From positions 124,001 through 188,000 of the forward strand of contig JAUSAZ010000097.1 in the NCBI GenBank assembly GCA_030652255.1: a stretch of DNA of 64,000 bases, in the 5' to 3' direction. Below, piece after piece: positions 1 through 64,000 of this stretch (its first letter is position 1; the number at the start of each line of letters is the position of its first letter). The stretch comes from Myxococcales bacterium. GTDB taxonomy: Bacteria > Myxococcota_A > Polyangia > Polyangiales > Ga0077539. A program made the translations under genes and the position numbers. The notes below the pieces were generated by a model, which saw only the letters and a program-made list of their open reading frames with translations, made no database searches and was not told the DNA's origin.

Positions 1-288
1 GGGGAGCACACGCTCACGGTGAGCCTGGAGTACCAGGGCAATGGGTTCGGGATCTTCTCGTACATCCGGGGCTACACGTTCCGCGCGCGCTCGGTGCAGG
101 CCTTCAGCGTGCCCGAGGGGCGCGCGCTCCGGTTGACGGTGGTGGGCTATGAGCGAGGCGGCGCGACCACCGCCGTCGAAGAGCGGCCGGCCATCCGGTA
201 CACGCAGCAGGTGATGACAATCCCCGAGGCGACGGCGTTGTCCAACGCCTCGGTGGGCGGAGCGGCGGCAGCGCCGGCGGCGCGATGA
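1..288 (+). CDS. C-terminal part of a secreted protein, paralogue of the next gene (5' truncated by window edge)
   Basis: The reading frame is open from the first base, so the gene begins outside the window; 95 codons remain. The visible part aligns residue for residue with the end of the following gene: both have an IRGYTF or MRGYRF block, a 'QAFSVPEG' or 'QSFSIPEG' block, a 'VVGYERGG' or 'VVGFEKGG' block and a closing '(I/V)RY(T/V)Q' segment. It is therefore a tandem paralogue, and by analogy an exported envelope protein. The tail is Ala-rich. Its stop overlaps ATGA (285-288), the first possible start of the next gene. I know no experimentally defined function for this family; such proteins sit beside TPR proteins in myxobacterial genomes. 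Confidence 0.75.
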   Translation, partial: GEHTLTVSLEYQGNGFGIFSYIRGYTFRARSVQAFSVPEGRALRLTVVGYERGGATTAVEERPAIRYTQQVMTIPEATALSNASVGGAAAAPAAR

Positions 289-314
289 GGCAGTCAGTGA
301 AGAGGCGAGACGGC

Positions 315-1070
315 ATGCGGCGGTTTACTGCGACGGTAATGGTTCTCGTGGCGATGGCGCCGGGCGGGGTGGCCCTCGCCCAGCAGCTCGACGGAGGGTC
401 CGAGCCCCCGTCGGCCATGATCACCGGGGCGCAGGATGGCGGCATGGTCGCGGCGCCGCAGGCCATCGAGGCGCCGGTCGGCGACGATGCGGGGGCGGTC
501 ACCGGCGAGCAGTACGTCGTGCGCCTGCGCAACCTCGAGCAGCGCATCAACGAGCTGAAAGAGGAGATCTTCCGCTCCAAGGCCCGGCTGTCGCTGCTGG
601 CCGAGTCGGTGCTTCAAAACGCCGTCGGCGGGTCGCGCGCGCAGATCGTCCACCAGAACGAGATGGGCGGCTCGTACCGCCTCGCGTCGGTGGTGTACTC
701 GCTCGACGGCGCGCCGATCTTCAACCGCGACGACGAGACCGGCGCCCTCGCCGACCGCCGGGAGTTCCAGGTCTACAACGGCCAGATCGGCTCCGGCGAC
801 CACAGCCTCGGCGTCAACCTCACGTACATCGGCGCGGGCCTGCCCTACATGCGCGGCTACCGCTTCTCGGTGCGCTCGACGCAGAGCTTCTCCATCCCCG
901 AGGGCAAGGCGATCCAGATCCGCGTGGTGGGCTTCGAGAAGGGCGGGCCCCTGGAGTCCCCCGAGAGCCGTCCCGCGGTGCGCTACGTCCAGCGGGTGAT
1001 CTCGCTGCGCGAGGCGGCCGAGGGCGCCGAGGCGACGCCGGCACCGACGGGCGGGGCCGGCACCCGATGA
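315..1070 (+). CDS. Secreted protein of unknown function, tandem paralogue of the upstream gene
   Basis: A 251-residue protein with a clear signal peptide (MRRFTATVMVLVAMAPGG, cleavage near ALAQQ). A short coiled coil lies at about residues 70-100 (NLEQRINELKEEIFRSKARL), followed by a beta-rich C-terminal domain shared with the upstream paralogue. ATG 315 is preferred over the overlapping ATG 285. AGAGG at 301-305 lies 9 nt before 315, and codons 285-314 use A-ending triplets (TCA, CGA) unlike real genes here. The stop overlaps the next start (ATGA at 1067). The coiled coil plus beta domain suggest a periplasmic structural partner of the TPR proteins encoded downstream; this is inference. Similar proteins are sometimes database-labelled 'dihydrolipoamide acetyltransferase', but no lipoyl or catalytic domain is visible. 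Confidence 0.8.
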   Translation: MRRFTATVMVLVAMAPGGVALAQQLDGGSEPPSAMITGAQDGGMVAAPQAIEAPVGDDAGAVTGEQYVVRLRNLEQRINELKEEIFRSKARLSLLAESVLQNAVGGSRAQIVHQNEMGGSYRLASVVYSLDGAPIFNRDDETGALADRREFQVYNGQIGSGDHSLGVNLTYIGAGLPYMRGYRFSVRSTQSFSIPEGKAIQIRVVGFEKGGPLESPESRPAVRYVQRVISLREAAEGAEATPAPTGGAGTR

Positions 1071-3541
1071 AGCGCCGGGGGCTTCGGGGTTGGGGTCTCT
1101 CCGCGGTGGTCGCGGCGCTCGTCGCGCCGTCGGCCGTGCACGCGCAAGACCTCGGGGAGGTCGGCTCGCAGCTCACGGTGCTCGAAGGGCAGACCGCGCA
1201 GATCGGTCAGCTCGCGTCGAGCGCGGCGAGCGGGACGGCCCGGCAGGGTCCGGACTACCAGGAGCGCTTCGCGGACGCCGAGCTGCTCTACCGCCTGCGC
1301 GACTACGCGCGCTCCGCGGTGCTCTTCACGGACATCGTGGAGAACTTCGCCAACACCCCGGCCTTCCCGCAGGGCTTGTACCTCCTCGGCGACGCGCTCT
1401 TCCAGGCGGGCGACCGCTACGGCGCGCGCACCCGCTTCCGGCAGGTGCTCGACCACGCGGGCGAGCCGGTGTTCCGTCCGTTCGTGCAGCGGGCGCTCGG
1501 CCGGCTCATCGAGATCGAGATCGCGCTCGGCGCCAACGACGAGGAGAGCAGCCGGCGGGTGGAAGACTACTTCCGCCGCCTCGGGCAGATCCCTCCATCG
1601 GAGATCGAGGCGCAGACGACGTACACGCGCGGGAAGTTCCTCTTCCTGCGCGGCACGCCCGACCTCGACGGGGCGCGCCAGGCCTTCGAGGCCATCCCCG
1701 CCGCGGCGCCGCTCTATCCCCAGGCGCGCTACTTCCTCGGCGCGATCCTCACGGTGCGCCAGCAGTACCCCGAGGCCATCGAGGCCTTCCAGCGCGTGAG
1801 CCAGCTCGAGGCCGACGGGCCCGACCAGCAGCGCGTGATCGACCTCTCGATCCTCGCCGTCGGGCGCCTGCAGGTCGAGCGCGAGAGCTTCGACGCGGCC
1901 ATCGAGAGCTACCAGCGCATCGGGCGCAACTCCGCGTACTTCGACCGCGCCCTCTTCGAGCAGGCCTGGGCGTACATCAAGCTCGGCGACGCCATCCGCG
2001 CCGAGCGCGCGCTCGAGATCCTCGCCATCTCCGCGCCCGACTCGCCGCTCATCCCCGAGGGCAAGCTGCTCTGGGGCAACCTGCTCCTGCGCACGGGGCG
2101 CTTCCAGCGGGCGCAGCAGGTGTTCCAGGAGGTGCGCGACCAGTTCGGGCCGGTGTACCAGCAGATCACCCAGGCGACCGACCGCGCCAACCCCGAGATC
2201 TACTTCCGCGAGCTCATCCGCTCCAACCTCCAGGTGTTCGACGCCAGCAGCTTCCTCCCGGCGCAGGCCCTCGCGTGGGTGCGCCAGGAGGGCGGCCTCG
2301 ATCACAGCATGCGGGTGATCTCCGACCTCAACACCTGCCGCACCTACGTCCGCGAGGCCACCGACCTCATCGACCGGCTCAACGCCGCCCTGCACGCGCC
2401 GTCCCGCTCGCACGTCTTCCAGGACCTCGGGCGCGCCCGGCAGCGGGTGTGGCAGGTGCTCAACCGCTCGGCGCAGCTCCGCGAGTCCGTCGCGCTCGCG
2501 CTCGACCGCAACGCCGACGCGGGCAACGTCGACCTCCAAGGGGTCATCAGCCAGCGCCGCGCGCTCGCCGCGCAGATCGGCCGGATGCCGGTCGACGACG
2601 ACGGGCTGCGCCGCCGCGACCGCCAGGCAGACAACGAGCTCCAGACGCTCTCGCAGACGCTCCAGCGCAACCAGCAGCGGGTCGACGGGCTCGAGGCGAT
2701 GGTGGTGGCCATCGAGCGCTACCTCGCCGACCCGGCGCACCAGAGCGTCCAGCTCGATCGCGCGACGCTCCAGGCCGAGCTCGTCCAGCAGCGGGCGTCG
2801 CTGCAGCAGTACCGCGACCGGGTGACCAACATCCGGCGGATGATCAGCGCGGCCCGCTCGCAGATCGGCCCGGGCGACCCCCGGTACGCGCACGACGTGG
2901 AGATGCGCGCACAGCTTCGCGACCTCGTGGGGCGCGAGGTGGCCGCCCTGCGCGCCGCCGGACGACTGCCCGCGGAGGCCGAGGGGCTGCTCGCGCGCAT
3001 CGACCGGCTCGACCAGGGCATCGAGGAGGCCGACGGGCGAATCAACACCCTCGTCGACCAGCGCATCGTGCTGATCACCAACCAGGTGCACGAGGAGGAA
3101 CAGCGCGTCGCGGGCTACCGTGACCGCCTCGGGGCCCTCGAGCGCGAGGCCGAAGACGTGGTGGGCAACCTCATCCAGCAGCAGTTTCGCCAGGTGCGGC
3201 TGCAGTTCTACCAGATCGTGATGCGCGCCGACCTCGGGCTCGTCGACGTCGCCTGGGAGGAGCGCGAGGAGCACAACAACCGCGCGCGCCTGCTCGCCGA
3301 GGAGCAGAACCGCGAGATCACAGCGCTCAACGACGAGTTCAGCGAGGTGGTCGAGGGCGCGTCCGCGACCGACGCCCAGCAGCTCACCGGCCAGCGCCCC
3401 AACGCCTCCGAGGCCGCGCCCGCGGCCACCCCCGCGCCGGGGCAGACCCCTGCGCCGACTCCTGACCCGGCCCCGGCGCCGGGTGTCACCCCGCCGCCTC
3501 CGACCGCCCCGCAAGGCGCGACGCAGGGGCCGGGTCAATGA
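1067..3541 (+). CDS. Exported TPR and coiled-coil protein
   Basis: The 824-residue product starts with a signal peptide (MKRRGLRGWGLSAVVAALV, cleavage near AVHAQ). Residues about 60-400 are helical repeats of TPR type, for example ELLYRLRDYARSAVLFTDIV, ARQAFEAIPAAAPLYPQARY and AFQRVSQLEADGPDQQ. Residues about 430-770 are long Arg/Gln/Leu-rich helices likely to form a coiled coil. The last 50 residues are a Pro/Ala-rich tail. No catalytic motif is visible. It starts on ATGA overlapping its upstream neighbour and ends on ATGA overlapping the giant TPR gene, so the three are translationally coupled. It is probably a periplasmic scaffold working with its neighbours. I cannot match it to one named Myxococcus Glt protein. 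Confidence 0.85.
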   Translation: MKRRGLRGWGLSAVVAALVAPSAVHAQDLGEVGSQLTVLEGQTAQIGQLASSAASGTARQGPDYQERFADAELLYRLRDYARSAVLFTDIVENFANTPAFPQGLYLLGDALFQAGDRYGARTRFRQVLDHAGEPVFRPFVQRALGRLIEIEIALGANDEESSRRVEDYFRRLGQIPPSEIEAQTTYTRGKFLFLRGTPDLDGARQAFEAIPAAAPLYPQARYFLGAILTVRQQYPEAIEAFQRVSQLEADGPDQQRVIDLSILAVGRLQVERESFDAAIESYQRIGRNSAYFDRALFEQAWAYIKLGDAIRAERALEILAISAPDSPLIPEGKLLWGNLLLRTGRFQRAQQVFQEVRDQFGPVYQQITQATDRANPEIYFRELIRSNLQVFDASSFLPAQALAWVRQEGGLDHSMRVISDLNTCRTYVREATDLIDRLNAALHAPSRSHVFQDLGRARQRVWQVLNRSAQLRESVALALDRNADAGNVDLQGVISQRRALAAQIGRMPVDDDGLRRRDRQADNELQTLSQTLQRNQQRVDGLEAMVVAIERYLADPAHQSVQLDRATLQAELVQQRASLQQYRDRVTNIRRMISAARSQIGPGDPRYAHDVEMRAQLRDLVGREVAALRAAGRLPAEAEGLLARIDRLDQGIEEADGRINTLVDQRIVLITNQVHEEEQRVAGYRDRLGALEREAEDVVGNLIQQQFRQVRLQFYQIVMRADLGLVDVAWEEREEHNNRARLLAEEQNREITALNDEFSEVVEGASATDAQQLTGQRPNASEAAPAATPAPGQTPAPTPDPAPAPGVTPPPPTAPQGATQGPGQ

Positions 3542-6500
3542 GGGCTTCCATGCGATGGCGGATCGGTCTCCTGTTGATCGTTGCGATGCTCGTGGGGCGC
3601 GTGCGCTCCGAGGCGCAGCCCCTGCCTTCCAGCCCCGACGCGGGGACCCCCCTCGCGGTGGGCTCCGACGCCGGCGCGATGTCGTCCGGGAGCCGCGCCG
3701 ACGACGCCTCGGTCGCGCCCCGCACGGGCGCTGACCCGGGCGCTGCGTCGAGCCTCACGGGCGGTCCCCCGCCGCAGTCGATCACCCCGCGCCCCAACCC
3801 CACCCCCGAGCAGATCGAGGCCCTCCGGCTGCTCGAGGCCGAGGTCGATGGCTTCCTCCAGCGGGGCCAAGGGTTCCGCAGCTCGGTCAACGGGCTCCTC
3901 ACCCGCGAGCACGACCGCCAGCTCGGCCGGCTCCGCGCGGGCTTCGACCGGCAGATCCAGGCCGAGCGCGCCGCCGAGGCCGAGGCCCGGCGCCACGCGA
4001 TCCAGGTGTTCGAGCGCTTCCTCGAGACCTACCCCGAGGACACCGAGCGCACGCCCGACGTGATGTTCCGCCTCGCGGAGCTCTACTACGACGAGTCGGC
4101 GTACGCGCGCCTCGCCGCGATGGACGTCGCCGACCACCGCCGCGAGGAGCTCCGCGCGCAGGGCCTCCCCGTCGACACGGTGCAAGACCCGCCGATCGAC
4201 TACCGCTGCTCGATCCTGCTGTACCGCCATGTGATCTCGCGCTTCGCGAGCTTCCGCATGAGCGACACGACGCACTACCTCCTCGGCTGGGTGCTGAAGG
4301 AGATGGGGCGCGAGGACGAGGCCATCGACGCCTACAAGGGCATGGTGTGCCCTGGGCGCTTCCGCTACCAGGCCGCGCAGGGGCTCGACCTCGCCGCGCC
4401 GCTCCAGCCGAGCGACCAGCCCGTCGTGTGTCCGCACCTCTTCGAGATGCTGCGCCCGCGGGCGCCCGAGCTCGTCTCGCCCGCTCCGCCGCCCGCCGTC
4501 GATCCGGACGCCGCGGTCGCTGCGGCGCCGCTCCCGGCGATGCCCGAGCTCGCCCCCAACCAGACGGTGCCCGTCCCCAGTGACTACGCCGCGTGCGAGC
4601 CGATGCGCGGGCCCAACAACCTCCCGTCCCGGTACGCCGGCGAGGTCTGGTACTACATCGGCGATCACCACTTCGACAACGCACGCGACGACGAGGGCAA
4701 CGCGCTCGCCATCGCGGCGTACCGCGCCTCGATGCGCGCGAGCCTGAAGCCCAGGCCCGTGGTGGCCAACCGCGCGCCCGCGGCCGCGATCCAGGGCGCC
4801 GGCGAGGGCGGCACGCAGATGCCGGCCGCCGCGAGGGCGCAGTTCGACCCGGCGATGGAGTACGGCGTCTTCTGGTCGAAGGCCCTCTACAAGGTCGGCT
4901 GGGCGTTCTTCCGGATGCAGAACGGGTACCCCGAGGCGCTGCGCAACTTCTCGCTGCTGCTCGACTACTACGACTACGTCGGCACCGAGGCCGCCACGCA
5001 GGGCAACCGCTCCGACACCATCAAGTGGATCGGCGTGATCTTCTCGGAGAGCGACTGGGGCGCGGGGCCCGGCGACGACGTCACCCGTTGTCAGGGGCTC
5101 GTCGACCAGGTCGCGCAGCCGCCCGCCGACGCGGCGCGGCCCTTCGACTGCGCGGGCATCCTGCGCATCACGTCGCCCGCCGACCCGGCGCAGATCGCCG
5201 CGGTCCGCGAGGGGCAGGGGGCGCAGCGCGCGGTGCCGGTGCCGGGCCGCCCGACGTACCTCCCGCAGGACCGCCCGTGGACCCCGGAGGCCTACCTCGA
5301 GCTCGCCAACGACTACTTCCAGCAGACGAAGTACTACGAGGCCATCACGCTCTACCGGCTCTTCCTGGCGCTGTACCCGCTGCACGAGCGGGCCCCGCGG
5401 GTGGCCGAGAGCATCGCCATCTCCTACGAGCGGCAGCGGCGCTTCGACCAGGCGATCGACGCCCGCGGCGGCCTCGGCCGCTACACCGAGGGCAGCGCCT
5501 GGTGGAACGCCAACAACAACCACCCCGACGCGCAGCGCTACGCCGACACGGTCGCGCGCAACTCGCTGCACGACACCGCCCTCCAGCACCACCAGGCGGC
5601 GGGGCAGGCCCGGCAGCGCGGCCGCGTGCTCGCGGTGCAGGCCGCCAGCCAGACCGGCGCCGAGCAGGCGCAGACGCAGGCCGACGCGCTCGCGAAGCTG
5701 CGCGAGGCGGACACCGAGTACCAGGCCGCGGTGCGGGCCTACACCCAGTTCATCGAGAACTACCCCAACGACGAGGCGGCGTATGAGTTCCGGTACAACC
5801 GGGCCGACGCGCTGTTCTGGTCGCGCAACTACCAGGAGGCGGCGCGCGCCTACTCCGACGTGCGCGAGTCCAACGAGAACGACCAGTTCCTCGTGGCCTC
5901 GGCGTACATGGCCGTGAAGTCGCAGGAGGCCTTCATCCGGCTCCAGGCGCAGCGGCGGGCCTTCGACCCGTGCCTCGCGATGCGCGCGGGCATCCCCGCG
6001 GCGGAGCTCACCGACGAGGCCGGCGCGGCGCTGCTCACCGCGGAGCAGATTACGACCTGCTCCGCGGCGCCCGTGACGGGCACCAGCGTGACCGAGCTCA
6101 ACATCCCCGACCCGGTGCGCCTGCTGATGGACGTCCGGATCGCGTTCTCCAACCGCGTTCCGGTCAACCTCGACACGGCCTCGGCGCTCGCCGAGGTGGT
6201 GTCCGTCGACCCCGAGCACCCGGAGAACAACCCGCCCTTCCGGCCGAAGTTCGCGTACCTCAACGCGCGGACGCTGCTGCGCTACGGCCACGCCGCCGAG
6301 GCCGAGACGCTCTACAACCAGATCCTCGAGGTCTACTGCGCAGACGCGACCGTCGCGGGTGCTGCCTTTGACGACCTGAACAACCTCTACGTGCTCACCG
6401 GGCGGTCGTCCGAGCGGGCGAACCTCGCGCGGCGGGAGCAGGCTCGAACCTGCGCGGCGGGCGAGGCCGCCGTGCGCACGACGCGCGGCGCGCAGGTCCA

Positions 6501-8025
6501 GGGGGCCATCACCGACGAGATCTTCATCGTCGCGATGAACCACTTCCGCGAGGCGGAGCGCGCGACCCCCGACCAGGCGGGCGCCCTCTACGAGCAGTCG
6601 GCGCGCGAGATGGAGGCCGCGGTGGCCGCCAACCGCACCCACGCCCAGGCCGCGCTGGCGACCTACTACCTGGCGCTCGCGTACGAGCGCACGGGTCGCT
6701 TCGACACGGCGACGCAGACCTACCAGCGCATCACCCGGGAGTTCAACAACACGCTGAACACCGCGGGCGAGGAGCTCACGGGCGAAGACCGCGCGCAGCG
6801 CATCAACATCCTCGAGGTGTCGAACTTCCGCGCCGCGGTGAACCTCGAGCGCATCTTCGACTTCGACAACTCGATCCGCTTCTACAACAACGTCGTGTCC
6901 GACGCGCGCTTCGCCACGGCGGCGGACCACGACAGCCACGTGCACGACTCGCTCGCGTCCATCGCGCTCATCAACACCAACCTCGGTCGCTGGGACGCCG
7001 CGCGCGCTGCATGGCTCGCGTTCGTCCCCCGCGCCGAGGCCGGGCGTGAGCGCGCGGAGGCGGAGTTCCGCGCCGCGGAGATGCCCTTCAAGGCGTCCAA
7101 CTGGGCGGTGGCCCTCACGTCCCTCCAGGACTACCTGCGCCGCACGCCCTCGACGCCGGACACGGCGCAGTTCCGGGTGCGGGCGCAGTACAACATCGCG
7201 CTCACCCACCGCAGCCTCGGCAGCGACCGCAACTACCGCGCGGCCCTCCGCGAGGTGGTGACGGTGTTCCGCGCGTCGGGCCAGCAGCCCGGCTCGCCCG
7301 CCGCCCAGTGGGCCGCCGAGGCGCTCTTCCGCGACCTCGACGACCAGGTCAACGAGTTCACGCGGGTGCAGTTCCAGCAGGGCGACGCGGCCGCGCTGCG
7401 CGCGCAGATCGATCGCTTCAAGACGCAGCTCCGGGCGATCGACGCCTCGGCGCGCGACGTCGTGAGCCTCCGCGGCGGCGAGTACTCCATCGGCGCGCTC
7501 ACCCGCCAGGGCGAGGCGCACGAGTACCTCGCCACGCAGGAGGCGCGCGTGGGCTCGCTCATCCAGCTCTCGGCCGCGCAGCAGGCGAACTTCCGCCGCG
7601 CGGAGGCGTCCATCGCGCAGCTGCGCGCGGCGGCCGACACCCTCGAGCGCGCGGGGCGCGACGAGCAGGCCCAGGCGCTGCGCGACCGCGCCGACGGGCT
7701 CCAGCAGCAGCTGGACGACCAGCGCACCAACTCGATCCAGCAGGTGCAGGAGAGCTTCGACCAGGAGGCCGAGGCCGAGCGCAAGCTGGCGATCATCAAC
7801 TACGGCACGGCGGTGTACACGTCGCGCACGCAGAACATCCCGACCCCGTATGCGGCGCGCGCGCTCGAGCATATGCGGCTCGACGAGAACCGTCCCCTCG
7901 TGGAGTCCGCGCTCAGCCAGCAGCGGGTGTTCGAGTACCGCAGCGGGATGTTCGACGGCGAGGCGCCCGGCGCCACCGTCACCCAGTCCACGCCGCTCGC
8001 GGGCCCCGGTCTCGTCAGCGAATGA
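3538..8025 (+). CDS. Giant periplasmic TPR protein, AgmU/GltD-like
   Basis: The 1495-residue product has a signal peptide (MRWRIGLLLIVAMLVG inside the first 30 residues), then a disordered Pro/Ala stretch. About 1200 residues of TPR-like helices follow, with clear repeats such as AITLYRLFLALYPLHERAPR, AVRAYTQFIENYPNDEAAYE and LASIALINTNLGRWDAARAA. A coiled coil lies near residues 1340-1420 and a conserved-looking tail reads EYRSGMFDGEAPG. Size, export and position directly before an AglT-like and a GltF-like gene match AgmU/GltD of the Myxococcus gliding (Glt) complex, where GltD is a periplasmic scaffold. The start may be ATG 3550, since GAGGG at 3540-3544 lies 5 nt before it; both starts give the same signal peptide. 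The assignment rests on synteny and architecture. Confidence 0.85.
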   Translation: MRASMRWRIGLLLIVAMLVGRVRSEAQPLPSSPDAGTPLAVGSDAGAMSSGSRADDASVAPRTGADPGAASSLTGGPPPQSITPRPNPTPEQIEALRLLEAEVDGFLQRGQGFRSSVNGLLTREHDRQLGRLRAGFDRQIQAERAAEAEARRHAIQVFERFLETYPEDTERTPDVMFRLAELYYDESAYARLAAMDVADHRREELRAQGLPVDTVQDPPIDYRCSILLYRHVISRFASFRMSDTTHYLLGWVLKEMGREDEAIDAYKGMVCPGRFRYQAAQGLDLAAPLQPSDQPVVCPHLFEMLRPRAPELVSPAPPPAVDPDAAVAAAPLPAMPELAPNQTVPVPSDYAACEPMRGPNNLPSRYAGEVWYYIGDHHFDNARDDEGNALAIAAYRASMRASLKPRPVVANRAPAAAIQGAGEGGTQMPAAARAQFDPAMEYGVFWSKALYKVGWAFFRMQNGYPEALRNFSLLLDYYDYVGTEAATQGNRSDTIKWIGVIFSESDWGAGPGDDVTRCQGLVDQVAQPPADAARPFDCAGILRITSPADPAQIAAVREGQGAQRAVPVPGRPTYLPQDRPWTPEAYLELANDYFQQTKYYEAITLYRLFLALYPLHERAPRVAESIAISYERQRRFDQAIDARGGLGRYTEGSAWWNANNNHPDAQRYADTVARNSLHDTALQHHQAAGQARQRGRVLAVQAASQTGAEQAQTQADALAKLREADTEYQAAVRAYTQFIENYPNDEAAYEFRYNRADALFWSRNYQEAARAYSDVRESNENDQFLVASAYMAVKSQEAFIRLQAQRRAFDPCLAMRAGIPAAELTDEAGAALLTAEQITTCSAAPVTGTSVTELNIPDPVRLLMDVRIAFSNRVPVNLDTASALAEVVSVDPEHPENNPPFRPKFAYLNARTLLRYGHAAEAETLYNQILEVYCADATVAGAAFDDLNNLYVLTGRSSERANLARREQARTCAAGEAAVRTTRGAQVQGAITDEIFIVAMNHFREAERATPDQAGALYEQSAREMEAAVAANRTHAQAALATYYLALAYERTGRFDTATQTYQRITREFNNTLNTAGEELTGEDRAQRINILEVSNFRAAVNLERIFDFDNSIRFYNNVVSDARFATAADHDSHVHDSLASIALINTNLGRWDAARAAWLAFVPRAEAGRERAEAEFRAAEMPFKASNWAVALTSLQDYLRRTPSTPDTAQFRVRAQYNIALTHRSLGSDRNYRAALREVVTVFRASGQQPGSPAAQWAAEALFRDLDDQVNEFTRVQFQQGDAAALRAQIDRFKTQLRAIDASARDVVSLRGGEYSIGALTRQGEAHEYLATQEARVGSLIQLSAAQQANFRRAEASIAQLRAAADTLERAGRDEQAQALRDRADGLQQQLDDQRTNSIQQVQESFDQEAEAERKLAIINYGTAVYTSRTQNIPTPYAARALEHMRLDENRPLVESALSQQRVFEYRSGMFDGEAPGATVTQSTPLAGPGLVSE

Positions 8026-8036
8026 TCAGAGGAACG

Positions 8037-9614
8037 ATGCGCCCCACTCCCTCCACCACCGCGGTCCTGGCGATCCTGCTGAGCCTGTCGGCCAACGCGT
8101 GCTCGTCCTCGAATGAGACGACGCCGCCCGCGCCGGCGACGAGCTCCGGGGGCGACAACACCGCGAGCAACCCCGACGGGGGGCTCCCCTCGGAGTCGAC
8201 CGCGCAGACCGCGCCGCCCCCGCCGACGCCCGCGGCGCCGGTGACCCCGACGCCGACGGAGACCCAGCCCTCCGCGCAGGGCACCGCGACGGCGACCTCC
8301 CGGGTGCAGCTCACGGGCGCCGCGCGGGCGTCCTTCGAGCAGGGCCTCCAGGCCGCGCGCGCGGGTCAGCTCGAGCAGGCCATGCAGGCCTTCCAGTCGG
8401 CCATGAGCGCCGAGCCCCGGGCCGCGCAGGCGGCCTACAACGCGGCCGTGGTGGCCGAGCGGCAGGGCAACGATGGCGCGGCCGACGGGCTCTACACCCG
8501 CGCGCTCGCGATGCAGGCGGACTACGACCCGGCGGTGGTCGGCCGGGCCCGCATGCTGGTGCGCCAGCGCCGCATCCCCGAGGCGGTGTCCTTCGCCGCC
8601 GCGGTGGCGCGCGCCAACCCCCGCAACGCCCTCATCCGCGCCGAGTACGCGCGGCTGCTGGTGCTCAACAACCGCGCCGCGGACGCCATCGAGGAGGCGC
8701 GGCAGGTGCTGCGCTTCGACGAGCGCAGCGTCGCAGCGCGTCTCGCGGTGGCCGAGGCGTACCGCGCGCAGGGTCGCCTCGACCTCGCGCTCTACATCGT
8801 CAACGACCTCATCAACGGCGCCGACCCCAACCACCAGAACAACGGCGCGGGCGCGAGCAACCCCGAGGTGCAGCACCTCCGCGGGCTGCTCCAGATCGAG
8901 GTCGAGCGCAACGTGCCGGCGGCCATCCAGTCGTTCCAGCGCGCGGTCGAGCTCTCGCCGGAGTTCGTCGAGGCGCGCAACAACCTCGGGGTGCAGTTTC
9001 TCAACGCGGGCAACTACGAGCAGGCGGTGGCCAACCTGAGCTCCGCGGTCGCGCTCGCACCGAGCTGGGCCAAGGCCCGGCTCAACCTCGGCGACGCCCT
9101 GCGCGCCACGCGGCAGTACGACCGGGCGATGCAGGAGTTCCAGCGGGTTCAGACGCTCGACAGCACGCTGCTCGAGGTCCACTACAACACCGGCCGGCTC
9201 TACGCCGACCAGGCGCGCGACGTGACCGGCACCGGGGTCGAGGAGCTTCAGCGCAAGGTCACCCTGCTCCAGCAGGCCCAGGCGGCCTTCACCCGCTTCC
9301 GCGACGCCCTCGGCGGCCAGTACGCCGCGCACCCGCGGCGCGAGGACGTCGAAGGGCAGCTCACCCGCATCCCGCAGGCCCTGGAGCGCGCCAACCGTGC
9401 GCTTCAGCGCGCGCAGGCGAACGCCCGCCGCACCGCAGCGACCCCTGCCGCGGCGACCCCCGCGGCGACCCCTGCTGCGGCGACCCCGGCCGCGGCGACC
9501 CCCGCTGCGGCAACCCCCGCTGCGGCGACGCCCGCTCCTGCGACGCCCGCTCCTGCGACGCCCGAAGGGGCTGCCGGCGCGACGCCGGGAGCGGCTGGCG
9601 GGGCGACCCAGTGA
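8037..9614 (+). CDS. TPR lipoprotein, AglT/GltE-like
   Basis: A 525-residue protein starting with a lipoprotein-like signal (hydrophobic AVLAILLSLSANAC, Cys near residue 22, not an ideal lipobox). A low-complexity Ser/Thr/Pro linker follows, then about eight TPRs: RAGQLEQAMQAFQSAMSAEP, AIQSFQRAVELSPEFVEARN, QAVANLSSAVALAPSWAKAR and others. The end is a repeated ATPAA tail. ATG 8037 is preferred over ATG 8022, which overlaps the previous stop. AGAGGA (8028-8033) would be the Shine-Dalgarno of 8037, and reading it as codons gives rare AGA GGA. Order and architecture match AglT/GltE, an outer-membrane TPR lipoprotein of the Glt machinery in Myxococcus. The function in this organism is inferred. 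Confidence 0.85.
   Translation: MRPTPSTTAVLAILLSLSANACSSSNETTPPAPATSSGGDNTASNPDGGLPSESTAQTAPPPPTPAAPVTPTPTETQPSAQGTATATSRVQLTGAARASFEQGLQAARAGQLEQAMQAFQSAMSAEPRAAQAAYNAAVVAERQGNDGAADGLYTRALAMQADYDPAVVGRARMLVRQRRIPEAVSFAAAVARANPRNALIRAEYARLLVLNNRAADAIEEARQVLRFDERSVAARLAVAEAYRAQGRLDLALYIVNDLINGADPNHQNNGAGASNPEVQHLRGLLQIEVERNVPAAIQSFQRAVELSPEFVEARNNLGVQFLNAGNYEQAVANLSSAVALAPSWAKARLNLGDALRATRQYDRAMQEFQRVQTLDSTLLEVHYNTGRLYADQARDVTGTGVEELQRKVTLLQQAQAAFTRFRDALGGQYAAHPRREDVEGQLTRIPQALERANRALQRAQANARRTAATPAAATPAATPAAATPAAATPAAATPAAATPAPATPAPATPEGAAGATPGAAGGATQ
9438..9562 (+). repeat. In-frame tandem repeat, mostly 15 bp, encoding ATPAA/ATPAP
   Basis: About eight copies of a unit resembling gcgacccccgctgcg (15 bp, one copy 12 bp) encode the Ala-Thr-Pro-rich tail of the TPR lipoprotein. 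Copy differences are single bases. The 12-bp copy keeps the reading frame, so length variation between strains would be tolerated. Confidence 0.85.
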
Positions 9615-9634
9615 TAGCCTTCCGAAGGATCCCG

Positions 9635-9967
9635 ATGCGTACTTCAACCCGGACGGTGATGGCGGTCGCGGCGGCGCTCTGCGCGGCGACCTTGTGGGGC
9701 GGCGAGGCAGCAGCCCAGGTGCCGCCCGCGGACCCGACGGCGACCCCGACGCCCGCGACGCCCAACCAGGAGGTCGCCGCGACGGTGCGCACGGAGAACG
9801 GCCGCCGGGTGTACGTGGCGAGCACCACCATCGAGGTGCGGGGGGAGATCCAGCGTCCCTACGCGTTCTCGGTTTCGGGCCGATCAAGCCTTGGCTACTC
9901 GTACTTCGAGGCGCCCATCCACTTCATCCGCGAGATCGTGGACGCGGTGCGGCGGGCGCCCTTCTGA
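9635..9967 (+). CDS. Small exported protein, GltF-like
   Basis: A 110-residue protein with a signal peptide (MRTSTRTVMAVAAALCAATL, cleavage near GEAAAQ). A Pro/Thr linker follows, then a short beta-rich domain reading VYVASTTIEVRGEIQRPYAF and a tail YFEAPIHFIREIVDAVRRAP. ATG 9635 is chosen over GTG 9611, which overlaps the previous stop. GAAGGA at 9623-9628 is well placed for 9635, and the intervening codons ATA and CGA are atypical here. Its place between the AglT-like and PglI-like genes, and its small exported form, match GltF in the Myxococcus glt order D-E-F-G. Sequence identity to GltF itself could not be checked. Confidence 0.75.
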   Translation: MRTSTRTVMAVAAALCAATLWGGEAAAQVPPADPTATPTPATPNQEVAATVRTENGRRVYVASTTIEVRGEIQRPYAFSVSGRSSLGYSYFEAPIHFIREIVDAVRRAPF

Positions 9968-9971
9968 CCCC

Positions 9972-10002
9972 CTGACGACCGCGGGGAACCTTCCGCTACG
10001 GT
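9972..10002 (+). promoter_or_regulatory. Possible sigma70-like promoter for the PglI/GltG-like gene
   Basis: CTGACG (9972-9977) and TACGGT (9997-10002) are separated by 19 bp. Predicted transcription starts near 10009, leaving a leader of about 35 nt that contains ACGGAG before ATG 10044. TACGGT also occurs as the -10 of the ssb and PP2C promoters in this window. Confidence 0.35.
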
Positions 10003-10043
10003 CGCGGTCAGAGTCGGTGATAGATGTTGAACGTACGGAGGCG

Positions 10044-11540
10044 ATGACGATGGCCCAGCAGACACAACCCCCGCGCGGAGGAAAGCCCGGCGCGATGACC
10101 CAGGCGATGGCCGCGCAGAAGGTGGCCACCGGCCCGAAGGTGCTGCGCATCGGCGTGATGCAGGGCACCCGGATGTCCGAGGAGCGGATCATCCGCGACC
10201 GGGCGTCGGTCAGCGTGGGCACCACCGAGCGCAACACCTTCACCGTGGCGTCGTCGGAGCTCCCTTCGAGCTTCGAGCTCTTCACAATGGCGGGCGGTCA
10301 GTACCAGCTCAACTTCACCGACAAGATGGAGGGGCAGCTCGCGCTGGCGGAGGGCATCAAGAAGCTCGCCGACCTGCGCAGCAACCCGAGCACGAAGCGC
10401 GGCCCGACGGGCTGGCAGGTGCCGCTGGCGGAGACCTCGCGCGGCAAGATCCAGCTGGGCGGGGTGATGTTCCTGTTCCAGTTCGTGGTGCCGCCGCCGC
10501 CGCAGCCGAAGCCCCAGCTCCCCGCGGCCATCCGCGCCGGCTGGGTCAAGAACATCGACTGGACCTACAACGCCTGCTTCTCGGCCTTCCTCGTCCTCGC
10601 CATCGCGAGCATCGCGTACGTCGAGTACGTGTACGACCCCATCGTCGACGACGAGCTCTCCCTCGACGACTCGCGCCTCGTGCGCCTGCTCGCGACGCCG
10701 CCCCCGGTCGATGAGCCCGAGCCCACGCCCGAGGCCGAGGCCAACCCGGCCGACACCGCGGCCAACGCCCCCGCGGCCGCGGCGCCGACCGAGCACCGGC
10801 CCGCCCCGTCCGCGGCCGAGCGCGAGGCCAGCCGCACCGCCGCCGCCGAGCGCCGCAGCGAGGCCGCCACCGCCGCCGCCAACCGCGCGGTCGACGCGGC
10901 CCTCTCGGCCCTCAACAACAGCGCCGAGTTCGCGGCCCTCACCGGCGCCAACGACACCGGCCGCGGCAGCGCCCGCGACGCCCTCGGCCAGGGCGGCCTC
11001 ATGGCCGGCACCGAGCGCGACCTCGCCAACGTCGGCGGCATCTCCGCCGCCAGCGGCCAGGTGGGCGTGCGCCGCGGGGGCATCGCCTCGGCGGGCGGCG
11101 GCGGCCTCGGCGGTCGCGGCCTCGGCCAGGGCGGCGCGGTCGCCTCGAGCGGCAACGCCATCGGCAGCGGCCAGGAGATCGTGCGCGAGCGCGTCATCCG
11201 CGGCAACGCCGACATCGGCAGCGGCGACTCGACCGGCGGCGAAGGCCAGGTCGACGCCAACGCGGTCGCGCGCATCATCCGCGGCCAGATCGGCGGCATC
11301 CGGGGCTGCTACGAGCGCGAGCTCCGCAACAACCCCACCCTCGCGGGTCGCCTCGAGATGAACTTCACCATCGGCGCCAGCGGGCGCATCACCCGCATCT
11401 CCGCGGGCGGCCCGCTCGCCTCCTCGTCGCCGGCCGTCGGGTCGTGCGTGAGCTCGCGCCTCCGCGGCCTGGTGTTCCCGACCCCGGAGGGTGGCAGCGT
11501 GGAGTTCTCCTTCCCGTTCACCTTCACGCCCGGCAGCTGA
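10044..11540 (+). CDS. FHA-like / transmembrane / TonB-C protein, PglI/GltG-like (AgmX/PglI C-terminal domain)
   Basis: A 498-residue protein. Residues about 28-165 form a cytoplasmic beta-rich, FHA-like module (KVLRIGVMQG, then SVSVGTTERNTF and GKIQLGGVMFLFQFVVPPPP). One transmembrane helix (about 185-205, CFSAFLVLAIASIAYVEYVY) follows. Then come a long Ala/Glu-rich and Gly-rich periplasmic spacer and a C-terminal TonB-like domain with the AgmX/PglI signature (IRGQIGGIRGCYERELRNNP ... FTIGASGRITRI). This matches GltG/PglI, an inner-membrane protein of the Glt gliding machinery whose TonB-like end reaches across the periplasm. ATG 10044 or ATG 10050 can serve as start; GGAG lies at 10037-10040. 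It has its own candidate promoter and is followed by a strong terminator, so the cluster ends here. Confidence 0.88.
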   Translation: MTMAQQTQPPRGGKPGAMTQAMAAQKVATGPKVLRIGVMQGTRMSEERIIRDRASVSVGTTERNTFTVASSELPSSFELFTMAGGQYQLNFTDKMEGQLALAEGIKKLADLRSNPSTKRGPTGWQVPLAETSRGKIQLGGVMFLFQFVVPPPPQPKPQLPAAIRAGWVKNIDWTYNACFSAFLVLAIASIAYVEYVYDPIVDDELSLDDSRLVRLLATPPPVDEPEPTPEAEANPADTAANAPAAAAPTEHRPAPSAAEREASRTAAAERRSEAATAAANRAVDAALSALNNSAEFAALTGANDTGRGSARDALGQGGLMAGTERDLANVGGISAASGQVGVRRGGIASAGGGGLGGRGLGQGGAVASSGNAIGSGQEIVRERVIRGNADIGSGDSTGGEGQVDANAVARIIRGQIGGIRGCYERELRNNPTLAGRLEMNFTIGASGRITRISAGGPLASSSPAVGSCVSSRLRGLVFPTPEGGSVEFSFPFTFTPGS

Positions 11541-11564
11541 TCGCGGCCTCGCGCGAGGGCGCAG

Positions 11565-11613
11565 ACGCCCCGGAGGGAGAGGTCGAGGCCTCTCTCCCGG
11601 GGCGTTTCTCTTT
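11565..11613 (+). terminator. Rho-independent terminator of the envelope cluster
   Basis: A 17-bp stem with one mismatch: the left arm starts ACGCCCCGG at 11565 and the right arm ends CCGGGGCGT near 11605, with a small TCGA-centred loop. It is followed by TTTCTCTTT and sits 25 bp after the stop of the PglI-like gene. Confidence 0.85.
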
Positions 11614-11637
11614 GGGGGGGAGCCGCGGGCGCGGCGG

Positions 11638-12867
11638 TCAGTCGCAGGGGGCGGGGGAAGGCAGGCGGCAAGGGCGGCAGGCGCGCGCGGCCTGGCCCAT
11701 GTTGCTGGGGCGCGACAGGGTGATCCCGTCGCAGATGGGCGCCGCCGTCGGGCAGTCCGAGTTGATGTTGCAGGGCGCGGTGCAGTAGCCCGCCGTGGCG
11801 GAGGTGCCGACGCAGAGCACGTTGCGGCAGGTGCTCGCCCCGTTGGGGTTGCACGCTCCGCCGATGGCCGTGACGGCGGAGGGAGCCGGCGGGGCGCAGG
11901 CGAAGTCCATGCGGTCGGCGAAGTAGTTGAGCCGCGGGACGCACGCGGTGTCTGCCGCGCAGTCGCCGTCGCGGGCGCAGGAGGGCGCGCACACCCCGAG
12001 CGTCGTGAGCGGCCCCATCGACACCGGCTGGTAGAACACGTTGATGCAGCGCTGGTTGGCGCCGCGGGCCTGGCAGAGCGCGTCGCCCGCCTCGCCGACG
12101 GGGCACGCGACGGTGCAGCGGCTGTTGGAGCACACGCCGCTCTGGCAGTCGCCGCCGTTGCCACACATGGCGCCGAAGGCCCCGGCGCCCGGCGGGGGCT
12201 CGCAGTGGAAGCAGCGGCGCGTGACGATGGCGCCCGCGTCGTTGACGCCCGCGTCGGGGCCGCCGCCGCAGACGAAGGGGCCGCCGCACGACTGGCCCGC
12301 GGGGCAGTCCTCGGCGCGGTTGCACTCGCCCGGGTCGCGCATCGAGGGCGCGCGGCAGGTGCCGGCCTCGCAATACCCGCCCCCGTAACACCCGCGCGTG
12401 ACGCAGCAGGCCTGGCCGGGCATGCCGCAGTTCATGGGCGGGGTGAAGGCGTCCGTGGGGGCGCCGCCGTCGCCGGGCACGGCGCCCGAGTCGGTGAGCC
12501 CGAGGTCGGTGCCCGGCGGGACGTCCACGGGCACGCCGAGGTCGGTGAAGGCGCTGTCACCGGGGGTGACCGCGTCGCTGGTGGTGGCGTCGTTGCCCGA
12601 GGGGCCGAGGTCGGTGGCCGCGCCGCTGTCAGCGCCCGGCGGAACGCAGCGCGCGCTGGCGCCGGAGCCCACGCAGGTCTCGGTCGCCGCGCAGGCGGGG
12701 TTGCAGGGGCTGACGCAGGTTCCGCTCGGCGAGCACACCGTGCCCGCGCGGCACTCGGGGAAGCACATCGGGCCGATGACCGTGGGGTCGTCGTCGCTGC
12801 ACCCGCCCAGGGTCCAGGCTGCGAGGATCCACGCGTACGCCCATCGAGACCGGTGCCGTGCCTTCAT
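11638..12867 (-). CDS. Cys-rich lipoprotein of unknown function
   Basis: A 409-residue protein with a lipoprotein signal (WAYAWILAAWTLGGC, lipobox LGGC). Residues about 30-75 hold paired-Cys modules (CFPECRAGTVC, CNPACAATETC). An Asp/Gly/Pro-rich linker of roughly 80 residues follows, then a region with many Cys pairs (CGMPGQACCVTRGCYGGGYC, CVPRLNYFADRMDFACAP, CRPCRLPSPAPC). Disulphide-stabilised Cys-rich lipoproteins of this style are common in Myxococcota and are generally uncharacterised. ATG 12876 is a possible alternative start. It is divergent from the FGE-like gene with only 68 bp between starts, so the pair probably shares a control region. Confidence 0.85.
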   Translation of the reverse strand: MKARHRSRWAYAWILAAWTLGGCSDDDPTVIGPMCFPECRAGTVCSPSGTCVSPCNPACAATETCVGSGASARCVPPGADSGAATDLGPSGNDATTSDAVTPGDSAFTDLGVPVDVPPGTDLGLTDSGAVPGDGGAPTDAFTPPMNCGMPGQACCVTRGCYGGGYCEAGTCRAPSMRDPGECNRAEDCPAGQSCGGPFVCGGGPDAGVNDAGAIVTRRCFHCEPPPGAGAFGAMCGNGGDCQSGVCSNSRCTVACPVGEAGDALCQARGANQRCINVFYQPVSMGPLTTLGVCAPSCARDGDCAADTACVPRLNYFADRMDFACAPPAPSAVTAIGGACNPNGASTCRNVLCVGTSATAGYCTAPCNINSDCPTAAPICDGITLSRPSNMGQAARACRPCRLPSPAPCD

Positions 12868-12935
12868 AGCCTCCATTGGCTATCACGGCGGGGTCGCGGC
12901 GGTCATCGGCGCGTTCTGCTAGGGTCGGCGCCGTC

Positions 12936-13682
12936 ATGGCGCGCGGACGACTCCACGCAACCCTCACCTACGGCGGCCTCGCGGTCCTCTCGGTGGCGTC
13001 CATGGGCTTCGTCGGCGGGCGGCGCCGCGGGTGCCCCGCGGGGATGATCGCCGTCGCGGGGGAGTACTGCATCGACCGCTACGAGGCCTCGCTCGTCGAG
13101 CTCCTGCCCCGCGGGCGCACCCGGCCGTGGAGCCCCTTCGTGACGCCTCCTCCGCGGCGGCGGATGCGGGCCGTCGCGCGGGCGAGGGCCTTCCCCCAGG
13201 GGTACATCTCGCAGGTGCAGGCCCGGGCGGCGTGCCGCGCGGCGGGGCGGCGGCTCTGCGCCGAGCCGGAGTGGGTGCGCGCCTGCAAGGGGCCCACGCC
13301 GAGCGCGTGGCCTTACGGGCCCAGGTATGTTCCGCGGCGGTGCAACGACGGGCGCGAGGGGCCCGTGCGGCGCATCTTCGGCATGGGCGACGTCTTCCAC
13401 GAGACGCAGATGAACGACCCGCGGCTCAACCAGCTGCCGGGCACGCTCGCCCGCACCGGGGCGCACGCGCGCTGCCGCAACCGCTACGGGGTCTTCGACA
13501 TGGTGGGCAACCTCCACGAGTGGGTCGAGGCGACCACCCGCGGCGGGCACGGGGTGTTTCGCGGCGGGTACTACGTCGACGTGCACGTGAACGGCTCGGG
13601 CTGCGACTACGCCACCCGCGCGCACAACCCGAGCTACCACGACTACTCCATCGGCTTCCGCTGCTGCGCCGACCTGCGCTGA
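12936..13682 (+). CDS. Exported formylglycine-generating-enzyme-like (SUMF1/FGE-sulfatase) domain protein
   Basis: A 248-residue protein with an N-terminal signal or anchor (TLTYGGLAVLSVASMGFVGG). The FGE-sulfatase fold follows: entry motif GMIAVAGEYCIDRYEASL, middle motif AACRAAGRRLCAEPEWVRAC, then YGVFDMVGNLHEWVEAT, VFRGGYYV and the terminal SIGFRCC. These are hallmark blocks of the C-type-lectin-like SUMF1 superfamily. The paired catalytic Cys of true formylglycine-generating enzymes is not clearly present; Cys positions here look structural. A non-enzymatic binding or structural role is therefore as likely as sulfatase activation, and no sulfatase gene is in the window. TAGGGT lies 9 nt upstream of the ATG and no Shine-Dalgarno is seen, so the transcript may be nearly leaderless. 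Confidence 0.85.
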   Translation: MARGRLHATLTYGGLAVLSVASMGFVGGRRRGCPAGMIAVAGEYCIDRYEASLVELLPRGRTRPWSPFVTPPPRRRMRAVARARAFPQGYISQVQARAACRAAGRRLCAEPEWVRACKGPTPSAWPYGPRYVPRRCNDGREGPVRRIFGMGDVFHETQMNDPRLNQLPGTLARTGAHARCRNRYGVFDMVGNLHEWVEATTRGGHGVFRGGYYVDVHVNGSGCDYATRAHNPSYHDYSIGFRCCADLR

Positions 13683-13692
13683 CCGCGGGGCC

Positions 13693-16600
13693 TCAGCGCT
13701 GCGGGGCCACCGGCTCGAGCAGGAAGTCGTCGACCATGATGTGGCCCCAGCCGCCGGTGGCGTTGTCGTAGATCTCCAGGGTCGCGCGGCGGCCGCGCCA
13801 CTCGCGCACGTCCCAGTAGACGCGGTGCATTCCCTCGGTGTCCTTGCCCGCGGCGCGGCGCACCGCGAGGCCGCCCACCATCAGCCGGACGCCGAGCTCC
13901 TCGACGTTGGATCCGCCGCCGATGAGGAAGGAGATCGCGTCGGTGGTGAGGGTGAACTCCCGCGACCGGAGGGTGCCCACGGCGGCGTCGCCGGCGCGGT
14001 TGAAGGAGGTCGCGTAGCGCTGGCCCCGCCAGCCGTTGACGAAGGTCTGACCCGTGGGGAGGTCGTGCACCGGGCCGAGGTTGAAGGCGGTGCCGGTGGC
14101 GGTCCAGCCGGTGTAGCGGGGCACCTCGAAGGAGCCCTCGACGGCGTCGAAGGGGGGCACACCCCGGCGCCACGGGGCGAGCACGCCGACGCGGGCGCAG
14201 TCACCCTCGCCGGGGCGGTGGGGGCGCCCCGCGAGCGCCGCGAAGGCCTGCGCGAAGTCCGGGTCCCACGCCTCGCGGCAGGACACCGTGGCGGCCAGGC
14301 GGCGCGCCTCCTCGACCTCGCCGCGGGCGAGGTATCCCCGCGCGGTCACCAGCCGGGCCCAGGCGCCGCGGGGCTCGATGCCGGTGCGGTCGACCATCGC
14401 CGCGGCGTCGACCGAGCGCCCCACGGAGCCGAGCATCACCAGGGCGTCGTGGTAGTCCGTATGCTCCTCGCCGGCCTCGGGGAGGTGCGCGAGCGCGGCG
14501 GCGGCGTTGCGGTAGGCCGCCACCTCCCGGCCGCCGTCGTACTCGTGACGGCGCTGCGCGCGCAGGTTCTCGGCGCGGCGGCGCATCCAGCTGCGGCGCG
14601 GGTCGAGCAGCACCGCGTCGCGGGCGAGGGTGAAGGCCTCCTCGATCTGCCCGGAGCGCTCGGCGGTGCGTGAGCGCTCGGCCATGCGCTCGGCGACGCG
14701 CTGCACCAGCGAGGCGGTCCCCGGGTCGCGGCGGCCGAAGCGCAGGGCCTCGGCGGCGAGCTCCGTCGCCATCGCGAACTGCGACCGCGTGGCGAGGGTG
14801 AGCCCGTGCTCGGCGAGGGCGCGGGCGTAGCGGGACACCAGCAGCCGGGCGTCGGTCTCGGTCTCGTCGAGGGCGCGCAGGCGGAGCGACAGCACCAGCC
14901 GGCGCGCGTCGTGGAGGCGGTTGTGGGCGAGGAGGTCGTCCATGGTGGCGCGGAGCAGGTCGAGCTCGCGCCGGGCCTCGCCGCGGGCGACGGTGACGGT
15001 GCCCAGGGTCGCCTCGGCCTGGTCGTTGCGCCAACGGATCTCGTAGCGCCCCGCGGGGAGCACGAGGCGCGCCCGGGACCACGGACGCTCGCCCGCGAAG
15101 AGGCCCGACGCCGGCACGATGTCGCCCATCACGCGGAGCGGCACCGAGACCCGCGCTCCGCCTTGGAGGGGCTCGGCGACGATGCTCCCCGGCACGGCCT
15201 CGTTGGCGTGCGCGTAGGTGACCTCGACGCGAAGCGCGCCGCCGGGGTCGAGCCCCCGCGCGGAGAGGGTGTAGCCCTCGATGCGGCCGTTGGGGCCCGA
15301 GGAGAAGCGCGGGCCCTGGTGGGCCTCCTCGGTCCACGGGGCGGCGAGGGACTCGCGGCGGACGTAGTTGCTGGCGTCGTCGTGCTCGGTGCCGATGTAG
15401 CCCGGGAGGCGCAGGTAGGCCTCCTCGAGCTCCTCGAGGCGCTCGAGGTTGACCGCGGCGTACCAGGCGCCGTGGAGGTGCACGAAGGTCGGGCGGCGCT
15501 CGTGGAAGATGGCCTCGCGCATCCCCGGCTCGTCCTGCGGGTGCGTGCGCGCGATGGCGACGTCGCCGAGGCCGAAGAGGTCGATGACCTCGAGGCCCGA
15601 GTCGTAGCTCATGCCGCCGACGTCGGGGTCCAGCACCGAGGCGTTGCGGAGGTCGAGGGTGCGGGCGGCGGCGGCGAAGTACCGGGCGCGGCCGCGGACG
15701 ACGGAGAACTCCAGGGTGTCGTGGTGGCGCGTGCTGGTGAAGCGCGCGGGGTGGTGGTGCGTCGTCTCCTTGATGACCAGCCACGCGGCGAAGGGCGTGA
15801 GCGCGATGGCGACCGGGGCGCGCAGGCTGCGGGGGGCGGCCACGACGACGACCCGGGCGAGGGCGCGAACGCCCTCGGCGAAGCCCAGCGCCAGCAGCGG
15901 GAGCCCGTAGGTGAGGAAGCGCCACTCCTCCATCCAGTCGCCGTGGGAGTAGACCGGGAAGAAGAGCCCGGCGGCGATGCTGAGCAGGAGGGCGACGCGG
16001 GCGACCGGGGCGCGCAGCGCGAGGAGCAGCGCGGGGACGAGCGCGAGGGCGCGGGTGAGGTCGTAGGTGCGGATGAACTGACGGAGGTAGACCCAGCCGG
16101 CGGAGTCGAACTTCGTGAGGTCCTTACCGAAGTCGAAGGTGCGCTTCTTCGTGTAGAAGCTGTTGGGGAAGGGCCACGCGAAGTAGGCGAGGCGGAAGAG
16201 CTCGAGCGCGCCGACCATCAGGGCGAGGGTGAGGGCCCAGGTGAGGTCCTGCTTGCGGGGCTTGCCGGTGACGATGCGCATCCCGCGGGCGAGGGCGACC
16301 GCGACGGCGTAGAGGGCGCCGTCGGGGCGCGTGGCGAAGAGCAGCCCGAGGGTGACCGACGACCAGGGGAAGCGCGCGCCGTCGTGCTCCTCCCACGCGA
16401 GCGCGGTGAGGGTCGCCGCCGCCAGGAACTGGAAGAGCCCGTTCTCCAGGCCCGCGGCGGTCCAGAGGGCGGAGTGGGCGAAGGTCGCGGCGATAAGCGG
16501 GGCGACGAGGTCGAAGTAGCGCGGGCGGCGCTGGTAGGCCACCGCGGGGAAGGCCGCGATGGCGCAGAGCGCGAAGCCCGCGAAGGCCAGGCCCAGGACC

Positions 16601-16872
16601 TTGGAGAGGGTCTCGTGGGTGACGCCGAGGCCGTCGGCGGGGGCGAGCAGGAGGATCCAGAGGAAGTTGGTGGCGGCCTCGACGCGCTCGGCGCCGGGGG
16701 TGAGCACGAGGCCGTCGCCGTTCCAGAGGTTGCGGGCGTAGGAGTAGGAGATGCCCGCGTCGTCGACGGTGAAATCCCAGGAGCGTCCGACGTTGGCGCC
16801 GAAGAAGCAGAGCACGGCGCCCAGCAGCGCGAGCCATGGGAGGGTCGGGGCGAAGGCGCTCGGGCGGCGCAT
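13693..16872 (-). CDS. Large GT-C-type membrane protein with TPR-like C-terminal region
   Basis: A 1059-residue protein. The first 370 residues are polytopic (about ten hydrophobic segments, e.g. LPWLALLGAVLCFFGANVG, WALTLALMVGALELFRLAYF). They carry the GT-C signature in the first periplasmic loop, DFTVDDAGISYSYARNLWNG, whose Asp pair is the usual catalytic site of lipid-phosphate-sugar glycosyltransferases. The large soluble C-terminal half has helical repeats and a final beta domain beginning near EGSFEVPRYTGWTATGTAFN. Glycosyl transfer at the outer face of the inner membrane is inferred from the fold; donor and acceptor are unknown. It lies 56 bp downstream of a small kinase gene on the same strand and may belong to that operon. 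Its stop is 10 bp from the convergent FGE-like gene. Confidence 0.8.
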   Translation of the reverse strand: MRRPSAFAPTLPWLALLGAVLCFFGANVGRSWDFTVDDAGISYSYARNLWNGDGLVLTPGAERVEAATNFLWILLLAPADGLGVTHETLSKVLGLAFAGFALCAIAAFPAVAYQRRPRYFDLVAPLIAATFAHSALWTAAGLENGLFQFLAAATLTALAWEEHDGARFPWSSVTLGLLFATRPDGALYAVAVALARGMRIVTGKPRKQDLTWALTLALMVGALELFRLAYFAWPFPNSFYTKKRTFDFGKDLTKFDSAGWVYLRQFIRTYDLTRALALVPALLLALRAPVARVALLLSIAAGLFFPVYSHGDWMEEWRFLTYGLPLLALGFAEGVRALARVVVVAAPRSLRAPVAIALTPFAAWLVIKETTHHHPARFTSTRHHDTLEFSVVRGRARYFAAAARTLDLRNASVLDPDVGGMSYDSGLEVIDLFGLGDVAIARTHPQDEPGMREAIFHERRPTFVHLHGAWYAAVNLERLEELEEAYLRLPGYIGTEHDDASNYVRRESLAAPWTEEAHQGPRFSSGPNGRIEGYTLSARGLDPGGALRVEVTYAHANEAVPGSIVAEPLQGGARVSVPLRVMGDIVPASGLFAGERPWSRARLVLPAGRYEIRWRNDQAEATLGTVTVARGEARRELDLLRATMDDLLAHNRLHDARRLVLSLRLRALDETETDARLLVSRYARALAEHGLTLATRSQFAMATELAAEALRFGRRDPGTASLVQRVAERMAERSRTAERSGQIEEAFTLARDAVLLDPRRSWMRRRAENLRAQRRHEYDGGREVAAYRNAAAALAHLPEAGEEHTDYHDALVMLGSVGRSVDAAAMVDRTGIEPRGAWARLVTARGYLARGEVEEARRLAATVSCREAWDPDFAQAFAALAGRPHRPGEGDCARVGVLAPWRRGVPPFDAVEGSFEVPRYTGWTATGTAFNLGPVHDLPTGQTFVNGWRGQRYATSFNRAGDAAVGTLRSREFTLTTDAISFLIGGGSNVEELGVRLMVGGLAVRRAAGKDTEGMHRVYWDVREWRGRRATLEIYDNATGGWGHIMVDDFLLEPVAPQR

Positions 16873-16928
16873 GGGCGGCGGAACCTAAACCGGGAACGGG
16901 GCGTCTGTCGCGCGAGACCGACGCGAAG

Positions 16929-17927
16929 TCAGCCCGCGACCTCGCGGAAGATGCGCGCGAGGTTCATGGAGGTGAGCGCGTCGCAGCGCACCTCGAAGGG
17001 TCGGGCCTGGAGGTACGCCGCGAAGATGGGGCCGTCGTCGGGCCAGAGGCCGGGGTCGAGCGCGAGGCCCACGAAGGGGCGCATCGCGGCGGGGAGCTTG
17101 GGGAGCAGCGCGTCGAGGCGCGCGCGGGCCAGGCGAAGCACCTCGCGCTTGGCCTCGATGCCGACGGAGCGGTCGGCCATGCGGATGACCTCGGCGTGGC
17201 CCCAGGGGCGCTCGCCCGTCACGGCCTGGGCGCCCATGAGCGCGAGGGCGACGAGGTCGCGGTGGCGGAGGTACATCCGCCGGTCGCGGGGATCGGCGCT
17301 CTCGACGAGGGGCGAGGAGACCAGGAAGTTGAGGTGCGTCCAGTCGGGGGTGACGAGGTCGAGCCCGACGGGGAGGGGGTCGATGAGGGTGACCTTGCCT
17401 TCGTCGTCGAAGAGGACGTTCTCGGGCTTCAGGTCGCCGTGCGGCCAGTGCAGGTCGTGGAGCTGGTGGATCTCCTCGGCGAGCCGCGCGACATCCTTCG
17501 TGGAGGTCGGGTCGAGCACGCGCCCCCGGAGCCGGGGCATCACGTAGGCCTGCCGGGCATCGACGGCGAACTGCGAGGTGACGGTGATGACCGACGGGTG
17601 CTCGGCCTCACGGATGCGGCTGACCTCGCCGAGCAGCACGCGGTTGCATCGACCGAGCTCGGTGGGCGGGATGAAGCGCGGGCCGAGGCCCTCCTCGGAG
17701 AGCTTCGGGGCGCGCAGCCGGTGCACCGTCTTCTCCCCGAGGGCGCCGTCGTGCTCGCCGGTGTGGGGCCAGGCCACCTTCACCGCGACGGGCTTCGACT
17801 CGTAGGTGGCGGCGAACACCACCCCGATGCCACCGCGACCGAGCACGCCTTCGACGGTGTAGCCCCGGACATCGAGCGCGCTGATGGCGTCGATGTACTC
17901 GCTGGAGATGACTCGGAGGGACGTCAC
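16929..17927 (-). CDS. Small cytosolic Ser/Thr protein kinase
   Basis: A 332-residue single-domain kinase. Visible motifs are the Gly-rich loop GRGGIGVVF, the Lys in PVAVKVAWP, the catalytic loop HGDLKPENVLFDDEG, and IDP in place of DFG. No transmembrane segment or extra sensory domain is seen. HGDLKPEN instead of HRDLKPEN makes it a non-RD kinase, which would not rely on canonical activation-loop phosphorylation. GTG 17927 is chosen because codons further upstream (GTT ACA, GCA) lose the GC-rich third-position bias and overlap the preceding kinase gene. It follows the kinase-ATPase-TPR gene by 88 bp on the same strand, suggesting one signalling operon. Confidence 0.85.
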   Translation of the reverse strand: MTSLRVISSEYIDAISALDVRGYTVEGVLGRGGIGVVFAATYESKPVAVKVAWPHTGEHDGALGEKTVHRLRAPKLSEEGLGPRFIPPTELGRCNRVLLGEVSRIREAEHPSVITVTSQFAVDARQAYVMPRLRGRVLDPTSTKDVARLAEEIHQLHDLHWPHGDLKPENVLFDDEGKVTLIDPLPVGLDLVTPDWTHLNFLVSSPLVESADPRDRRMYLRHRDLVALALMGAQAVTGERPWGHAEVIRMADRSVGIEAKREVLRLARARLDALLPKLPAAMRPFVGLALDPGLWPDDGPIFAAYLQARPFEVRCDALTSMNLARIFREVAG

Positions 17928-18015
17928 GGTTGCCCGCAGTGTAACGGGGGCCGCGGGCGGATTGGCAACAATCGGCGCAGCGCCGGCGGGGCGCTTGACG
18001 TGGTCGGAGCCTGGC

Positions 18016-21000
18016 TTAGCGCCCGGGGGCGACCCGGGCGAGATAGGCCGCCCGCGCGATCGGGTCCTCGAAGGCCGCCGACTGGCGAGCGATCCAGGCC
18101 TCGGCGCGGCGATCGAGCCGCTCGGCGTCGACCGCGCGCTCCGAGCGTCGCGCCGCCGAGGCCGCGGCGAGCAGCAGCGGGAGTTCGGCGTAGCCTCCTC
18201 CAAAGCCCGCGGCGTCCATCTCCTCGACGGCCTCGAAGGCCCGGAGCCATCCCTCCTCGACGCGCCCGAGACCGAGCAGCGCCCGGCTCCAGCGGGACTG
18301 CATCAGCCACCGTCGCACGGGGGTATGCGGCGACAGCGCCACGGCCGACCGCGCCTCGCGCTCGGCGTCGTCGAAGGCTCCGCGCGCGAGCAGCGTCTCG
18401 GCGAGGACGTCGCGCGCCATCGCCTGGTAGCCGTCCGAGATGCCCGGGGTCGCGAGGATGCCGCCCGCGAGGCGCGCGGCCTCCGCCACGGCGTCGGGGC
18501 TGCCCCGCGCGAGGAGGCCGTTCGCGAGGCTCAGGGCAGCGTGCGAGATTGCCATCCCGACGCCCATCGCGAGCGCGTCGGCGTGCGAGCCACGGAGCCG
18601 CGCCTCGCCCGCCGCGAGGTCGCCCGCGCGGCACTCCAGCTCGCCCAGGTTGTCGCGCGAGAACACCGCCATCAGGGACGACCCGCCGCCCTCGTCAAAG
18701 AGGCCGATCGCCTCGCGGAGCAGCGCGAGCTGCGGGGCGAGCGTGTCCTGGGTGTGGCGCTCGTGGGTGCAGTGCACGACGTTGAGCCACGCGAGCAGCA
18801 TCGGATACCGCGGCAGGAGCTCGCCGAGGGTCGCCTCGGCCCGCGACAGCAGCGCGAGCCCGAGCCCGGGAGATCCCACCTGGATCACCGCGCTCGCCAG
18901 GTGGATGGCGGTGTCGCCGTAGACCAGCGCCGAGTCCTCCAGCGGGGCGGCGGCGAGGAAGCCCTCGACGCACGCGCGGAGCGCGTCGTGGGCGTTTCGG
19001 TAGGCCGCGAGCAGCGCGACGGTGCGCTGGGCGTAGCACCAGTAGGTGCTCCCCGCGGGGAGCAGCGCCGCGGCCTCCGACGCCGCCGCGCCGCCGGCCG
19101 TCCAGTCCCAGCGGGTGACGGCGCAGAAGCTCTCCAGCGCCCCGAGCGCCCCGCGCGCCTCGCCCCGCGCGCCCGCGGCGCGGCCCCGGCGGGCGAGGGC
19201 CTCGCAGGCGCGAAACTCCCCGCGGTCGAAGGCCCGGTGCGCGGCCCTCACGAACCACGGGGCCGCGTCGTCGGCGCTGCCCGCGAGGAGGTGATGCTCC
19301 GCGATGAGCGCGGGGTCGGCCTCGCGCGCGGCGAGCCAACCCGCGGCGAGCTGGTGCCCGAGGCGGCGGTCGTCCTCGGTGAGCAGGCCGTACGCGGCGT
19401 CGCGCATCAGGGCGTGGCGGATGCGGTACGACCCGGGCGCGTCGCGCTGCGCCTCGACGATCTCCTCGCGCACCAGGTCGGACACGCCGTGCTCGCCGTC
19501 GCCGCCGGGGTCGGCGCCGAGCACCGCCCGCACCCCTTCGAGCGCGAAGCTCTCACCGAAGACGCTCGCCGCGCGAAGCACCCGGCGCACCCCGGTCTCC
19601 AGCCAGCCGATGCGGGCCTGCAGCATCGCGAGCACGGTCGCGGGCGGCGTGTCCCCGTCGCCGTGGCAGGCCGAGCGTACGAGCTCCTCGAGGTAGAGCG
19701 CGTTGCCGTCGGACTGCTCGGCGATGCGGGCGATGGCCGCCGGGTCGAGCACGTCGCCCGCGACGGCGGTGGCGAGCCGCTCGCACGCGCGTCGCCCCAG
19801 CGGCCGCAGCGGGAGGAGCGTGACCCGGCCCTTCCACAGCTCTGGCGCGAGCTCGTGGACCTCCGGGCGCGCGAAGGCGACCACGAAGAGCGGGCGCTCG
19901 GCGAACTCCCGCAGGGCGAGCTCGATGAGGCCCATCGAGGCGCGGTCGCCCCAGTGGAGGTCTTCGAGCACGAAGCACACCCCGTGGCCTTCGGTCGCCG
20001 CCCGCAGGTACTCCAGGAAGGCCTCGCTCGTCCGCGCCTGCATCACCCGCGGATCCTGGCGGGCCGCGCGCAGCCGCACGCTCTCCTCGTCTGGGAAGGG
20101 CAGGTCGCAGAGCTCTCCGAGGAGCTCGGCCACGCCCTGCGCAGCGGCGGCCGGGAGCATCGCCGACACGCCCGCGACGAGCTTCGAGCGAGCAACCTCC
20201 GCGCCCTCGTCGCCGGTGACACCGAAGTGCCGGCGGAGCGCCTGGGCGACGAGCCCGAGGGGCGACGCCGCGCGCAGCAGCTCTCCCTTCGCCTCGAGGC
20301 GCAGGACCGGGAGCGCCCCCTCGCGCTGCGCCGCCCGCCGGAGGAGCTCGTGCCGCAGCCGCGACTTGCCGAGGCCCGCTCCGCCGACCACGAGCACGGC
20401 CCGGGCGGTGCCCTCGTCGAAGCTCGCGGCCATGGTCATCTCCAGCAGCGAGAGCTCCTGCTCGCGGCCCACGCAGGGTGTGGCGCGGCCGAGCAGCGGG
20501 CGCGAGGCGTCGACGGACACCGGCAGCGCGTCGAGCGTGCGCCACCCGTCGGCGCTCTCGACCGTCACGACGCGCCCGTCGACGAGCGCCGCGGTCACGT
20601 CGTCGAGGCGCACCTGGCCCGACGGGCTGCCCGTCGTGAGCAGGGCCGCGGCGCGCTCCAGCGCCTCGCCGAGCGGCAGCCGCTCCCCGGCGACGCCCCG
20701 CGCCGTCGCGACGGCGACGACCGCCGCGGGCCAGGCGACCAGCGCCCGCTGCGCGAGGCTCACGGCCTGGAGCGCCAGGTCGACCGCGGAGGCCCCCGGT
20801 CCCAGCGTTGCGACGATGGAGCCGTCCGCGAGGCGCTCGGTGCGCACGCCCCGGGCCGCGATGGCGCGCACCACCGCGGCGGCGTCCGCGTCCGGCGTCG
20901 AGGCGTCCGAGACGACGAGCGTGGCGTCGTCGGCGCCGCCCGGCAGCGAGACCACGATGACGCTCACGAGCTCGAGCTCGCGCGCACCGAGGCCGAGGGG

Positions 21001-21888
21001 GGCGGACGCCGTCACGCTGATCGTCGGGGGGAGCGGGGCGAGGCCGGCGAGGGCCTCCGCCACGGCGCCGCCATCCCTCGGGCGCTGGAGCGGGTCCTTC
21101 AAGAGCATCTGCGCGACGAGCGCGCGCAGGGGCGCGGGGAGGTCCGGGCGCGCGGCGTCGAGCGAGACGGGCTCGCCGAAGAGCACCTTGCCCAGCGTCG
21201 CGACGAGGTGACTGGCCGCGAAGGGCGATCGCCCGGTCAGGCACTGGTAGAACACGCAGCCGAGCGCGAACACGTCCGCGGCCGGGCCGATGGTGCGCAG
21301 CCCCTGGGCCTGTTCGGGGGCCATGTACTCGGGCGTCCCGACGAGCATCCCGCTCTGGGTGAGGGCGCGCTCGCCGCCGACGGCGCGCACGAGCCCGAAG
21401 TCGAGCACGGTCACCCCCGCCGCTTCGGCCCCCTTGAGGAAGAGGTTGGAGGGCTTCACGTCCCGGTGCACCAGGCCGCGGCGGTGGGCGGCGTGCAGCG
21501 CGTCGGCCACGCGGCCCACCAGGGTGAGGGTGTCGGCCACGGAGAGCGGGCCGCGCTCCAGGCGCTTCGTGAGCACCTCGCCCTCGAGACACTCCATCGC
21601 GAGGAAGGGTCGCCCGTCGTCGGCCGCGCCGTGCGCGACGTACGCGACGATGGCCGGGTGCGCGAGCTCGGCGAGCACGTCGATCTCCGCGGCGAAGCGC
21701 GCGGCGGCGGGCGCCTCGGGGTCGCTCGCGCGCAGCAGCTTGACGGCGACGACGCGCCCGGAGCGACGGTCCGTCGCGCGGAAGACCTCGCCCATGCCGC
21801 CCGCCCCGAGCGGCGCGCCGAGCTCGAAGCGGTCGGCGAAGAGCGTGCCCTCGTCGCCGCGCGCCCCGGCACCCCCCTCGCGTCGCAT
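18016..21888 (-). CDS. Ser/Thr kinase fused to AAA-type ATPase and TPR-like region
   Basis: A 1290-residue multidomain protein. Residues about 20-290 are a Hanks-type kinase: GAGGMGEVF loop, VVAVKLL Lys, HRDVKPSN catalytic loop, DFG in VLDFGLVRA and APE in GTPEYMAPEQ. Residues about 300-470 look like a degenerate cyclase-type domain. Residues about 480-760 are an AAA/STAND ATPase with Walker A GGAGLGKS and Walker B VCFVLEDLHWGD. The rest is helical repeats (ARRGRAAGARGEARGALGAL and similar). This architecture is typical of myxobacterial signalling proteins in which the ATPase-TPR part senses partners and gates the kinase. ATG 21888 is preferred over TTG 21894. It lies 13 bp after a metallo-beta-lactamase-like gene and before a second kinase. 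Confidence 0.9.
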   Translation of the reverse strand: MRREGGAGARGDEGTLFADRFELGAPLGAGGMGEVFRATDRRSGRVVAVKLLRASDPEAPAAARFAAEIDVLAELAHPAIVAYVAHGAADDGRPFLAMECLEGEVLTKRLERGPLSVADTLTLVGRVADALHAAHRRGLVHRDVKPSNLFLKGAEAAGVTVLDFGLVRAVGGERALTQSGMLVGTPEYMAPEQAQGLRTIGPAADVFALGCVFYQCLTGRSPFAASHLVATLGKVLFGEPVSLDAARPDLPAPLRALVAQMLLKDPLQRPRDGGAVAEALAGLAPLPPTISVTASAPLGLGARELELVSVIVVSLPGGADDATLVVSDASTPDADAAAVVRAIAARGVRTERLADGSIVATLGPGASAVDLALQAVSLAQRALVAWPAAVVAVATARGVAGERLPLGEALERAAALLTTGSPSGQVRLDDVTAALVDGRVVTVESADGWRTLDALPVSVDASRPLLGRATPCVGREQELSLLEMTMAASFDEGTARAVLVVGGAGLGKSRLRHELLRRAAQREGALPVLRLEAKGELLRAASPLGLVAQALRRHFGVTGDEGAEVARSKLVAGVSAMLPAAAAQGVAELLGELCDLPFPDEESVRLRAARQDPRVMQARTSEAFLEYLRAATEGHGVCFVLEDLHWGDRASMGLIELALREFAERPLFVVAFARPEVHELAPELWKGRVTLLPLRPLGRRACERLATAVAGDVLDPAAIARIAEQSDGNALYLEELVRSACHGDGDTPPATVLAMLQARIGWLETGVRRVLRAASVFGESFALEGVRAVLGADPGGDGEHGVSDLVREEIVEAQRDAPGSYRIRHALMRDAAYGLLTEDDRRLGHQLAAGWLAAREADPALIAEHHLLAGSADDAAPWFVRAAHRAFDRGEFRACEALARRGRAAGARGEARGALGALESFCAVTRWDWTAGGAAASEAAALLPAGSTYWCYAQRTVALLAAYRNAHDALRACVEGFLAAAPLEDSALVYGDTAIHLASAVIQVGSPGLGLALLSRAEATLGELLPRYPMLLAWLNVVHCTHERHTQDTLAPQLALLREAIGLFDEGGGSSLMAVFSRDNLGELECRAGDLAAGEARLRGSHADALAMGVGMAISHAALSLANGLLARGSPDAVAEAARLAGGILATPGISDGYQAMARDVLAETLLARGAFDDAEREARSAVALSPHTPVRRWLMQSRWSRALLGLGRVEEGWLRAFEAVEEMDAAGFGGGYAELPLLLAAASAARRSERAVDAERLDRRAEAWIARQSAAFEDPIARAAYLARVAPGR

Positions 21889-21901
21889 GCTCAAGCGGGC
21901 G

Positions 21902-22615
21902 TCACTCCATCCCGAGGGTCGACGTGCAGGAGCGCCGGAGGTCGGCGCGCGCGGTGTCGCGCAGGACCTCGCCGTGCGCAGAGACGAGGTGCGCGAAGTC
22001 GTGCGAGAGGAGCCGCTCGAAGTCGGGGCGAAGCGCCTGCGGTCGTCCGCCGGTCATCTCCTTCAGCCAGATGGGGCCGAGGGTGAGCGGGCGGCGGAGG
22101 AAGCCCATCACCCGGCACGCGAGCGCGCCCCCCAGCGAGCAGCGGGTGGTGTCGGGCCAGTGCTGGACGCTGTCGCAGGTGATGAGCAGGTCGCCCGCGG
22201 GTTGCGTCAGCAGGAGCGCGGCCTCGCCCTTCTGCGCGTTCTGGAATGAGAACACCCGCGCGCGGGGGTGGGGGCTCGCGCCGCCGTCGGCGAGGCGCTC
22301 AGTGGCGGCGTCGGGCGGGAGCGAGGTCCAGCAGGTGGGCGAGTACCGGGATCGGTAATAGGGGTCGTCGCGGGTGTGGAAGAAGCCGAGGCGGACGAGG
22401 TGACGAACGGTGCCCAGGCGGTCGAGCGCACGCTCGCCTTCGGGGGAGAGCCGGACGGAGTTCACGAGGGTCAGGGCGTCGCCCTCGCGGAGCACGATCA
22501 TGTTGCGCCCGAAGGAGAGCCCCGGGGCCGCGCGGAAGGTCCCGCGCACGAGGAACACGTCGGGGAAGATCTCGTCGAGGTCGCCGTGGGGCAGGGACTC
22601 AGCGAACGCGCTCAT
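21902..22615 (-). CDS. Metallo-beta-lactamase-fold-like protein with an atypical metal site
   Basis: A 237-residue protein with the layout of short MBL-fold hydrolases: GRNMIVLREGDALTLVNSVR, then LDRLGTVRHLVRLGFFHTRD, LITCDSVQHW, and LVSAHGEVL near the end. The canonical HxHxDH Zn motif is absent; HTRDDPYY occupies its place. Residues SVQHW and SAHG may supply remaining ligands. It may therefore be a one-metal or non-catalytic member, similar in plan to DUF4336-type proteins. ATG 22615 is chosen because residues after it begin the conserved core (LDEIFPDVFLVRG). It is probably first in the operon with two Ser/Thr kinases. The substrate is unknown. Confidence 0.65.
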   Translation of the reverse strand: MSAFAESLPHGDLDEIFPDVFLVRGTFRAAPGLSFGRNMIVLREGDALTLVNSVRLSPEGERALDRLGTVRHLVRLGFFHTRDDPYYRSRYSPTCWTSLPPDAATERLADGGASPHPRARVFSFQNAQKGEAALLLTQPAGDLLITCDSVQHWPDTTRCSLGGALACRVMGFLRRPLTLGPIWLKEMTGGRPQALRPDFERLLSHDFAHLVSAHGEVLRDTARADLRRSCTSTLGME

Positions 22616-22702
22616 GGGGTGGCGCACGGTATCATCGGCCGCCGCGAAGCTTCGAGCGCGGCCTGGTCGAGCGATGCGACAAGCGTCCGGGGCGCACCCG
22701 CC

Positions 22703-23989
22703 TCACATCCCCGCGGTCTCCTCCAGCTCCCGCCCGCCCGTCTCCGGCAGCAGCGCCAATATCAACCCCAGCGCCAGCAGCGGGAACACCGCCGTCGCCC
22801 CCACCGTCGGACCCCACCCGTAGCGGGCCGCGAAGTACCCCACCAGCGGCGGCGAGAGCACATACCCGATGCGCCCGAGCAGGTTGTTCGACCACGCGAA
22901 GGCGTCCGCCCGGTGCTCCGTCGGAAACAGCTCCGTCGTAAAGGCGTTGAGCACCGGCAGGAAGGCGCTGCACCCGAACACCGCCAGCACCAGCGCCCCC
23001 GTCAGCGCCCCGCGCCCCTGTAGCGTGTACGCCGCGAACACCCCGGCGCTGAGCACCCCGTAGATGATCACCGCCCCGCGCTTGCGCCCCACCACGTCGA
23101 GCAGCTTGCCCGCGAGGAACACCAGCGGCATCGACACCACCGCCGCGACGGTGATCGACCCGCCCACCTGCGCGTCCGTGAACGCGCGCTCGGACACGGC
23201 GAACTCCTTCCAGAACGTGATCGCGTTCTGCGTGCACACGTACGAGAGGAACCAGATCACCGCCATCTGGAGGATGCGCTTGAGGTGCTTCGTGCGCAGC
23301 ACCGCGAAGATGTCCCCCTGCACCGGCGCGGGCGTGGTGGCGGTCGCGGCGTGGGCCTCCTCGAAGCGCCGCGTCTCCTTCAGGCCGCGGCGCGCGTAGG
23401 CCATGATGCCCAGCGGGACCGCGCCCACCACGAAGACCAGGCGCCACCCGATGGGGCTCTTGAGCATGAGCGGCACGAGGCCCGCGCAGGCGATGCCGCC
23501 GAGCGACGAGCACGCCTGGAGGATGCCGATGACGGTGCCGCGTCGGGCGGCGGGGTACTCCTCGGCGGCGATGACCATGGCGATGGTCCACTCGCCGATG
23601 AGGAAGACGCGGGCGATGCACTGGAGCAGGCCGAAGACCACGGCGTTGGGCGACGCGGCCGAGGCGAGCGAGGCCAGGGTGTACCCGACGATGGTGATGG
23701 AGAGCACGCGCCGCCGGCCGATGCGGTCGGCCACGCGGATGAGCAGGTACGCGATGACGGTGCCGGCGTTGATGCACGCGAGCAGCACGCCCGCGGCCTC
23801 CGGGGAGATGTGGAAGTCGCGGCGCAGGTTGGGGAGGATCTGCGCGAGCGCGAACATGTCGTAGCCCTCGAAGAAGGTCGCCACGCTCAGGAAGACCAGC
23901 AGGCGCCGGAGGTATCCCTCATCGGGCGCGGGCCCCGCGGGCTCGCGGTAGGGCGCGGCGGACAGGTTGGGGGAGGGCAGGTCGCTCAT
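22703..23989 (-). CDS. MFS transporter, sugar/aromatic-acid symporter type
   Basis: A 428-residue integral membrane protein with 12 hydrophobic segments in two halves. The loop 2-3 signature of the major facilitator superfamily is present (RVADRIGRRRVLSIT), repeated in the second half as GKLLDVVGRKRGAV. The start FFEGYDMFALAQILPNLRRD resembles metabolite:H+ symporters. The charged central loop (residues about 205-230) separates the halves. The substrate cannot be told from sequence, and no catabolic genes lie nearby to hint at it. It is divergent from the small unknown gene at 24238. A TTGACC lies at 24024-24029 (minus strand) upstream, but no convincing -10 follows. Confidence 0.9.
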   Translation of the reverse strand: MSDLPSPNLSAAPYREPAGPAPDEGYLRRLLVFLSVATFFEGYDMFALAQILPNLRRDFHISPEAAGVLLACINAGTVIAYLLIRVADRIGRRRVLSITIVGYTLASLASAASPNAVVFGLLQCIARVFLIGEWTIAMVIAAEEYPAARRGTVIGILQACSSLGGIACAGLVPLMLKSPIGWRLVFVVGAVPLGIMAYARRGLKETRRFEEAHAATATTPAPVQGDIFAVLRTKHLKRILQMAVIWFLSYVCTQNAITFWKEFAVSERAFTDAQVGGSITVAAVVSMPLVFLAGKLLDVVGRKRGAVIIYGVLSAGVFAAYTLQGRGALTGALVLAVFGCSAFLPVLNAFTTELFPTEHRADAFAWSNNLLGRIGYVLSPPLVGYFAARYGWGPTVGATAVFPLLALGLILALLPETGGRELEETAGM

Positions 23990-24237
23990 CGGGCGCGGAG
24001 TCTCGCACCGCCCGCGGGCCTGGGGTCAATCGCTCAGCGCCGCGGCGGTGGACGTTGGTGTCCACCGGCGTCGTGTGCGCGGTCGTTCGCGGCCAACGCG
24101 CAGGCTCGCACCGGCGAGCTCAGGACAGCGATCGAAGCGAGATCATGCGGTTGTGAGCGCACGGCAGCGCCATGGCACGCCCGCTGCTGAGCATCGGCCC
24201 GGGGGCGATTGGGCCTCCGATTGCTGTGGGGAAGTAC

Positions 24238-24675
24238 ATGAAGTCAAAGATCAGGGTGAGTTTCGACAAGATCGAGGTGGTCGAGGGCCGTGGCCTGGGG
24301 GACACGAAGACACTCGAGCTGAACGTCGCCGCGGGCGATGGGACGGTTACCTCGACGTGGCCGGCGCCAGGCTCGTTCTCGTCCGTCACGAAGTCCCAGC
24401 CGCGCGTGTTCACGGGCCACGAGGGCATGATCGGGGTCTACTCGGTGGAGGAGGGCGACTCCCTCACCAAGCGCTTCGGCGTCAACATCATCGAGCACGA
24501 CACCGGCGCGAACGGCCAGGACGACCAGGGCGTCGGCCACATCACCCTCGAGCTGAGCGACGGCGTGTCGATCGTCGTCGGCAAGGCGATCAAGCTCTAC
24601 AACCGGGCCGGGACCTACGCCGGCAAGGTGAAGGTCTCGCTCCGGGCCGAAGAGATCGGCACCGTCAACAGCTGA
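24238..24675 (+). CDS. Small protein of unknown function, beta-rich
   Basis: I do not recognise this 145-residue protein. It is predicted to be all-beta and acidic, with repeated short strands (KIRVSFDKIEVVEGRG, VGHITLELSDGVSIVVGKAI, GKVKVSLRAEEIG) and no signal peptide or transmembrane segment. The first segment resembles a calcium- or lipid-binding beta-sandwich in style only. ATG 24238 is preferred over ATG 24172: GGGGAAG (24228-24234) precedes it by 3 nt, and the 22 codons between the two have many A/T third positions. It stands alone between divergent MFS and convergent membrane-protein genes. Codon bias is slightly weaker than in its neighbours, which might indicate relatively recent acquisition. 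Confidence 0.6.
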   Translation: MKSKIRVSFDKIEVVEGRGLGDTKTLELNVAAGDGTVTSTWPAPGSFSSVTKSQPRVFTGHEGMIGVYSVEEGDSLTKRFGVNIIEHDTGANGQDDQGVGHITLELSDGVSIVVGKAIKLYNRAGTYAGKVKVSLRAEEIGTVNS

Positions 24676-24789
24676 CCGCTCCGGGGCGAGCGTCGGGCGG
24701 AGTCGGCGCACAACCGTGCCCACGCTCCGCTCGACGCATCGCGCCCCGCGCGAGTGCATCGCCCCGTGGAGGATCGAGGGGCCGCTCCC

Positions 24790-25344
24790 TCAGCGCCGCG
24801 AAGGCAACATCGCCGCGAGCTCGCGCGCGAAGCCGCTGGCGGGCGTGATCACCGTGCGGTCTTCCGACACCGTCCACCGCGCCTCCCTCGTCCGTGCGCC
24901 CTCGCGCGCCCGGAACACCACCTCGCACCCCGTCCCCCCGTCGCCCGGCGCCTCGGCGGTCCATCCGCCCGGCGTGAAGCGCCCGCGGCGCCCGCGGCCC
25001 GAGTACGCCAGCAGCGCCTCGGTGTTGGTCAGCCGGAAGGCCCCACGCCACTCCTGCACGATGGCCACGTCGCTCACCCGGCACCCCGGCGCGATGGCAG
25101 CCTGCTGCGACGGGCTCACGGCCAGCATCGGAGCATCCCGGCCCGTGAGCGCCCCGGCATTCAAGCGCGTCGTATGGGGCGTCTCTGAGGGGCGCGAGAA
25201 GGGGTTCTCGGGCATCCACTGGAGGATCACCGCCACGCCCGCGACCAGCACCCCGAAGCCCACGATGGCGTACCAGGCCTGGGCGCGCTGCTGCTGTTCC
25301 TTGCGTTCGTACTCGTCGCCGGGGGCCGCCATCTCGCGGACCAT
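24790..25344 (-). CDS. Single-pass membrane protein of unknown function
   Basis: A 184-residue protein with a charged cytoplasmic N-terminus (DEYERKEQQQRAQ), one membrane helix (AWYAIVGFGVLVAGVAVILQW), and an extracytoplasmic domain of about 130 residues rich in short strands (DVAIVQEWRGAFRLTNTEAL, EARWTVSEDRTVITPASGFA). No known domain is recognised. ATG 25344 or ATG 25332 may be used; the former has no obvious Shine-Dalgarno. It is divergent from the M3 peptidase gene with 71 bp between the start codons. Confidence 0.7.
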   Translation of the reverse strand: MVREMAAPGDEYERKEQQQRAQAWYAIVGFGVLVAGVAVILQWMPENPFSRPSETPHTTRLNAGALTGRDAPMLAVSPSQQAAIAPGCRVSDVAIVQEWRGAFRLTNTEALLAYSGRGRRGRFTPGGWTAEAPGDGGTGCEVVFRAREGARTREARWTVSEDRTVITPASGFARELAAMLPSRR

Positions 25345-25415
25345 GGTGCCACACGATGCCGCGGCGGACTGCGTGCCGCGTCGACGGACATACATCCTGG
25401 GGTATACCCAACGCC

Positions 25416-27194
25416 GTGAGCACCCCTCCCGCATCGCCCCCGCGCTGGAACCTCTCGGACCTCTACGCCTCGGTCGCCGACCCCGCGATCGACGCCGACC
25501 TCGACCGCTCGCTGGAGCTCGCCTCCCGGCTCGGGGCGAGCTACCGCGACCGCGTCGCCTCGCTCGACGGCCCCGAGCTCGCCGCGATGCTGGTCTCCTA
25601 CGAGACCGCCCTCGCGGGGCTCTACCGCCCGCAGATGTTCGCCAGCCTCGCCATCGCCACCGACGCCCTCGACGAGCCCACCCGCGCGCTCCACTCCAAG
25701 GTCGGCGAGCGCTCCAACGGGGCCTTCAACCAGCTTCGCTTCGTCGACCTCGAGCTCGGTCGCGCGCCCGCCGAGGTGCACGCCCGCTGGCTCGCCGACC
25801 CCGCCCTCGCGACCTACCGGCACCACCTCGCACGCGCCCGCGACGCCGCCCCCTACGCGCTCCCCGGCCCCGTCGAGGAGGCCCTCTCCACCAAGGACCT
25901 CACCGGCCGCCGCGCCTGGACCCAGCTCTACGACGAGCTCCTCGCGGGCTGGCGCTTCCAGGTCGAGGTGGGCGGCGAGGACCGCACGCTCACCCTCGCC
26001 GACGCCCGCTCGCTGCGCGAAGACCCCGACCGCGACGTGCGCCGCCGCGCCACCGCCGCCATCCAGGACCAGCTCGCCGCGAGCGCCCCCACCCTCGGCT
26101 TCATCGTCAACACCCTCTACCAGGACCACCGCCTGGAGAACGGCCTCCGCGGGCACCTCGACCCCGTGGCGCCCACCATGCTCGACGACGAGCTCTCGCG
26201 CCCCGTGCTCGACGCCCTCATGACCGCCGTCGAGGCCCACTACCCGGTCGCGCAACGGTACTTCCGCTGGAAGGCCGGCAACCTCGGGCTCCCGGTGCTG
26301 GAGAGCCACGACGTGCTCGCGCCGCAGCCCGACGGCGACCGCGAGGCCTCGTGGGAGACCGCGCGCGCCGAGGTGCTGCGCGCCTTCGCCGACCTCGACC
26401 CGAGCGTGGCCGAGGTCGCCGGGAGGTTCTTCAGCGAGGGGCGCATCGACGCCGAGCCGCGCACGGGCAAGCGCGATGGGGCCTTCTGCGCGGGGATGAT
26501 CCCCGGCATCGCACCGCGCGTGCTCATGAACCACCACGGCCGCATGCGCGACGTCTTCACCCTGGCGCACGAGCTCGGCCACGGGGTGCACTTCGCCCTC
26601 GCGGGCGAGCAGTCGCTGCTCAACTACTGGCCCACGAGCCCGATGGCCGAGACGGCGAGCGTGTTCGGCGAGCTGGTGCTGGGGCGCAACCTCCTGGCCC
26701 ACGAGAGCGACCCGGCCGCCCGCAAGGCCATGCGCGCCGCGCGCGTCGAGGAGGCGCTCGGAACCATCCACCGCCAGGTGGCCTTCACCCGCTACGAGCT
26801 GCGCACCCACGAGGCCCGCGCGGCGGGCGTGGTGCCCGTGGAGGACATCTCCGCCATCTGGACCGGGGAGATGGACCGCCTCTACGGCGACTCCGTGCTG
26901 CGCACCGAGCGCGACCGCTACGGCTGGGGGGCGATTCCGCACCTCGTCCACTACCGCTTCTACTGCTACTCGTATGCCTTCGGGCAGCTGCTGGTCTTCG
27001 CCCTCTACGACCTCTGGGAGCGCGAGGGCGCGGCCTTCGTGCCGAAGTACCTCCGGCTCCTGTCGAGCGGGGGGAGGGACCGCCCGGAGGCCCTGCTCGC
27101 CGAGCTCGGGCTCGACGTGCGCGACCCGGCCTTCTGGTCGCGCGGGCTCGCGGTGGTCACCCGCATGGTCGATGACCTGACCGCGGGCGCTTGA
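25416..27194 (+). CDS. pepF: M3-family oligoendopeptidase F
   Basis: A 592-residue cytosolic zinc peptidase that degrades short peptides. The M3 active site HELGHGVHF is at about residues 387-395 (HExxH with the following Gly-His), preceded by DVFTLA. The third zinc ligand is expected in SPMAETASVFGE about 25 residues downstream. N-terminal helical domain and length match the PepF/M3B group. GTG 25416 starts the conserved opening PRWNLSDLYAS; codons upstream are not gene-like. TATACC at 25403-25408, 7 nt before GTG, may be a -10 box and would give a nearly leaderless mRNA. The end of the gene contains the promoter-like TTGATG of the next gene. Confidence 0.92.
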   Translation: MSTPPASPPRWNLSDLYASVADPAIDADLDRSLELASRLGASYRDRVASLDGPELAAMLVSYETALAGLYRPQMFASLAIATDALDEPTRALHSKVGERSNGAFNQLRFVDLELGRAPAEVHARWLADPALATYRHHLARARDAAPYALPGPVEEALSTKDLTGRRAWTQLYDELLAGWRFQVEVGGEDRTLTLADARSLREDPDRDVRRRATAAIQDQLAASAPTLGFIVNTLYQDHRLENGLRGHLDPVAPTMLDDELSRPVLDALMTAVEAHYPVAQRYFRWKAGNLGLPVLESHDVLAPQPDGDREASWETARAEVLRAFADLDPSVAEVAGRFFSEGRIDAEPRTGKRDGAFCAGMIPGIAPRVLMNHHGRMRDVFTLAHELGHGVHFALAGEQSLLNYWPTSPMAETASVFGELVLGRNLLAHESDPAARKAMRAARVEEALGTIHRQVAFTRYELRTHEARAAGVVPVEDISAIWTGEMDRLYGDSVLRTERDRYGWGAIPHLVHYRFYCYSYAFGQLLVFALYDLWEREGAAFVPKYLRLLSSGGRDRPEALLAELGLDVRDPAFWSRGLAVVTRMVDDLTAGA

Positions 27195-27220
27195 TGACTC
27201 CCGCGGGGGAATGGTCTATT
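27191..27220 (+). promoter_or_regulatory. Candidate sigma70-like promoter for the methyltransferase-glycosyltransferase fusion
   Basis: TTGATG (27191-27196), 18-bp spacer and TCTATT (27215-27220). Transcription would start near 27227, giving a very short leader before ATG 27233. The -35 overlaps the end of pepF. The stretch 27194-27232 has five A/T third positions in 13 codons, supporting a non-coding role. Confidence 0.45.
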
Positions 27221-27232
27221 CCGCGCCCTTCC

Positions 27233-28714
27233 ATGGAGAACCTGAACGTGGTGCAGAACGGCGTCGGTACGGGCGAGAAGCCCAGGATCGTGGGGACCCG
27301 CGAGGACGAGGCGTGGCGCGCCTACTTCGAGCGCAGCGCCGTCGAGGAGCCGCGCTTCGGCTTCGGCGTGCACTACCTCCGCAACGACGTGGCGGAGACG
27401 ATGGCCCGGGCGATCCCGAAGGACGCGCGGGTGCTGGAGGTGGGGTCGGGCCCGGGCGACACGCTCGCCCGCCTGCCCAACGCCGTGCGCGACGGGGTCG
27501 ACCCCATCGCCGCGGCCATCGAGGGCGCGCGCCGCCGGCACCCGGGGCTCAACCTCCGCGAGGAGGACGCCCTCACGATGCGCCTCCCCGAGCGCTACGA
27601 CGCGATCATCTGCGACCGCCTCGTGCACAGCGTGCCGGACATCCAGCGCCTGCTGGAGAACCTCTCGCGCCACCTCGCGCCCGGAGGCAGGGTCTTCCTC
27701 ACCTGTTACAACTACCTCTGGGAGGTCGCCCTGCGCGCGGGCGAGATCGCGGGCTTCAAGCTCCCGACGCCGCCCGCCAACTGGCTGGGCGAGTCCGACC
27801 TCCAGAACCTCTTCGACATCGCGGGCCTCGAGGTCGTGAAGCTCGAAGACCGGATGCTCCTCCCGGCGCCCGTCCCGGGCGTCGCGGGGCTGCTCAACAA
27901 GTACGTCTCCAAGCTCCCGCTGGTGCGCCGCACCTCGATGTACCGGCTCTACGTCCTGCGCCGCCGCGGCGAGGCCGTGCTGCCCACCCCCGAGCCTCGC
28001 GTCAGCGTGGTGGTGCCCGCCCGCAACGAGGCCGGCAACATCCCCAAGATCATCGAGCGCACCCCGGTGATGGGCGCCGAGACCGAGCTCATCTTCGTCG
28101 AGGGCGGCAGCTCCGACGACACCCGCGGCACCATCGAGCGCGCCATCGCGGAGTACCGCGGGCCGCTCAAGCTCTCGGTGTACGGGCAGACCGGCAAGGG
28201 CAAGGGCGACGCCGTGCGCGTGGGCTTCCGCGAGGCCACCGGGGACATCCTGATGATCCTCGACGCCGACATGACCGTGCCGCCCGAAGACCTCCCGAAG
28301 TTCTACGACGTGATGGTGCGCGGCCAGAGCGACTACGTGCAGGGCACGCGGCTCGTGTACCCGATGGAAGCCGAGGCGATGCGCTTCCTCAACAAGCTGG
28401 GCAACATCGGCTTCAGCAAGCTCTTCACGTACCTGCTCAACCAGCCGCTGAAGGACACCCTCTGCGGCACCAAGGTGCTCTGGGCGCAGGACTACGCGCG
28501 CCTCGCCGCCAACCGCGCCTACTTCGGCGACTTCGATCCCTTCGGCGACTTCGACCTCATCTTCGGGGCCTCCAAGCTCAACCTGAAGATCCTCGAGATC
28601 CCCATCCGCTACCGCGACCGCACCTACGGCGAGACCAACATCTCCCGCTTCCGCCACGGCTGGCTGCTGCTCCAGATGTCCGCCGTCGCCGCCACCAAGC
28701 TCAAGTTCACCTGA
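27233..28714 (+). CDS. Fusion of SAM methyltransferase and family 2 glycosyltransferase
   Basis: A 493-residue two-domain enzyme. Residues about 25-245 are a class I SAM-dependent methyltransferase (motif I VLEVGSGPGD, motif II-like YDAIICDRLVHSV, then GGRVFLTCYNYLWE). Residues about 260-493 are a GT-A glycosyltransferase of the dolichol-phosphate-mannose-synthase type (VSVVVPARNEAGNI, GGSSDDTRGTIERAI, DXD in MILDADMTVPPEDL, and GTKVLWAQDYARL). Such GT2 enzymes move sugars onto polyprenyl phosphate or a glycan. The fusion suggests a methylated envelope glycan or lipid, as inference. No transmembrane segments are seen, so it is cytosolic or membrane-associated. ATG 27194 overlaps pepF but its first 13 codons have A/T-rich third positions, so ATG 27233 is chosen. 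The 3' end overlaps the convergent mpg by 8 bp. Confidence 0.9.
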   Translation: MENLNVVQNGVGTGEKPRIVGTREDEAWRAYFERSAVEEPRFGFGVHYLRNDVAETMARAIPKDARVLEVGSGPGDTLARLPNAVRDGVDPIAAAIEGARRRHPGLNLREEDALTMRLPERYDAIICDRLVHSVPDIQRLLENLSRHLAPGGRVFLTCYNYLWEVALRAGEIAGFKLPTPPANWLGESDLQNLFDIAGLEVVKLEDRMLLPAPVPGVAGLLNKYVSKLPLVRRTSMYRLYVLRRRGEAVLPTPEPRVSVVVPARNEAGNIPKIIERTPVMGAETELIFVEGGSSDDTRGTIERAIAEYRGPLKLSVYGQTGKGKGDAVRVGFREATGDILMILDADMTVPPEDLPKFYDVMVRGQSDYVQGTRLVYPMEAEAMRFLNKLGNIGFSKLFTYLLNQPLKDTLCGTKVLWAQDYARLAANRAYFGDFDPFGDFDLIFGASKLNLKILEIPIRYRDRTYGETNISRFRHGWLLLQMSAVAATKLKFT

Positions 28715-29309
28715 CACCCCGCCGGGCGGGCACCACCCGCTCGCGCCAGCGCCACGGCAGGGCCACGTCCTCGGGTCGGCCCACCACCCCGATGCGCGGC
28801 CCCACCAGCACGTCGTCATCGCCCATGGGCACGCCCGCGTGCAGCACGATGCGCTCGTCGCTCGCCGCGTCGAGGCCGTCCCAGGTCCGGTCGATGCCGA
28901 GGGCGCGGCAGAGGCTCCCGGGGCCTGCGCAGAGCCTCGCGTCGGGCGCCTTGGGTCCGCGCCTCGCCCGCATCAGCGCGACGCCCTCCGTGGGCACGAG
29001 CGCGCGCAGCAGCACCGCGGCGCCGTCGCCCGCGGTCACGAGGTTCACGCAGTGGTGCATCCCGTAGATGAAATAGACGTAGACCGTGGCGGGCGCGCCG
29101 AACATCGAGGCCGTGCGCGCGGTGCGCCCGCGCGACGAGTGGCTGCACGACTCGGTGGGGCGGTAGGCCTCGGTCTCGACGATGCGCCCCGCGGTCTCCC
29201 CCTCCGCCGTGCGCGTGCGGATCACCCGTCCCAGCAGGTCGCGCGCGACGGCGAGGGAGTCGCGGGCGAAGAAGTCCCGGCTGAGCCGGGCCGTGGGGTC
29301 GATGGCCAT
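28707..29309 (-). CDS. mpg: 3-methyladenine DNA glycosylase (AAG/MPG family)
   Basis: A 200-residue base-excision repair enzyme that removes alkylated purines. Signature segments are all present: RIVETEAYRPTESCSHSSRG, with the catalytic Glu in ETEAY, then TASMFG, YVYFIYGMHHCVNLVT, VLLRALVPTEG, and LCAGPGSLCRALG. Length is usual for the bacterial family. ATG 29309 is the first Met of the conserved frame, after which the family opening LSRDFFARDSLAVARDLLG starts. It is divergent from the cytochrome c-rhodanese gene, with 81 bp between starts. Its last 8 bp overlap the convergent glycosyltransferase gene. Confidence 0.93.
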   Translation of the reverse strand: MAIDPTARLSRDFFARDSLAVARDLLGRVIRTRTAEGETAGRIVETEAYRPTESCSHSSRGRTARTASMFGAPATVYVYFIYGMHHCVNLVTAGDGAAVLLRALVPTEGVALMRARRGPKAPDARLCAGPGSLCRALGIDRTWDGLDAASDERIVLHAGVPMGDDDVLVGPRIGVVGRPEDVALPWRWRERVVPARRGVR

Positions 29310-29390
29310 CGCCCGCCAAGCCTGCGCGACGCCACGGCCGCCCGCAAAGGGCTCGCGCCGCGGCCGCAAACGGGTGATAGCTTGCGCGCG

Positions 29391-30554
29391 ATGTCAGCCG
29401 TCTCCAGCGACCCGCGGCGCTCCCGGGCGCCCGCCGCCAAGACCTTCGCCCGCGCCCTGATGCTGATCGTGCTGGCGCTCGGCGCCGCCTCGCTCACGTC
29501 GTGCCGCCGGGCCCGCGCGTCGTGGCACCGCCGCACCGCCCTCGGTCGCGCCGAGGCCGCGGTGGCCGTCGCCCGCATCAACCGCGGGCGCGCCGACTAC
29601 CTGCGGTACTGCGCGCTCTGCCACGGGCGCGAGGCGCAAGGCTACGCCGCCGACCACGCCAACGCCCTCGGCAACCAGGACTTCCTCGCCATCGCGTCGA
29701 GCGCCTTCGTGCGCGACTCCATCGCGTCCGGGCGTCCGGGCACGCCGATGTCGGCCTGGAGCCAGCGCCGCGGCGGCCCCCTCGACGACCGGCAGATCAA
29801 CGGCATCGTGGCGTACCTCCGCAGCCTCGCGCGGCGCCCGCTGCTCGCCGTCAGCGCTCGCCGCAGCGCGGGCGACCCCGTGGCCGGACAGCGCGTGTGG
29901 ACCGAGCGCTGCATCACCTGCCACGGCGCGCGGGGGCAGGGGAGCGCGACGGCGACCAGCGTCACGAGCCCGGAGTTCTTGCGGGCGGTGCGCGACGGGT
30001 ACCTGCGGCACACGATCACCCACGGCCGCGCGGGCACGCCGATGGTCGGCTTCGCGCAGCTCGGCCCGCGGGCCATCGACGACCTCGTGGCCTTCATCCG
30101 CAGCGCCGAGCACGTCCCCGGCCCGCCCCCGCCGCCCACCTACGAGCCCCCGCCGGGCCTCGATCGGCTGGTCATCAACCCGGCCGGGCGACCGCCGGAG
30201 TTCACGCTCCGAGAGGGGCGCTTCGTGCCCGCCGACCAGGTGGCCCAGGCCCTTACGCAGGGACGGCGCATGGTGATCCTCGACGCCCGCGCGACCTCCG
30301 ACTGGTCGACGGGCCACATCGCGGGCGCGCTGCCCTTCCCCTTCTACAACATCGACCAGATGGCCGGTCAGCTGCCCCGCGACGGCACCTGGATCCTGGC
30401 GTACTGCGCCTGTCCGCACGCCGCGTCGGGGCACGTCGTCGACGAGCTGCGCAGCCGCAACTTCCCCCACACCGCCGTCATCGACGAGGGCTGGTCGTAC
30501 TGGACCGCGCACCACCTCCCCACCGCCCACGCCGCCATCGTCCCGACGCCGTAG
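29391..30554 (+). CDS. Dihaem cytochrome c with C-terminal rhodanese domain, probable lipoprotein
   Basis: A 387-residue exported protein. The N-terminal hydrophobic segment ends in LTSCRR, a lipobox (Cys near residue 38). Two c-type haem sites follow: CALCH (residues about 74-78) and CITCH (about 183-187), each in a small class I cytochrome domain with a Met-containing tail (PGTPMSAWS; GTPMVGFAQ). After a Pro-rich linker, residues about 275-375 are a rhodanese domain (MVILDARATSDWSTGHIAGA) with the likely persulphide Cys in YCACPHAASG. It may couple periplasmic sulphur handling to electron transfer. TAGCTT at 29378-29383 lies 7 nt before the ATG, with no Shine-Dalgarno, so the message may be leaderless. 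Confidence 0.9.
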   Translation: MSAVSSDPRRSRAPAAKTFARALMLIVLALGAASLTSCRRARASWHRRTALGRAEAAVAVARINRGRADYLRYCALCHGREAQGYAADHANALGNQDFLAIASSAFVRDSIASGRPGTPMSAWSQRRGGPLDDRQINGIVAYLRSLARRPLLAVSARRSAGDPVAGQRVWTERCITCHGARGQGSATATSVTSPEFLRAVRDGYLRHTITHGRAGTPMVGFAQLGPRAIDDLVAFIRSAEHVPGPPPPPTYEPPPGLDRLVINPAGRPPEFTLREGRFVPADQVAQALTQGRRMVILDARATSDWSTGHIAGALPFPFYNIDQMAGQLPRDGTWILAYCACPHAASGHVVDELRSRNFPHTAVIDEGWSYWTAHHLPTAHAAIVPTP

Positions 30555-30570
30555 CAACGCGTCGCTGGGG

Positions 30571-30753
30571 CGTCGGGGGAGAAGAACCGCAAGGGTCACA
30601 AGGGTCGCAAGGAGGAGTTCTGCCGACGTATCGGTCTCCCGAGAGGGTCTTTGGAGCGATGCCGGTCTCCAACACGAGGTGAGTGCTTCGAGCGCCTGCC
30701 CGGCCAAACCCCCTTGCGACCCTTGCGCCCCTTGCGGTTCTTCTCCCCCGACG
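30571..30753. repeat. 42-bp imperfect inverted repeat around a 99-bp core
   Basis: The arms 30571-30612 and 30712-30753 match in 40 of 42 positions when one is reverse-complemented. Each arm starts at its outer end with cgtcgggggagaagaaccgc and continues with short CAAGG/GCAAGG-type units. The 99-bp core is less GC-rich than its surroundings and contains cggtctcc twice. It lies between convergent genes (cytochrome c and fliP). It could be a bidirectional terminator, a REP-like or MITE-like element. No target-site duplication was found. Confidence 0.85.
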
Positions 30754-30769
30754 CAGCCGCCTCGGTCGA

Positions 30770-31456
30770 TCAGCGGTAGCCGAGCACCAGCGCGCGGGCG
30801 AGCAGCAGCCAGCCGTCGGCGGCGACGAAGAGCAGCAGCTTGAAGGGCAGCGCGACCTGCGGCGGCGGCAGCGCCGTGAGGCCCAGCGACACGAGCAGCG
30901 AGGCGATCACCAGGTCGACGACCAGGAAGGGGAGGAAGACCAGGAAGCCGATGGTGAAGGCCCGCGTGAGCTCGGTCACGACGAAGGCCGGGAGCAGCAC
31001 CGAGACGTCGTCGTCGCCCACGGTGGCGACCGCCGCGCCCTGCCGCTGCGCCGCCTGCCGCGCGAGGTCGGCGAAGAGGCGCCGCTCGCGGGCGTGGGCG
31101 TTGGCCCGCAGGAAGCGCACCCACGGCACCTTCGCGGCGTCCCAGGCGCGCCCGAGCCGCGCGAGCCCGTCGGGGGTGAGCGGGTCGGCCGCGAGGGCCT
31201 CGGCGAGCTGCGGCCCGGCGCGGTCGACCATGGCCCGCGCGGTGGGCGCCATCACGTGCAGCGACAGGATCGCGCTCAGCCCGAGCACCACCAGCGCGCT
31301 CGGGGTCTCGGCCGAGCCGAGCGCGTTGCGGATGAGCCCGAGCACCACCGAGCACTTCACGAAGCTCGTTCCCACGAGCAGGAGGGCGGGCAGCAGCGAG
31401 AGCATCCCGAAGACCACCGCGAGGACGAGCGGTGAGGTGCCCGTGGTGGGGTTCAC
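30770..31456 (-). CDS. fliP: FliP-family export-gate protein (flagellar or type III secretion)
   Basis: A 228-residue membrane protein with about four hydrophobic segments. The family core is clear: GTSFVKCSVVLGLIRNALGS near residue 30 and the signature LPAFVVTELTRAFTIGFLVFL followed by PFLVVDLVIASLLVSLG. FliP (SctR in type III secretion) forms the export gate with FliQ and FliR. The periplasmic loop around residues 85-140 is intact, so the protein looks functional. It starts on an ATGA overlap with the fliO-like gene (31453-31456). No fliQ, fliR, flhA, flhB or other flagellar or injectisome gene is found in the window; the gene after its stop is in the opposite orientation. Confidence 0.88.
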   Translation of the reverse strand: MNPTTGTSPLVLAVVFGMLSLLPALLLVGTSFVKCSVVLGLIRNALGSAETPSALVVLGLSAILSLHVMAPTARAMVDRAGPQLAEALAADPLTPDGLARLGRAWDAAKVPWVRFLRANAHARERRLFADLARQAAQRQGAAVATVGDDDVSVLLPAFVVTELTRAFTIGFLVFLPFLVVDLVIASLLVSLGLTALPPPQVALPFKLLLFVAADGWLLLARALVLGYR

Positions 31457-31764
31457 GACGCGGCGTCCTTCGGGGAGGGCTCAGGCAGGGGGAGGGCGGT
31501 TGGGTCGAGCTCGCTCAGCAGCGCGAGGCCGCCGTCGCTGCCGCCGAGCAGCAGGGCCTTGCCCGCGACCCGAACGACGAAGAGCGAGCGCCGCGGGTCG
31601 AGGGCCACGCGGTCGACGACGGTGATGACCCCGGCGGGGCTGCGGCCGACGCCGCGGCGGGCGACCCAGCGGAGCGCCCACCACGCGAGCGCGCAGACCG
31701 CCGCGAGGGTGAGCAGCGTCTGCGCGAGTGCGGCCCCGAGGCTCGGCGGCGGCGGTGCGTCCAT
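31453..31764 (-). CDS. fliO: FliO-like membrane protein
   Basis: A 103-residue protein with one transmembrane helix (ALAQTLLTLAAVCALAWWAL) followed by a small beta-domain: ITVVDRVALDPRRSLFVVRV then AGKALLLGGSDGGLALLSEL. This matches the FliO plan of a single anchor and a cytoplasmic domain with a 'rrslyvvrvggkylLlG' core. FliO chaperones FliP assembly in flagellar systems and is normally missing from non-flagellar type III systems, so its presence argues for a flagellar-type pair. It overlaps fliP by 4 bp and lies 42 bp after the Fe-S oxidoreductase gene, consistent with one transcript. Confidence 0.75.
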   Translation of the reverse strand: MDAPPPPSLGAALAQTLLTLAAVCALAWWALRWVARRGVGRSPAGVITVVDRVALDPRRSLFVVRVAGKALLLGGSDGGLALLSELDPTALPLPEPSPKDAAS

Positions 31765-31806
31765 CCCGCGCGATGTTGCGGGAGGCTGGCTGCGAAGGGA
31801 AGGGGA

Positions 31807-34164
31807 TCAGCTCGCGGCGGCGGCGGTCTCGCCGTCGGTCGACGCGGGAGCCGCGGGGGCGACGGTGGGCTCGTCGAAGGCGACGGCGCGCTCGAGCACC
31901 TCGGCGATGTCGAGCTGCTCGACGGGGCGCTTGAGCTCCTCCTCCATCGACTTGATGCCGTCGGTGAGCATCGTCTGGCAGAAGGGGCAGCCCGAGGCGA
32001 CCATGTCGGCGCCGGTGTCGAGCAGCTGCAGCGTGCGGCGCTTGTTGACGCGCTCGGTGCCGTGCTGCTCCTCCATCCACATCTGCGCGCCGCCGGCGCC
32101 GCAGCAGAGGCCCTTCTCGCGGCTCCACTCGGCCTCGACGAGCTCGAGGCCGTCGATGCGCGCGAGCACGTCGCGGGGCGACTCGTACACGCCGTTGTGG
32201 CGCCCGAGGTAGCAGGAGTCGTGGAAGACCACCTTGGCCTTCACGCCGCGGGTGGGGCGCAGCTTGCCGGTGGCGAGCAGCTCCTGGAGGTAGGTGGAGT
32301 GGTGCACCACCTCGTAGCGGCCGCCGAGGTCGGGGTACTCGTTGAGCAGCGTGTTGAAGCAGTGCGGGCAGGTCGTGACGATGCGCTTCGGCTTGTAGGT
32401 GTTGAGCGTCGCGACGTTCTGCTCGGCGAGCATCATGTAGAGGTGCTCGTTGCCCGCGCGCCGCGCCGGGTCGCCGGTGCAGGTCTCCTCGCTGCCGAGG
32501 ATGGCGAAGTCGACCTTCGCCTGCTTCATCAGCCGGGCCATGGCGCGGGAGATCTTCTTCGCGCGGTCGTCGTAGCTGGCCGCGCAGCCGACCCAGTAGA
32601 GCACCGCCGCGTCGGGCTTCTCGCTCATCAGCTTCACGTCGAGGCCGTCGGACCACTCCGCCCGGTCCATGCGCGTGAGGTTCCACGGGTTGCCGTTGGT
32701 CTCGAGCGCCTGGAAGGTCTTCTGGAGCTCGACCGGGAACTCCCCGCGGACCATCACCAGGTTGCGCCGCATGTCGACGATCTTGTCGACGTACGTGATC
32801 ATCACCGGGCACTGCTCCTCGCAGGCGCGGCAGGTGGTGCAGGCCCAGATGACGTCGGGGTGGATGACGTCGGGCACGAGGTTGAGGTCGAAGATGGGCT
32901 TCGGGGCGTTGCCGTCCTCGCCGTAGGGGTCGCGCGAGAACACCTCCTCCTGCTTCTGGTAGAGGTGGTCGCGGAGGTCGATGGCGAGGTGCTTGGGCGA
33001 GAGCAGCTTGCCCGTGCGGTGCGCGGGGCAGTTGTCCGAGCAGCGCCCGCACTCGGTGCACGTGTAGAAGTCGAGCATCGCCTTCCACGTGAAGTGATCC
33101 ATCCGGCCGACGCCGACCATGGCGGCCGTGGGGTCGGGCTGCTCCATCGCGGCGGCCATGGACTCCAGCAGCTTGTCCGCGCTCTCGGCCATGGGCTTGA
33201 GGCGCCCCGGGGGAGTGAGGTCGCGGGTGAAGACGTTGGGCAGCGACGTGACGACGTGGAAGTGCTTGCCGTAGGGCAGGTAGTTGAGGAAGGCGAACAC
33301 CAGGAAGACGTGCACCCAGAGGCCCATCGCGCCGATGGCGTGGGCGGTCGCGTAGGTGGACCCGCCGAGGGTGTGGAAGACGAGCGCGAGCACGCGGCCG
33401 AGGTTCTCCCCGGTGGCGTTGCCGATGCGGTTGATGTTGCCCGCGACGTCGCCGCCCTCGCGGATGGCGTGCGCCAGGACGAGGCCGCCGTCGGCCACGA
33501 GGTCCATCACCATCATCGTGACGATGACGCCGAGCACGACCCAGGCGTGCCAGCCGTAGGCGAGGCGGCGCACCTTCGGGATGAGCCGGAAGTAGATGAA
33601 GGCCCCGGCGCCCGCGATGACCCCGAGGACGACGACGTCCTTGATGAGGTTGTAGCCGTAGCCCAGCTTGCTGAGCAGGGGGTCGGGGCCCTGCGGGTCG
33701 AGGATGAAGAGGTAGAACGACTCGTCGAAGCCGCGCCCCACGAGGATGATCGTGCGGAGCAGCAGCACCGCGAAGCCCGTGAAGATGAGGTAGTGCGCGA
33801 AGCCGGCGGACGCGTACTTGGGCATCTTGAGCTGCGCTCGCAGCGCCCAGAAGAGCGCCGCGCCGCCGCCCACCGCCGCGAGCATCGTGCCGAGCTGGAG
33901 GAAGCCACGGCCGACCTCGCCCGGTGCCAGCGCGCCCAGCATCGCTGCGGGGGCCGCCGCGAGGCCGACCAGCGCGACGAAGACCAGGGCGCTGCCGAAG
34001 GCGCTCGGACCCCGTTCGCCCGGGGCGACGGTGAGCCGCTCCCAGATGCGATCGAGTCGGTTCTCGGGCTGCCCCTGGGCCAGCAGGACGAGGCGCCGGA
34101 AGGCGCTCATGGCAAACAGCCCGTTGAGACCTCCGACCAGGAGGGCCATCGCGATGGGGTTCAT
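31807..34164 (-). CDS. Membrane-bound HdrD-like Fe-S oxidoreductase
   Basis: A 785-residue protein. The N-terminal third has about six transmembrane helices (e.g. LVFVALVGLAAAPAAMLGAL, WVVLGVIVTMMVMDLVADGG), of NarI-like type. Two [4Fe-4S] motifs follow: CTECGRCSDNCPAHRTGK (residues near 356) and ACTTCRACEEQCPVM. Then two Cys-rich CCG domains end in GLCCGAGGAQMW and ASGCPFCQ. This layout is that of respiratory heterodisulphide-reductase-like oxidoreductases (often encoded near electron-transfer flavoprotein or acyl-CoA dehydrogenase genes), which pass electrons to the quinone pool. No such partner lies here. It precedes fliO-fliP on the same strand. A promoter with an overlapping palindrome lies just upstream. 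Confidence 0.9.
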   Translation of the reverse strand: MNPIAMALLVGGLNGLFAMSAFRRLVLLAQGQPENRLDRIWERLTVAPGERGPSAFGSALVFVALVGLAAAPAAMLGALAPGEVGRGFLQLGTMLAAVGGGAALFWALRAQLKMPKYASAGFAHYLIFTGFAVLLLRTIILVGRGFDESFYLFILDPQGPDPLLSKLGYGYNLIKDVVVLGVIAGAGAFIYFRLIPKVRRLAYGWHAWVVLGVIVTMMVMDLVADGGLVLAHAIREGGDVAGNINRIGNATGENLGRVLALVFHTLGGSTYATAHAIGAMGLWVHVFLVFAFLNYLPYGKHFHVVTSLPNVFTRDLTPPGRLKPMAESADKLLESMAAAMEQPDPTAAMVGVGRMDHFTWKAMLDFYTCTECGRCSDNCPAHRTGKLLSPKHLAIDLRDHLYQKQEEVFSRDPYGEDGNAPKPIFDLNLVPDVIHPDVIWACTTCRACEEQCPVMITYVDKIVDMRRNLVMVRGEFPVELQKTFQALETNGNPWNLTRMDRAEWSDGLDVKLMSEKPDAAVLYWVGCAASYDDRAKKISRAMARLMKQAKVDFAILGSEETCTGDPARRAGNEHLYMMLAEQNVATLNTYKPKRIVTTCPHCFNTLLNEYPDLGGRYEVVHHSTYLQELLATGKLRPTRGVKAKVVFHDSCYLGRHNGVYESPRDVLARIDGLELVEAEWSREKGLCCGAGGAQMWMEEQHGTERVNKRRTLQLLDTGADMVASGCPFCQTMLTDGIKSMEEELKRPVEQLDIAEVLERAVAFDEPTVAPAAPASTDGETAAAAS

Positions 34165-34203
34165 GTCCGTCGACCGTAGCGTGAGGATCCGCGTGCACCT
34201 CGC

Positions 34204-34223
34204 ACCCGGCCTACGTGCCGGGT
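34204..34223. promoter_or_regulatory. 20-bp palindrome at the predicted transcription start of the Fe-S oxidoreductase gene
   Basis: ACCCGGC-CTACGT-GCCGGGT has perfect 7-bp arms and a 6-bp centre. It starts immediately downstream (minus-strand sense) of the -10 box at 34224-34229, so it covers the predicted start. It fits an operator site or a 5'-end RNA hairpin better than a terminator. Confidence 0.5.
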
Positions 34224-34252
34224 CTTTTAGGCTCCGCGGGAATCAGGGTCAA
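34224..34252 (-). promoter_or_regulatory. Sigma70-like promoter of the Fe-S oxidoreductase-fliOP unit
   Basis: Minus-strand TTGACC (34247-34252), 17-bp spacer and TAAAAG (34224-34229), about 60 bp before the start codon at 34164. Confidence 0.5.
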
Positions 34253-34271
34253 TCACCGCCTGAACGGCGAT

Positions 34272-34817
34272 TCAGCGGGGGAGCTTGGCGTCGAAGAAGG
34301 CCCGGAGCTTGATGAGGTTCTTCTCCTCCTTGCCGAAGCTCGGGGCGGCGTAGCTGCGGGCGAAGCCCTTCACGTCGCTGGTGAAGTCGGCGCGCACGCC
34401 CGCGCCCGTGAGGATGTCGTCGACCGAGCGACCGCGCGCGGCGCTGCGCTTGAGCCCCTGCACGTACACGTCGAGCCGGTGGTAGTCGTCGCCGAGGAAG
34501 CCCTTCACCAGCTCGGTGTCCCCAGCGAGCGCCTGGAGCGCGGCGTTGGCGCCGAGGTCGACCCCGTTGGCGCCGGCGTGCGCCGACGCGATGCGCAGCA
34601 CGAAGGCGTCGTCGAGGTAGCCGATGTCGTCGATGCCGTCGGGGATGAGGTCGACGGACTTGAAGACGTAGTTGAGCCCCGCGGCGAGCGAGCGGCGGGC
34701 GGCCTCGGGGGTGCCGTCGGCGTTGAGCGCGTCGACCATGGCCTCGGCGTCATTGCCGAGCGAGCGAAGCCAGTTGGGGAAGGTCTCCAGGCAGCGGGCG
34801 TCGACTTCGGATGTCAT
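34272..34817 (-). CDS. YkvA-type (DUF1232) domain protein
   Basis: A 181-residue soluble protein. Its centre carries the DUF1232 signature (YVFKSVDLIPDGIDDIGYLDD, seen around residues 50-70), a short amphipathic segment found in many bacterial proteins of unknown biochemical role. The flanking helices are unremarkable. ATG 34817 is strongly supported by GAGGAG four nt upstream (minus strand: cccgaGGAGagccATG style). A promoter (34925-34954) lies about 100 nt upstream. Function is unknown; a structural or membrane-associated role is often suggested for this family. Confidence 0.8.
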   Translation of the reverse strand: MTSEVDARCLETFPNWLRSLGNDAEAMVDALNADGTPEAARRSLAAGLNYVFKSVDLIPDGIDDIGYLDDAFVLRIASAHAGANGVDLGANAALQALAGDTELVKGFLGDDYHRLDVYVQGLKRSAARGRSVDDILTGAGVRADFTSDVKGFARSYAAPSFGKEEKNLIKLRAFFDAKLPR

Positions 34818-34924
34818 GGCTCTCCTCGGGAAATGGTGCGCGGAAGGGAAACCGCTCCAGCGGACATCGGGCGCTCGGGTCGGGACACCTGTTCCCCACG
34901 CGAGGCCGTCCCTTCGCGCGGCGG

Positions 34925-34954
34925 ATCGTAACGGCGACCCCGCCCTCCCCACAA
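34925..34954 (-). promoter_or_regulatory. Candidate promoter of the YkvA-like gene
   Basis: Minus-strand TTGTGG (34949-34954), 18-bp spacer and TACGAT (34925-34930). The leader to ATG 34817 would be about 100 nt. Confidence 0.4.
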
Positions 34955-35004
34955 GGCTCCCGTTCTGTTGACCGCGGGACGGTGTTAGACCGTCGCCCCA
35001 CCCT

Positions 35005-36567
35005 TTGCGCACGCGCCGATCCACCGCACTCGCCCTGCTCGCGCTCGCCGCCCTGCCGGCCTGCGCCTCGTCCCGCACGACCACCGTCGAGCGCATCGGC
35101 GGCCGCCTGCGCGAGCGACCCTTCGCGTCGCCCACGGCCTACGAGGCCTACCTCCGCGGCGAGCTCGCCGCCGCCCGCGGCGACCTCGCCGAGGCCGACC
35201 GCCAGCTCGGTCTCGCCGCCTTCGCCGACCCGGCAGACCCCTGGATCGCCGCGCGCCGGGTGCACCACCTTCTGGCCGCCGGGCAGCGGGACCGCGCCGT
35301 CGAGCTCGCCCGCGCCGCCACCGGGCGGCACCCCGCCGCCTCGGCCGCCTGGCTGTCCCTCGCCGCGGCGCTCGGTGAGACCCCCGCCACCCTCGTCGAG
35401 CGCGACGACGCCCTGGCCCGCGCCGTGGGCCTCGACCCCGAGGACCCCGAGGTGCGCGCCTCCGCCGTACGCATCGCGTCGCGAGAGCGCGTGACCGACG
35501 CCGCCCCAGCGACGCCGCGTCCTGCGCCCGGGTCGGGCGTCGCCGTGGAGCGCCTCGCGGAGGCGGGGGCCTGGTCGCGCGCGGCCGCGATGCTCGACGC
35601 CGCGCGGCGCCGTCAGCCCGCCGTGGGCGACCGCCTCGGGGCGGCGGTGGCGCACGTCTGCGCGGGCGATCCGCCGCGCGCCCGGGCGGCCCTCGATGCG
35701 CTCTCCCGACGCCGCGGGCCGGTGGACCGCACGACCGTCGCGTGGCTCTGGCTCCGGGCGGGCGAGCGGGGCCGCGCCCGGGAGGAGTCGGCGCTGGCGA
35801 TGGCCGAGGGGGTCACCGGCGCCGCCGCGGTGCGCGCGCAGGCGCTCGCGGCGAGCGACGAGGCGACGCAGGCGCTGCGGGCGGCCGCGCTGGTCGACGC
35901 CGCCGAGCGGGCGCCCGCCGTGGCGCCGGTCGCGCTCGCGCCGTGGGCGGGGCGCTGCGCCCGCTCCGGGCTGATGGGCCGCGCCGAGGGCTCGACGCCC
36001 GGGAGCTCCCTGGGGACGGTGACGGTCGCGCTCGCGGGAGCGCTCGACCGGGCGGGGCACCCTGCGCTCGGCGACCTGGCGATCACCCGCGCGATGCAAC
36101 GCCTGCGAGCGCTGCGGGTCGACGGCGCGGCCGCGAGGGACGCCCTGCGCGCGGCGGCAGCAGTACGGCTCGATCGCCTCGGGCGGTCGCCCGACGCCGC
36201 GTTGGAGGAGGTCGAGACCCCGGAGGGCGGGCTGGCGCGGGCGGCGATGGCGGCGTGGTCGCGCCCCACGGCACGAACGCAGGACGACCTCACGGCGGCC
36301 GCGGGCGACCCGGCGCTGGCGGTGTGGTCGGCCGCGTGGCGGGTGCTGGTGTGCGCGCGCACGCCCGCGGGCTGCGCGGGCGCCGACGTCGAGGCGGCCG
36401 CGGGGATGGTGCGCGCCGCGGTCGACGAGGCCCCGGTGGTGCTCCGCGCGCAGGCGCTGCTCGCGCGCGACCCGTCGGGCCTCGAGCGCGCCGCCGACGC
36501 CGACCCGCGCTCCCCATGGGATGCGTGGGTGCGCGCCCGGCTCTCCCCGGCGGGCGGCGCGCCGTGA
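35005..36567 (+). CDS. Probable lipoprotein with TPR-like repeats
   Basis: A 520-residue protein. The N-terminus MRTRRSTALALLALAALPAC is a lipoprotein signal with lipobox LPAC. Residues about 45-150 contain two or three TPR-like helix pairs (YLRGELAAARGDLAEADRQL, AGQRDRAVELARAATGRHP, LARAVGLDPEDPEVRASAV). The rest is Ala/Arg-rich helical repeat with no recognisable catalytic motif. The start is a TTG at 35005, the only start codon giving the full signal peptide; no Shine-Dalgarno is visible. It is translationally coupled (GTGA, 36564) to a membrane GT-C protein, which suggests joint function in envelope glycan assembly. Confidence 0.78.
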   Translation: MRTRRSTALALLALAALPACASSRTTTVERIGGRLRERPFASPTAYEAYLRGELAAARGDLAEADRQLGLAAFADPADPWIAARRVHHLLAAGQRDRAVELARAATGRHPAASAAWLSLAAALGETPATLVERDDALARAVGLDPEDPEVRASAVRIASRERVTDAAPATPRPAPGSGVAVERLAEAGAWSRAAAMLDAARRRQPAVGDRLGAAVAHVCAGDPPRARAALDALSRRRGPVDRTTVAWLWLRAGERGRAREESALAMAEGVTGAAAVRAQALAASDEATQALRAAALVDAAERAPAVAPVALAPWAGRCARSGLMGRAEGSTPGSSLGTVTVALAGALDRAGHPALGDLAITRAMQRLRALRVDGAAARDALRAAAAVRLDRLGRSPDAALEEVETPEGGLARAAMAAWSRPTARTQDDLTAAAGDPALAVWSAAWRVLVCARTPAGCAGADVEAAAGMVRAAVDEAPVVLRAQALLARDPSGLERAADADPRSPWDAWVRARLSPAGGAP

Positions 36568-38039
36568 GGACCCCGTGGTCACCGCGCGCGCGCCGCGTCG
36601 CGTACGGCCTCGCGCTGGGGGCGGTGGCCGTCGCCGCCGTCGTGCACCTCCGCTCCGAGGGGACTGCGCTGCCCGTCGACGACGCGTACATCACGCTGCA
36701 CAACGCCGAGGTGCTGCGCCGCGGGGTCGACCCGCAGTTCGGCGTGGCCGCGATGGTGGGCGCCACGAGCGCGGTGCACACGGCGCTCGTGGCGCTGCTC
36801 GGGGCGGCGGCGCATGGCGAGGCGGCCGGCTGGCTCGCCGCATGGGCGGGCATCGCGGTGTACGTCACCGGCGCGCTCGCGCTGGCCGAGCGCCACCGCC
36901 TCTCGCGCTGGGACGGCGCGCTGCTCGTCGCCCTGGGCCTGGTCGTCGCGGAGGTGCCGCACCAGCTCACCAACGGCCTGGAGACCGGGCTCGCGATGGG
37001 CGCGCTCGCGTGGTGCCTCGCGCTCACCGAGCCCGGCGCGACGGGCGCGGCGTCGTCGGTGCAGCCGGTGCTCTGCGGGCTGCTGCCGTACATCCGCCCG
37101 GAGCTCTCGGTGGCCTCCGCGGCGCTCCTCGGCACCCGGTGGCTGCGCCTGCGCGCGGGCGGTGCGCTCGACGCCCGTCGGGTGGTCGCCGACCTCGCGC
37201 TGGCCTCCCTCGGCGCGGCCCCCTGGGCGCTGCTCAACCTGGCGCAGCTGGGCTCGCTGGTGCCCTCGACCATCGGCGCGAAGCGGGTGTTCTTCGCGGA
37301 GGGGTGCATCCCGCTGGCGGTGCGCTGGGACTGGGCGAAGCACAACCTCAAGGGCTTCTTCGTCAGCGTGGGCTACCTCTCCCGCGCGCTCGTGCTCTGG
37401 CCGCTCGCCGCCGCGGGGCGCGTCGGGCTGCTCACCGCGGCCGCGCTGGTGCTCGCCTACACCACGCAGTTTCCGGGCGCCCTCGGGCACTACGAGTTCC
37501 GCTACCAGTACGTGCTGGTGCCCTTCGCGCTGGCCGCCCTCGCCGCCGCGCGCGCCCACCCGGCGCGCCTCGTCCGGGGCGTCGCCCTCGCCCTCGCGGT
37601 CGTCTCGCTCGACGTCAGCGCGTGGGACGTGGCCGACCGCTGGGCCCTGCACCGCCAGCGATGCGCGTTCACGCGCGCCGAGCTCGCGGGCGCGGCGACC
37701 TTCGTGCGCACCTCGCTCCCGCGGGGCGCGCGGGTGATGGTGCACGACGTCGGCTACATGGCCTTCGCGGGCGAGCGGGCGATGGTCGACCTCGTGGGCC
37801 TCAAGACCCCCGCCGCGGTCGCCCTGCACCGGCAGCTCACCTGGGCGACGTGCGGCGCGGGGCGCGGTGAGGCGGTGCACCGGCTGGCGCTGGCCACCCG
37901 CCCCACGCACCTCGTGGTGCTCGACTCCTGGGACGCCATCTACCGCATCGTGGACGGGCTGCGCGCGCACGGGTGGCGGGTCGAGCCGGCCCGTCCGACG
38001 GCGCGCTACCTGGTGTTCGCGCTCACGCCGCCGCCCTGA
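36564..38039 (+). CDS. GT-C-like polytopic membrane protein
   Basis: A 491-residue protein with about nine to ten transmembrane segments. The first periplasmic loop carries the Asp pair in LPVDDAYITLHNAEVLRRGV, matching the DD(A) motif of GT-C glycosyltransferases. A soluble C-terminal domain follows (VMVHDVGYMAFAGERAMVDL, then THLVVLDSWDAIYRIVDGL). Overall plan resembles the first third of the 13693-16872 gene and the 58710 gene. The donor is probably a polyprenyl-linked sugar, inferred. It begins with GTG overlapping the stop of the TPR lipoprotein and ends before a terminator hairpin at 38046. Confidence 0.82.
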   Translation: MRTPWSPRARRVAYGLALGAVAVAAVVHLRSEGTALPVDDAYITLHNAEVLRRGVDPQFGVAAMVGATSAVHTALVALLGAAAHGEAAGWLAAWAGIAVYVTGALALAERHRLSRWDGALLVALGLVVAEVPHQLTNGLETGLAMGALAWCLALTEPGATGAASSVQPVLCGLLPYIRPELSVASAALLGTRWLRLRAGGALDARRVVADLALASLGAAPWALLNLAQLGSLVPSTIGAKRVFFAEGCIPLAVRWDWAKHNLKGFFVSVGYLSRALVLWPLAAAGRVGLLTAAALVLAYTTQFPGALGHYEFRYQYVLVPFALAALAAARAHPARLVRGVALALAVVSLDVSAWDVADRWALHRQRCAFTRAELAGAATFVRTSLPRGARVMVHDVGYMAFAGERAMVDLVGLKTPAAVALHRQLTWATCGAGRGEAVHRLALATRPTHLVVLDSWDAIYRIVDGLRAHGWRVEPARPTARYLVFALTPPP

Positions 38040-38045
38040 CACGGA

Positions 38046-38068
38046 GGGTCGCTACGACCCGTTTTCTT
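38046..38068 (+). terminator. Short intrinsic terminator
   Basis: GGGTCG-CTA-CGACCC forms a 6-bp stem with a 3-nt loop, followed directly by GTTTTCTT. It begins 7 bp after the stop of the GT-C gene. The T-run merges with the -35 of the next promoter. Confidence 0.6.
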
Positions 38069-38096
38069 GATCCCCCGGCGGGGTCGTCGGTAGCTT
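38067..38096 (+). promoter_or_regulatory. Candidate promoter of the outer-membrane protein gene
   Basis: TTGATC (38067-38072), 18-bp spacer and TAGCTT (38091-38096). The leader to ATG 38184 would be about 80 nt and carries GAGGGTGAAG at 38168-38177. Confidence 0.45.
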
Positions 38097-38183
38097 GACA
38101 ACCCCGGGGATCCGAAGGAAACAGCGGCCGCTTGGGTGGACCTCGGTGGGCCATCAGGGAATGAGCAGAGGGTGAAGACCAAC

Positions 38184-39011
38184 ATGCGTGGACTAATTTC
38201 AGCGGTGATGGGTACGGCGATCGTGCTGGGCGCGACGGCCGCGAGCGCGCAGGACATCAGCACCACCCAGGTGGCGCCCTCGACGACGACGTCGACCGGC
38301 GCCTCGGTGACGGACACCTCCGGTCCGACCGATCACTCGGTGGTGGTCGGCCACCTGGGCCTCCGCTACTTCGGCTCCGCCGACGTGGCCGCGCTCGGGT
38401 TCAACAACGGCATGATCGTCCGTGGCGGCAGCCGCTCGATCCACACCGTGGGCATGCGCTACTGGCTCAACGGCTCGCTCGGCATCGAGGCTGGCCTCGG
38501 CATCGGCTTCTCCAGCGGCTCCACCACCGTCACCTCGCAGACCGGCGGGATGCAGACCCAGACCCAGTCCGACCAGCCGAACTTCTTCGGCATCGGCCTG
38601 CAGGTCGGCCTGCCCATCATGGTCGCCGAGGCGAAGCACCTCGCCATCCACGTCGACCCGTACCTCTTCTTCCGCTACGGCACGAGCGGCATCACCACCG
38701 GCTCGGGCGACAGCACCCGGGACAACTCGCTCAACGCGATCCAGTTCGGCCTCGGCGCCAACGCGGTCGCCGAGCTCCAGTTCGGCTTCCTCGGCCTGCC
38801 GCAGCTCGGCCTCCAGGCGCAGTTCGGCTTCGGTCTGTCGTACGCCAACGAGAGCACCACCTCGGTGCAGCTCCGCAACAACGACACCGAGACCGGCTCC
38901 CAGTCGGGCTTCGGCATCGGCACCACCATCGGCCCGAACTACGGCCTCGCGGAGATCATCTCCGGCAGCCTCTCGGCCGTCTGGTACTTCGGCGGCACCC
39001 CGGGCCGCTGA
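38184..39011 (+). CDS. Secreted outer-membrane beta-barrel-like protein
   Basis: A 275-residue protein with a signal peptide (MRGLISAVMGTAIVLGATAA, cleavage at SAQD). The rest is Gly/Asn-rich, with alternating hydrophobic and polar residues typical of transmembrane beta-strands (GHLGLRYFGSADVAALGFNN, LGIEAGLGIGFSSG, QFGLGANAVAELQFGFLG, AQFGFGLSYANESTTSVQLR). The C-terminal ending AVWYFGGTPGR lacks the classical terminal Phe. No family is recognised. ATG 38184 has GAGGGTGAAG upstream; GTG 38172 is a less likely alternative. It appears monocistronic, with its own promoter and an upstream terminator. Confidence 0.8.
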   Translation: MRGLISAVMGTAIVLGATAASAQDISTTQVAPSTTTSTGASVTDTSGPTDHSVVVGHLGLRYFGSADVAALGFNNGMIVRGGSRSIHTVGMRYWLNGSLGIEAGLGIGFSSGSTTVTSQTGGMQTQTQSDQPNFFGIGLQVGLPIMVAEAKHLAIHVDPYLFFRYGTSGITTGSGDSTRDNSLNAIQFGLGANAVAELQFGFLGLPQLGLQAQFGFGLSYANESTTSVQLRNNDTETGSQSGFGIGTTIGPNYGLAEIISGSLSAVWYFGGTPGR

Positions 39012-39031
39012 TCGCTCCCCCGCGCTGAAGC

Positions 39032-39904
39032 TCAGCGCCGCCGCCGCGTCCTCGCGGGCGCGGCGCGGAGCGGCTCGTAGAACCTCTCCAGCCCCACCAC
39101 CTCATACGGCTCCTCGCCCCGGGCGACGAAGGCCGCGTTGCGCGCCGCGATCTCATCGAGGATGAGCGGGAAGGCCGCGACGCTCCACGGCAGCGTGTCG
39201 TGCATCAGCAGCACGCCGCCGCGGGGCGCCCGGTCGAGCTCGGCGCGCACGTTGGCGAGCACCCCCTCCGCGGTGTTCACCCGCCAGTCCGAGGAGTCCA
39301 TCGCCCAGAACACCGGGGTGTACCCGCGGGAGAACACCGCCCCCACCGCGCGCGGGTGATGCAACGCCCCGTAAGGGGCGCGGAAGAGCCACACGCGCTC
39401 GCCCAGCACGCCCTGGATGAGCGCCTCGGTGCGGTCGATCTCGAAGCGCAGCGTCGCCTCGGTCATCGTGTCGAGCAGGTCGTGGTGATAGGTGTGGTTG
39501 CCCACGAGGTGACCGTGGCGCCACTCCGTCGCGAGCACCTCGCGGTTGCGCCGGGCCACCTCGCCGTCGCCGTCGAGCCGGTGGCCGGTCACGAAGAAGG
39601 TCGCGCGGATGCCCCGCCGGTCGAGGGTGTCGAGCAGCGCGGGTGTGGTCTCCCAGTTCGGCCCGTCGTCGAAGGTGAACGCGATGCAGCGGCGCTCGCA
39701 GCCGCCGCCCCCGATGAGCCGGCCGCCGCGGAAGCGCTGCGACCAGAGGTTGCTGTCCGCGGGCTTGATCTTGTAGCCGGTGTCGTCGGGGCCGCCGGTG
39801 GCGGAGGCGAGGAGGGGGGCGAGCGCGACCGCCGCGACCGCGGCCATGAGGGCGCGCCGGGCGCGGAGGGAGAAGAGGGATCGATCAGAACGGGATGTCG
39901 TCAT
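39032..39904 (-). CDS. Exported polysaccharide deacetylase (NodB domain)
   Basis: A 290-residue protein with a signal peptide (charged n-region, then ALMAAVAAVALAPLLASA). The NodB homology domain spans about residues 70-270: motif 1 FTFDDGPN (catalytic base and metal Asp), motif 2 GNHTYHHDLL (metal-binding HxxxH), motif 3 RAPYGA and motif 4 with DSSDW, and LLMHD near the end. Such enzymes remove acetyl groups from N-acetylated glycans in the envelope. The gene starts inside the 3' end of ssb (20-bp overlap). ATG 39904 has rare codons only because they are shared with ssb; the shorter alternative (39847) would lack the basic n-region. Confidence 0.9.
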   Translation of the reverse strand: MTTSRSDRSLFSLRARRALMAAVAAVALAPLLASATGGPDDTGYKIKPADSNLWSQRFRGGRLIGGGGCERRCIAFTFDDGPNWETTPALLDTLDRRGIRATFFVTGHRLDGDGEVARRNREVLATEWRHGHLVGNHTYHHDLLDTMTEATLRFEIDRTEALIQGVLGERVWLFRAPYGALHHPRAVGAVFSRGYTPVFWAMDSSDWRVNTAEGVLANVRAELDRAPRGGVLLMHDTLPWSVAAFPLILDEIAARNAAFVARGEEPYEVVGLERFYEPLRAAPARTRRRR

Positions 39905-40400
39905 CACCACCCGCGCCGCCGCCCCCGAAGTCGTCGGGGGGGAAATCATCGGCGTCGGGCTTGGTACCACCACCTGCGGGCGTCGGGCGAGCGGCTCCGG
40001 CCGCGGGCGCCGGGCGTGCCCCGCCGCCGCCAGGACCGGCAGCCCCCCCGCCGCCGTGGCCTTCGCCGCGGTTGCCCAGGAGGATGAGGTTGGTCGCCAC
40101 GATGTCGGTGGCGCTCTTCTTCACGCCGTTGGCGTCTTCGTAGGAGCGGGTCTCGATGCGGCCCTCGACGTACACCCGCGAACCCTTGGAGATGATCTTG
40201 GCCAGCGCCTCGCCGCGCTTGCCCCACAGCACGACGTGGTGCCAGTGGGTGACCTCCTGCCGGGTCTGGTTCTGGTCCATGTACGACTCGGTCGTCGCCA
40301 GGCGGAACTTCAGCACCGGGCGGTTGTTGGTGGTGAAGCGAAGCTCCGGGTCGGCGCCGAGGTTGCCGATGAGCATTGCCTTGTTGAGTCCTTCAGCCAT
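39885..40400 (-). CDS. ssb: Single-stranded DNA-binding protein
   Basis: A 171-residue protein. The N-terminal OB fold covers residues about 5-110 (KAMLIGNLGADPELRFTTNN, VTHWHHVVLWGKRGEALAKI, GSRVYVEGRIETRSYEDANG). A Gly/Pro/Ala-rich linker follows and ends in the acidic tip DDDIPF, the docking site for repair and replication partners. Length and plan are ordinary for bacterial SSB. ATG 40400 begins MAEGLNKAML. The gene has a TTGACC-N18-TACGGT promoter and an upstream perfect inverted repeat, and its last 20 bp are used by the downstream deacetylase gene. Confidence 0.95.
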   Translation of the reverse strand: MAEGLNKAMLIGNLGADPELRFTTNNRPVLKFRLATTESYMDQNQTRQEVTHWHHVVLWGKRGEALAKIISKGSRVYVEGRIETRSYEDANGVKKSATDIVATNLILLGNRGEGHGGGGAAGPGGGGARPAPAAGAARPTPAGGGTKPDADDFPPDDFGGGGAGGDDDIPF

Positions 40401-40449
40401 TGTGGGCCCCGTTTCTCCGGTAGGGCGGGCGTGGCGCCCGTCACGGTTC

Positions 40450-40479
40450 ACCGTAATGGCCTCCCCCGGGGAGGGTCAA
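40450..40479 (-). promoter_or_regulatory. Promoter of ssb
   Basis: Minus-strand TTGACC (40474-40479), 18-bp spacer and TACGGT (40450-40455). Predicted start near 40443, leader of about 43 nt. The same two boxes and spacing occur before the PP2C gene. Confidence 0.6.
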
Positions 40480-40487
40480 CAAGTGGT

Positions 40488-40504
40488 GTGACATAGCCTG
40501 TCAC
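40488..40504. promoter_or_regulatory. Perfect inverted repeat upstream of the ssb promoter
   Basis: GTGACA-TAGCC-TGTCAC, with 6-bp perfect arms and a 5-bp centre, is 8 bp upstream of the -35 of ssb. The position fits an activator or operator site. It does not match a canonical LexA box of E. coli (CTG-N10-CAG). Confidence 0.5.
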
Positions 40505-40540
40505 CCGCTGAAACCATGCCGGGAGTTTGCGTTTCGGGGC

Positions 40541-42226
40541 TCAGTAGTCGGCCGGGGGGCAGGTGTCGCCGTGGCGTCGGCGGTACACCGGCTCGCCGTC
40601 GACGTAGCGCATGAAGCAGTACCCGCGGTCGAGGTACGCGCGCAGCTGGGGGTAGTTGTACATGTACCGCCCGCTCATCGTTCGACCGGCGTCGATGATG
40701 AGCTCGGGCTTCTCGCGCTCGAGGTCGGCGAGCAGCAGGGCGCGGCTGCCCGGCACCACCCGCCGCTCCTCCTCCTCGCGCGTGGCCTGGAACCACGGCA
40801 CCACCCCCGACGGGTACACCGTGTAGACGAAGCGCGAGGCGGGCATGCGCTGCGACGAGAGGTAGGTCTCGGCGCGGAAGCCCCACACGAAGATGCGCTC
40901 GCCGGGGTCGGTGCGCTCGAGCACGTAGCGCACGATGGGGTCGGTGTGCGGGTCCTGGTACCAGCGGTCGGTCTCGCGGCGCAGGCGCACGTTGCGGCTG
41001 AGGTTCCACGAGCAGACGGCGAGGAAGCCGGAGACGCCGAGGACGACGGTGACGGTGCCGATGAAGCGACCCCGCAGCGAGGCCCGCGCCGGGGCGACGG
41101 AGGCCGCGAGCGCGCCGCCGGTCACCACCGCCGCGACGGAGAACACCTCGACGAGGTAGTGCGGGAAGAAGCGCCCCGTGAAGGACGCCCCCACGACGCT
41201 GGCGGCGAGCTGCAGGAACGCCACGAGCGCGCCCGCCTCGGCGCGGAGCCCCGTCCATCGCGGGCCGTCGTGGTCGGCGACGCGGCGCAGCACCCGGGCG
41301 GCGAGCATCCACCCGATGGAGCCCACCACCACGATGCCGAGCAGGTACTTGTCGAGCTGCTCCTTCAGCTTGTCGCGGTAGGAGTTGAGCGTGACCGGGG
41401 CCATGAAGATGTCCCGGCCGTACTGCTGGAAGTAATAGATGAACTCCCGGATGTGCCCGGTGGCGGCGTAGAGGGCGACCACCAGCGCGAAGGGGATCGC
41501 GCCGCCCGCGGCGAAGCGGATGACGTCGCGGGCGCGAGAGCGCCGGGTGGACGCCGGGTCGGTGGTGCCGAGGACGATCCACGCGGCGAGGGGCACGGCG
41601 TGGATGAGGGCCATCTGCTTGCTGAGCGCCGCGCAGGAGGCGAGCACGCCCGCCAGGAGGATGTGGGCGTCGCGGCGGCGCACGGGGCCGCGGGGGTCGT
41701 CGACGTGGCGCATGGCGCGGGCGACGAGCAGCCACGAGGCCAGCGCGAAGACCATCGCGGGGACCTCGCCGTTGTACCCGATGCCGTCCCAGGGGTTGAG
41801 CTCGTAGGTGAAGAAGTAGGTCGACGCGAGCACGGCGATGGCCGCGGCCGCGGGGGTGAAGAGCTCCAGCGCCAGGAGGAAGACCAGCCCCATCGTGGCG
41901 AGCGCGCAGACGAGTGCGAGCACCCGGAGCGGGACCCAGCTCCACATGCCGCCGATGCGCATGGCGAGGGCGGCGAGCCAGTAGGTGATGGGCCCGCGCT
42001 GCGAGACGCCGTCCACGTAGGGGAGCCAGTGGCCGCGGATCATGCGCAGCGCGAGGGCGGCGATGTAGCCCTCGTCGTTGCTGACGGGCGTCGCGTAGGG
42101 GAAGAGGAAGTGCACGTGCGCGCGGATGGTCACCGCGAGGGACACGAGCGCGGCGAGCCCGGTGGGGCCCCACGCGAGGAGGCGCTCGCGGCGGCGGGCG
42201 CGGGGGTCTTCTGCGGCGGTGTTCAT
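40541..42226 (-). CDS. GT-C/GT39-like mannosyltransferase-type membrane protein
   Basis: A 561-residue polytopic protein with about eleven transmembrane helices. The first periplasmic loop has the catalytic-type motif PVSNDEGYIAALALRMIRGH (Asp-Glu pair), as in ArnT or PMT enzymes. The loop with GVSQRGPITYWLAALAMRI is also characteristic. The soluble tail (GERIFVWGFRAETYLSSQRM) resembles the C-terminal domains of this group. It would transfer a polyprenyl-phosphate sugar to lipid or protein outside the cytoplasmic membrane, an inference. It starts 54 bp downstream of an IgGFc-type lipoprotein gene on the same strand and ends 140 bp before ssb, which has its own promoter. Confidence 0.85.
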   Translation of the reverse strand: MNTAAEDPRARRRERLLAWGPTGLAALVSLAVTIRAHVHFLFPYATPVSNDEGYIAALALRMIRGHWLPYVDGVSQRGPITYWLAALAMRIGGMWSWVPLRVLALVCALATMGLVFLLALELFTPAAAAIAVLASTYFFTYELNPWDGIGYNGEVPAMVFALASWLLVARAMRHVDDPRGPVRRRDAHILLAGVLASCAALSKQMALIHAVPLAAWIVLGTTDPASTRRSRARDVIRFAAGGAIPFALVVALYAATGHIREFIYYFQQYGRDIFMAPVTLNSYRDKLKEQLDKYLLGIVVVGSIGWMLAARVLRRVADHDGPRWTGLRAEAGALVAFLQLAASVVGASFTGRFFPHYLVEVFSVAAVVTGGALAASVAPARASLRGRFIGTVTVVLGVSGFLAVCSWNLSRNVRLRRETDRWYQDPHTDPIVRYVLERTDPGERIFVWGFRAETYLSSQRMPASRFVYTVYPSGVVPWFQATREEEERRVVPGSRALLLADLEREKPELIIDAGRTMSGRYMYNYPQLRAYLDRGYCFMRYVDGEPVYRRRHGDTCPPADY

Positions 42227-42280
42227 CGGTGATGGCGCACGGTCGGGACGACGGGGAGGAGTGCGGGCGATGGGGAGCGA

Positions 42281-44083
42281 TCAGCCCGGGGTGATGAGCT
42301 GCAGGTCGAGGCCGCCGGGGTACATGTACGAGGTGTACCGGGCGATGCCGTAGACCTTCACGCCGATGGGCTGGCCGTTGGACGAGCGCAGCCGGTGGGG
42401 CCCGCTGGTGATGGGCAGGGTGAAGACGCTCATGGTGCCCACCGGGGACATCGATCCGCGGAAGGGCATGTCGTCCATGATGAGCTCGGTGCCCGCGGGG
42501 GCCACGACGTTGATGAAGTTCTGGGGGTAGGTCTGCGGCACGTAGAAGTCGTAGCTGGTGCGGTACTGCTGCACCGGGACCTCGAAGACCATCGCGGGGT
42601 CGCCCGCGGTGAGGCCGCTGCCCGCGGGCCCCTGGCCGAGCATGAACTGCGACACCAGCAGCGCCCCGGTGCCCGTCACGCGGAAGTTCACGTTGCTCTG
42701 GAACTCGATCATCTGACCGGCCTGCAGCGTGACGGCAGCGCGGGCGCTCGGCGGGTCGAAGGTGAGCTGGTTGCCGTCGGCCTGCGACACGATGCGCACC
42801 AGCGCGGGCACGCCGGGGCCGCGGTCGCGGAGGGCCGAGACCACGTAGTCGCGCCCCCAGGTCTCGTTGGGGAAGAGCTGCTCCTCGAGGTGGTCGCAGG
42901 CCGGGCGGCCGGCGGGCACCGTGGCGCAGTCGTGGCCCACGAAGACCGCGATGGGCTGGTTGGACTCGATGGCCGTGCCGGTGAGGTCGCCGGCCCCTTC
43001 GCCGGAGAGCTGGAGCACGTCGCCGGCGTTGAGGGTGAAGGTGCGCTCCTGGCCCGCGCGCATCGCCGGCACGCCGGGGCCCGCGGAGGTGTTGCCCGTG
43101 GGGCGCACGGTGACCTCGGTGGTCTCGCCCGTGACGGCCACGATGGAGACGAAGCCGCCGACGGTCTCGCCGCTGAGCGCGCTGTACACGTTGGGCCAGG
43201 TGGAGACGAGGTAGCGGCGGGTGAGCACGCCCTGCGGGAGCAGCAGCGAGGCGTCGTTGGTGAAGGAGAAGTACCCCCCGGTGCGCTCGTAGGTGAGGGG
43301 GTTGAACTGGTACGCCGCGATGGGGCCGTTGCTGCGCACGTGGTACGCGCCGCCGCGCCGGATGACCGAGCTCGCCGGGCTGGCCGTCGCGTCGGGGCAG
43401 GGGCTGCCGTCGGCGCGGCAGCCGCGGTTGGCGGGGTTGAGCTGCACCAGCTCGGACACCCACGGGAGGTTGATGGTCTCGATGGCGCCCGGCGCGAGGT
43501 CGACCTCCCGGGGGGCCGTGAGGGCGCCGCCGGTGATGGTGGCGTGCACCTCGTAGCCCTGCGGGTTGGAGAGCACCACCGCGAAGGAGAAGCGCGGGTC
43601 GAGGGCGGTGTTGGAGGTGACCGTGGGCCAGTAGTCGCAGCCCAGGTACGAGCGGCCGGTGGAGCTCGCCGAGCAGCGGTCGACGCACACGCCGCTGTTG
43701 CAGCTCTCGCCGTTGGCGGCGTTGCAGGTGGCGCCGTCGATCCACCGGGCGCCGTCGGTGCTGCAGGTCTGCACCTGCTGGGGCGAGGCCGGGTTGCAGC
43801 GCGACGCGCCGGGCGTGCAGGTGCGGCAGCCGACGTTGGGCACGCACGACCCCGCGGGGGCCACGCAGGCCTGGCGGTCGACGATCTGCCCCGCGGCGTC
43901 GCAGGTGTAGCGCTCGTTGCCGTTGCAATAGACCCGCCCCTGGTCGCAGGGGCCCACGGGGCCCACGTCGCCGGTGGCGCCGCCGCCGTCGCGGACGATG
44001 CGCGTGAAGCGCTGGTCGTCGGCCGAGCAGGCGGCCGTGAGGCCCAGGGCCGAGAGCGAAAGGAGGCAAAGCATCGCGCGCAT
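42281..44083 (-). CDS. IgGFc-binding-type lipoprotein with Cys-rich N-terminal region
   Basis: A 600-residue lipoprotein: MRAMLCLLSLSALGLTAACS gives a lipobox near residue 19 (TAAC). Residues about 40-125 are Cys-rich short modules (CDQGRVYCNGNERYTCDAAG, CTPGASRCNPASPQQVQTCS). Residues about 135-590 correspond to the IgGFc_binding N-terminal-like domain (YWPTVTSNTALDPRFSFAVV, GGYFSFTNDASLLLPQGVLT, FVGHDCATVPAG). This domain is shared with animal FCGBP but is widespread in myxobacteria, where its ligand is unknown; antibody binding should not be assumed. ATG 44083 is used; ATG 44074 would shorten the signal slightly. It is divergent from the amidohydrolase gene. Confidence 0.85.
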   Translation of the reverse strand: MRAMLCLLSLSALGLTAACSADDQRFTRIVRDGGGATGDVGPVGPCDQGRVYCNGNERYTCDAAGQIVDRQACVAPAGSCVPNVGCRTCTPGASRCNPASPQQVQTCSTDGARWIDGATCNAANGESCNSGVCVDRCSASSTGRSYLGCDYWPTVTSNTALDPRFSFAVVLSNPQGYEVHATITGGALTAPREVDLAPGAIETINLPWVSELVQLNPANRGCRADGSPCPDATASPASSVIRRGGAYHVRSNGPIAAYQFNPLTYERTGGYFSFTNDASLLLPQGVLTRRYLVSTWPNVYSALSGETVGGFVSIVAVTGETTEVTVRPTGNTSAGPGVPAMRAGQERTFTLNAGDVLQLSGEGAGDLTGTAIESNQPIAVFVGHDCATVPAGRPACDHLEEQLFPNETWGRDYVVSALRDRGPGVPALVRIVSQADGNQLTFDPPSARAAVTLQAGQMIEFQSNVNFRVTGTGALLVSQFMLGQGPAGSGLTAGDPAMVFEVPVQQYRTSYDFYVPQTYPQNFINVVAPAGTELIMDDMPFRGSMSPVGTMSVFTLPITSGPHRLRSSNGQPIGVKVYGIARYTSYMYPGGLDLQLITPG

Positions 44084-44174
44084 GGGAGGGACTTCTACCG
44101 CAGCCCGAACGCGCCCGTCCACGCGAGGGCGTTGCCCTGTGACGGCCACCACGGGCATTCTCGGGCCCGACCTC

Positions 44175-45518
44175 ATGGACCTGCTCCTCCGCGGCGGAAC
44201 CCTCGTCACCTGCGACCCCGACGACCGCGTCACGCCCGGCGCCATGTGGATCTCCGACGGCCGCATCGCCGCGATGGGCGACGACGCCGCCGCGCAGGCG
44301 GTCGCCTCGGGCCGCTCGCTGCGGGTGCTCGACGTGGGCGGGTGCGCCGTGGTGCCCGGCTTCGTGCAGGCCCACGTGCACCTCTGCCAGACCCTCTTCC
44401 GCGGCATGGGCGACGACCTGCCGCTGCTCGCCTGGCTGCAGGAGCGCATCTGGCCGCTGGAGGCCGCCCACGACCCGCGGTCGCTGCGCGCGAGCGCCGA
44501 CCTGGGCATCGCCGAGCTCATCAAGGGCGGCACCACCACCGTGCTGGACATGGGCACCGTGCGCCACCACGACGCCGTCTTCGAGGCGCTGCGCGACGCC
44601 GGGCTGCGCGCCGTCTCGGGCAAGACCATGATGGACGCCGGGGAGGGCGTTCCCCCGGGGCTGCGCGAGACCACCGCGGAGAGCCTCGCGGAGAGCGACG
44701 GGCTCTGCGCCCGCTGGCACGGCGCGGCCAACGGGCGGCTGCGCTACGCCTACTCGCCGCGCTTCATCCTGTCGTGCACCGAGCAGCTCTTCCGCGGCTG
44801 CGTCGAGCGGGCGCGGGCGCGCGGGGCGCTGATGCACACCCACGCCTCGGAGCACCCGGGCGAGCGCGACGCGGTGCGCGCGGCGCTCGGCATGGACGAC
44901 GTCGACGCCCTCCACGCGTGGGGCTTCGCGGGCCCCGACGTGGTGGTCGCCCACGGGGTGCAGCTCACCCCGAGGCAGCGCCGGATGATGGGGCGCGAGC
45001 ACACCCGCGTCGCCCACTGCCCGAGCGCCAACCTGAAGCTGGGCTCCGGCATCGCGCGCGTAGCGGGGATGCACCGCGCGGGCATCGTGGTGGGCATCGG
45101 CGCGGACGGCGCGCCGTGCAACAACAACCTCGACGCGCTGCACGAGATGCGGCTCGCGTCGCTGCTGGCGAAGCGCTTCGGCGACACCGGGGCGCTGCCC
45201 GCGGCGCGGGTGCTGCGCATGGCCACCATCGACGGCGCGAGGGCCCTCGGCATCGCCGACGAGGTGGGCTCCCTCGAGGTCGGCAAGCGCGCCGACGTGA
45301 CGGTGATCGACCTGTCGGCGACGCACATCGAGCCCTGGGGCGCGGCCCCGGCGCGGGTCGTGTACGCGGCGCAGTCCCGGGACGTGCGCCACGTGGTGGT
45401 CGACGGGCGGGTGCTGCTGCACGACGGGCGGCTCACCACGCTGGACGAGGCGGAGGTGCGGGCGAACGCGCGGGCCGAGGCGGTGGCGGTGCGCCAGCGC
45501 GCGGGCGTCACCGGCTGA
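44175..45518 (+). CDS. Metal-dependent amidohydrolase, MtaD/8-oxoguanine-deaminase-like
   Basis: A 447-residue deaminase of the amidohydrolase superfamily, probably acting on a purine-type base or thioadenosine. The metal site is visible: HVHLCQ (His67, His69), HTHASEHPGE, VAHGVQL, and GIGADGAPCNNNLD. The last resembles the SAH/MTA deaminase and atrazine chlorohydrolase (TrzN) group. N- and C-terminal strands make the composite beta-sandwich that flanks the barrel (MDLLLRGGTL at the start, VVVDGRVLLHDGR at the end). ATG 44175 is chosen; GTG 44139 is a possible alternative. The YafJ-like amidotransferase follows in 14 bp, and the two likely form an operon. Exact substrate cannot be told. Confidence 0.88.
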   Translation: MDLLLRGGTLVTCDPDDRVTPGAMWISDGRIAAMGDDAAAQAVASGRSLRVLDVGGCAVVPGFVQAHVHLCQTLFRGMGDDLPLLAWLQERIWPLEAAHDPRSLRASADLGIAELIKGGTTTVLDMGTVRHHDAVFEALRDAGLRAVSGKTMMDAGEGVPPGLRETTAESLAESDGLCARWHGAANGRLRYAYSPRFILSCTEQLFRGCVERARARGALMHTHASEHPGERDAVRAALGMDDVDALHAWGFAGPDVVVAHGVQLTPRQRRMMGREHTRVAHCPSANLKLGSGIARVAGMHRAGIVVGIGADGAPCNNNLDALHEMRLASLLAKRFGDTGALPAARVLRMATIDGARALGIADEVGSLEVGKRADVTVIDLSATHIEPWGAAPARVVYAAQSRDVRHVVVDGRVLLHDGRLTTLDEAEVRANARAEAVAVRQRAGVTG

Positions 45519-45532
45519 GGAGAGACACGACG

Positions 45533-46315
45533 GTGTGCGAGCTGCTCGGGATGGACTGCAACACCCCCACGGACATCTTGTTCTCGTTTACGGGCTTCTC
45601 GCAGCGCGGCGGGCGCACGGGGCCGCACGGCGACGGGTGGGGCCTGGTCTTCTACGAGGGCAAGGCGGTGCGGGCCTTCCTCGACGCCTCGCCCTGCGCC
45701 GAGAGCCCCCTCGCGAGCTTCGTGTGCAGCCACGCCATCAAGACGATGACGGCGGTGTCGCACATCCGGAAGAAGACCCGCGGGAGGGTGAAGCTCGCCA
45801 ACACGCACCCCTTCGTGCGCGAGCTCTGGGGCCGCGCCTGGGTGTTCGCCCACAACGGCACGCTGCGGGGGCAGCCGAGGGTGAAGACCGGGCGCTTCGT
45901 GCCCATCGGCGACACCGACAGCGAGCGGGCGTTCTGCGCCCTCATGAACCGCGTGGCCCGGCGATTCCCGACGGAGCCCGACGACCCCGCGACGCTGTGG
46001 TCGTACATCGCCCGGGTCGCCGGGGAGATCGGCCGGCGCGGGACCTTCAACTTCATCCTGGCCAACGGCGAGGCCCTCTTCGCGCGCTGCGACACGAAGC
46101 TGTGCTTCATCGAGCGCCGCGCCCCCTTCGGCAAGGCGACGCTCAAGGACCACGACGTGAGCGTCGACTTCGGCGCCGTCACCACGCCGCGCGACCGGGT
46201 CGCCGTGGTGGCCACCGCGCCGCTCACCGTCGACGAAGTGTGGACCCACGGCGAGCCGGGCACCCTCTGGGTGTTCCGCAAGGGGCGCCTCGCCGCCACG
46301 CTGCGCAGCGTGTAG
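45533..46315 (+). CDS. yafJ: Class II glutamine amidotransferase, YafJ family
   Basis: A 260-residue single-domain enzyme. After GTG removal the catalytic Cys is residue 2 (MCELLGMDCNTPTDILFSF). The core reads GGRTGPHGDGWGLVFYEGKA, then LANTHPFVRELWGRAWVFAH, and the substrate pocket region PIGDTDSERAFCAL. This is close in wording to E. coli YafJ over most of the length. YafJ's reaction is not firmly known; the related EgtC acts on gamma-glutamyl peptides. The Shine-Dalgarno GAGGAGAG (near 45517) is well placed. It follows the amidohydrolase by 14 bp, hinting at a shared nitrogen-metabolic role. Confidence 0.92.
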   Translation: MCELLGMDCNTPTDILFSFTGFSQRGGRTGPHGDGWGLVFYEGKAVRAFLDASPCAESPLASFVCSHAIKTMTAVSHIRKKTRGRVKLANTHPFVRELWGRAWVFAHNGTLRGQPRVKTGRFVPIGDTDSERAFCALMNRVARRFPTEPDDPATLWSYIARVAGEIGRRGTFNFILANGEALFARCDTKLCFIERRAPFGKATLKDHDVSVDFGAVTTPRDRVAVVATAPLTVDEVWTHGEPGTLWVFRKGRLAATLRSV

Positions 46316-46330
46316 GGCCCGAGCGGGCGC

Positions 46331-46966
46331 TCAGAAGGTCGGAGGGGGTTCGTACACGCAGCCGAAGCGGCCGTTGCGGGGCACGCAGCGCGCGATCATC
46401 CCCGGCTGCGGGGGGCAGAGCCGGGTGTGGTCCTGCGGGGCGCAGGCGTCGCCGGGGTAGGAGCACGCCCATCCGCCGGGGGTGCACTGCCGGCCGGAGA
46501 TGTACTCCACGCAGCGACCCAGGCGCCCCCGGCGGCAGTCCCACTGCGTGCGGCAGGTCGCCGGCACGCAGGCGCGCTGCGGAAACGGGAGCATCTGCGT
46601 GTCCGCGCAGCGGTGCCCCGGGGGGCACTCGCCGTCGTTGCGGCAGCCCGCGCGGAGGCAGGTGTTGAGCCGGTGCGTCGCGCGCCACGCCTGCCCGTCC
46701 GGGCAGTCGCGAAACACCCGGCTGTACTGGGCCTCCATGCCCGACGTGAAGCAGTACCCGCCGGGGCACTCGGCGTCGGTGAGGCACAGGATGTCCGTGC
46801 TGGGCGGCATCGGGATCGACGACGGCGGCGGCCCGGCGTCCACCTCGCGGGGGCCGGTGTCGAGGGTCACGCCCGCGTCGATGCGCCGGACGTAGCGGCG
46901 CCGGTGCCGACGGCAGCCGAGGTCGGCGAGGAGCAGCAGGGCGATCAGGGCGAGGCGCCAGGGCAT
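46331..46966 (-). CDS. Cys-rich lipoprotein of unknown function
   Basis: A 211-residue protein with a lipoprotein signal (WRLALIALLLLADLGC, lipobox DLGC). A basic stretch (RRHRRRYVRR) follows at once, then a Pro/Asp linker and about 16 Cys in paired spacing (ECPGGYC, CRNDGECPPGHRC, CRTQWDCRRGRLGRC, CTPGGWACSYPGDAC). The Cys pairs are reminiscent of the lipoproteins at 11638 and 42281, but the order differs. No catalytic motif is seen. It ends 15 bp from the convergent YafJ-like gene and lies 31 bp downstream of sdhB on the same strand. Disulphide-rich surface protein is the likely nature. Confidence 0.78.
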   Translation of the reverse strand: MPWRLALIALLLLADLGCRRHRRRYVRRIDAGVTLDTGPREVDAGPPPSSIPMPPSTDILCLTDAECPGGYCFTSGMEAQYSRVFRDCPDGQAWRATHRLNTCLRAGCRNDGECPPGHRCADTQMLPFPQRACVPATCRTQWDCRRGRLGRCVEYISGRQCTPGGWACSYPGDACAPQDHTRLCPPQPGMIARCVPRNGRFGCVYEPPPTF

Positions 46967-46997
46967 CGGTGCGGGTGTGAGCGTGCGGCGCAGGCTC

Positions 46998-47756
46998 TCA
47001 GGCCTTGAGCAGCCAGCCGAAGAGGGCGCGCTTGATGGTCTCGCGGCCCATCACGGAGATGGACTCGGTGAGGGGGATGCCCTTGGGGCAGACCTGCACG
47101 CAGTTCTGCGCCTTGCCGCACTCGGAGATGCCGCCGACGCCCATGAGGGCGTCGAGGCGCCCGCCGGCCTGCATCCGACCCGACGGGTGCATGTTGTAGA
47201 GCCGCACCAGCGAGATCACCTGCGGGCCCATGAAGTCCGAGCGGTCGTTGTAGTTGGGGCACGCCTCGACGCAGCAGCCGCAGGTCATGCAGCGCGAGAG
47301 CGGGTACATCACCTCCTGGTCTTCCTGCGCGACCTTCGGGCCCGCGCCGAGCTGGTGCGAGCCGTCGATCTCGATCCACGCCTTCACGGTGCGCAGCGCG
47401 TCGAACATCCGCTGGCGGTCGACCACCAGGTCGCGCTCGCGGGGAAACTTCGTCAGCGGCTCGAGGGTGATGGTCTCGCCGTTGGGCGAGAGCTCCTTCA
47501 CGAGCGCGCTGCACGCCTGCCGCGCGCGGCCGTTGATGACCATCGTGCAGGCGCCGCAGACCTCCTCCAGGCACGAGGCCTCCCAGTTCACGGGGGTGGT
47601 GCCCCGCCCGTCGGCGGTGGTGGGGTGCTTCTGGATCTCCATCAGGCAGGAGATCACGTTCATCATCGGCTTGCGCGCGACCTTGAACTCCTCCCAGCGC
47701 GAGGCGCCGCCCGCCTCGCCGCGCTTGATCTTCAGGGTGACGGTGTCGGTGGCCAT
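46998..47756 (-). CDS. sdhB: Succinate dehydrogenase/fumarate reductase iron-sulphur subunit
   Basis: A 252-residue subunit with three clusters. The [2Fe-2S] domain has CLEEVCGACTMVINGRARQAC. The second domain holds CMTCGCCVEACPNY ([4Fe-4S]) and CGKAQNCVQVCPKGIPLTES ([3Fe-4S] plus shared ligands). It passes electrons from FAD in SdhA to the haems of SdhC. It shares the A of TGATG with the sdhA stop, so the two are coupled. Position after sdhC and sdhA and similarity to the type B enzymes are consistent. The 252-residue length is usual. Confidence 0.95.
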   Translation of the reverse strand: MATDTVTLKIKRGEAGGASRWEEFKVARKPMMNVISCLMEIQKHPTTADGRGTTPVNWEASCLEEVCGACTMVINGRARQACSALVKELSPNGETITLEPLTKFPRERDLVVDRQRMFDALRTVKAWIEIDGSHQLGAGPKVAQEDQEVMYPLSRCMTCGCCVEACPNYNDRSDFMGPQVISLVRLYNMHPSGRMQAGGRLDALMGVGGISECGKAQNCVQVCPKGIPLTESISVMGRETIKRALFGWLLKA

Positions 47757-49798
47757 CAGCTCACTCCATCGGGGGTGTTCGGGGAGGGGGTCGCACCCGC
47801 GACGTCCGACGGGTGCGTGGTGGCGGCGGGCTTCGTCGCCGCGGCGACCTTCCCGTAGTCACGCCGGGCGAGCGGCTCGAGCGACACGTCCACGCCCTCG
47901 TAGCTGAGCGTGGGCCCCTCGCCGTTGAAGGTGGCTAGGGTGGTCTTGAGCCATCGCGCGTCGTCGCGACCCACGGCCGCGGGGTCGTCGGGGTGCAGCT
48001 CCGGGTCGAGCGCGGGCTTGTAGTGCGCCCCGCGGCACTCCTCGCGCTCGCGCGCCCCCTTGGTGATGAGCTCGGCCAGCGCGAGCATCCCGTCGAGGTG
48101 GCGCAGGAAGACCGTCGGCTGGTTGATGGTCCCCTTCGCGCCGGGGTCGAGCGCGGCGGCCTTCTTCCAGTCGGCCTTCATGTCCTGAAGCGACGCGAGC
48201 ACCCCGTCGAGCTCGGTGTTGTGGCGCTCGACGGTGACCTTCTGGAGCATCATCTCGCCCAGCTTCTCGTGCAGCTGGTAGGGGTTCACGGGGAAGTCCG
48301 CGCCGGTACGCTTCCCGAGCGCGGCGTACTCGTCCACGCGGCGCTTGTGCTCCGTCTCGAAGAGCGACGAGGAGAGGTCGAAGGCGCTCTTCGACTGGGA
48401 CTCGCGCCACGTCGCCATGGCCGGTCCGGTGACCATCCCGCCGTAGATGCACGAGAGCAGGGAGTTGGCGCCGAGGCGGTTTGCGCCGTGGTACTGGTAG
48501 TCCGACTCGCCGGTGGCGTAGAGCCCGGGGATGCTCGTGGCCTGGTTGCGCGCCGAGCCCGGCTTGAGCGACCCGTCGGCGCCCTTCTCGAAGTCGACCC
48601 ACAGGCCGCCCATCGAGTAGTGCACCGCGGGGAAGATCTTCATCGGGTTCTCGTAGGGGTCGGCCCCGGCGAACTTCTCGTAGATCTCCAGCACGCCTTC
48701 GAGCTTCTTGCGCACGGCGCTCTTGCCCGCCGCGGTCTTGCAGAGGTGCGTCACGTCCAGGTAGGCGGCCTGCTCCCCCTCGGCGCTGTAGCCCTCGTGG
48801 ATGACCGTGCGGAAGATCTCGCGCGACGCGATGTCCCGCGGCACCAGGTTGCGGTACCTGGGATAGCGCTCTTCGAGGAAGTAGTACCGCTCGGACTCGG
48901 GGATGTCCCGGCCATGGCGGCGGTCGTTGCGGTCTCTCGGCACCCAGACGCGGCCGCCTTCGCCGCGCACGCTCTCGGAGATGAGCCGCAATTTATCGGC
49001 CGCGGGGATGGCCGTCGGGTGCACCTGGATGAACTCGCCGTTGGCGTAGATCGCGCCCTGCTTGTAGGCGATGGCGGCGGCAGCGCCGGTGTTGATGATG
49101 GAGTTGGTGCTGCGCCCGAACACCAGCCCGGGGCCGCCGGTGGCGAGGCACACCGCGTCGCCGCGGAAGGCGCGCATCTCGCCGTTCTTGAGGTCCTGCG
49201 CGACCACGCCGCGGCACACGCCGCCGTCGTCGAGCACGAGGCCCGCGAGGTCCCAGAACTCGAACTTCCGCACCATCTTCTCGCCCGGGACCGTGACCCC
49301 GCGCTCGTCCTCGACGTCGAGGGTCTCGTAGCGCCGCACCTGCTCGTCGAGCGCGTAGAGCAGCTGCTGCCCGGTGGTGGCGCCGGCGAAGGCCGTGCGG
49401 TGGAAGAGGGTTCCGCCGAAGCGCCGGAAGTCGAGGTTGCCCTCCGGGGTGCGGTTGAAGGGCACCCCCATCCGGTCGAGCATGAACACGATCCCCGGCG
49501 CCGCGTCTGCCATGCCCTTGCACGGGGGCTGGTTGGCGAGGAAATCCCCGCCCTTCACGGTCTCGTAGAAGTGCGTGTAGGGCGAGTCGCCCTCGCCCTT
49601 CACGTTCACCGACGCGTTGATGCCCCCTTGGGCGCACACCGAGTGCGAGCGCTTCACGGGCACCAGCGAGAGCAGGTCGACCGGCACGCCCGCCTCGCAG
49701 AGCTTGATCACGGTCATGAGCCCGCCGAGGCCGCCGCCGACGACGATCGCCCGGCGCACCTGGCCGGACTGCGTGAGGATCGAGGACTTCGCTGCCAT
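47756..49798 (-). CDS. sdhA: Succinate dehydrogenase/fumarate reductase flavoprotein subunit
   Basis: A 680-residue flavoprotein. The FAD site AIVVGGGLGGLMTVIKL starts at about residue 17. The covalent-flavin His is in RSHSVCAQGGINA, and the substrate loop has HPTAIPAADK and SESVRGEGGRVWVPRDRN. The C-terminal helical domain is present. It oxidises succinate to fumarate with quinone as final acceptor via SdhB and SdhC. Length and gene order resemble type B enzymes of Bacteroidota and Deltaproteobacteria, rather than the SdhABCD enzymes of Proteobacteria. GAAGGGAAG precedes the ATG by 6 nt. sdhB follows with an overlapping start. Confidence 0.96.
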   Translation of the reverse strand: MAAKSSILTQSGQVRRAIVVGGGLGGLMTVIKLCEAGVPVDLLSLVPVKRSHSVCAQGGINASVNVKGEGDSPYTHFYETVKGGDFLANQPPCKGMADAAPGIVFMLDRMGVPFNRTPEGNLDFRRFGGTLFHRTAFAGATTGQQLLYALDEQVRRYETLDVEDERGVTVPGEKMVRKFEFWDLAGLVLDDGGVCRGVVAQDLKNGEMRAFRGDAVCLATGGPGLVFGRSTNSIINTGAAAAIAYKQGAIYANGEFIQVHPTAIPAADKLRLISESVRGEGGRVWVPRDRNDRRHGRDIPESERYYFLEERYPRYRNLVPRDIASREIFRTVIHEGYSAEGEQAAYLDVTHLCKTAAGKSAVRKKLEGVLEIYEKFAGADPYENPMKIFPAVHYSMGGLWVDFEKGADGSLKPGSARNQATSIPGLYATGESDYQYHGANRLGANSLLSCIYGGMVTGPAMATWRESQSKSAFDLSSSLFETEHKRRVDEYAALGKRTGADFPVNPYQLHEKLGEMMLQKVTVERHNTELDGVLASLQDMKADWKKAAALDPGAKGTINQPTVFLRHLDGMLALAELITKGAREREECRGAHYKPALDPELHPDDPAAVGRDDARWLKTTLATFNGEGPTLSYEGVDVSLEPLARRDYGKVAAATKPAATTHPSDVAGATPSPNTPDGVS

Positions 49799-49882
49799 CC
49801 GGTGCTTCCCTTCAGAGGGGGGCGAGCGGTGCCGTCACCGCGCGACCGGCGCGCCGGTGCCTTGCGTGACTCGCCGCTGGGT

Positions 49883-50653
49883 TCAGGTGTTGAGGCCCAC
49901 AAGGTATAGGCGCGCGCCGCCGACGTCGACCACGGCGCGCAGCATGTCGGCGTCGCGGCACCCGGCGTCGGGGTCGAAGCCCGGCCACGGGAGCACGCCG
50001 CCGCAGCGGTAGAAGAAGTGCAGCAGTGTGTCGATGCCCACGAGCCAGAGCGCGACGCCCAGCGCGGCACAGAGCACGGCGACGCGGCGCCGGGCGCGGT
50101 CGGACGACGCCAGGCCCCAGGTCTGCGTGGCGGTGGAGAGCCCGTTGGCGAAGTGGAAGACCGACGCCGTCAGTCCGACGACGTAGAGCGCGAACATCCC
50201 GGGCGAGCCGAGCAGCAGCGCGAGGCGTTCGTAGAAGCCCTCCCAGCGCACGGTGCCGAGCGCCTTGGCGGCGCGGAGCTGCCCCAGGTGCACCACCAGG
50301 AAGGCGAAGGCCACGAGCCCGGTGGCGCGCTGCAGCAGGAAGAGCCAGTTGCGGGTGTAGCCGTAGCGCTGGACGTTGAAGCGCGCCTGCGCGGCGAGCA
50401 CGAGGCCGTAGCCGGCGTGGAAGGCGAGCGGGGCGAAGATGGCCGCGACCTCGATGAGCGCGAGGGCGGGGACGCCTTGGATCTCCCCGACGGCGTGGCG
50501 GAAGGCGTCGCGGCCGCGGAGGGCCTGGAGGTTGGTCCAGAGGTGGACCACGAGGAATACCCCGATGGGTAAAACGCCGCAGAGCGAGTGGATGCGTCGG
50601 AGCAGGAAGCGCCGCGGGTCGGCGACGCCGGGCGCGGGCTCGGGTGCGTGCAT
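49883..50653 (-). CDS. sdhC: Succinate dehydrogenase dihaem cytochrome b558-type subunit
   Basis: A 256-residue membrane subunit with five transmembrane helices (VLPIGVFLVVHLWTNLQAL; FAPLAFHAGYGLVLAAQ; LFLLQRATGLVAFAFLVVHL; GMFALYVVGLTASVFHFANG; LCAALGVALWLVGIDTLLHF). His residues in RIHSLCG, VVHLW, FHAGYG, VVHLGQL and VFHFANG suit a two-haem type B anchor, so no separate SdhD is expected or seen. ATG 50653 has no Shine-Dalgarno; an 18-bp perfect palindrome occupies the space just before it. It is the first gene of the sdhCAB operon. Confidence 0.93.
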   Translation of the reverse strand: MHAPEPAPGVADPRRFLLRRIHSLCGVLPIGVFLVVHLWTNLQALRGRDAFRHAVGEIQGVPALALIEVAAIFAPLAFHAGYGLVLAAQARFNVQRYGYTRNWLFLLQRATGLVAFAFLVVHLGQLRAAKALGTVRWEGFYERLALLLGSPGMFALYVVGLTASVFHFANGLSTATQTWGLASSDRARRRVAVLCAALGVALWLVGIDTLLHFFYRCGGVLPWPGFDPDAGCRDADMLRAVVDVGGARLYLVGLNT

Positions 50654-50655
50654 GG

Positions 50656-50673
50656 GGGTCCGTCGACGGACCC
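50656..50673. promoter_or_regulatory. 18-bp perfect palindrome two bases upstream of the sdhC start codon
   Basis: GGGTCCGTCGACGGACCC is its own reverse complement. In the mRNA it would form a hairpin ending 2 nt before ATG 50653, where the ribosome binds. It could be an operator or a translation-limiting hairpin. Confidence 0.6.
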
Positions 50674-50678
50674 GACGG

Positions 50679-50708
50679 GTGTTAGCGGCGCGGCGCGCGA
50701 GGCGTCAA
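50679..50708 (-). promoter_or_regulatory. Candidate promoter of sdhCAB
   Basis: Minus-strand TTGACG (50703-50708), 18-bp spacer and TAACAC (50679-50684). The start would fall near the palindrome at 50656-50673. Confidence 0.45.
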
Positions 50709-50713
50709 GCGCC

Positions 50714-50745
50714 ACGCAGGGGAACAGCCGTCGTCCCCCCTGCGT
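50714..50745 (-). terminator. Possible terminator hairpin after the low-complexity lipoprotein gene
   Basis: ACGCAGGGG (50714-50722) and CCCCTGCGT (50737-50745) form 9-bp perfect arms with a 14-nt loop. It lies just after the stop of the gene at 50765 (minus strand) but has no T-run, so it may stop Rho-dependent or 3'-end processing rather than act alone. Confidence 0.35.
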
Positions 50746-50764
50746 CTCCCCTACCGGTGCGCGC

Positions 50765-51328
50765 TCAGCGGTTGGTGCTGCCGCGGGTGGTGGTGCCGGT
50801 GCGCGGGCGGTTGCTCGACCCGGTGGGATTGCCCGGGCTGCTGGCGTTGGTGCCCATCGGGTCGCTGTCCGGGGTGGTCGTGACCCCCGGCGGATTCGCC
50901 GGGTTGTTCTGGTCGGGCGTCCACGAGGAGCCCGGCGTGGAGGTCCAGGGCGTCGACGAGCTGCCGGTCGAAGCGGGCGTGGCCGTGGAGTTGGGGATCG
51001 CCGGGCTGCCCATGCCCGTGCCGCCCGCGCCCTGCGCAGTGCCAGTGCCGCTGAGCCCGTTGTCGAAGCCCGCAGCCCCGTTGCCCGGCGCCACGTAGGT
51101 GCTCGATCCGGGCATGTAGTGCTGCCCGTGGCTCGTCGTGCCTGCGGGGTCGCTCGGCGAGCTGCGCACGCCGGTGCTGGTGTACCCGCCCATGCCGGTG
51201 CCGCCCGACGAAGACGATGCGCTCGCCGGGGGATAGGCGGCCGAGGGCTCGCTCTGGCTGCAAGCCGCAGTGCCCGCGAGGGCTCCAGCCACGAGAAGAA
51301 CGGAAGTCAGATGAGTGCGATGGTTCAT
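50765..51328 (-). CDS. Low-complexity lipoprotein
   Basis: A 187-residue protein. The first 23 residues (SVLLVAGALAGTAAC) are a lipoprotein signal with lipobox TAAC. The rest is Ser/Thr/Gly/Pro/Asn-rich and predicted disordered (SSSGGTGMGGYTSTGVRSS, TPASTGSSSTPWTSTPG); no fold is recognised. It resembles a surface-exposed, probably glycosylated or flexible lipoprotein. AGGAGG lies 7 nt before ATG 51328, the best Shine-Dalgarno in the window, so it is probably well translated. It has a divergent neighbour at 51643. Confidence 0.82.
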   Translation of the reverse strand: MNHRTHLTSVLLVAGALAGTAACSQSEPSAAYPPASASSSSGGTGMGGYTSTGVRSSPSDPAGTTSHGQHYMPGSSTYVAPGNGAAGFDNGLSGTGTAQGAGGTGMGSPAIPNSTATPASTGSSSTPWTSTPGSSWTPDQNNPANPPGVTTTPDSDPMGTNASSPGNPTGSSNRPRTGTTTRGSTNR

Positions 51329-51642
51329 GACGTGCCTCCTGGCGCCCGAATGACGGGCTCTCCGATCGGTCTCGAATGGACAGCACCCGACCGCTCGAGG
51401 CGGTGGGCGGGCAGTTACGGAGCAGGCGCCGTGCCTCGACAGACATCATGTGATTCCGAAGAGTTACATGGTCGCGAGGCTCCTGGCGGGCGATGCGATC
51501 TGCCCCTGGTGGGCGCAGGTGTCACAGCGCGCACGCTCGCGCAGCACCTCCGACCATTCCCCATGATCAGCCGCAGGAGCGCGCCGATGGGGCGCTGGGG
51601 CTCCTCGACACGGCGGCGCGAAGTCCGGTATTCGCGAACTCG
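51329..51642. other. Intergenic region between divergent genes (314 bp)
   Basis: No conserved ORF, hairpin or RNA gene is seen. It must carry promoters for the lipoprotein (minus) and the peptidase (plus), but no pair of boxes stands out. The AGGAGG for the lipoprotein lies at its left edge. Confidence 0.6.
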
Positions 51643-52302
51643 ATGCGTCGCCCGACCGGCCTGGTGGTGTTGGTGCTCACCGCCTTGCTTCACTACGTCG
51701 TGGCGCCGATCGGCAGCGCTCGGGCGGAGGGCCTGGCCGATGGGACGGCCGCGCCCCCCGAGCCGCCCACGGTGTGGACCGCCGCCGCCGAGGCGCCGTC
51801 GACGCCCTTCGACCACCAGCAGGCGACGCACTGGTGCTGGGCCGCTTCGGTGGCCAACGCGTTTCGCGCCTCCGGGCACCGGGTGTCGCAGTCGCGCATC
51901 GTGCGCGAGGTCTACGGCGACGTGGTCAACATGCGCAGCGGCCCGGCCGCCAACGTCTCGGCGCTGCTCGACCGCGCGTGGACCGACGATGCCGGCACGC
52001 CCTTCCGCGCTCGCCTCCTCGGGGTCTTCGACGCCGAGGGCGGGCGCTCCAGCCTCCACAGCCGGGAGATCGTGGCCGCGCTGCGGGCCGGGCGTCCGCT
52101 GGTGTTCGGCACCACCAGCCACGCGATGCTGCTCATCGGCGTGTCGTACCAGGAGTCCCACGGGGCGGTGCGCGTGGTCGAGGCGACGGTGTTCGACCCG
52201 TGGCCGGGCGTCGGCGTGCGCACCCTGCGCCCCGACGAGATGGTCCCCGTGGCGCGCCACGGCTCCCTCGCGTTCATCGCGGACGTCGTCGTGACCCGCT
52301 GA
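51643..52302 (+). CDS. Exported papain-like cysteine peptidase (C39/C70-like)
   Basis: A 219-residue protein with an N-terminal signal (GLVVLVLTALLHYVVAPIG, cleavage near ARA). The catalytic core is in residues about 50-215: oxyanion Gln and nucleophile in FDHQQATHWCWAASVANAF, catalytic His in GTTSHAMLLIGVSYQ, and the third residue likely in VVEATVFDPWPG. The HWCWAA motif is typical of papain-like C39-type and C70 peptidases. Substrate is unknown; envelope or extracellular protein cleavage is possible. ATG 51643 is chosen because it begins the signal peptide. The LppC-like lipoprotein gene follows 59 bp later on the same strand. Confidence 0.82.
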   Translation: MRRPTGLVVLVLTALLHYVVAPIGSARAEGLADGTAAPPEPPTVWTAAAEAPSTPFDHQQATHWCWAASVANAFRASGHRVSQSRIVREVYGDVVNMRSGPAANVSALLDRAWTDDAGTPFRARLLGVFDAEGGRSSLHSREIVAALRAGRPLVFGTTSHAMLLIGVSYQESHGAVRVVEATVFDPWPGVGVRTLRPDEMVPVARHGSLAFIADVVVTR

Positions 52303-52361
52303 TCGACCGGCGGGGTCGCCCGAGTTCGCAAGCCCGCTTGCCGTCCGTCGGAGAATCCCCG

Positions 52362-54086
52362 ATGACTCCGCGCGCAGTGCGCGGAAGTCGTCCACCCCGA
52401 GCGTCCCTCCCTCTGCGCTCCGCCGCCCTGATGGTCGTGTTGTCGGCCTGCGCGGGCGCGACGCCCCCCGGCCGCGCGGCCCTCGCGCTCGGCGACACCG
52501 TCGGCGACGACGCCGCCCTCCGCGCGGCCGAGCGCGCCCTGGTCGAGGGCGACCTCCCGCGCGCCCGCGAACTCTGGGCGGCGCTGGAGCGTCGGCACCC
52601 CCGCGACGCGCTCGGTCGCCACGCCGCGCTGCGGCTCGCGCGCCTCGACCTCGCGGCGCCGGGCGAAGCGGGGGTGGGCGCCGCGCGCGCTCGCCTCGAG
52701 GGGCTGCCGTCGACCCTCGACGCCACCCTGGCCCTGCGGCGCTCGCTCGTCACCGCGCTCGTCACCGCGCGCGCCGGGCGCCCCGACGCCGCCCTCTCGC
52801 GCTCGCTCGTCACCCTGCGCGGGCGCTTCGTCGACGCGCCCGAGGTGGTGGCGGCGGACTGCGCGCAGGTGGCGGTGGCGCCGACCGCAGGCCCGGCCCT
52901 GGAGGCGCTCGCGCGGGTCGAGGGCGCGGTCGGGCTTGGCGTGCGGTGGATCCCCACCGGGCTCGCGTGCGACGAGTCGGCCACGCGCACGGAGCGCTTC
53001 GAGGCGCTGCTGCCGACCGTCGAAGAGCCCGGCGAGGTCGCGGCGGTGCTCGACGCGCTGCCCGCGAGCCATCCCTGGCGCACCCCGCTCGCCCGCCGCC
53101 TGCGCGCCGTGGCCGAGGCCCGCGGGGAGGTGCGTCGCTGGATGAGCCACCTCGCCGACCTGCCCGACGACGAGGCGGCGCTGCGCCCGGTGGTGCGGGA
53201 CGACGCCGAGGCGGTGCTGCGTATCGGGGTGCTCGCGCCGCTCTCGGGCTCCGTGGCCAACGTCGGGGTCGAGGTGGTGCGGTCGGTCCAGCAGGCCGTG
53301 GAGGGCTCGTCGGGCGTCGAGCTCATGCTGGAGGACGAGAGCCGCGCGCTGCCGCTACGCGCGGCGGTGGGGCAGGTCGCGGTCACGCCCATCGAGGCCC
53401 TGGTGCGATCGCTGCGGGAGCGCGGGGCGGTCGTCATCGTGGGCCCGGCGCTCGACGCCAACGTGCCCGCCGCCCTGGCGGCGGCGAGCGCCCAGGGCGT
53501 CCCGCTGTGGGTGCCGACCCCCCCGGACGCCGCGAGGGACGTGGCGCACGCGGTGGGCCCCACGCTTCGGCAGCGGGCCGACGCGATGGCCGCCGCCGCC
53601 GCGCGCGGGGGCGCGACCCGCGTCGCGCTGCACCTGCCCACGCTGCCGCCGGACGCGTCGCTCGAGGCCGCGCTGCGGGCGGCGATGGCCCGGCAGGGCG
53701 TCGCGGTGGCGCGGCGGGGGGAGGCCGCGGCGCGGCACGTGATCGCCGGGTTCTTCGACGAGGAGAGCCAGCGGCGCTGGGCCGCCGCGGCGGCGCGGTC
53801 GCCTACGCCGTGGGTCATCGACGGGCGCGCGGCCATCGCGGGGACGCCCGGGCACTGGGTGGGGCTGCCCCCCGCCGGGGGCCACGGCGCCTACGTCGCG
53901 CTGAGCTGCAGCCGCTCCGACCGGGCGCCGACGGAGATCGCCGCGCTCTACTACGACGCGGTCATCGAGGCCGCGCGCGCCCTGCGACCCATCGCCGCGG
54001 CGCCGGCGCTGCGCCGCGACGGGGCCCTGGTCAGCGTCGGCGTGGCGAGCGCGGCGGAGTGCCCGGCGCCGGACTCAGGGCGCTGA
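52362..54086 (+). CDS. LppC-like lipoprotein with periplasmic-binding-protein fold
   Basis: A 574-residue lipoprotein (lipobox LSAC at about residue 30). Residues about 50-270 have TPR-like helices (AERALVEGDLPRARELWAAL). Residues about 285-560 form a type I periplasmic-binding-protein fold: LRIGVLAPLSGSVANVGVEV, VVIVGPALDANVPAALAAAS, then GHWVGLPPAGGHGAY. This plan is that of LpoA/LppC activators of class A penicillin-binding proteins in Gammaproteobacteria, and of similar proteins in other phyla. A role in peptidoglycan synthesis is plausible but unproven here. GGAGA at 52350-52354 supports ATG 52362. The 3' end overlaps the convergent lipoprotein gene by 12 bp. Confidence 0.82.
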   Translation: MTPRAVRGSRPPRASLPLRSAALMVVLSACAGATPPGRAALALGDTVGDDAALRAAERALVEGDLPRARELWAALERRHPRDALGRHAALRLARLDLAAPGEAGVGAARARLEGLPSTLDATLALRRSLVTALVTARAGRPDAALSRSLVTLRGRFVDAPEVVAADCAQVAVAPTAGPALEALARVEGAVGLGVRWIPTGLACDESATRTERFEALLPTVEEPGEVAAVLDALPASHPWRTPLARRLRAVAEARGEVRRWMSHLADLPDDEAALRPVVRDDAEAVLRIGVLAPLSGSVANVGVEVVRSVQQAVEGSSGVELMLEDESRALPLRAAVGQVAVTPIEALVRSLRERGAVVIVGPALDANVPAALAAASAQGVPLWVPTPPDAARDVAHAVGPTLRQRADAMAAAAARGGATRVALHLPTLPPDASLEAALRAAMARQGVAVARRGEAAARHVIAGFFDEESQRRWAAAAARSPTPWVIDGRAAIAGTPGHWVGLPPAGGHGAYVALSCSRSDRAPTEIAALYYDAVIEAARALRPIAAAPALRRDGALVSVGVASAAECPAPDSGR

Positions 54087-54533
54087 CCAGGGAGGCGGCG
54101 CGCCGTCCCCCGCGGGGGCCGGGGGCGCGGCCGGGAGCGGCGGGGGCGGGGACCACGGGGCGGCGACGGTCGCGGCGGGCGCCGGGGGCGGGGCGGCGTC
54201 CGGGGCGGCGCCCCAGCGGACGGCGAAGCCCGTGGCCGTGGCGGTGCTGTGGGCGCGGGCGATGCGCACCTGTACGACGGCGTCGCAGCCGAGGCGCTGG
54301 GCCTCCGCGCGGAGGCCCTCGATGATGTGCGGGAGGTCGGCGTTGAGCCCCCGGCCGGTGGCCTGCACGAGCGCGACGGGGCGCGAGGGCGGCACCGGGT
54401 CGCCCGCGAGGATGGTGCGCACGGGCCGCGAGTGCGGCGCGCCCGGGGCGCCGAGCACGAAGCGCTGGACGTAGGTGCTCCCGCAGCCGGCAGAGAGCGC
54501 CGCGAGCACGAGCAGGGGGAGGGCGGGTTTCAC
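54075..54533 (-). CDS. Small lipoprotein with Pro/Ala-rich tail
   Basis: A 152-residue protein starting with GTG 54533, which overlaps the previous stop (GTGA). The signal KPALPLLVLAALSAGCGS has lipobox SAGC. A short folded domain follows (ALVQATGRGLNADLPHIIEG, LGCDAVVQVRIARAH), reminiscent in layout of small YbjQ/DUF4156-type heavy-metal or surface lipoproteins but not clearly homologous. The last 35 residues are Pro/Ala-rich. It is coupled to the upstream small lipoprotein and overlaps the convergent LppC-like gene by 12 bp. Confidence 0.7.
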   Translation of the reverse strand: MKPALPLLVLAALSAGCGSTYVQRFVLGAPGAPHSRPVRTILAGDPVPPSRPVALVQATGRGLNADLPHIIEGLRAEAQRLGCDAVVQVRIARAHSTATATGFAVRWGAAPDAAPPPAPAATVAAPWSPPPPLPAAPPAPAGDGAPPPWSAP

Positions 54534-54955
54534 GGCGCCTCGACCCGCAGCGCGCGGCCCACGAGGCGGACGACGGCGACCTCCTCGGGGGTGAGGTACG
54601 ACTGCGCGCACCCGGCCTGGAAGCGCATCCCGAAGCACGGCACGCTCTGCGTCATGGGGCGCATGCGGGTCTCGACCACCGGCGTGACGGTGTCGATGCG
54701 GGCGACGTTGCCGCCGAGGCTGCGGACCTGCTCGACGAAGGCCTCGACGAGGGCGTCGAGGCCCTCCTCGCCGGAGGCCTCGACGGCGCCGAGCTCCCGC
54801 GCGTTGGGCGGGTCGCTGAGCGCGCGCACCGTCACCGCGCCGCGGTTGTACGGGAGCGCCTCGCCGGAGGTGGGCACGGCGCTGGCGCGCACCGTGGCGC
54901 AGCCCTGCGCAGCGACGAGCAGCGCCAGCAGCGGGGCCAGGAGGGGGGCGCGCAT
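54530..54955 (-). CDS. Small lipoprotein of unknown function
   Basis: A 141-residue protein with a lipoprotein signal (LLAPLLALLVAAQGC, lipobox AQGC). The body has a short alpha/beta domain (LDALVEAFVEQVRSLGGNVA, with Cys in SVPCFGMRFQAGCAQSY) and resembles small DUF4156-like lipoproteins only in overall layout. ATG 54955 is the first Met giving a signal; it lies 10 bp after the TetR stop, so the three genes TetR-lipoprotein-lipoprotein form a tight unit on the minus strand. Function is not known. Confidence 0.72.
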   Translation of the reverse strand: MRAPLLAPLLALLVAAQGCATVRASAVPTSGEALPYNRGAVTVRALSDPPNARELGAVEASGEEGLDALVEAFVEQVRSLGGNVARIDTVTPVVETRMRPMTQSVPCFGMRFQAGCAQSYLTPEEVAVVRLVGRALRVEAP

Positions 54956-54965
54956 CGGGGGGCGG

Positions 54966-55610
54966 TCAGGGGTCCGCGGCGGGGCGCTGGAGGGCGCCGG
55001 GCTGCGCGCGGAGGCCGTCGAGGAGCACATCGGCGAACTGTGACGCCGCGCGCCGGAGGGTTCCAGCCTCGGCGCTGCCCAGGGCCCAGGTCATGGCCAC
55101 GCCGTCGAGGCCGCCGAAGATCACCCGGGCCATGATGCGCGGGGACACGTCGCCGCGGAGCTCGCCGCTGCGCTGGCCGTCGGCGATCACCGCGGCCATG
55201 AGGTCGAGGTACTCCCCGAAGCGCTTCGTCGCGTACTGCTTCAGCAGCCGCGACGACTGCCGGAGGTTGACCGTGATCACCTCCGCCAGGTCGCGCTCAC
55301 CCTCCAGCAGCCCCAGCTGGAACTCCACCAGCCGCCGCACCTTGTCCGGCGCGGTGTCGTAGCGCGCGCACTCCTCGCGCAGCAGCACCAGCAGCCGCGC
55401 GATGCGGTCCTCGAAGAGGGAGGTGAGCAGCTCGTCCTTGCTCTTGAAGTACAGGTAGATGGTGCCGTCGGCCACGCCCGCGGCGCGAGCGATCTCGCTC
55501 ACCCGCGACGCGTAGAACCCCTTGCGGGCGAACACCTTCACGGCGGCCTTGAGGATGCGGTCCCGCTTGTCGCCGCCCCGGGGGCTGCGTGCGCCGACCG
55601 CAGCGCTCAC
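54966..55610 (-). CDS. TetR-family transcriptional regulator
   Basis: A 214-residue repressor-type protein. The N-terminal helix-turn-helix spans about residues 14-60: DRILKAAVKVFARKGFYASR, then ISEIARAAGVADGTIYLYFK-like text (VADGTIYLYFKSKDELL). The ligand domain is helical and resembles FadR/FabR-like or TetR_C_6-type members (LLEGERDLAEVITVNLRQSS). The effector is unknown. GTG 55610 overlaps the stop of the Ser/Thr kinase (GTGA, 55607-55610), so it is translated with the kinase. It precedes two small lipoprotein genes, which may be its targets. No operator-like palindrome was found nearby. Confidence 0.9.
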   Translation of the reverse strand: MSAAVGARSPRGGDKRDRILKAAVKVFARKGFYASRVSEIARAAGVADGTIYLYFKSKDELLTSLFEDRIARLLVLLREECARYDTAPDKVRRLVEFQLGLLEGERDLAEVITVNLRQSSRLLKQYATKRFGEYLDLMAAVIADGQRSGELRGDVSPRIMARVIFGGLDGVAMTWALGSAEAGTLRRAASQFADVLLDGLRAQPGALQRPAADP

Positions 55611-57307
55611 GAGGCCACGCTCGACTGCGGCCCGCGCGCGCCGTCGCGGGCGAGCTCCTCCAGCAGGTCGCGGCACTCGGGCCGGCCGCGGAGGTGGCGC
55701 ATCAGGACGTCGGTGCACTCCGCGAACGAGCGCTCGTACGACAGCCCCTCGCGGGTGCGCTGCGCCACGCGCTCGCGGCCCTGCGCGAGGTCTTCCTCCA
55801 TCGCCTCGGCGTAGCGCGCGAGCTGCCCGCGCAGCTCCTCGATCTGCCGCCGGAGGTCGCGGGCCTGGGCGTCCTTGCGGGCCGCGCGCATCTCGTGCTC
55901 GGCCAGCAGCTCGCGCCGCGCGTCGACGTGCGCCTGCGCCTGCCCCGCCCGCTCGAACACCCCGCGCAGCTGCGCCAGCGGGAGCGCCTGCCGCTCCGCC
56001 GCGTCGGCCTGCGCCCGGCTCTGTACCACCGCCCGCTCGCCCGCCAGCAGGCGCTCGCGCACCTGGGCCACGACCTCGTTCTCGCCCGACGCCTCGCGCA
56101 GCGCCCGGCTCTCCTCCTGCGCCAGCTCCTCGACCTTGCGGCCGATCTCCGCGCGCAGCGCGCGACCGCGGCGCTCGAGCGCCTCGAGCTTGCGCATGTG
56201 CGACGCCACCTCGCCCTCCAGCCGCGAGGCCCGGTTGGCCAGCAGCCACGCCTCTTCGAGCGCGCGGTTGACCTCCTGCGGCGCGTCGCCGCTCGGGTAG
56301 GCGCGCGACACCATGCGCCCGAAGTGCGCCGCGCGGGTCGCCCACTCGGCGACGCCGGGTGAGGGCGCCGGGGGAGGCGGCGGGGGCGGGGCGGGCTGCG
56401 CGTCGCCGCCCGGCTGGGCCTCCCATGGGGACGACGGGAGCGCGCGCTGCAGGGCCTTCAGGTCTTCCTGGAGGTGGTGGCAGTCCTTGTAGCGCCGGTC
56501 GGCGCTCTTCTGGAGCAGCTTGAGGATGATCTTCTCGGCGTCGGGGTGGAGGTCCGGCCGCAGCGTCTTCGGGTTCACCGGGTTGGCGCTGCGCTGCATC
56601 TCCAGCAGGGCGTCGCGGTCGTGCGAGCGGAAGGGCAGCTGCCCCGTCATCATCTCGAAGAGCAGCACGCCGAGGGAGTACAGGTCGCTCTGCGCGGTGG
56701 CCTCCTCGCCCTTGGCCTGCTCCGGGGACATGTACTCGGGCGTGCCGAAGACGGCGCCCTTGGGCGCGAGCCGCGGGTCGCGCGCGAGGTGCGCCAGCCC
56801 GAAGTCGAGGATCTTCACGAAGTCCTTCCGGCCCCCGCGGTTGGTGCACATGATGTTGTCGCTCTTGAGGTCGCGGTGCACGACGCCAAGATCGTGGGCG
56901 CGGCCGAGCGCGGCGGACATCTGCTCCAGCACGTCGATGGCGCGCACCTGCGGAAACTGCCCCTTGGCGATCTCCGCCGAGAGGGGCGTACCGACGAGGT
57001 ACTCCATCACCAGGTAGAGCTCGCCCTCCTCGGTCTCGCCGATGTCGTGGATGTCGACGATGTGCGCGTGGTCGACCCGGTTGGCCGCGCGGGCCTCGCG
57101 CAACATCCACGCCCGCAGGTGGGTCTCCCCGCGCAGGTCGGGTCGAATCAGCTTGAGCGCCACCACGCGCTCGATGAGCACGTGCCGGGCGCGGTAGACG
57201 ACGCCCATGCCGCCCTCGCCGATGCGGGCCTCCAGCCGGTATCGGCCCGCCACCACCCGGCCGAGATAGGTGTCACTGGACTTCTGCGCTGCGTTCGCCT
57301 TGCTCAC
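55607..57307 (-). CDS. Ser/Thr protein kinase with C-terminal coiled coil
   Basis: A 566-residue protein. Residues about 20-285 are a complete Hanks-type kinase: IGEGGMGVVYRAR loop, VVALKLI Lys, HRDLKSDNIM, DFG in ILDFGLAHL, and GTPEYMSPEQ. A Pro-rich linker follows (PPPPPPPAPSPG), then about 200 residues of charged helix (EEAWLLANRASRLEGEVASH; LRRQIEELRGQLARYAEAME) likely to form a coiled coil. No membrane helix is predicted, so it acts in the cytosol and may dimerise by the coil. The start is GTG 57307 with GAGGTGA 5 nt upstream. The downstream TetR gene overlaps its stop, so the kinase and regulator are co-expressed. Confidence 0.92.
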   Translation of the reverse strand: MSKANAAQKSSDTYLGRVVAGRYRLEARIGEGGMGVVYRARHVLIERVVALKLIRPDLRGETHLRAWMLREARAANRVDHAHIVDIHDIGETEEGELYLVMEYLVGTPLSAEIAKGQFPQVRAIDVLEQMSAALGRAHDLGVVHRDLKSDNIMCTNRGGRKDFVKILDFGLAHLARDPRLAPKGAVFGTPEYMSPEQAKGEEATAQSDLYSLGVLLFEMMTGQLPFRSHDRDALLEMQRSANPVNPKTLRPDLHPDAEKIILKLLQKSADRRYKDCHHLQEDLKALQRALPSSPWEAQPGGDAQPAPPPPPPPAPSPGVAEWATRAAHFGRMVSRAYPSGDAPQEVNRALEEAWLLANRASRLEGEVASHMRKLEALERRGRALRAEIGRKVEELAQEESRALREASGENEVVAQVRERLLAGERAVVQSRAQADAAERQALPLAQLRGVFERAGQAQAHVDARRELLAEHEMRAARKDAQARDLRRQIEELRGQLARYAEAMEEDLAQGRERVAQRTREGLSYERSFAECTDVLMRHLRGRPECRDLLEELARDGARGPQSSVAS

Positions 57308-57401
57308 TCAACTCACCTCGACTCACGACCCAACGGGCTCTGACAGGGGTCGAGGATATCACCGAGACCGCGCACAGAAATCGCCAACGTGCGCCCGGGC
57401 C

Positions 57402-58622
57402 TCAACTCTCCCGGCTCCGTCGCCGGGTGAGGGCGATGCGTACGATCTCCGGCCTCGCGTCGAGGCGGACGGGCGGGCCCGTGGTGCCGATTCCGCGAGA
57501 GACATAGAGGGTCGCGTCGCCGTGGGCGTAGCGGCCGGCCACGTAGGGGAGGAGCGACCCGGCGACGCCGAGGGTGTTGATCTGACCCCCGTGGGTGTGC
57601 CCCGAGAGCTGGAGCGCCACCCGGTGCGCGGTGTCGTCGAAGAGCACCGGGTTGTGGGCGAGCAGCAGCACCGGGTCGTCGGGGTCGCGCCCGCGCAGGG
57701 CCGCCGCGAGGTCGGGACCGGCGCCGGTGCCGATGCGCGGGGCCATCACGTCGTCGACGCCCGCGAGGATGAGCCCGCGCCCGCGCGCTCCGTCGGGCCC
57801 GAGGGCGGTCGAGCCGTTGACGTGGGCCCGGATGCCCGCAGCGCGCAGCCCGCGGGTCACCAGCGCCGGGCCCGTGTAGTGGTCGTGGTTGCCCAGGATG
57901 GCGTGCACGCCGCCGCGGGCCTGGATCCGGGCGAGCGCGCGCATCGCCTCGGGGATGTGCCGGGGGTTGTGGTCGAGGATGTCGCCGGTGATCACCACGA
58001 GGTCGCCGCGCAGTCGCGCGACCCGGTCGAGCACGGCGCCGATCTCCCGCGGGCCCGTGAACACCCCGAGGTGCAGGTCGGTGAGCTGGACGATGGTGAG
58101 CCCCTCGAGCTCGGGCGGCAGCGCGGGGATGGCCACCTCGATGGTGCGCACCTCGATGTCCGTGCGGCTCCAGAGGCCGCCGCGCAGGAAGGCCGGCGCC
58201 CCCACCGCGAGCGCCGTCGCCGCGGTGCCCTGGGTGAGCAGCCGGCGGCGAGACTCCAGCGCCGGGGCCACCTCGACGACCGGCACCCGCCGGGCGCGCG
58301 CGTACAGGTGGACCCCCGCCTCGAAGAGGCGCCCGGCGAGCTCGGCCGCGACCACCACCAACAGGCACGCGAAGAGCAGCAGCACCGCGACGCGCACCGT
58401 GCCGATGAGCCCGCGCAGCGGCCCGCCGCCGAAGGGCGCCCGGGTGCGGGCGTACACCTCCGCAGCGAGCGCGAGGGCGACCACCGCGAGCGTCGCGCGG
58501 CGCAGCGCCCGGGCCCGGTGCGGGGCGTCGGCCCAGCGCGGACGCAGCGCGCACACCGCCGTGGGGAAGGTGAGGGTGAGGGTGCCCGTGGTGAGGAGGC
58601 TGATGACGATCGACGAGGCCAT
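57402..58622 (-). CDS. Membrane-anchored metallophosphoesterase
   Basis: A 406-residue protein with two or three N-terminal transmembrane helices (SIVISLLTTGTLTLTFPTA; VAVLLLFACLLVVVAAELAG). A twin-Arg-like segment (SRRRLLTQGTAATALAVGA) precedes the phosphoesterase domain, about residues 170-400: TDLHLG, GDILDHN, GNHDH, LLAHNPVLF, and LSGHTHGGQ. These metal ligands mark a complete calcineurin-like active site. Related YaeI-type enzymes act on UDP-diacylglucosamine or other phosphodiesters; the substrate here is unknown. ATG 58622 begins the first helix. It is divergent from a GT-C gene. Confidence 0.9.
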   Translation of the reverse strand: MASSIVISLLTTGTLTLTFPTAVCALRPRWADAPHRARALRRATLAVVALALAAEVYARTRAPFGGGPLRGLIGTVRVAVLLLFACLLVVVAAELAGRLFEAGVHLYARARRVPVVEVAPALESRRRLLTQGTAATALAVGAPAFLRGGLWSRTDIEVRTIEVAIPALPPELEGLTIVQLTDLHLGVFTGPREIGAVLDRVARLRGDLVVITGDILDHNPRHIPEAMRALARIQARGGVHAILGNHDHYTGPALVTRGLRAAGIRAHVNGSTALGPDGARGRGLILAGVDDVMAPRIGTGAGPDLAAALRGRDPDDPVLLLAHNPVLFDDTAHRVALQLSGHTHGGQINTLGVAGSLLPYVAGRYAHGDATLYVSRGIGTTGPPVRLDARPEIVRIALTRRRSRES

Positions 58623-58709
58623 GCGCGGGCTCCAACGTGGAGGCCGACGGGCGCGAACGCAAACCGCTCGTGAGTCCGGCGCCGGGGCTCTGGTACCCTC
58701 GCGGGCCTG

Positions 58710-60182
58710 GTGTCGCCGTCGCCCACGCCGTGGTCCCGCCTCGCCGCGCGCGCCGACGACCCGCGGCTGGCCTTCGCGCTCGCGGGCTGCTTCGTGGCGC
58801 TCGCGGCGTGGCAGGCGGGCTGCGCGCCCGTCTGGGACGGCGACATCTGGTGGATCCTCCGCGCCGGGGACGACCTGCTCCGGGAGGGCGCCGTGCCCCA
58901 CGCCAACCGCTACTCCTTCACGCGCCCGGGGCACCCCTGGGTCATGCACGAGTGGCTCTTCGGCGCCGTCGCCGCGGCCCTCGTGCGGGCGCTCGGCGTC
59001 GCCGGCCTCGCCCTCGGTCGGGCCGTCGCGGTGTTCGTCCTGGTCGCCGCCCTGCTTCGTCGCACCGCCCGCGACGCCCGCCCCGGCGTCGCCGCGCTCA
59101 CCCTCGCGCTCGCGTTCATCGCCTTCGGCGCCCGGTGGGAGTCGCCCCGCCCGGTGGGGATGCTCCTCGGCGCCGCGCTCGCGGCCCTCGCGCTCGCGTT
59201 CGACCCGGCCTTCTCCACCCGCCACGCCATCGCCTACGCGGCCCTCACCGTCGCCTGGACCAACCTCCACGGGAGCTACCCCCTCGCGCTGCTCTTCGCC
59301 GCCGCGGCCCTCTTCGAGCCCGGCGGCGACCGCCGCGCGCGCCGCCTCGCGCTCGCCCTCGCCCTCACGGCCACCTTCGTGAACCCCTACGGCGTCGCCC
59401 TCCACGACCTCGTTCGGCGCTACGTCCTCGGCGCGCCGGACGACAGCGTCGCCCTCGTCCACGACCGCATCCGGGAGTGGTGGCCCCTGTGGCGTGCGCC
59501 GCTCCTCGTCGTCTCGACCCCCTTCGAGCTCCTCGTCGGCGCCCCCCTCGCGGCGCTCTCCCTTACGCTCCTAGGTAATCCCCGGTGGCGTCCGCGCGCG
59601 GTGCTGCTGGGCGTTCTCCTCGCGATGGCGCTGCGGCACAACCGCCACCTCCAGCTCTTCGGGCTCTGCGCCCTCTCGCTGCTCGCGGCCCCGGTGGAGG
59701 CGCAGCTCGTCCGCCTCTCGGGCGTCGCCAGCGCCCCTCGCTCCACCCGCTGGACGCGCTGGCTGCTCGCGCTCTTCGCCGTCGTGGCGCTGGCCAGCTG
59801 GTCGGTCGCCCGCGCGCGGCGCTCGGCCGGAGACTGGGTCGACCCCACCTCCGACGACGAGGACGTGGCGTCGCTGCTCGCGGGCACCGCCCCGGGCGCG
59901 CGGATGTTCGTGACGCTCTTCTTCACCGGCTACGCGATCGAGCGGGCGTACCCGCGGGTGAGGGTGTTCTTCGACACGCGCAACGACTGCTACCCCGCCG
60001 AGGTGCTGCGCGCGGGCTTCGACCTCGACGCGGGCCGGCTCGACCCGGCGGCGGCCGACGCCGCGCTGCGCCGCTGGGGGGTCACCCACGCGCTCATCGC
60101 GTGCGAGTCGCGGGCGACCCGGAGCTTCGCGCGCTGGCGGGTCGAGCGCCGCGCCGGGCGCTACTGCGTGCTGGTGCCCTGA
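58710..60182 (+). CDS. Polytopic membrane protein of GT-C type
   Basis: A 490-residue protein with about ten transmembrane helices. The conserved N-terminal loop reads WDGDIWWILRAGDDLLREGA followed by VPHANRYSFTRPGHPWVMHE WLF, a pattern widely shared by uncharacterised GT-C-like proteins. The soluble C-terminal part contains RVRVFFDTRNDCYP. It is the fourth GT-C-type protein of the window. GTG 58710 is chosen; TACCCT at 58694-58699 may be a -10 box with a near-leaderless mRNA. Function is inferred only from fold; a glycan-transfer role at the envelope is likely. Confidence 0.8.
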   Translation: MSPSPTPWSRLAARADDPRLAFALAGCFVALAAWQAGCAPVWDGDIWWILRAGDDLLREGAVPHANRYSFTRPGHPWVMHEWLFGAVAAALVRALGVAGLALGRAVAVFVLVAALLRRTARDARPGVAALTLALAFIAFGARWESPRPVGMLLGAALAALALAFDPAFSTRHAIAYAALTVAWTNLHGSYPLALLFAAAALFEPGGDRRARRLALALALTATFVNPYGVALHDLVRRYVLGAPDDSVALVHDRIREWWPLWRAPLLVVSTPFELLVGAPLAALSLTLLGNPRWRPRAVLLGVLLAMALRHNRHLQLFGLCALSLLAAPVEAQLVRLSGVASAPRSTRWTRWLLALFAVVALASWSVARARRSAGDWVDPTSDDEDVASLLAGTAPGARMFVTLFFTGYAIERAYPRVRVFFDTRNDCYPAEVLRAGFDLDAGRLDPAAADAALRRWGVTHALIACESRATRSFARWRVERRAGRYCVLVP

Positions 60183-60188
60183 GGCCGC

Positions 60189-62918
60189 TCAGCCGGTGTT
60201 GCGCAGCCCCGCCGCGACGCCGTTGATGGTCAGGAGGATCGCGCGTGCCAGGTCGGGGGGCACCGGCTCACCGCGGGCGGCGAGGTCCCGCTTGCGCTTG
60301 AGCAGGTCGACCTGGAGGAAGCTCAGCGGGTCGACGTAGGGGTTGCGCAGCTCGATCGAGCGGGCGAGCGTCGGGTTGTGGGCGAGCAGGGTGTCCTGCC
60401 CGTAGATGGTGCGGATGGCCCGCGCGGCGCGGCCGTGGTCGAGGGCGATGCGGGTGAACAGCCGCCGGGCCGCGTCGGGCTCCGGGTGCAGCGAGAGGTA
60501 CAGCGACGCGACGCCCATGTCCGCGACCGCGAGGGCCACGGCGACGGCGTCGAGGGTGGACTCGAAGAAGGGCCACCGCGCGCGCATGCGCCTCGCCTCC
60601 TCGACCCCCACGCGCCGGAGCAGCGCCCCGAGCCCGGCGCCCGCGCCGTACCACCCGGGGAGGTTGAGTCGACACTGCGTCCACGCGAACACCCACGGGA
60701 TGGCGCGGAGGTCCTCGAGGCGGGTGGAGGTGGTGCGGCGCGCGGGGCGCGACCCGAGGGGCATCGCGCTCAGCTCCGAGAGCGGCGTGACGGCCTCGAA
60801 GAAGGGGATGAAATCGGGGTCGCGCACCAGCGAGCGGTAGGCGTCGAGCGCCGCGTCCGAGGCCACGGAGAAGCGCTCCTCGTAGCCGACGAGCTCGTCG
60901 CCGTCGGGGTACGCGGTGGTGAGCGAAGCGTGCAGCACGCCGCCCGCGATGACCTCAAGGTTGCGCGCGGCGATGTCCGGGAGGAGGTACTTCCACCCGA
61001 TGACCTCGCCCTGCTCGGTGAGCTTGAAGCGCCCATCGATGGACCCCGGCGGTAGGCTCTCCACCGCGCGCTGCGCCGGCCCGCCGCCCCGGCCGATGGA
61101 CCCGCCGCGGCCGTGGAAGATCTGCAGCCCGACGCCGTGCTCCCGCGCCACCGCCGTGAGCCGCTGCTGCGCGCGGTAGAGCGCGAACGACGCGGTCAGC
61201 ATCCCGGCGTCCTTGTTGGAGTCCGAGTAGCCGATCATCACCTCCTGCGCGCCGCCCCGCAGCGCGAGGTAGCGCGCGTAGGCCGGGTGCGTGACGGCGG
61301 CCCGCAGCTCGTCGGCGCTGCGCGTGAGGTCGTCGAGGGTCTCGAAGAGCGGCACCACGGACACCGCCGCGACCCCGTCCTCGGGTCGGTAGAGCCCCGC
61401 GATGCGCGCGAGCACCAGCGCCGCCAGCATGTCGTCGCGCCCGCGGGCCATGCTCATGATGAACGACCCGGCGCCCCCGTCGCCGGTGAAGGCCCGGATG
61501 CGCCCGACGGCCTCCATCGCGCGCATCCCGTCGAGGTCGGGCCGGGCGGGCACCCGCGGCCCGTCGAGCGCGCCCGCGAGCCGCGCCTTGTCGAGCGCCG
61601 CCCCCTCGTCGAGCCAGAGCGCCGAGCGCGCGGCGTCGCGCACCCACGCGGCGGGCACCCGCACGTCGATGCGCGCGAGGTGGAACCCGAAGACCTCCAC
61701 CTGGCGCCGCACGCCCGCGACGCGGCGCAGACCCGCCCGGCGCCCGCGGTTGCCGGCGAGCGAGCGCTCGATGACCGCCAGGTCGCCCGCGAGCTCCGCG
61801 GGGCTCGCGTACCCGTGGCCCAGGTCGGGCGGCGTGAGGGTGCGCCCCTCGCGGCGGGCGCCCACCAGGGCGTCGCGGGTGGCGGTGACCCGCGCCTCCA
61901 TGAGCGACAACTTGCGCCGGTAGGGCTCGTGGTCCGAGCGCGCGGCGAGCCCCTGCGCGAGCCCGGGCAGCCGGGCCTCGTCGGCGGCGATGGAGGCGAG
62001 CAGCTCGTCCGAGGCCGACACCTCGCGGGTGCTCTGCGAGAGGGCGTCGCCGAGGTGGGTGAGCTCTCGCGCGTGCAGGGCGAGGGCGCGCGCCGCCTGG
62101 CCGAGCGCCGTGTCGACGGCGACGTCGGGCGTCACGTTGGGGTTGCCGTCCATGTCCGCGCCCACCCACGTGCCGAAGCGCAGAAACGACGGGACGGGCA
62201 CCGCGTCGCCGTACTCCGCCGCGAGGGCCTCCTCGAGCGCGGCGTAGAAGCCCGGCACCAGGGGGTGCAGCACCTCCTCCAGGTAGAAGAGGGTGTTCTT
62301 CACCTCGTCGCCGACGCGCGGGCGCTCGTGGCGGATCTCGTCGGTCTGCCAGAGCGTCGTGACCTCCTCGCGGATCGCCGCGTCGACGCCGTCGAGCTCC
62401 CGGGGCGTGAGCGTCGCCCCGAGGTCGCGCCGCGTGAGCTCCGCCGCGAGGCGCCGGTGCTTCTCGAGCACGGTGCGGCGCTGCGCCTCCGTCGGGTGCG
62501 CCGTGAACACCAGCTCCAGGCTCGCGCGCGCCAGGAGCGCTTCGAGCGCGGGCCGCGGCGTGGTCGCCGAGAGGCCCCGGAGCGTGTCGGCGAGGGAGCC
62601 GGGCTGCGCGGTCGAGGCGCGGGCGTGCTCGCGCCGGCGGCGCACGCGGTGGTGCTGCTCGGCGAGGTTCACGAGCTGGAAGTAGTGGGCGAAGGCGCGT
62701 GCGACGTTTTCGGCCGCGGGCAGGTCGAGGGCGGCGAGCCGCGCGTGCAGGGCCTCCGTCGCCGCGCGCCGCCGGGACGAGCGCCGCGCCTTGGCCAGCG
62801 CCCGGACCTCCTCCACCACCGCGAGCAGCTCGGGGCTCTCCTGCTCGACGAGGGTGTCGCCCAGCACGCGACCGAGGTAGGTGACATCGCGGCGGAGCGC
62901 GTCGGTGGGGTCGGTCAT
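60189..62918 (-). CDS. ppc: Phosphoenolpyruvate carboxylase
   Basis: A 909-residue enzyme that converts PEP and bicarbonate to oxaloacetate, replenishing the TCA cycle. Catalytic segments are present: VFTAHPTEAQRRTVLEKH with the essential His, GADMDGNPNVTPDVA, and the PEP-site block MIGYSDSNKDAGMLTASFAL followed by FHGRGGSIGRGGGP. The C-terminus ends NTG, as usual for PEPC. GGAGGAAG lies 9 nt before ATG 62918. Oxaloacetate production fits with the TCA-cycle operon sdhCAB 10 kb away. Length is normal. Confidence 0.96.
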   Translation of the reverse strand: MTDPTDALRRDVTYLGRVLGDTLVEQESPELLAVVEEVRALAKARRSSRRRAATEALHARLAALDLPAAENVARAFAHYFQLVNLAEQHHRVRRRREHARASTAQPGSLADTLRGLSATTPRPALEALLARASLELVFTAHPTEAQRRTVLEKHRRLAAELTRRDLGATLTPRELDGVDAAIREEVTTLWQTDEIRHERPRVGDEVKNTLFYLEEVLHPLVPGFYAALEEALAAEYGDAVPVPSFLRFGTWVGADMDGNPNVTPDVAVDTALGQAARALALHARELTHLGDALSQSTREVSASDELLASIAADEARLPGLAQGLAARSDHEPYRRKLSLMEARVTATRDALVGARREGRTLTPPDLGHGYASPAELAGDLAVIERSLAGNRGRRAGLRRVAGVRRQVEVFGFHLARIDVRVPAAWVRDAARSALWLDEGAALDKARLAGALDGPRVPARPDLDGMRAMEAVGRIRAFTGDGGAGSFIMSMARGRDDMLAALVLARIAGLYRPEDGVAAVSVVPLFETLDDLTRSADELRAAVTHPAYARYLALRGGAQEVMIGYSDSNKDAGMLTASFALYRAQQRLTAVAREHGVGLQIFHGRGGSIGRGGGPAQRAVESLPPGSIDGRFKLTEQGEVIGWKYLLPDIAARNLEVIAGGVLHASLTTAYPDGDELVGYEERFSVASDAALDAYRSLVRDPDFIPFFEAVTPLSELSAMPLGSRPARRTTSTRLEDLRAIPWVFAWTQCRLNLPGWYGAGAGLGALLRRVGVEEARRMRARWPFFESTLDAVAVALAVADMGVASLYLSLHPEPDAARRLFTRIALDHGRAARAIRTIYGQDTLLAHNPTLARSIELRNPYVDPLSFLQVDLLKRKRDLAARGEPVPPDLARAILLTINGVAAGLRNTG

Positions 62919-62994
62919 GCGGACAGCTTCCTCCCGCGACGCCCCCGGCGCTACGCTGCTTCGCGGACACGGAGCGCGGGGGATCAACGTTGCC

Positions 62995-63024
62995 TTGACC
63001 CGTCGCGCGGGCCCCGCGTACGGT
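62995..63024 (+). promoter_or_regulatory. Promoter of the PP2C gene
   Basis: TTGACC (62995-63000), 18-bp spacer and TACGGT (63019-63024), with a start near 63031 and a leader of about 40 nt. It is identical in both boxes and spacing to the ssb promoter. Confidence 0.6.
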
Positions 63025-63069
63025 TGAAACTCCCGCGAGAGTACGCGGAACGATGCCGAGGGATACGGG

Positions 63070-63783
63070 ATGAAGCTCGCCGCCGCAGGCCTGTCCGACG
63101 TCGGACAGGAACGAGACCACAACGAGGACTCCTACGCGGTGGAGGAGCCGCTCGGCTTGTTCATCGTGGCCGACGGGATGGGCGGGCACCTCGCGGGCGA
63201 GGTCGCGAGCGCCATGGCCATCTCGACGGTCATCGAGCACCTCCAGCAGAACACCGGGGGCGACCGGGTGGCGGCCCTCGCCGAGGCCACGAAGCTGGCC
63301 AACACCCGGGTCATCGAGGAGGGCACCCGCAACCGCAAGCGCCGCGGCATGGGCAGCACCTTCGTGGCGTTGATCCGCGACGGCGAGGCCGTGGGCGTCG
63401 TGCACGTGGGCGACTCCCGCTGCTACCGCTACCGCCACAGCGTGCTCGAGCGCCTCACCCGCGACCACTCGCTCATCGAGGAGTACGCGGGCGACGACCC
63501 CATCGCGCGCGCCGCGCTCGGCAACTACTCCAACATGATCACCCGGGCCATCGGCACGGGCGCCGAGGTCGAGCCCGAGGTGCGGCGCGAGAAGCTGCAG
63601 GTTGGCGACACCTACCTGCTGTGCTCCGACGGCCTCTGCGGCGTCGTGAAGGACGCAGACATCGCGCGCGTGATCGCCAAGGGCCCCGACCTCATCGAGC
63701 GCGCCAAGGAGCTCGTGCAGATCGCCAACGAGCACGGCGGCCCGGACAACATCTCGGTCGTGCTGGTCCGCGTCGATCCGTGA
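63070..63783 (+). CDS. PP2C-family protein serine/threonine phosphatase
   Basis: A 237-residue metal-dependent phosphatase. Motifs in order: SDVGQERDHNEDSYAV (metal Asp and Asn-Glu-Asp), IVADGMGGHLAGEVAS, GSTFVALIRDGEAVGVVHVG, LLCSDGLCGVV, and GGPDNISVVLVRV with the last metal Asp-Asn. All ligands look intact. It would reverse phosphorylation by the Ser/Thr kinases of the window, although no kinase is adjacent. ATG 63070 follows GAGGGAT. The stop overlaps a GTG start of the next gene (63780). A promoter with the same boxes as ssb lies 46 bp upstream. Confidence 0.95.
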   Translation: MKLAAAGLSDVGQERDHNEDSYAVEEPLGLFIVADGMGGHLAGEVASAMAISTVIEHLQQNTGGDRVAALAEATKLANTRVIEEGTRNRKRRGMGSTFVALIRDGEAVGVVHVGDSRCYRYRHSVLERLTRDHSLIEEYAGDDPIARAALGNYSNMITRAIGTGAEVEPEVRREKLQVGDTYLLCSDGLCGVVKDADIARVIAKGPDLIERAKELVQIANEHGGPDNISVVLVRVDP

Positions 63784-64000
63784 AGGGGTCCGATCCGGCC
63801 GCCCTCGCGGCGCCGTCGCAGTCACCCTCCGTCGCCCTCCTGGGCGCTGCGGTCGCGCTCTCCGTCGCGGTCGGCTACGCGGTCGGCGTCGCCCTCGCGG
63901 GGCTGCCCCTCGACGCGTTCCACCTCTGGGACGCCCTCTCCCGCGGCTCCTTCCTCGCGCACCCGCCGCTGCGCTTCATCGCCTCCTGCGCGCCGCCCTT
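63780..64000 (+). CDS. Partial membrane protein (3' truncated by window edge)
   Basis: The frame opens at GTG 63780, overlapping the PP2C stop, and stays open to the window end (73 codons). Residues about 18-42 form one hydrophobic helix (SVALLGAAVALSVAVGYAVG). The sequence after it is LPLDAFHLWDALSRGSFLAH, resembling the start of a polytopic enzyme or GT-C-like protein. It is translationally coupled to the phosphatase. The visible part is too short for a family call. Confidence 0.65.
   Translation, partial: MKGSDPAALAAPSQSPSVALLGAAVALSVAVGYAVGVALAGLPLDAFHLWDALSRGSFLAHPPLRFIASCAPP

Follow-up and report, generated by a model that had tools for sequence, protein, structure and literature searches.

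Trans-envelope machines of the Agl/Glt type are known from Myxococcus xanthus, which encodes the Glt gliding complex (clusters G1/G2 with the AglRQS motor), the Nfs sporulation complex (G3) and a further cluster, G4. A conserved core, a proposed non-gliding role and the G4 and M2 clusters were published by Luciano et al. 2011 (PMC3169522), together with a Group B core complex of gamma-proteobacteria and Geobacter that comprises gltC-D-E-G and aglRQS. The gltD homologue of G4 is MXAN_1922, and polar disruption of this gene and deletion of MXAN_3004 (M2) each left motility normal (PMC3169522). The genes mglA and mglB are MXAN_1925 and MXAN_1926 (PMC3441718), and in the gliding system MglA acts on AglR and GltJ (PMC12288465).

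The DNA analysed here, which we call the window, is a stretch of 64,000 nucleotides (C65:124001-188000) from the 9.37 Mb genome of a Myxococcales bacterium. It opens inside an operon of seven co-directional forward-strand genes, A to G, the last ending at 11540 (Table 1); gene A starts approximately 350-500 bp upstream of the window. Five junctions have 4-bp start/stop overlaps (285/288, 1067/1070, 3538/3541, 8022/8025 and 9611/9614). The order of GltD-, GltE-, GltF- and GltG-like genes proposed in a first-pass annotation of this sequence holds, with profile matches for E and G, a giant TPR protein in D and a small exported protein in F. So does the FHA-TM-TonB-C build given there for G: in the structural model residues 36-151 are FHA-like (best FHA chains E ~1.6e-3), a TM helix spans residues 176-199 and the C-terminal part (residues 390-499) is TonB-like (TonB chains E ~2e-3), the tail matching NF033768 (AgmX/PglI tail; 3e-22, 78.5 bits, cut-off 40) and the N-terminus having no Pfam match. 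G is presumed to be the motor coupler. The annotation had also listed GltA-C and GltH-J as not seen, which is correct for gltA/B/H/I/J in the operon and its flanks but not for GltC, of which gene C is a homologue; the terminator that it placed after G is present as a stem, though a weak one.

Table 1 Features of the operon and of the candidate motor (window coordinates unless a contig is given).
Feature	Position	Strand	Description
Gene A, 3' part	1..288	+	Exported; tandem paralogue of B; A1-profile match C65:123719-124273
Gene B	285..1070	+	Exported; N-terminal helix and beta-sandwich; defining, mostly single-copy gene of the operon family
Gene C	1067..3541	+	GltC-like periplasmic TPR protein; NF033756 1.5e-18, 67 bits
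Gene D	3538..8025	+	Giant periplasmic protein of 1495 aa, GltD/AgmU-like; TPR matches
Gene E	8022..9614	+	GltE-like TPR lipoprotein; NF033758 8e-26, 91 bits; LSANAC lipobox by inspection
Gene F	9611..9967	+	GltF-like small exported protein
F-G junction	9968..10043	+	~76 bp; site of ExbB-ExbD-ExbD or X in relatives; empty in the window
Gene G	10044..11540	+	GltG-like: FHA-fold / TM / TonB-C-type tail; NF033760 9e-45, 153 bits
Terminator-like stem	11588..11603	+	5 pairs, T-rich tail; weak
M2	C119:57593-59427		Complete motor: ExbB and two ExbD

Genes A and B have no match to any family, and Pfam searches of B, F and G were uninformative. The AlphaFold model of B (pLDDT 88) consists of a helix (residues 10-48) followed by 8 strands, with no PDB or fold relatives at E<=1e-3. 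The B family occurs in 138 of 189 sampled Myxococcota genomes, nearly always as one copy; the second copy that makes the A/B pair is found in G001, G004, G005 and G006, and G008 and the g4 genomes have one copy only. The upstream secreted paralogues were earlier read as new parts, yet B is phylum-wide and only the B-to-A duplication is recent. Upstream of the operon, and divergent from it, lie an ECF sigma gene and a gene that by inspection is a candidate anti-sigma factor of zinc-finger type (together about -2606 to -863 relative to the window), an arrangement kept order-wide, and then unrelated genes; no glt or motor genes are found directly upstream, so there is no ordinary gliding locus there. 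A search for an ECF-type promoter motif between the sigma gene and the operon gave 5 loose hits against 2.6 expected and 3 strict hits against 3.2, with no shared motif. In much of the order (L083, L085, L089, L100, L101 and L103) G is followed by a gene for a small, conserved exported protein (..CLNDKL.QID..., ...ANQCVGEE) that is absent from the window, where an exported protein at 12936-13682 resembles, by inspection only, the formylglycine-generating (SUMF1) type. Elsewhere in the genome there are orphan paralogues without the rest of the operon, one of D (G000:C88:29900-34546; 42-47% identity, near transposase-like genes, with similar copies in G007, G010 and G012) and one of G (G000:C115:15838-17280; 5e-186), as well as some 25 AgmX/PglI-tail proteins (including on C35, C96 and C223), among them some in tandem and one fused to a MuiA-like protein.

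When named genomes were scanned, the B family was located in Myxococcus dinghuensis, which served as stand-in for M. xanthus. There, B-C-D-E-F-G directly follow mglB and mglA, which encode an MglB-like protein (Robl_LC7 2e-20; NF052242 2e-25, below cut-off) and an MglA-like small GTPase. Because the MXAN numbering fits the order mglB-mglA-B-C-D, synteny and locus tags identify this cluster with M. xanthus G4. Among the Myxococcus sequences compared (G4, G5, nfs and the surroundings of gltC, without the gltD-G cluster), the mglBA-linked cluster gives the best match for all seven window proteins, at ~25-46% identity: D matches G4 D at 1.7e-35 versus 6.9e-10 for nfs D, E matches G4 E best, and F matches G4 F at 2.9e-5, or 1.1e-19 with the family profile. 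Thus, by sequence comparison, the window operon is the orthologue of G4 and a sister of Glt and Nfs. It has all the protein types of M. xanthus G4, the order B-C-D-E-F-G and no motor at the locus, and it differs in its tandem A/B duplication and in having a divergent ECF sigma/anti-sigma pair instead of mglBA. Among the 106 loci surveyed (those with poor gene calling, such as L079 and L090, were read by homology), mglBA lies upstream in 16 and an ECF sigma gene in 36; since the linkage varies, we did not use it to define G4. The operon is flanked by ECF sigma rather than mglBA in the window's order, and mglA is unlinked (C66). The mglBA linkage in other lineages nevertheless suggests that the complex was ancestrally linked in function to polarity control by MglA, given the action of MglA on AglR and GltJ in gliding.

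With M. xanthus Glt the operon shares homologues of C, D, E, F and G and a motor encoded elsewhere; it differs in that gltA/B/K and gltH-I-J are absent from operon and flanks and in its separate C clade. Comparison with the Glt profiles gave significant matches for C, E and G, so homology stands, but the NCBIfam equivalog cut-offs for GltC, GltE and GltG are missed (C 67 vs 450, E 91 vs 225, G 153 vs 650 bits), which argues for family resemblance rather than orthology to gliding Glt; M. dinghuensis gltC scores 1059 bits on the GltC model. The same genome contains a better glt-type cluster (C25:88002-108845) that encodes gltC-D-E-F-G together with two further TPR proteins, one of them giant (at least 3378 aa), GltI-like and the only one of its type found, with GltC at 309 vs 67 bits and GltG at 302 vs 153 bits for the window. 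In the GltC tree (its row gltClike_L120, probably a wrong ORF, was ignored) a split supported at 100/99 places the window, its relatives and Myxococcus G4 C on one side and C25 with Myxococcus gltC on the other, where nfsC and G5 C also lie. The Nfs complex resembles the window operon in its single operon, its A/B-C-D-E-F-G order and the absence of a motor from the locus; as an nfs orthologue, however, the operon was rejected, for its A and B have no similarity to Nfs A/B, nfsH is missing and C falls outside the nfsC clade.

Many relatives of the operon carry a motor of their own. Eleven loci whose contig includes G, and in addition L204 and L215, have ExbB-ExbD-ExbD placed between F and G, and these embedded motors come from families f16, f19, f24, f28, f34 and f36 and from mgl-linked operons; this spread over several families indicates that the ancestral operon probably contained the motor. 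The embedded-motor form of other Myxococcota has the content of the Group B core complex; the window has its C, D, E and G homologues, lacks the in-operon motor and adds A/B and F. At the same F-G site, 16 loci of the window's order have a degenerate ExbB-like gene, X, with no ExbD left. X aligns over its whole length with the motor ExbB profile (hhalign E 8.7e-14, 192 columns), and both invariant channel threonines (T128 and T163) are missing in every one of the 16 copies. The F-G gap is ~55-91 bp in the window, G001, G004, G005 and G006, X being gone from the window's genus. As judged from these sequences, the motor at this site degenerated within the window's order and was then lost in its genus. 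X, which may have become a non-motor subunit, is a candidate dead stator.

The earlier statement that no AglRQS motor is seen is accurate for contig C65, which has no MotA/ExbB gene, but not for the genome: C119:54172-59427 encodes two AglRQS-like motors, M1 and M2, each ExbB-ExbD-ExbD, divergent and back to back, an arrangement kept in G001, G005, G006, G007, G023 and G217. M2 retains the channel threonines and the ExbD aspartates. In a concatenated RQS tree the order's M2 forms with Myxococcus M2 a group whose sister is the mgl-linked embedded motors (99/100), inside the embedded clade, and M1 falls with the Myxococcus motor taken as AglRQS (99/100), less resolved in a second tree; some branches in the motor trees are long and the deeper nodes weakly supported. 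Lengths and ExbD domain positions, compared with Table 1 of PMC3169522, make it likely that the Myxococcus motors L284 and L285 are AglRQS and M2, respectively, although L285 (Asp 28) agrees better than L284 (Asp 29) with the published Asp-28 of AglQ if that position is taken by itself. An operon without an embedded motor is also found in G113, with a displaced motor of the M2 clade on C88.

We consider it probable that the operon codes for an envelope-spanning transducer belonging to an Agl/Glt-type machine and that M2 drives this machine in trans, a drive made probable by the nesting of M2 among the embedded motors. M2, with its ExbB and two ExbD subunits, would use proton-motive force and engage G at its TM helix. 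The FHA-like domain of G would face the cytoplasm, and the TonB-like tail would pass force on to C and D, the periplasmic TPR proteins, to the lipoprotein E, and to F, A and B, which would lie near the outer membrane. This route is modelled on AglR acting through GltG and NfsG. Some observations count against the M2-G4 pairing. In published two-hybrid tests it was AglR, not MXAN_3003, that paired with GltG and NfsG, G of G4 not being among the reported tests; G143 has a motorless operon and, as the only motor found, one of AglRQS type, with no displaced M2-clade motor; and the flanks in the window's order are without mglBA.

A drive by the AglRQS-type M1, common to the complex and the glt cluster, with M2 serving something else, is to be weighed, and we think it unlikely. 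A motor common to Glt and Nfs is documented for AglRQS in M. xanthus, the divergent M1/M2 pair on C119 could be co-expressed, and G143 indicates that AglRQS may serve some G4 complexes. It is M2, however, and not M1 that nests among the motors embedded in window-type operons, and M2 is kept in every genome of the order examined, which are the window's own and the six that keep the back-to-back arrangement.

Alternatively, the Glt-like proteins might have stayed on as a static, motor-independent envelope scaffold after motor loss, as the missing motor gene at the locus and on C65 and the X copies without channel threonines would allow. We regard this as doubtful, since an intact motor of the fitting clade persists in the genome, G retains both its TM helix and its TonB-like tail, and the operon is otherwise intact, with B 88% identical in a congener. 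Least probable is that the operon is the organism's ordinary gliding locus split from its remaining parts, a reading that its gltD-G-like protein types and order would suit but that was rejected because C25 scores higher for GltC and GltG, has the giant GltI-like protein and, unlike the window, joins gltC in the C tree.

The view of the locus as an ancestral core working without gliding, offered in the first-pass annotation, is not supported by these comparisons. Relatives embed ExbB-ExbD-ExbD, and a search of the genome for glt and motor genes returned an M2-type motor, an AglRQS-type motor and a separate glt-like cluster; with the last two in the same genome, "without gliding" does not follow. 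As to what an M2-driven G4 machine would do, the operon encodes no outer-membrane barrel of the GltA/B/H type, which makes it less likely that the machine grips a surface than that it shifts or places a component of the envelope. Since M. xanthus also moves normally when G4 or M2 is disrupted, the machine probably serves the envelope or transport at the surface rather than gliding.

The window operon itself is a further example of the known G4-type cluster, and the new part is the history of its motor; a literature search, with most subscription journals outside its scope, found no paper on a G4-M2 pairing, the mglBA linkage, embedded Myxococcota motors or the remnant X. More tentatively, and with slightly less than even confidence, we propose a third phylum-wide, MglA-linked motor machine beside Glt and Nfs, in which the motor moved from the operon to a site back to back with the gliding motor and the old site keeps a channel-dead X, perhaps a non-motor subunit, or nothing, as in the window. 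For G4 and M2, described from M. xanthus in 2011, the pairing proposed here, taken with the mglBA linkage and the wide occurrence in the phylum, means that both are probably parts of one machine. The stepwise way in which the embedded motor was lost amounts to a natural experiment on separating a proton-motive-force stator from its transducer.
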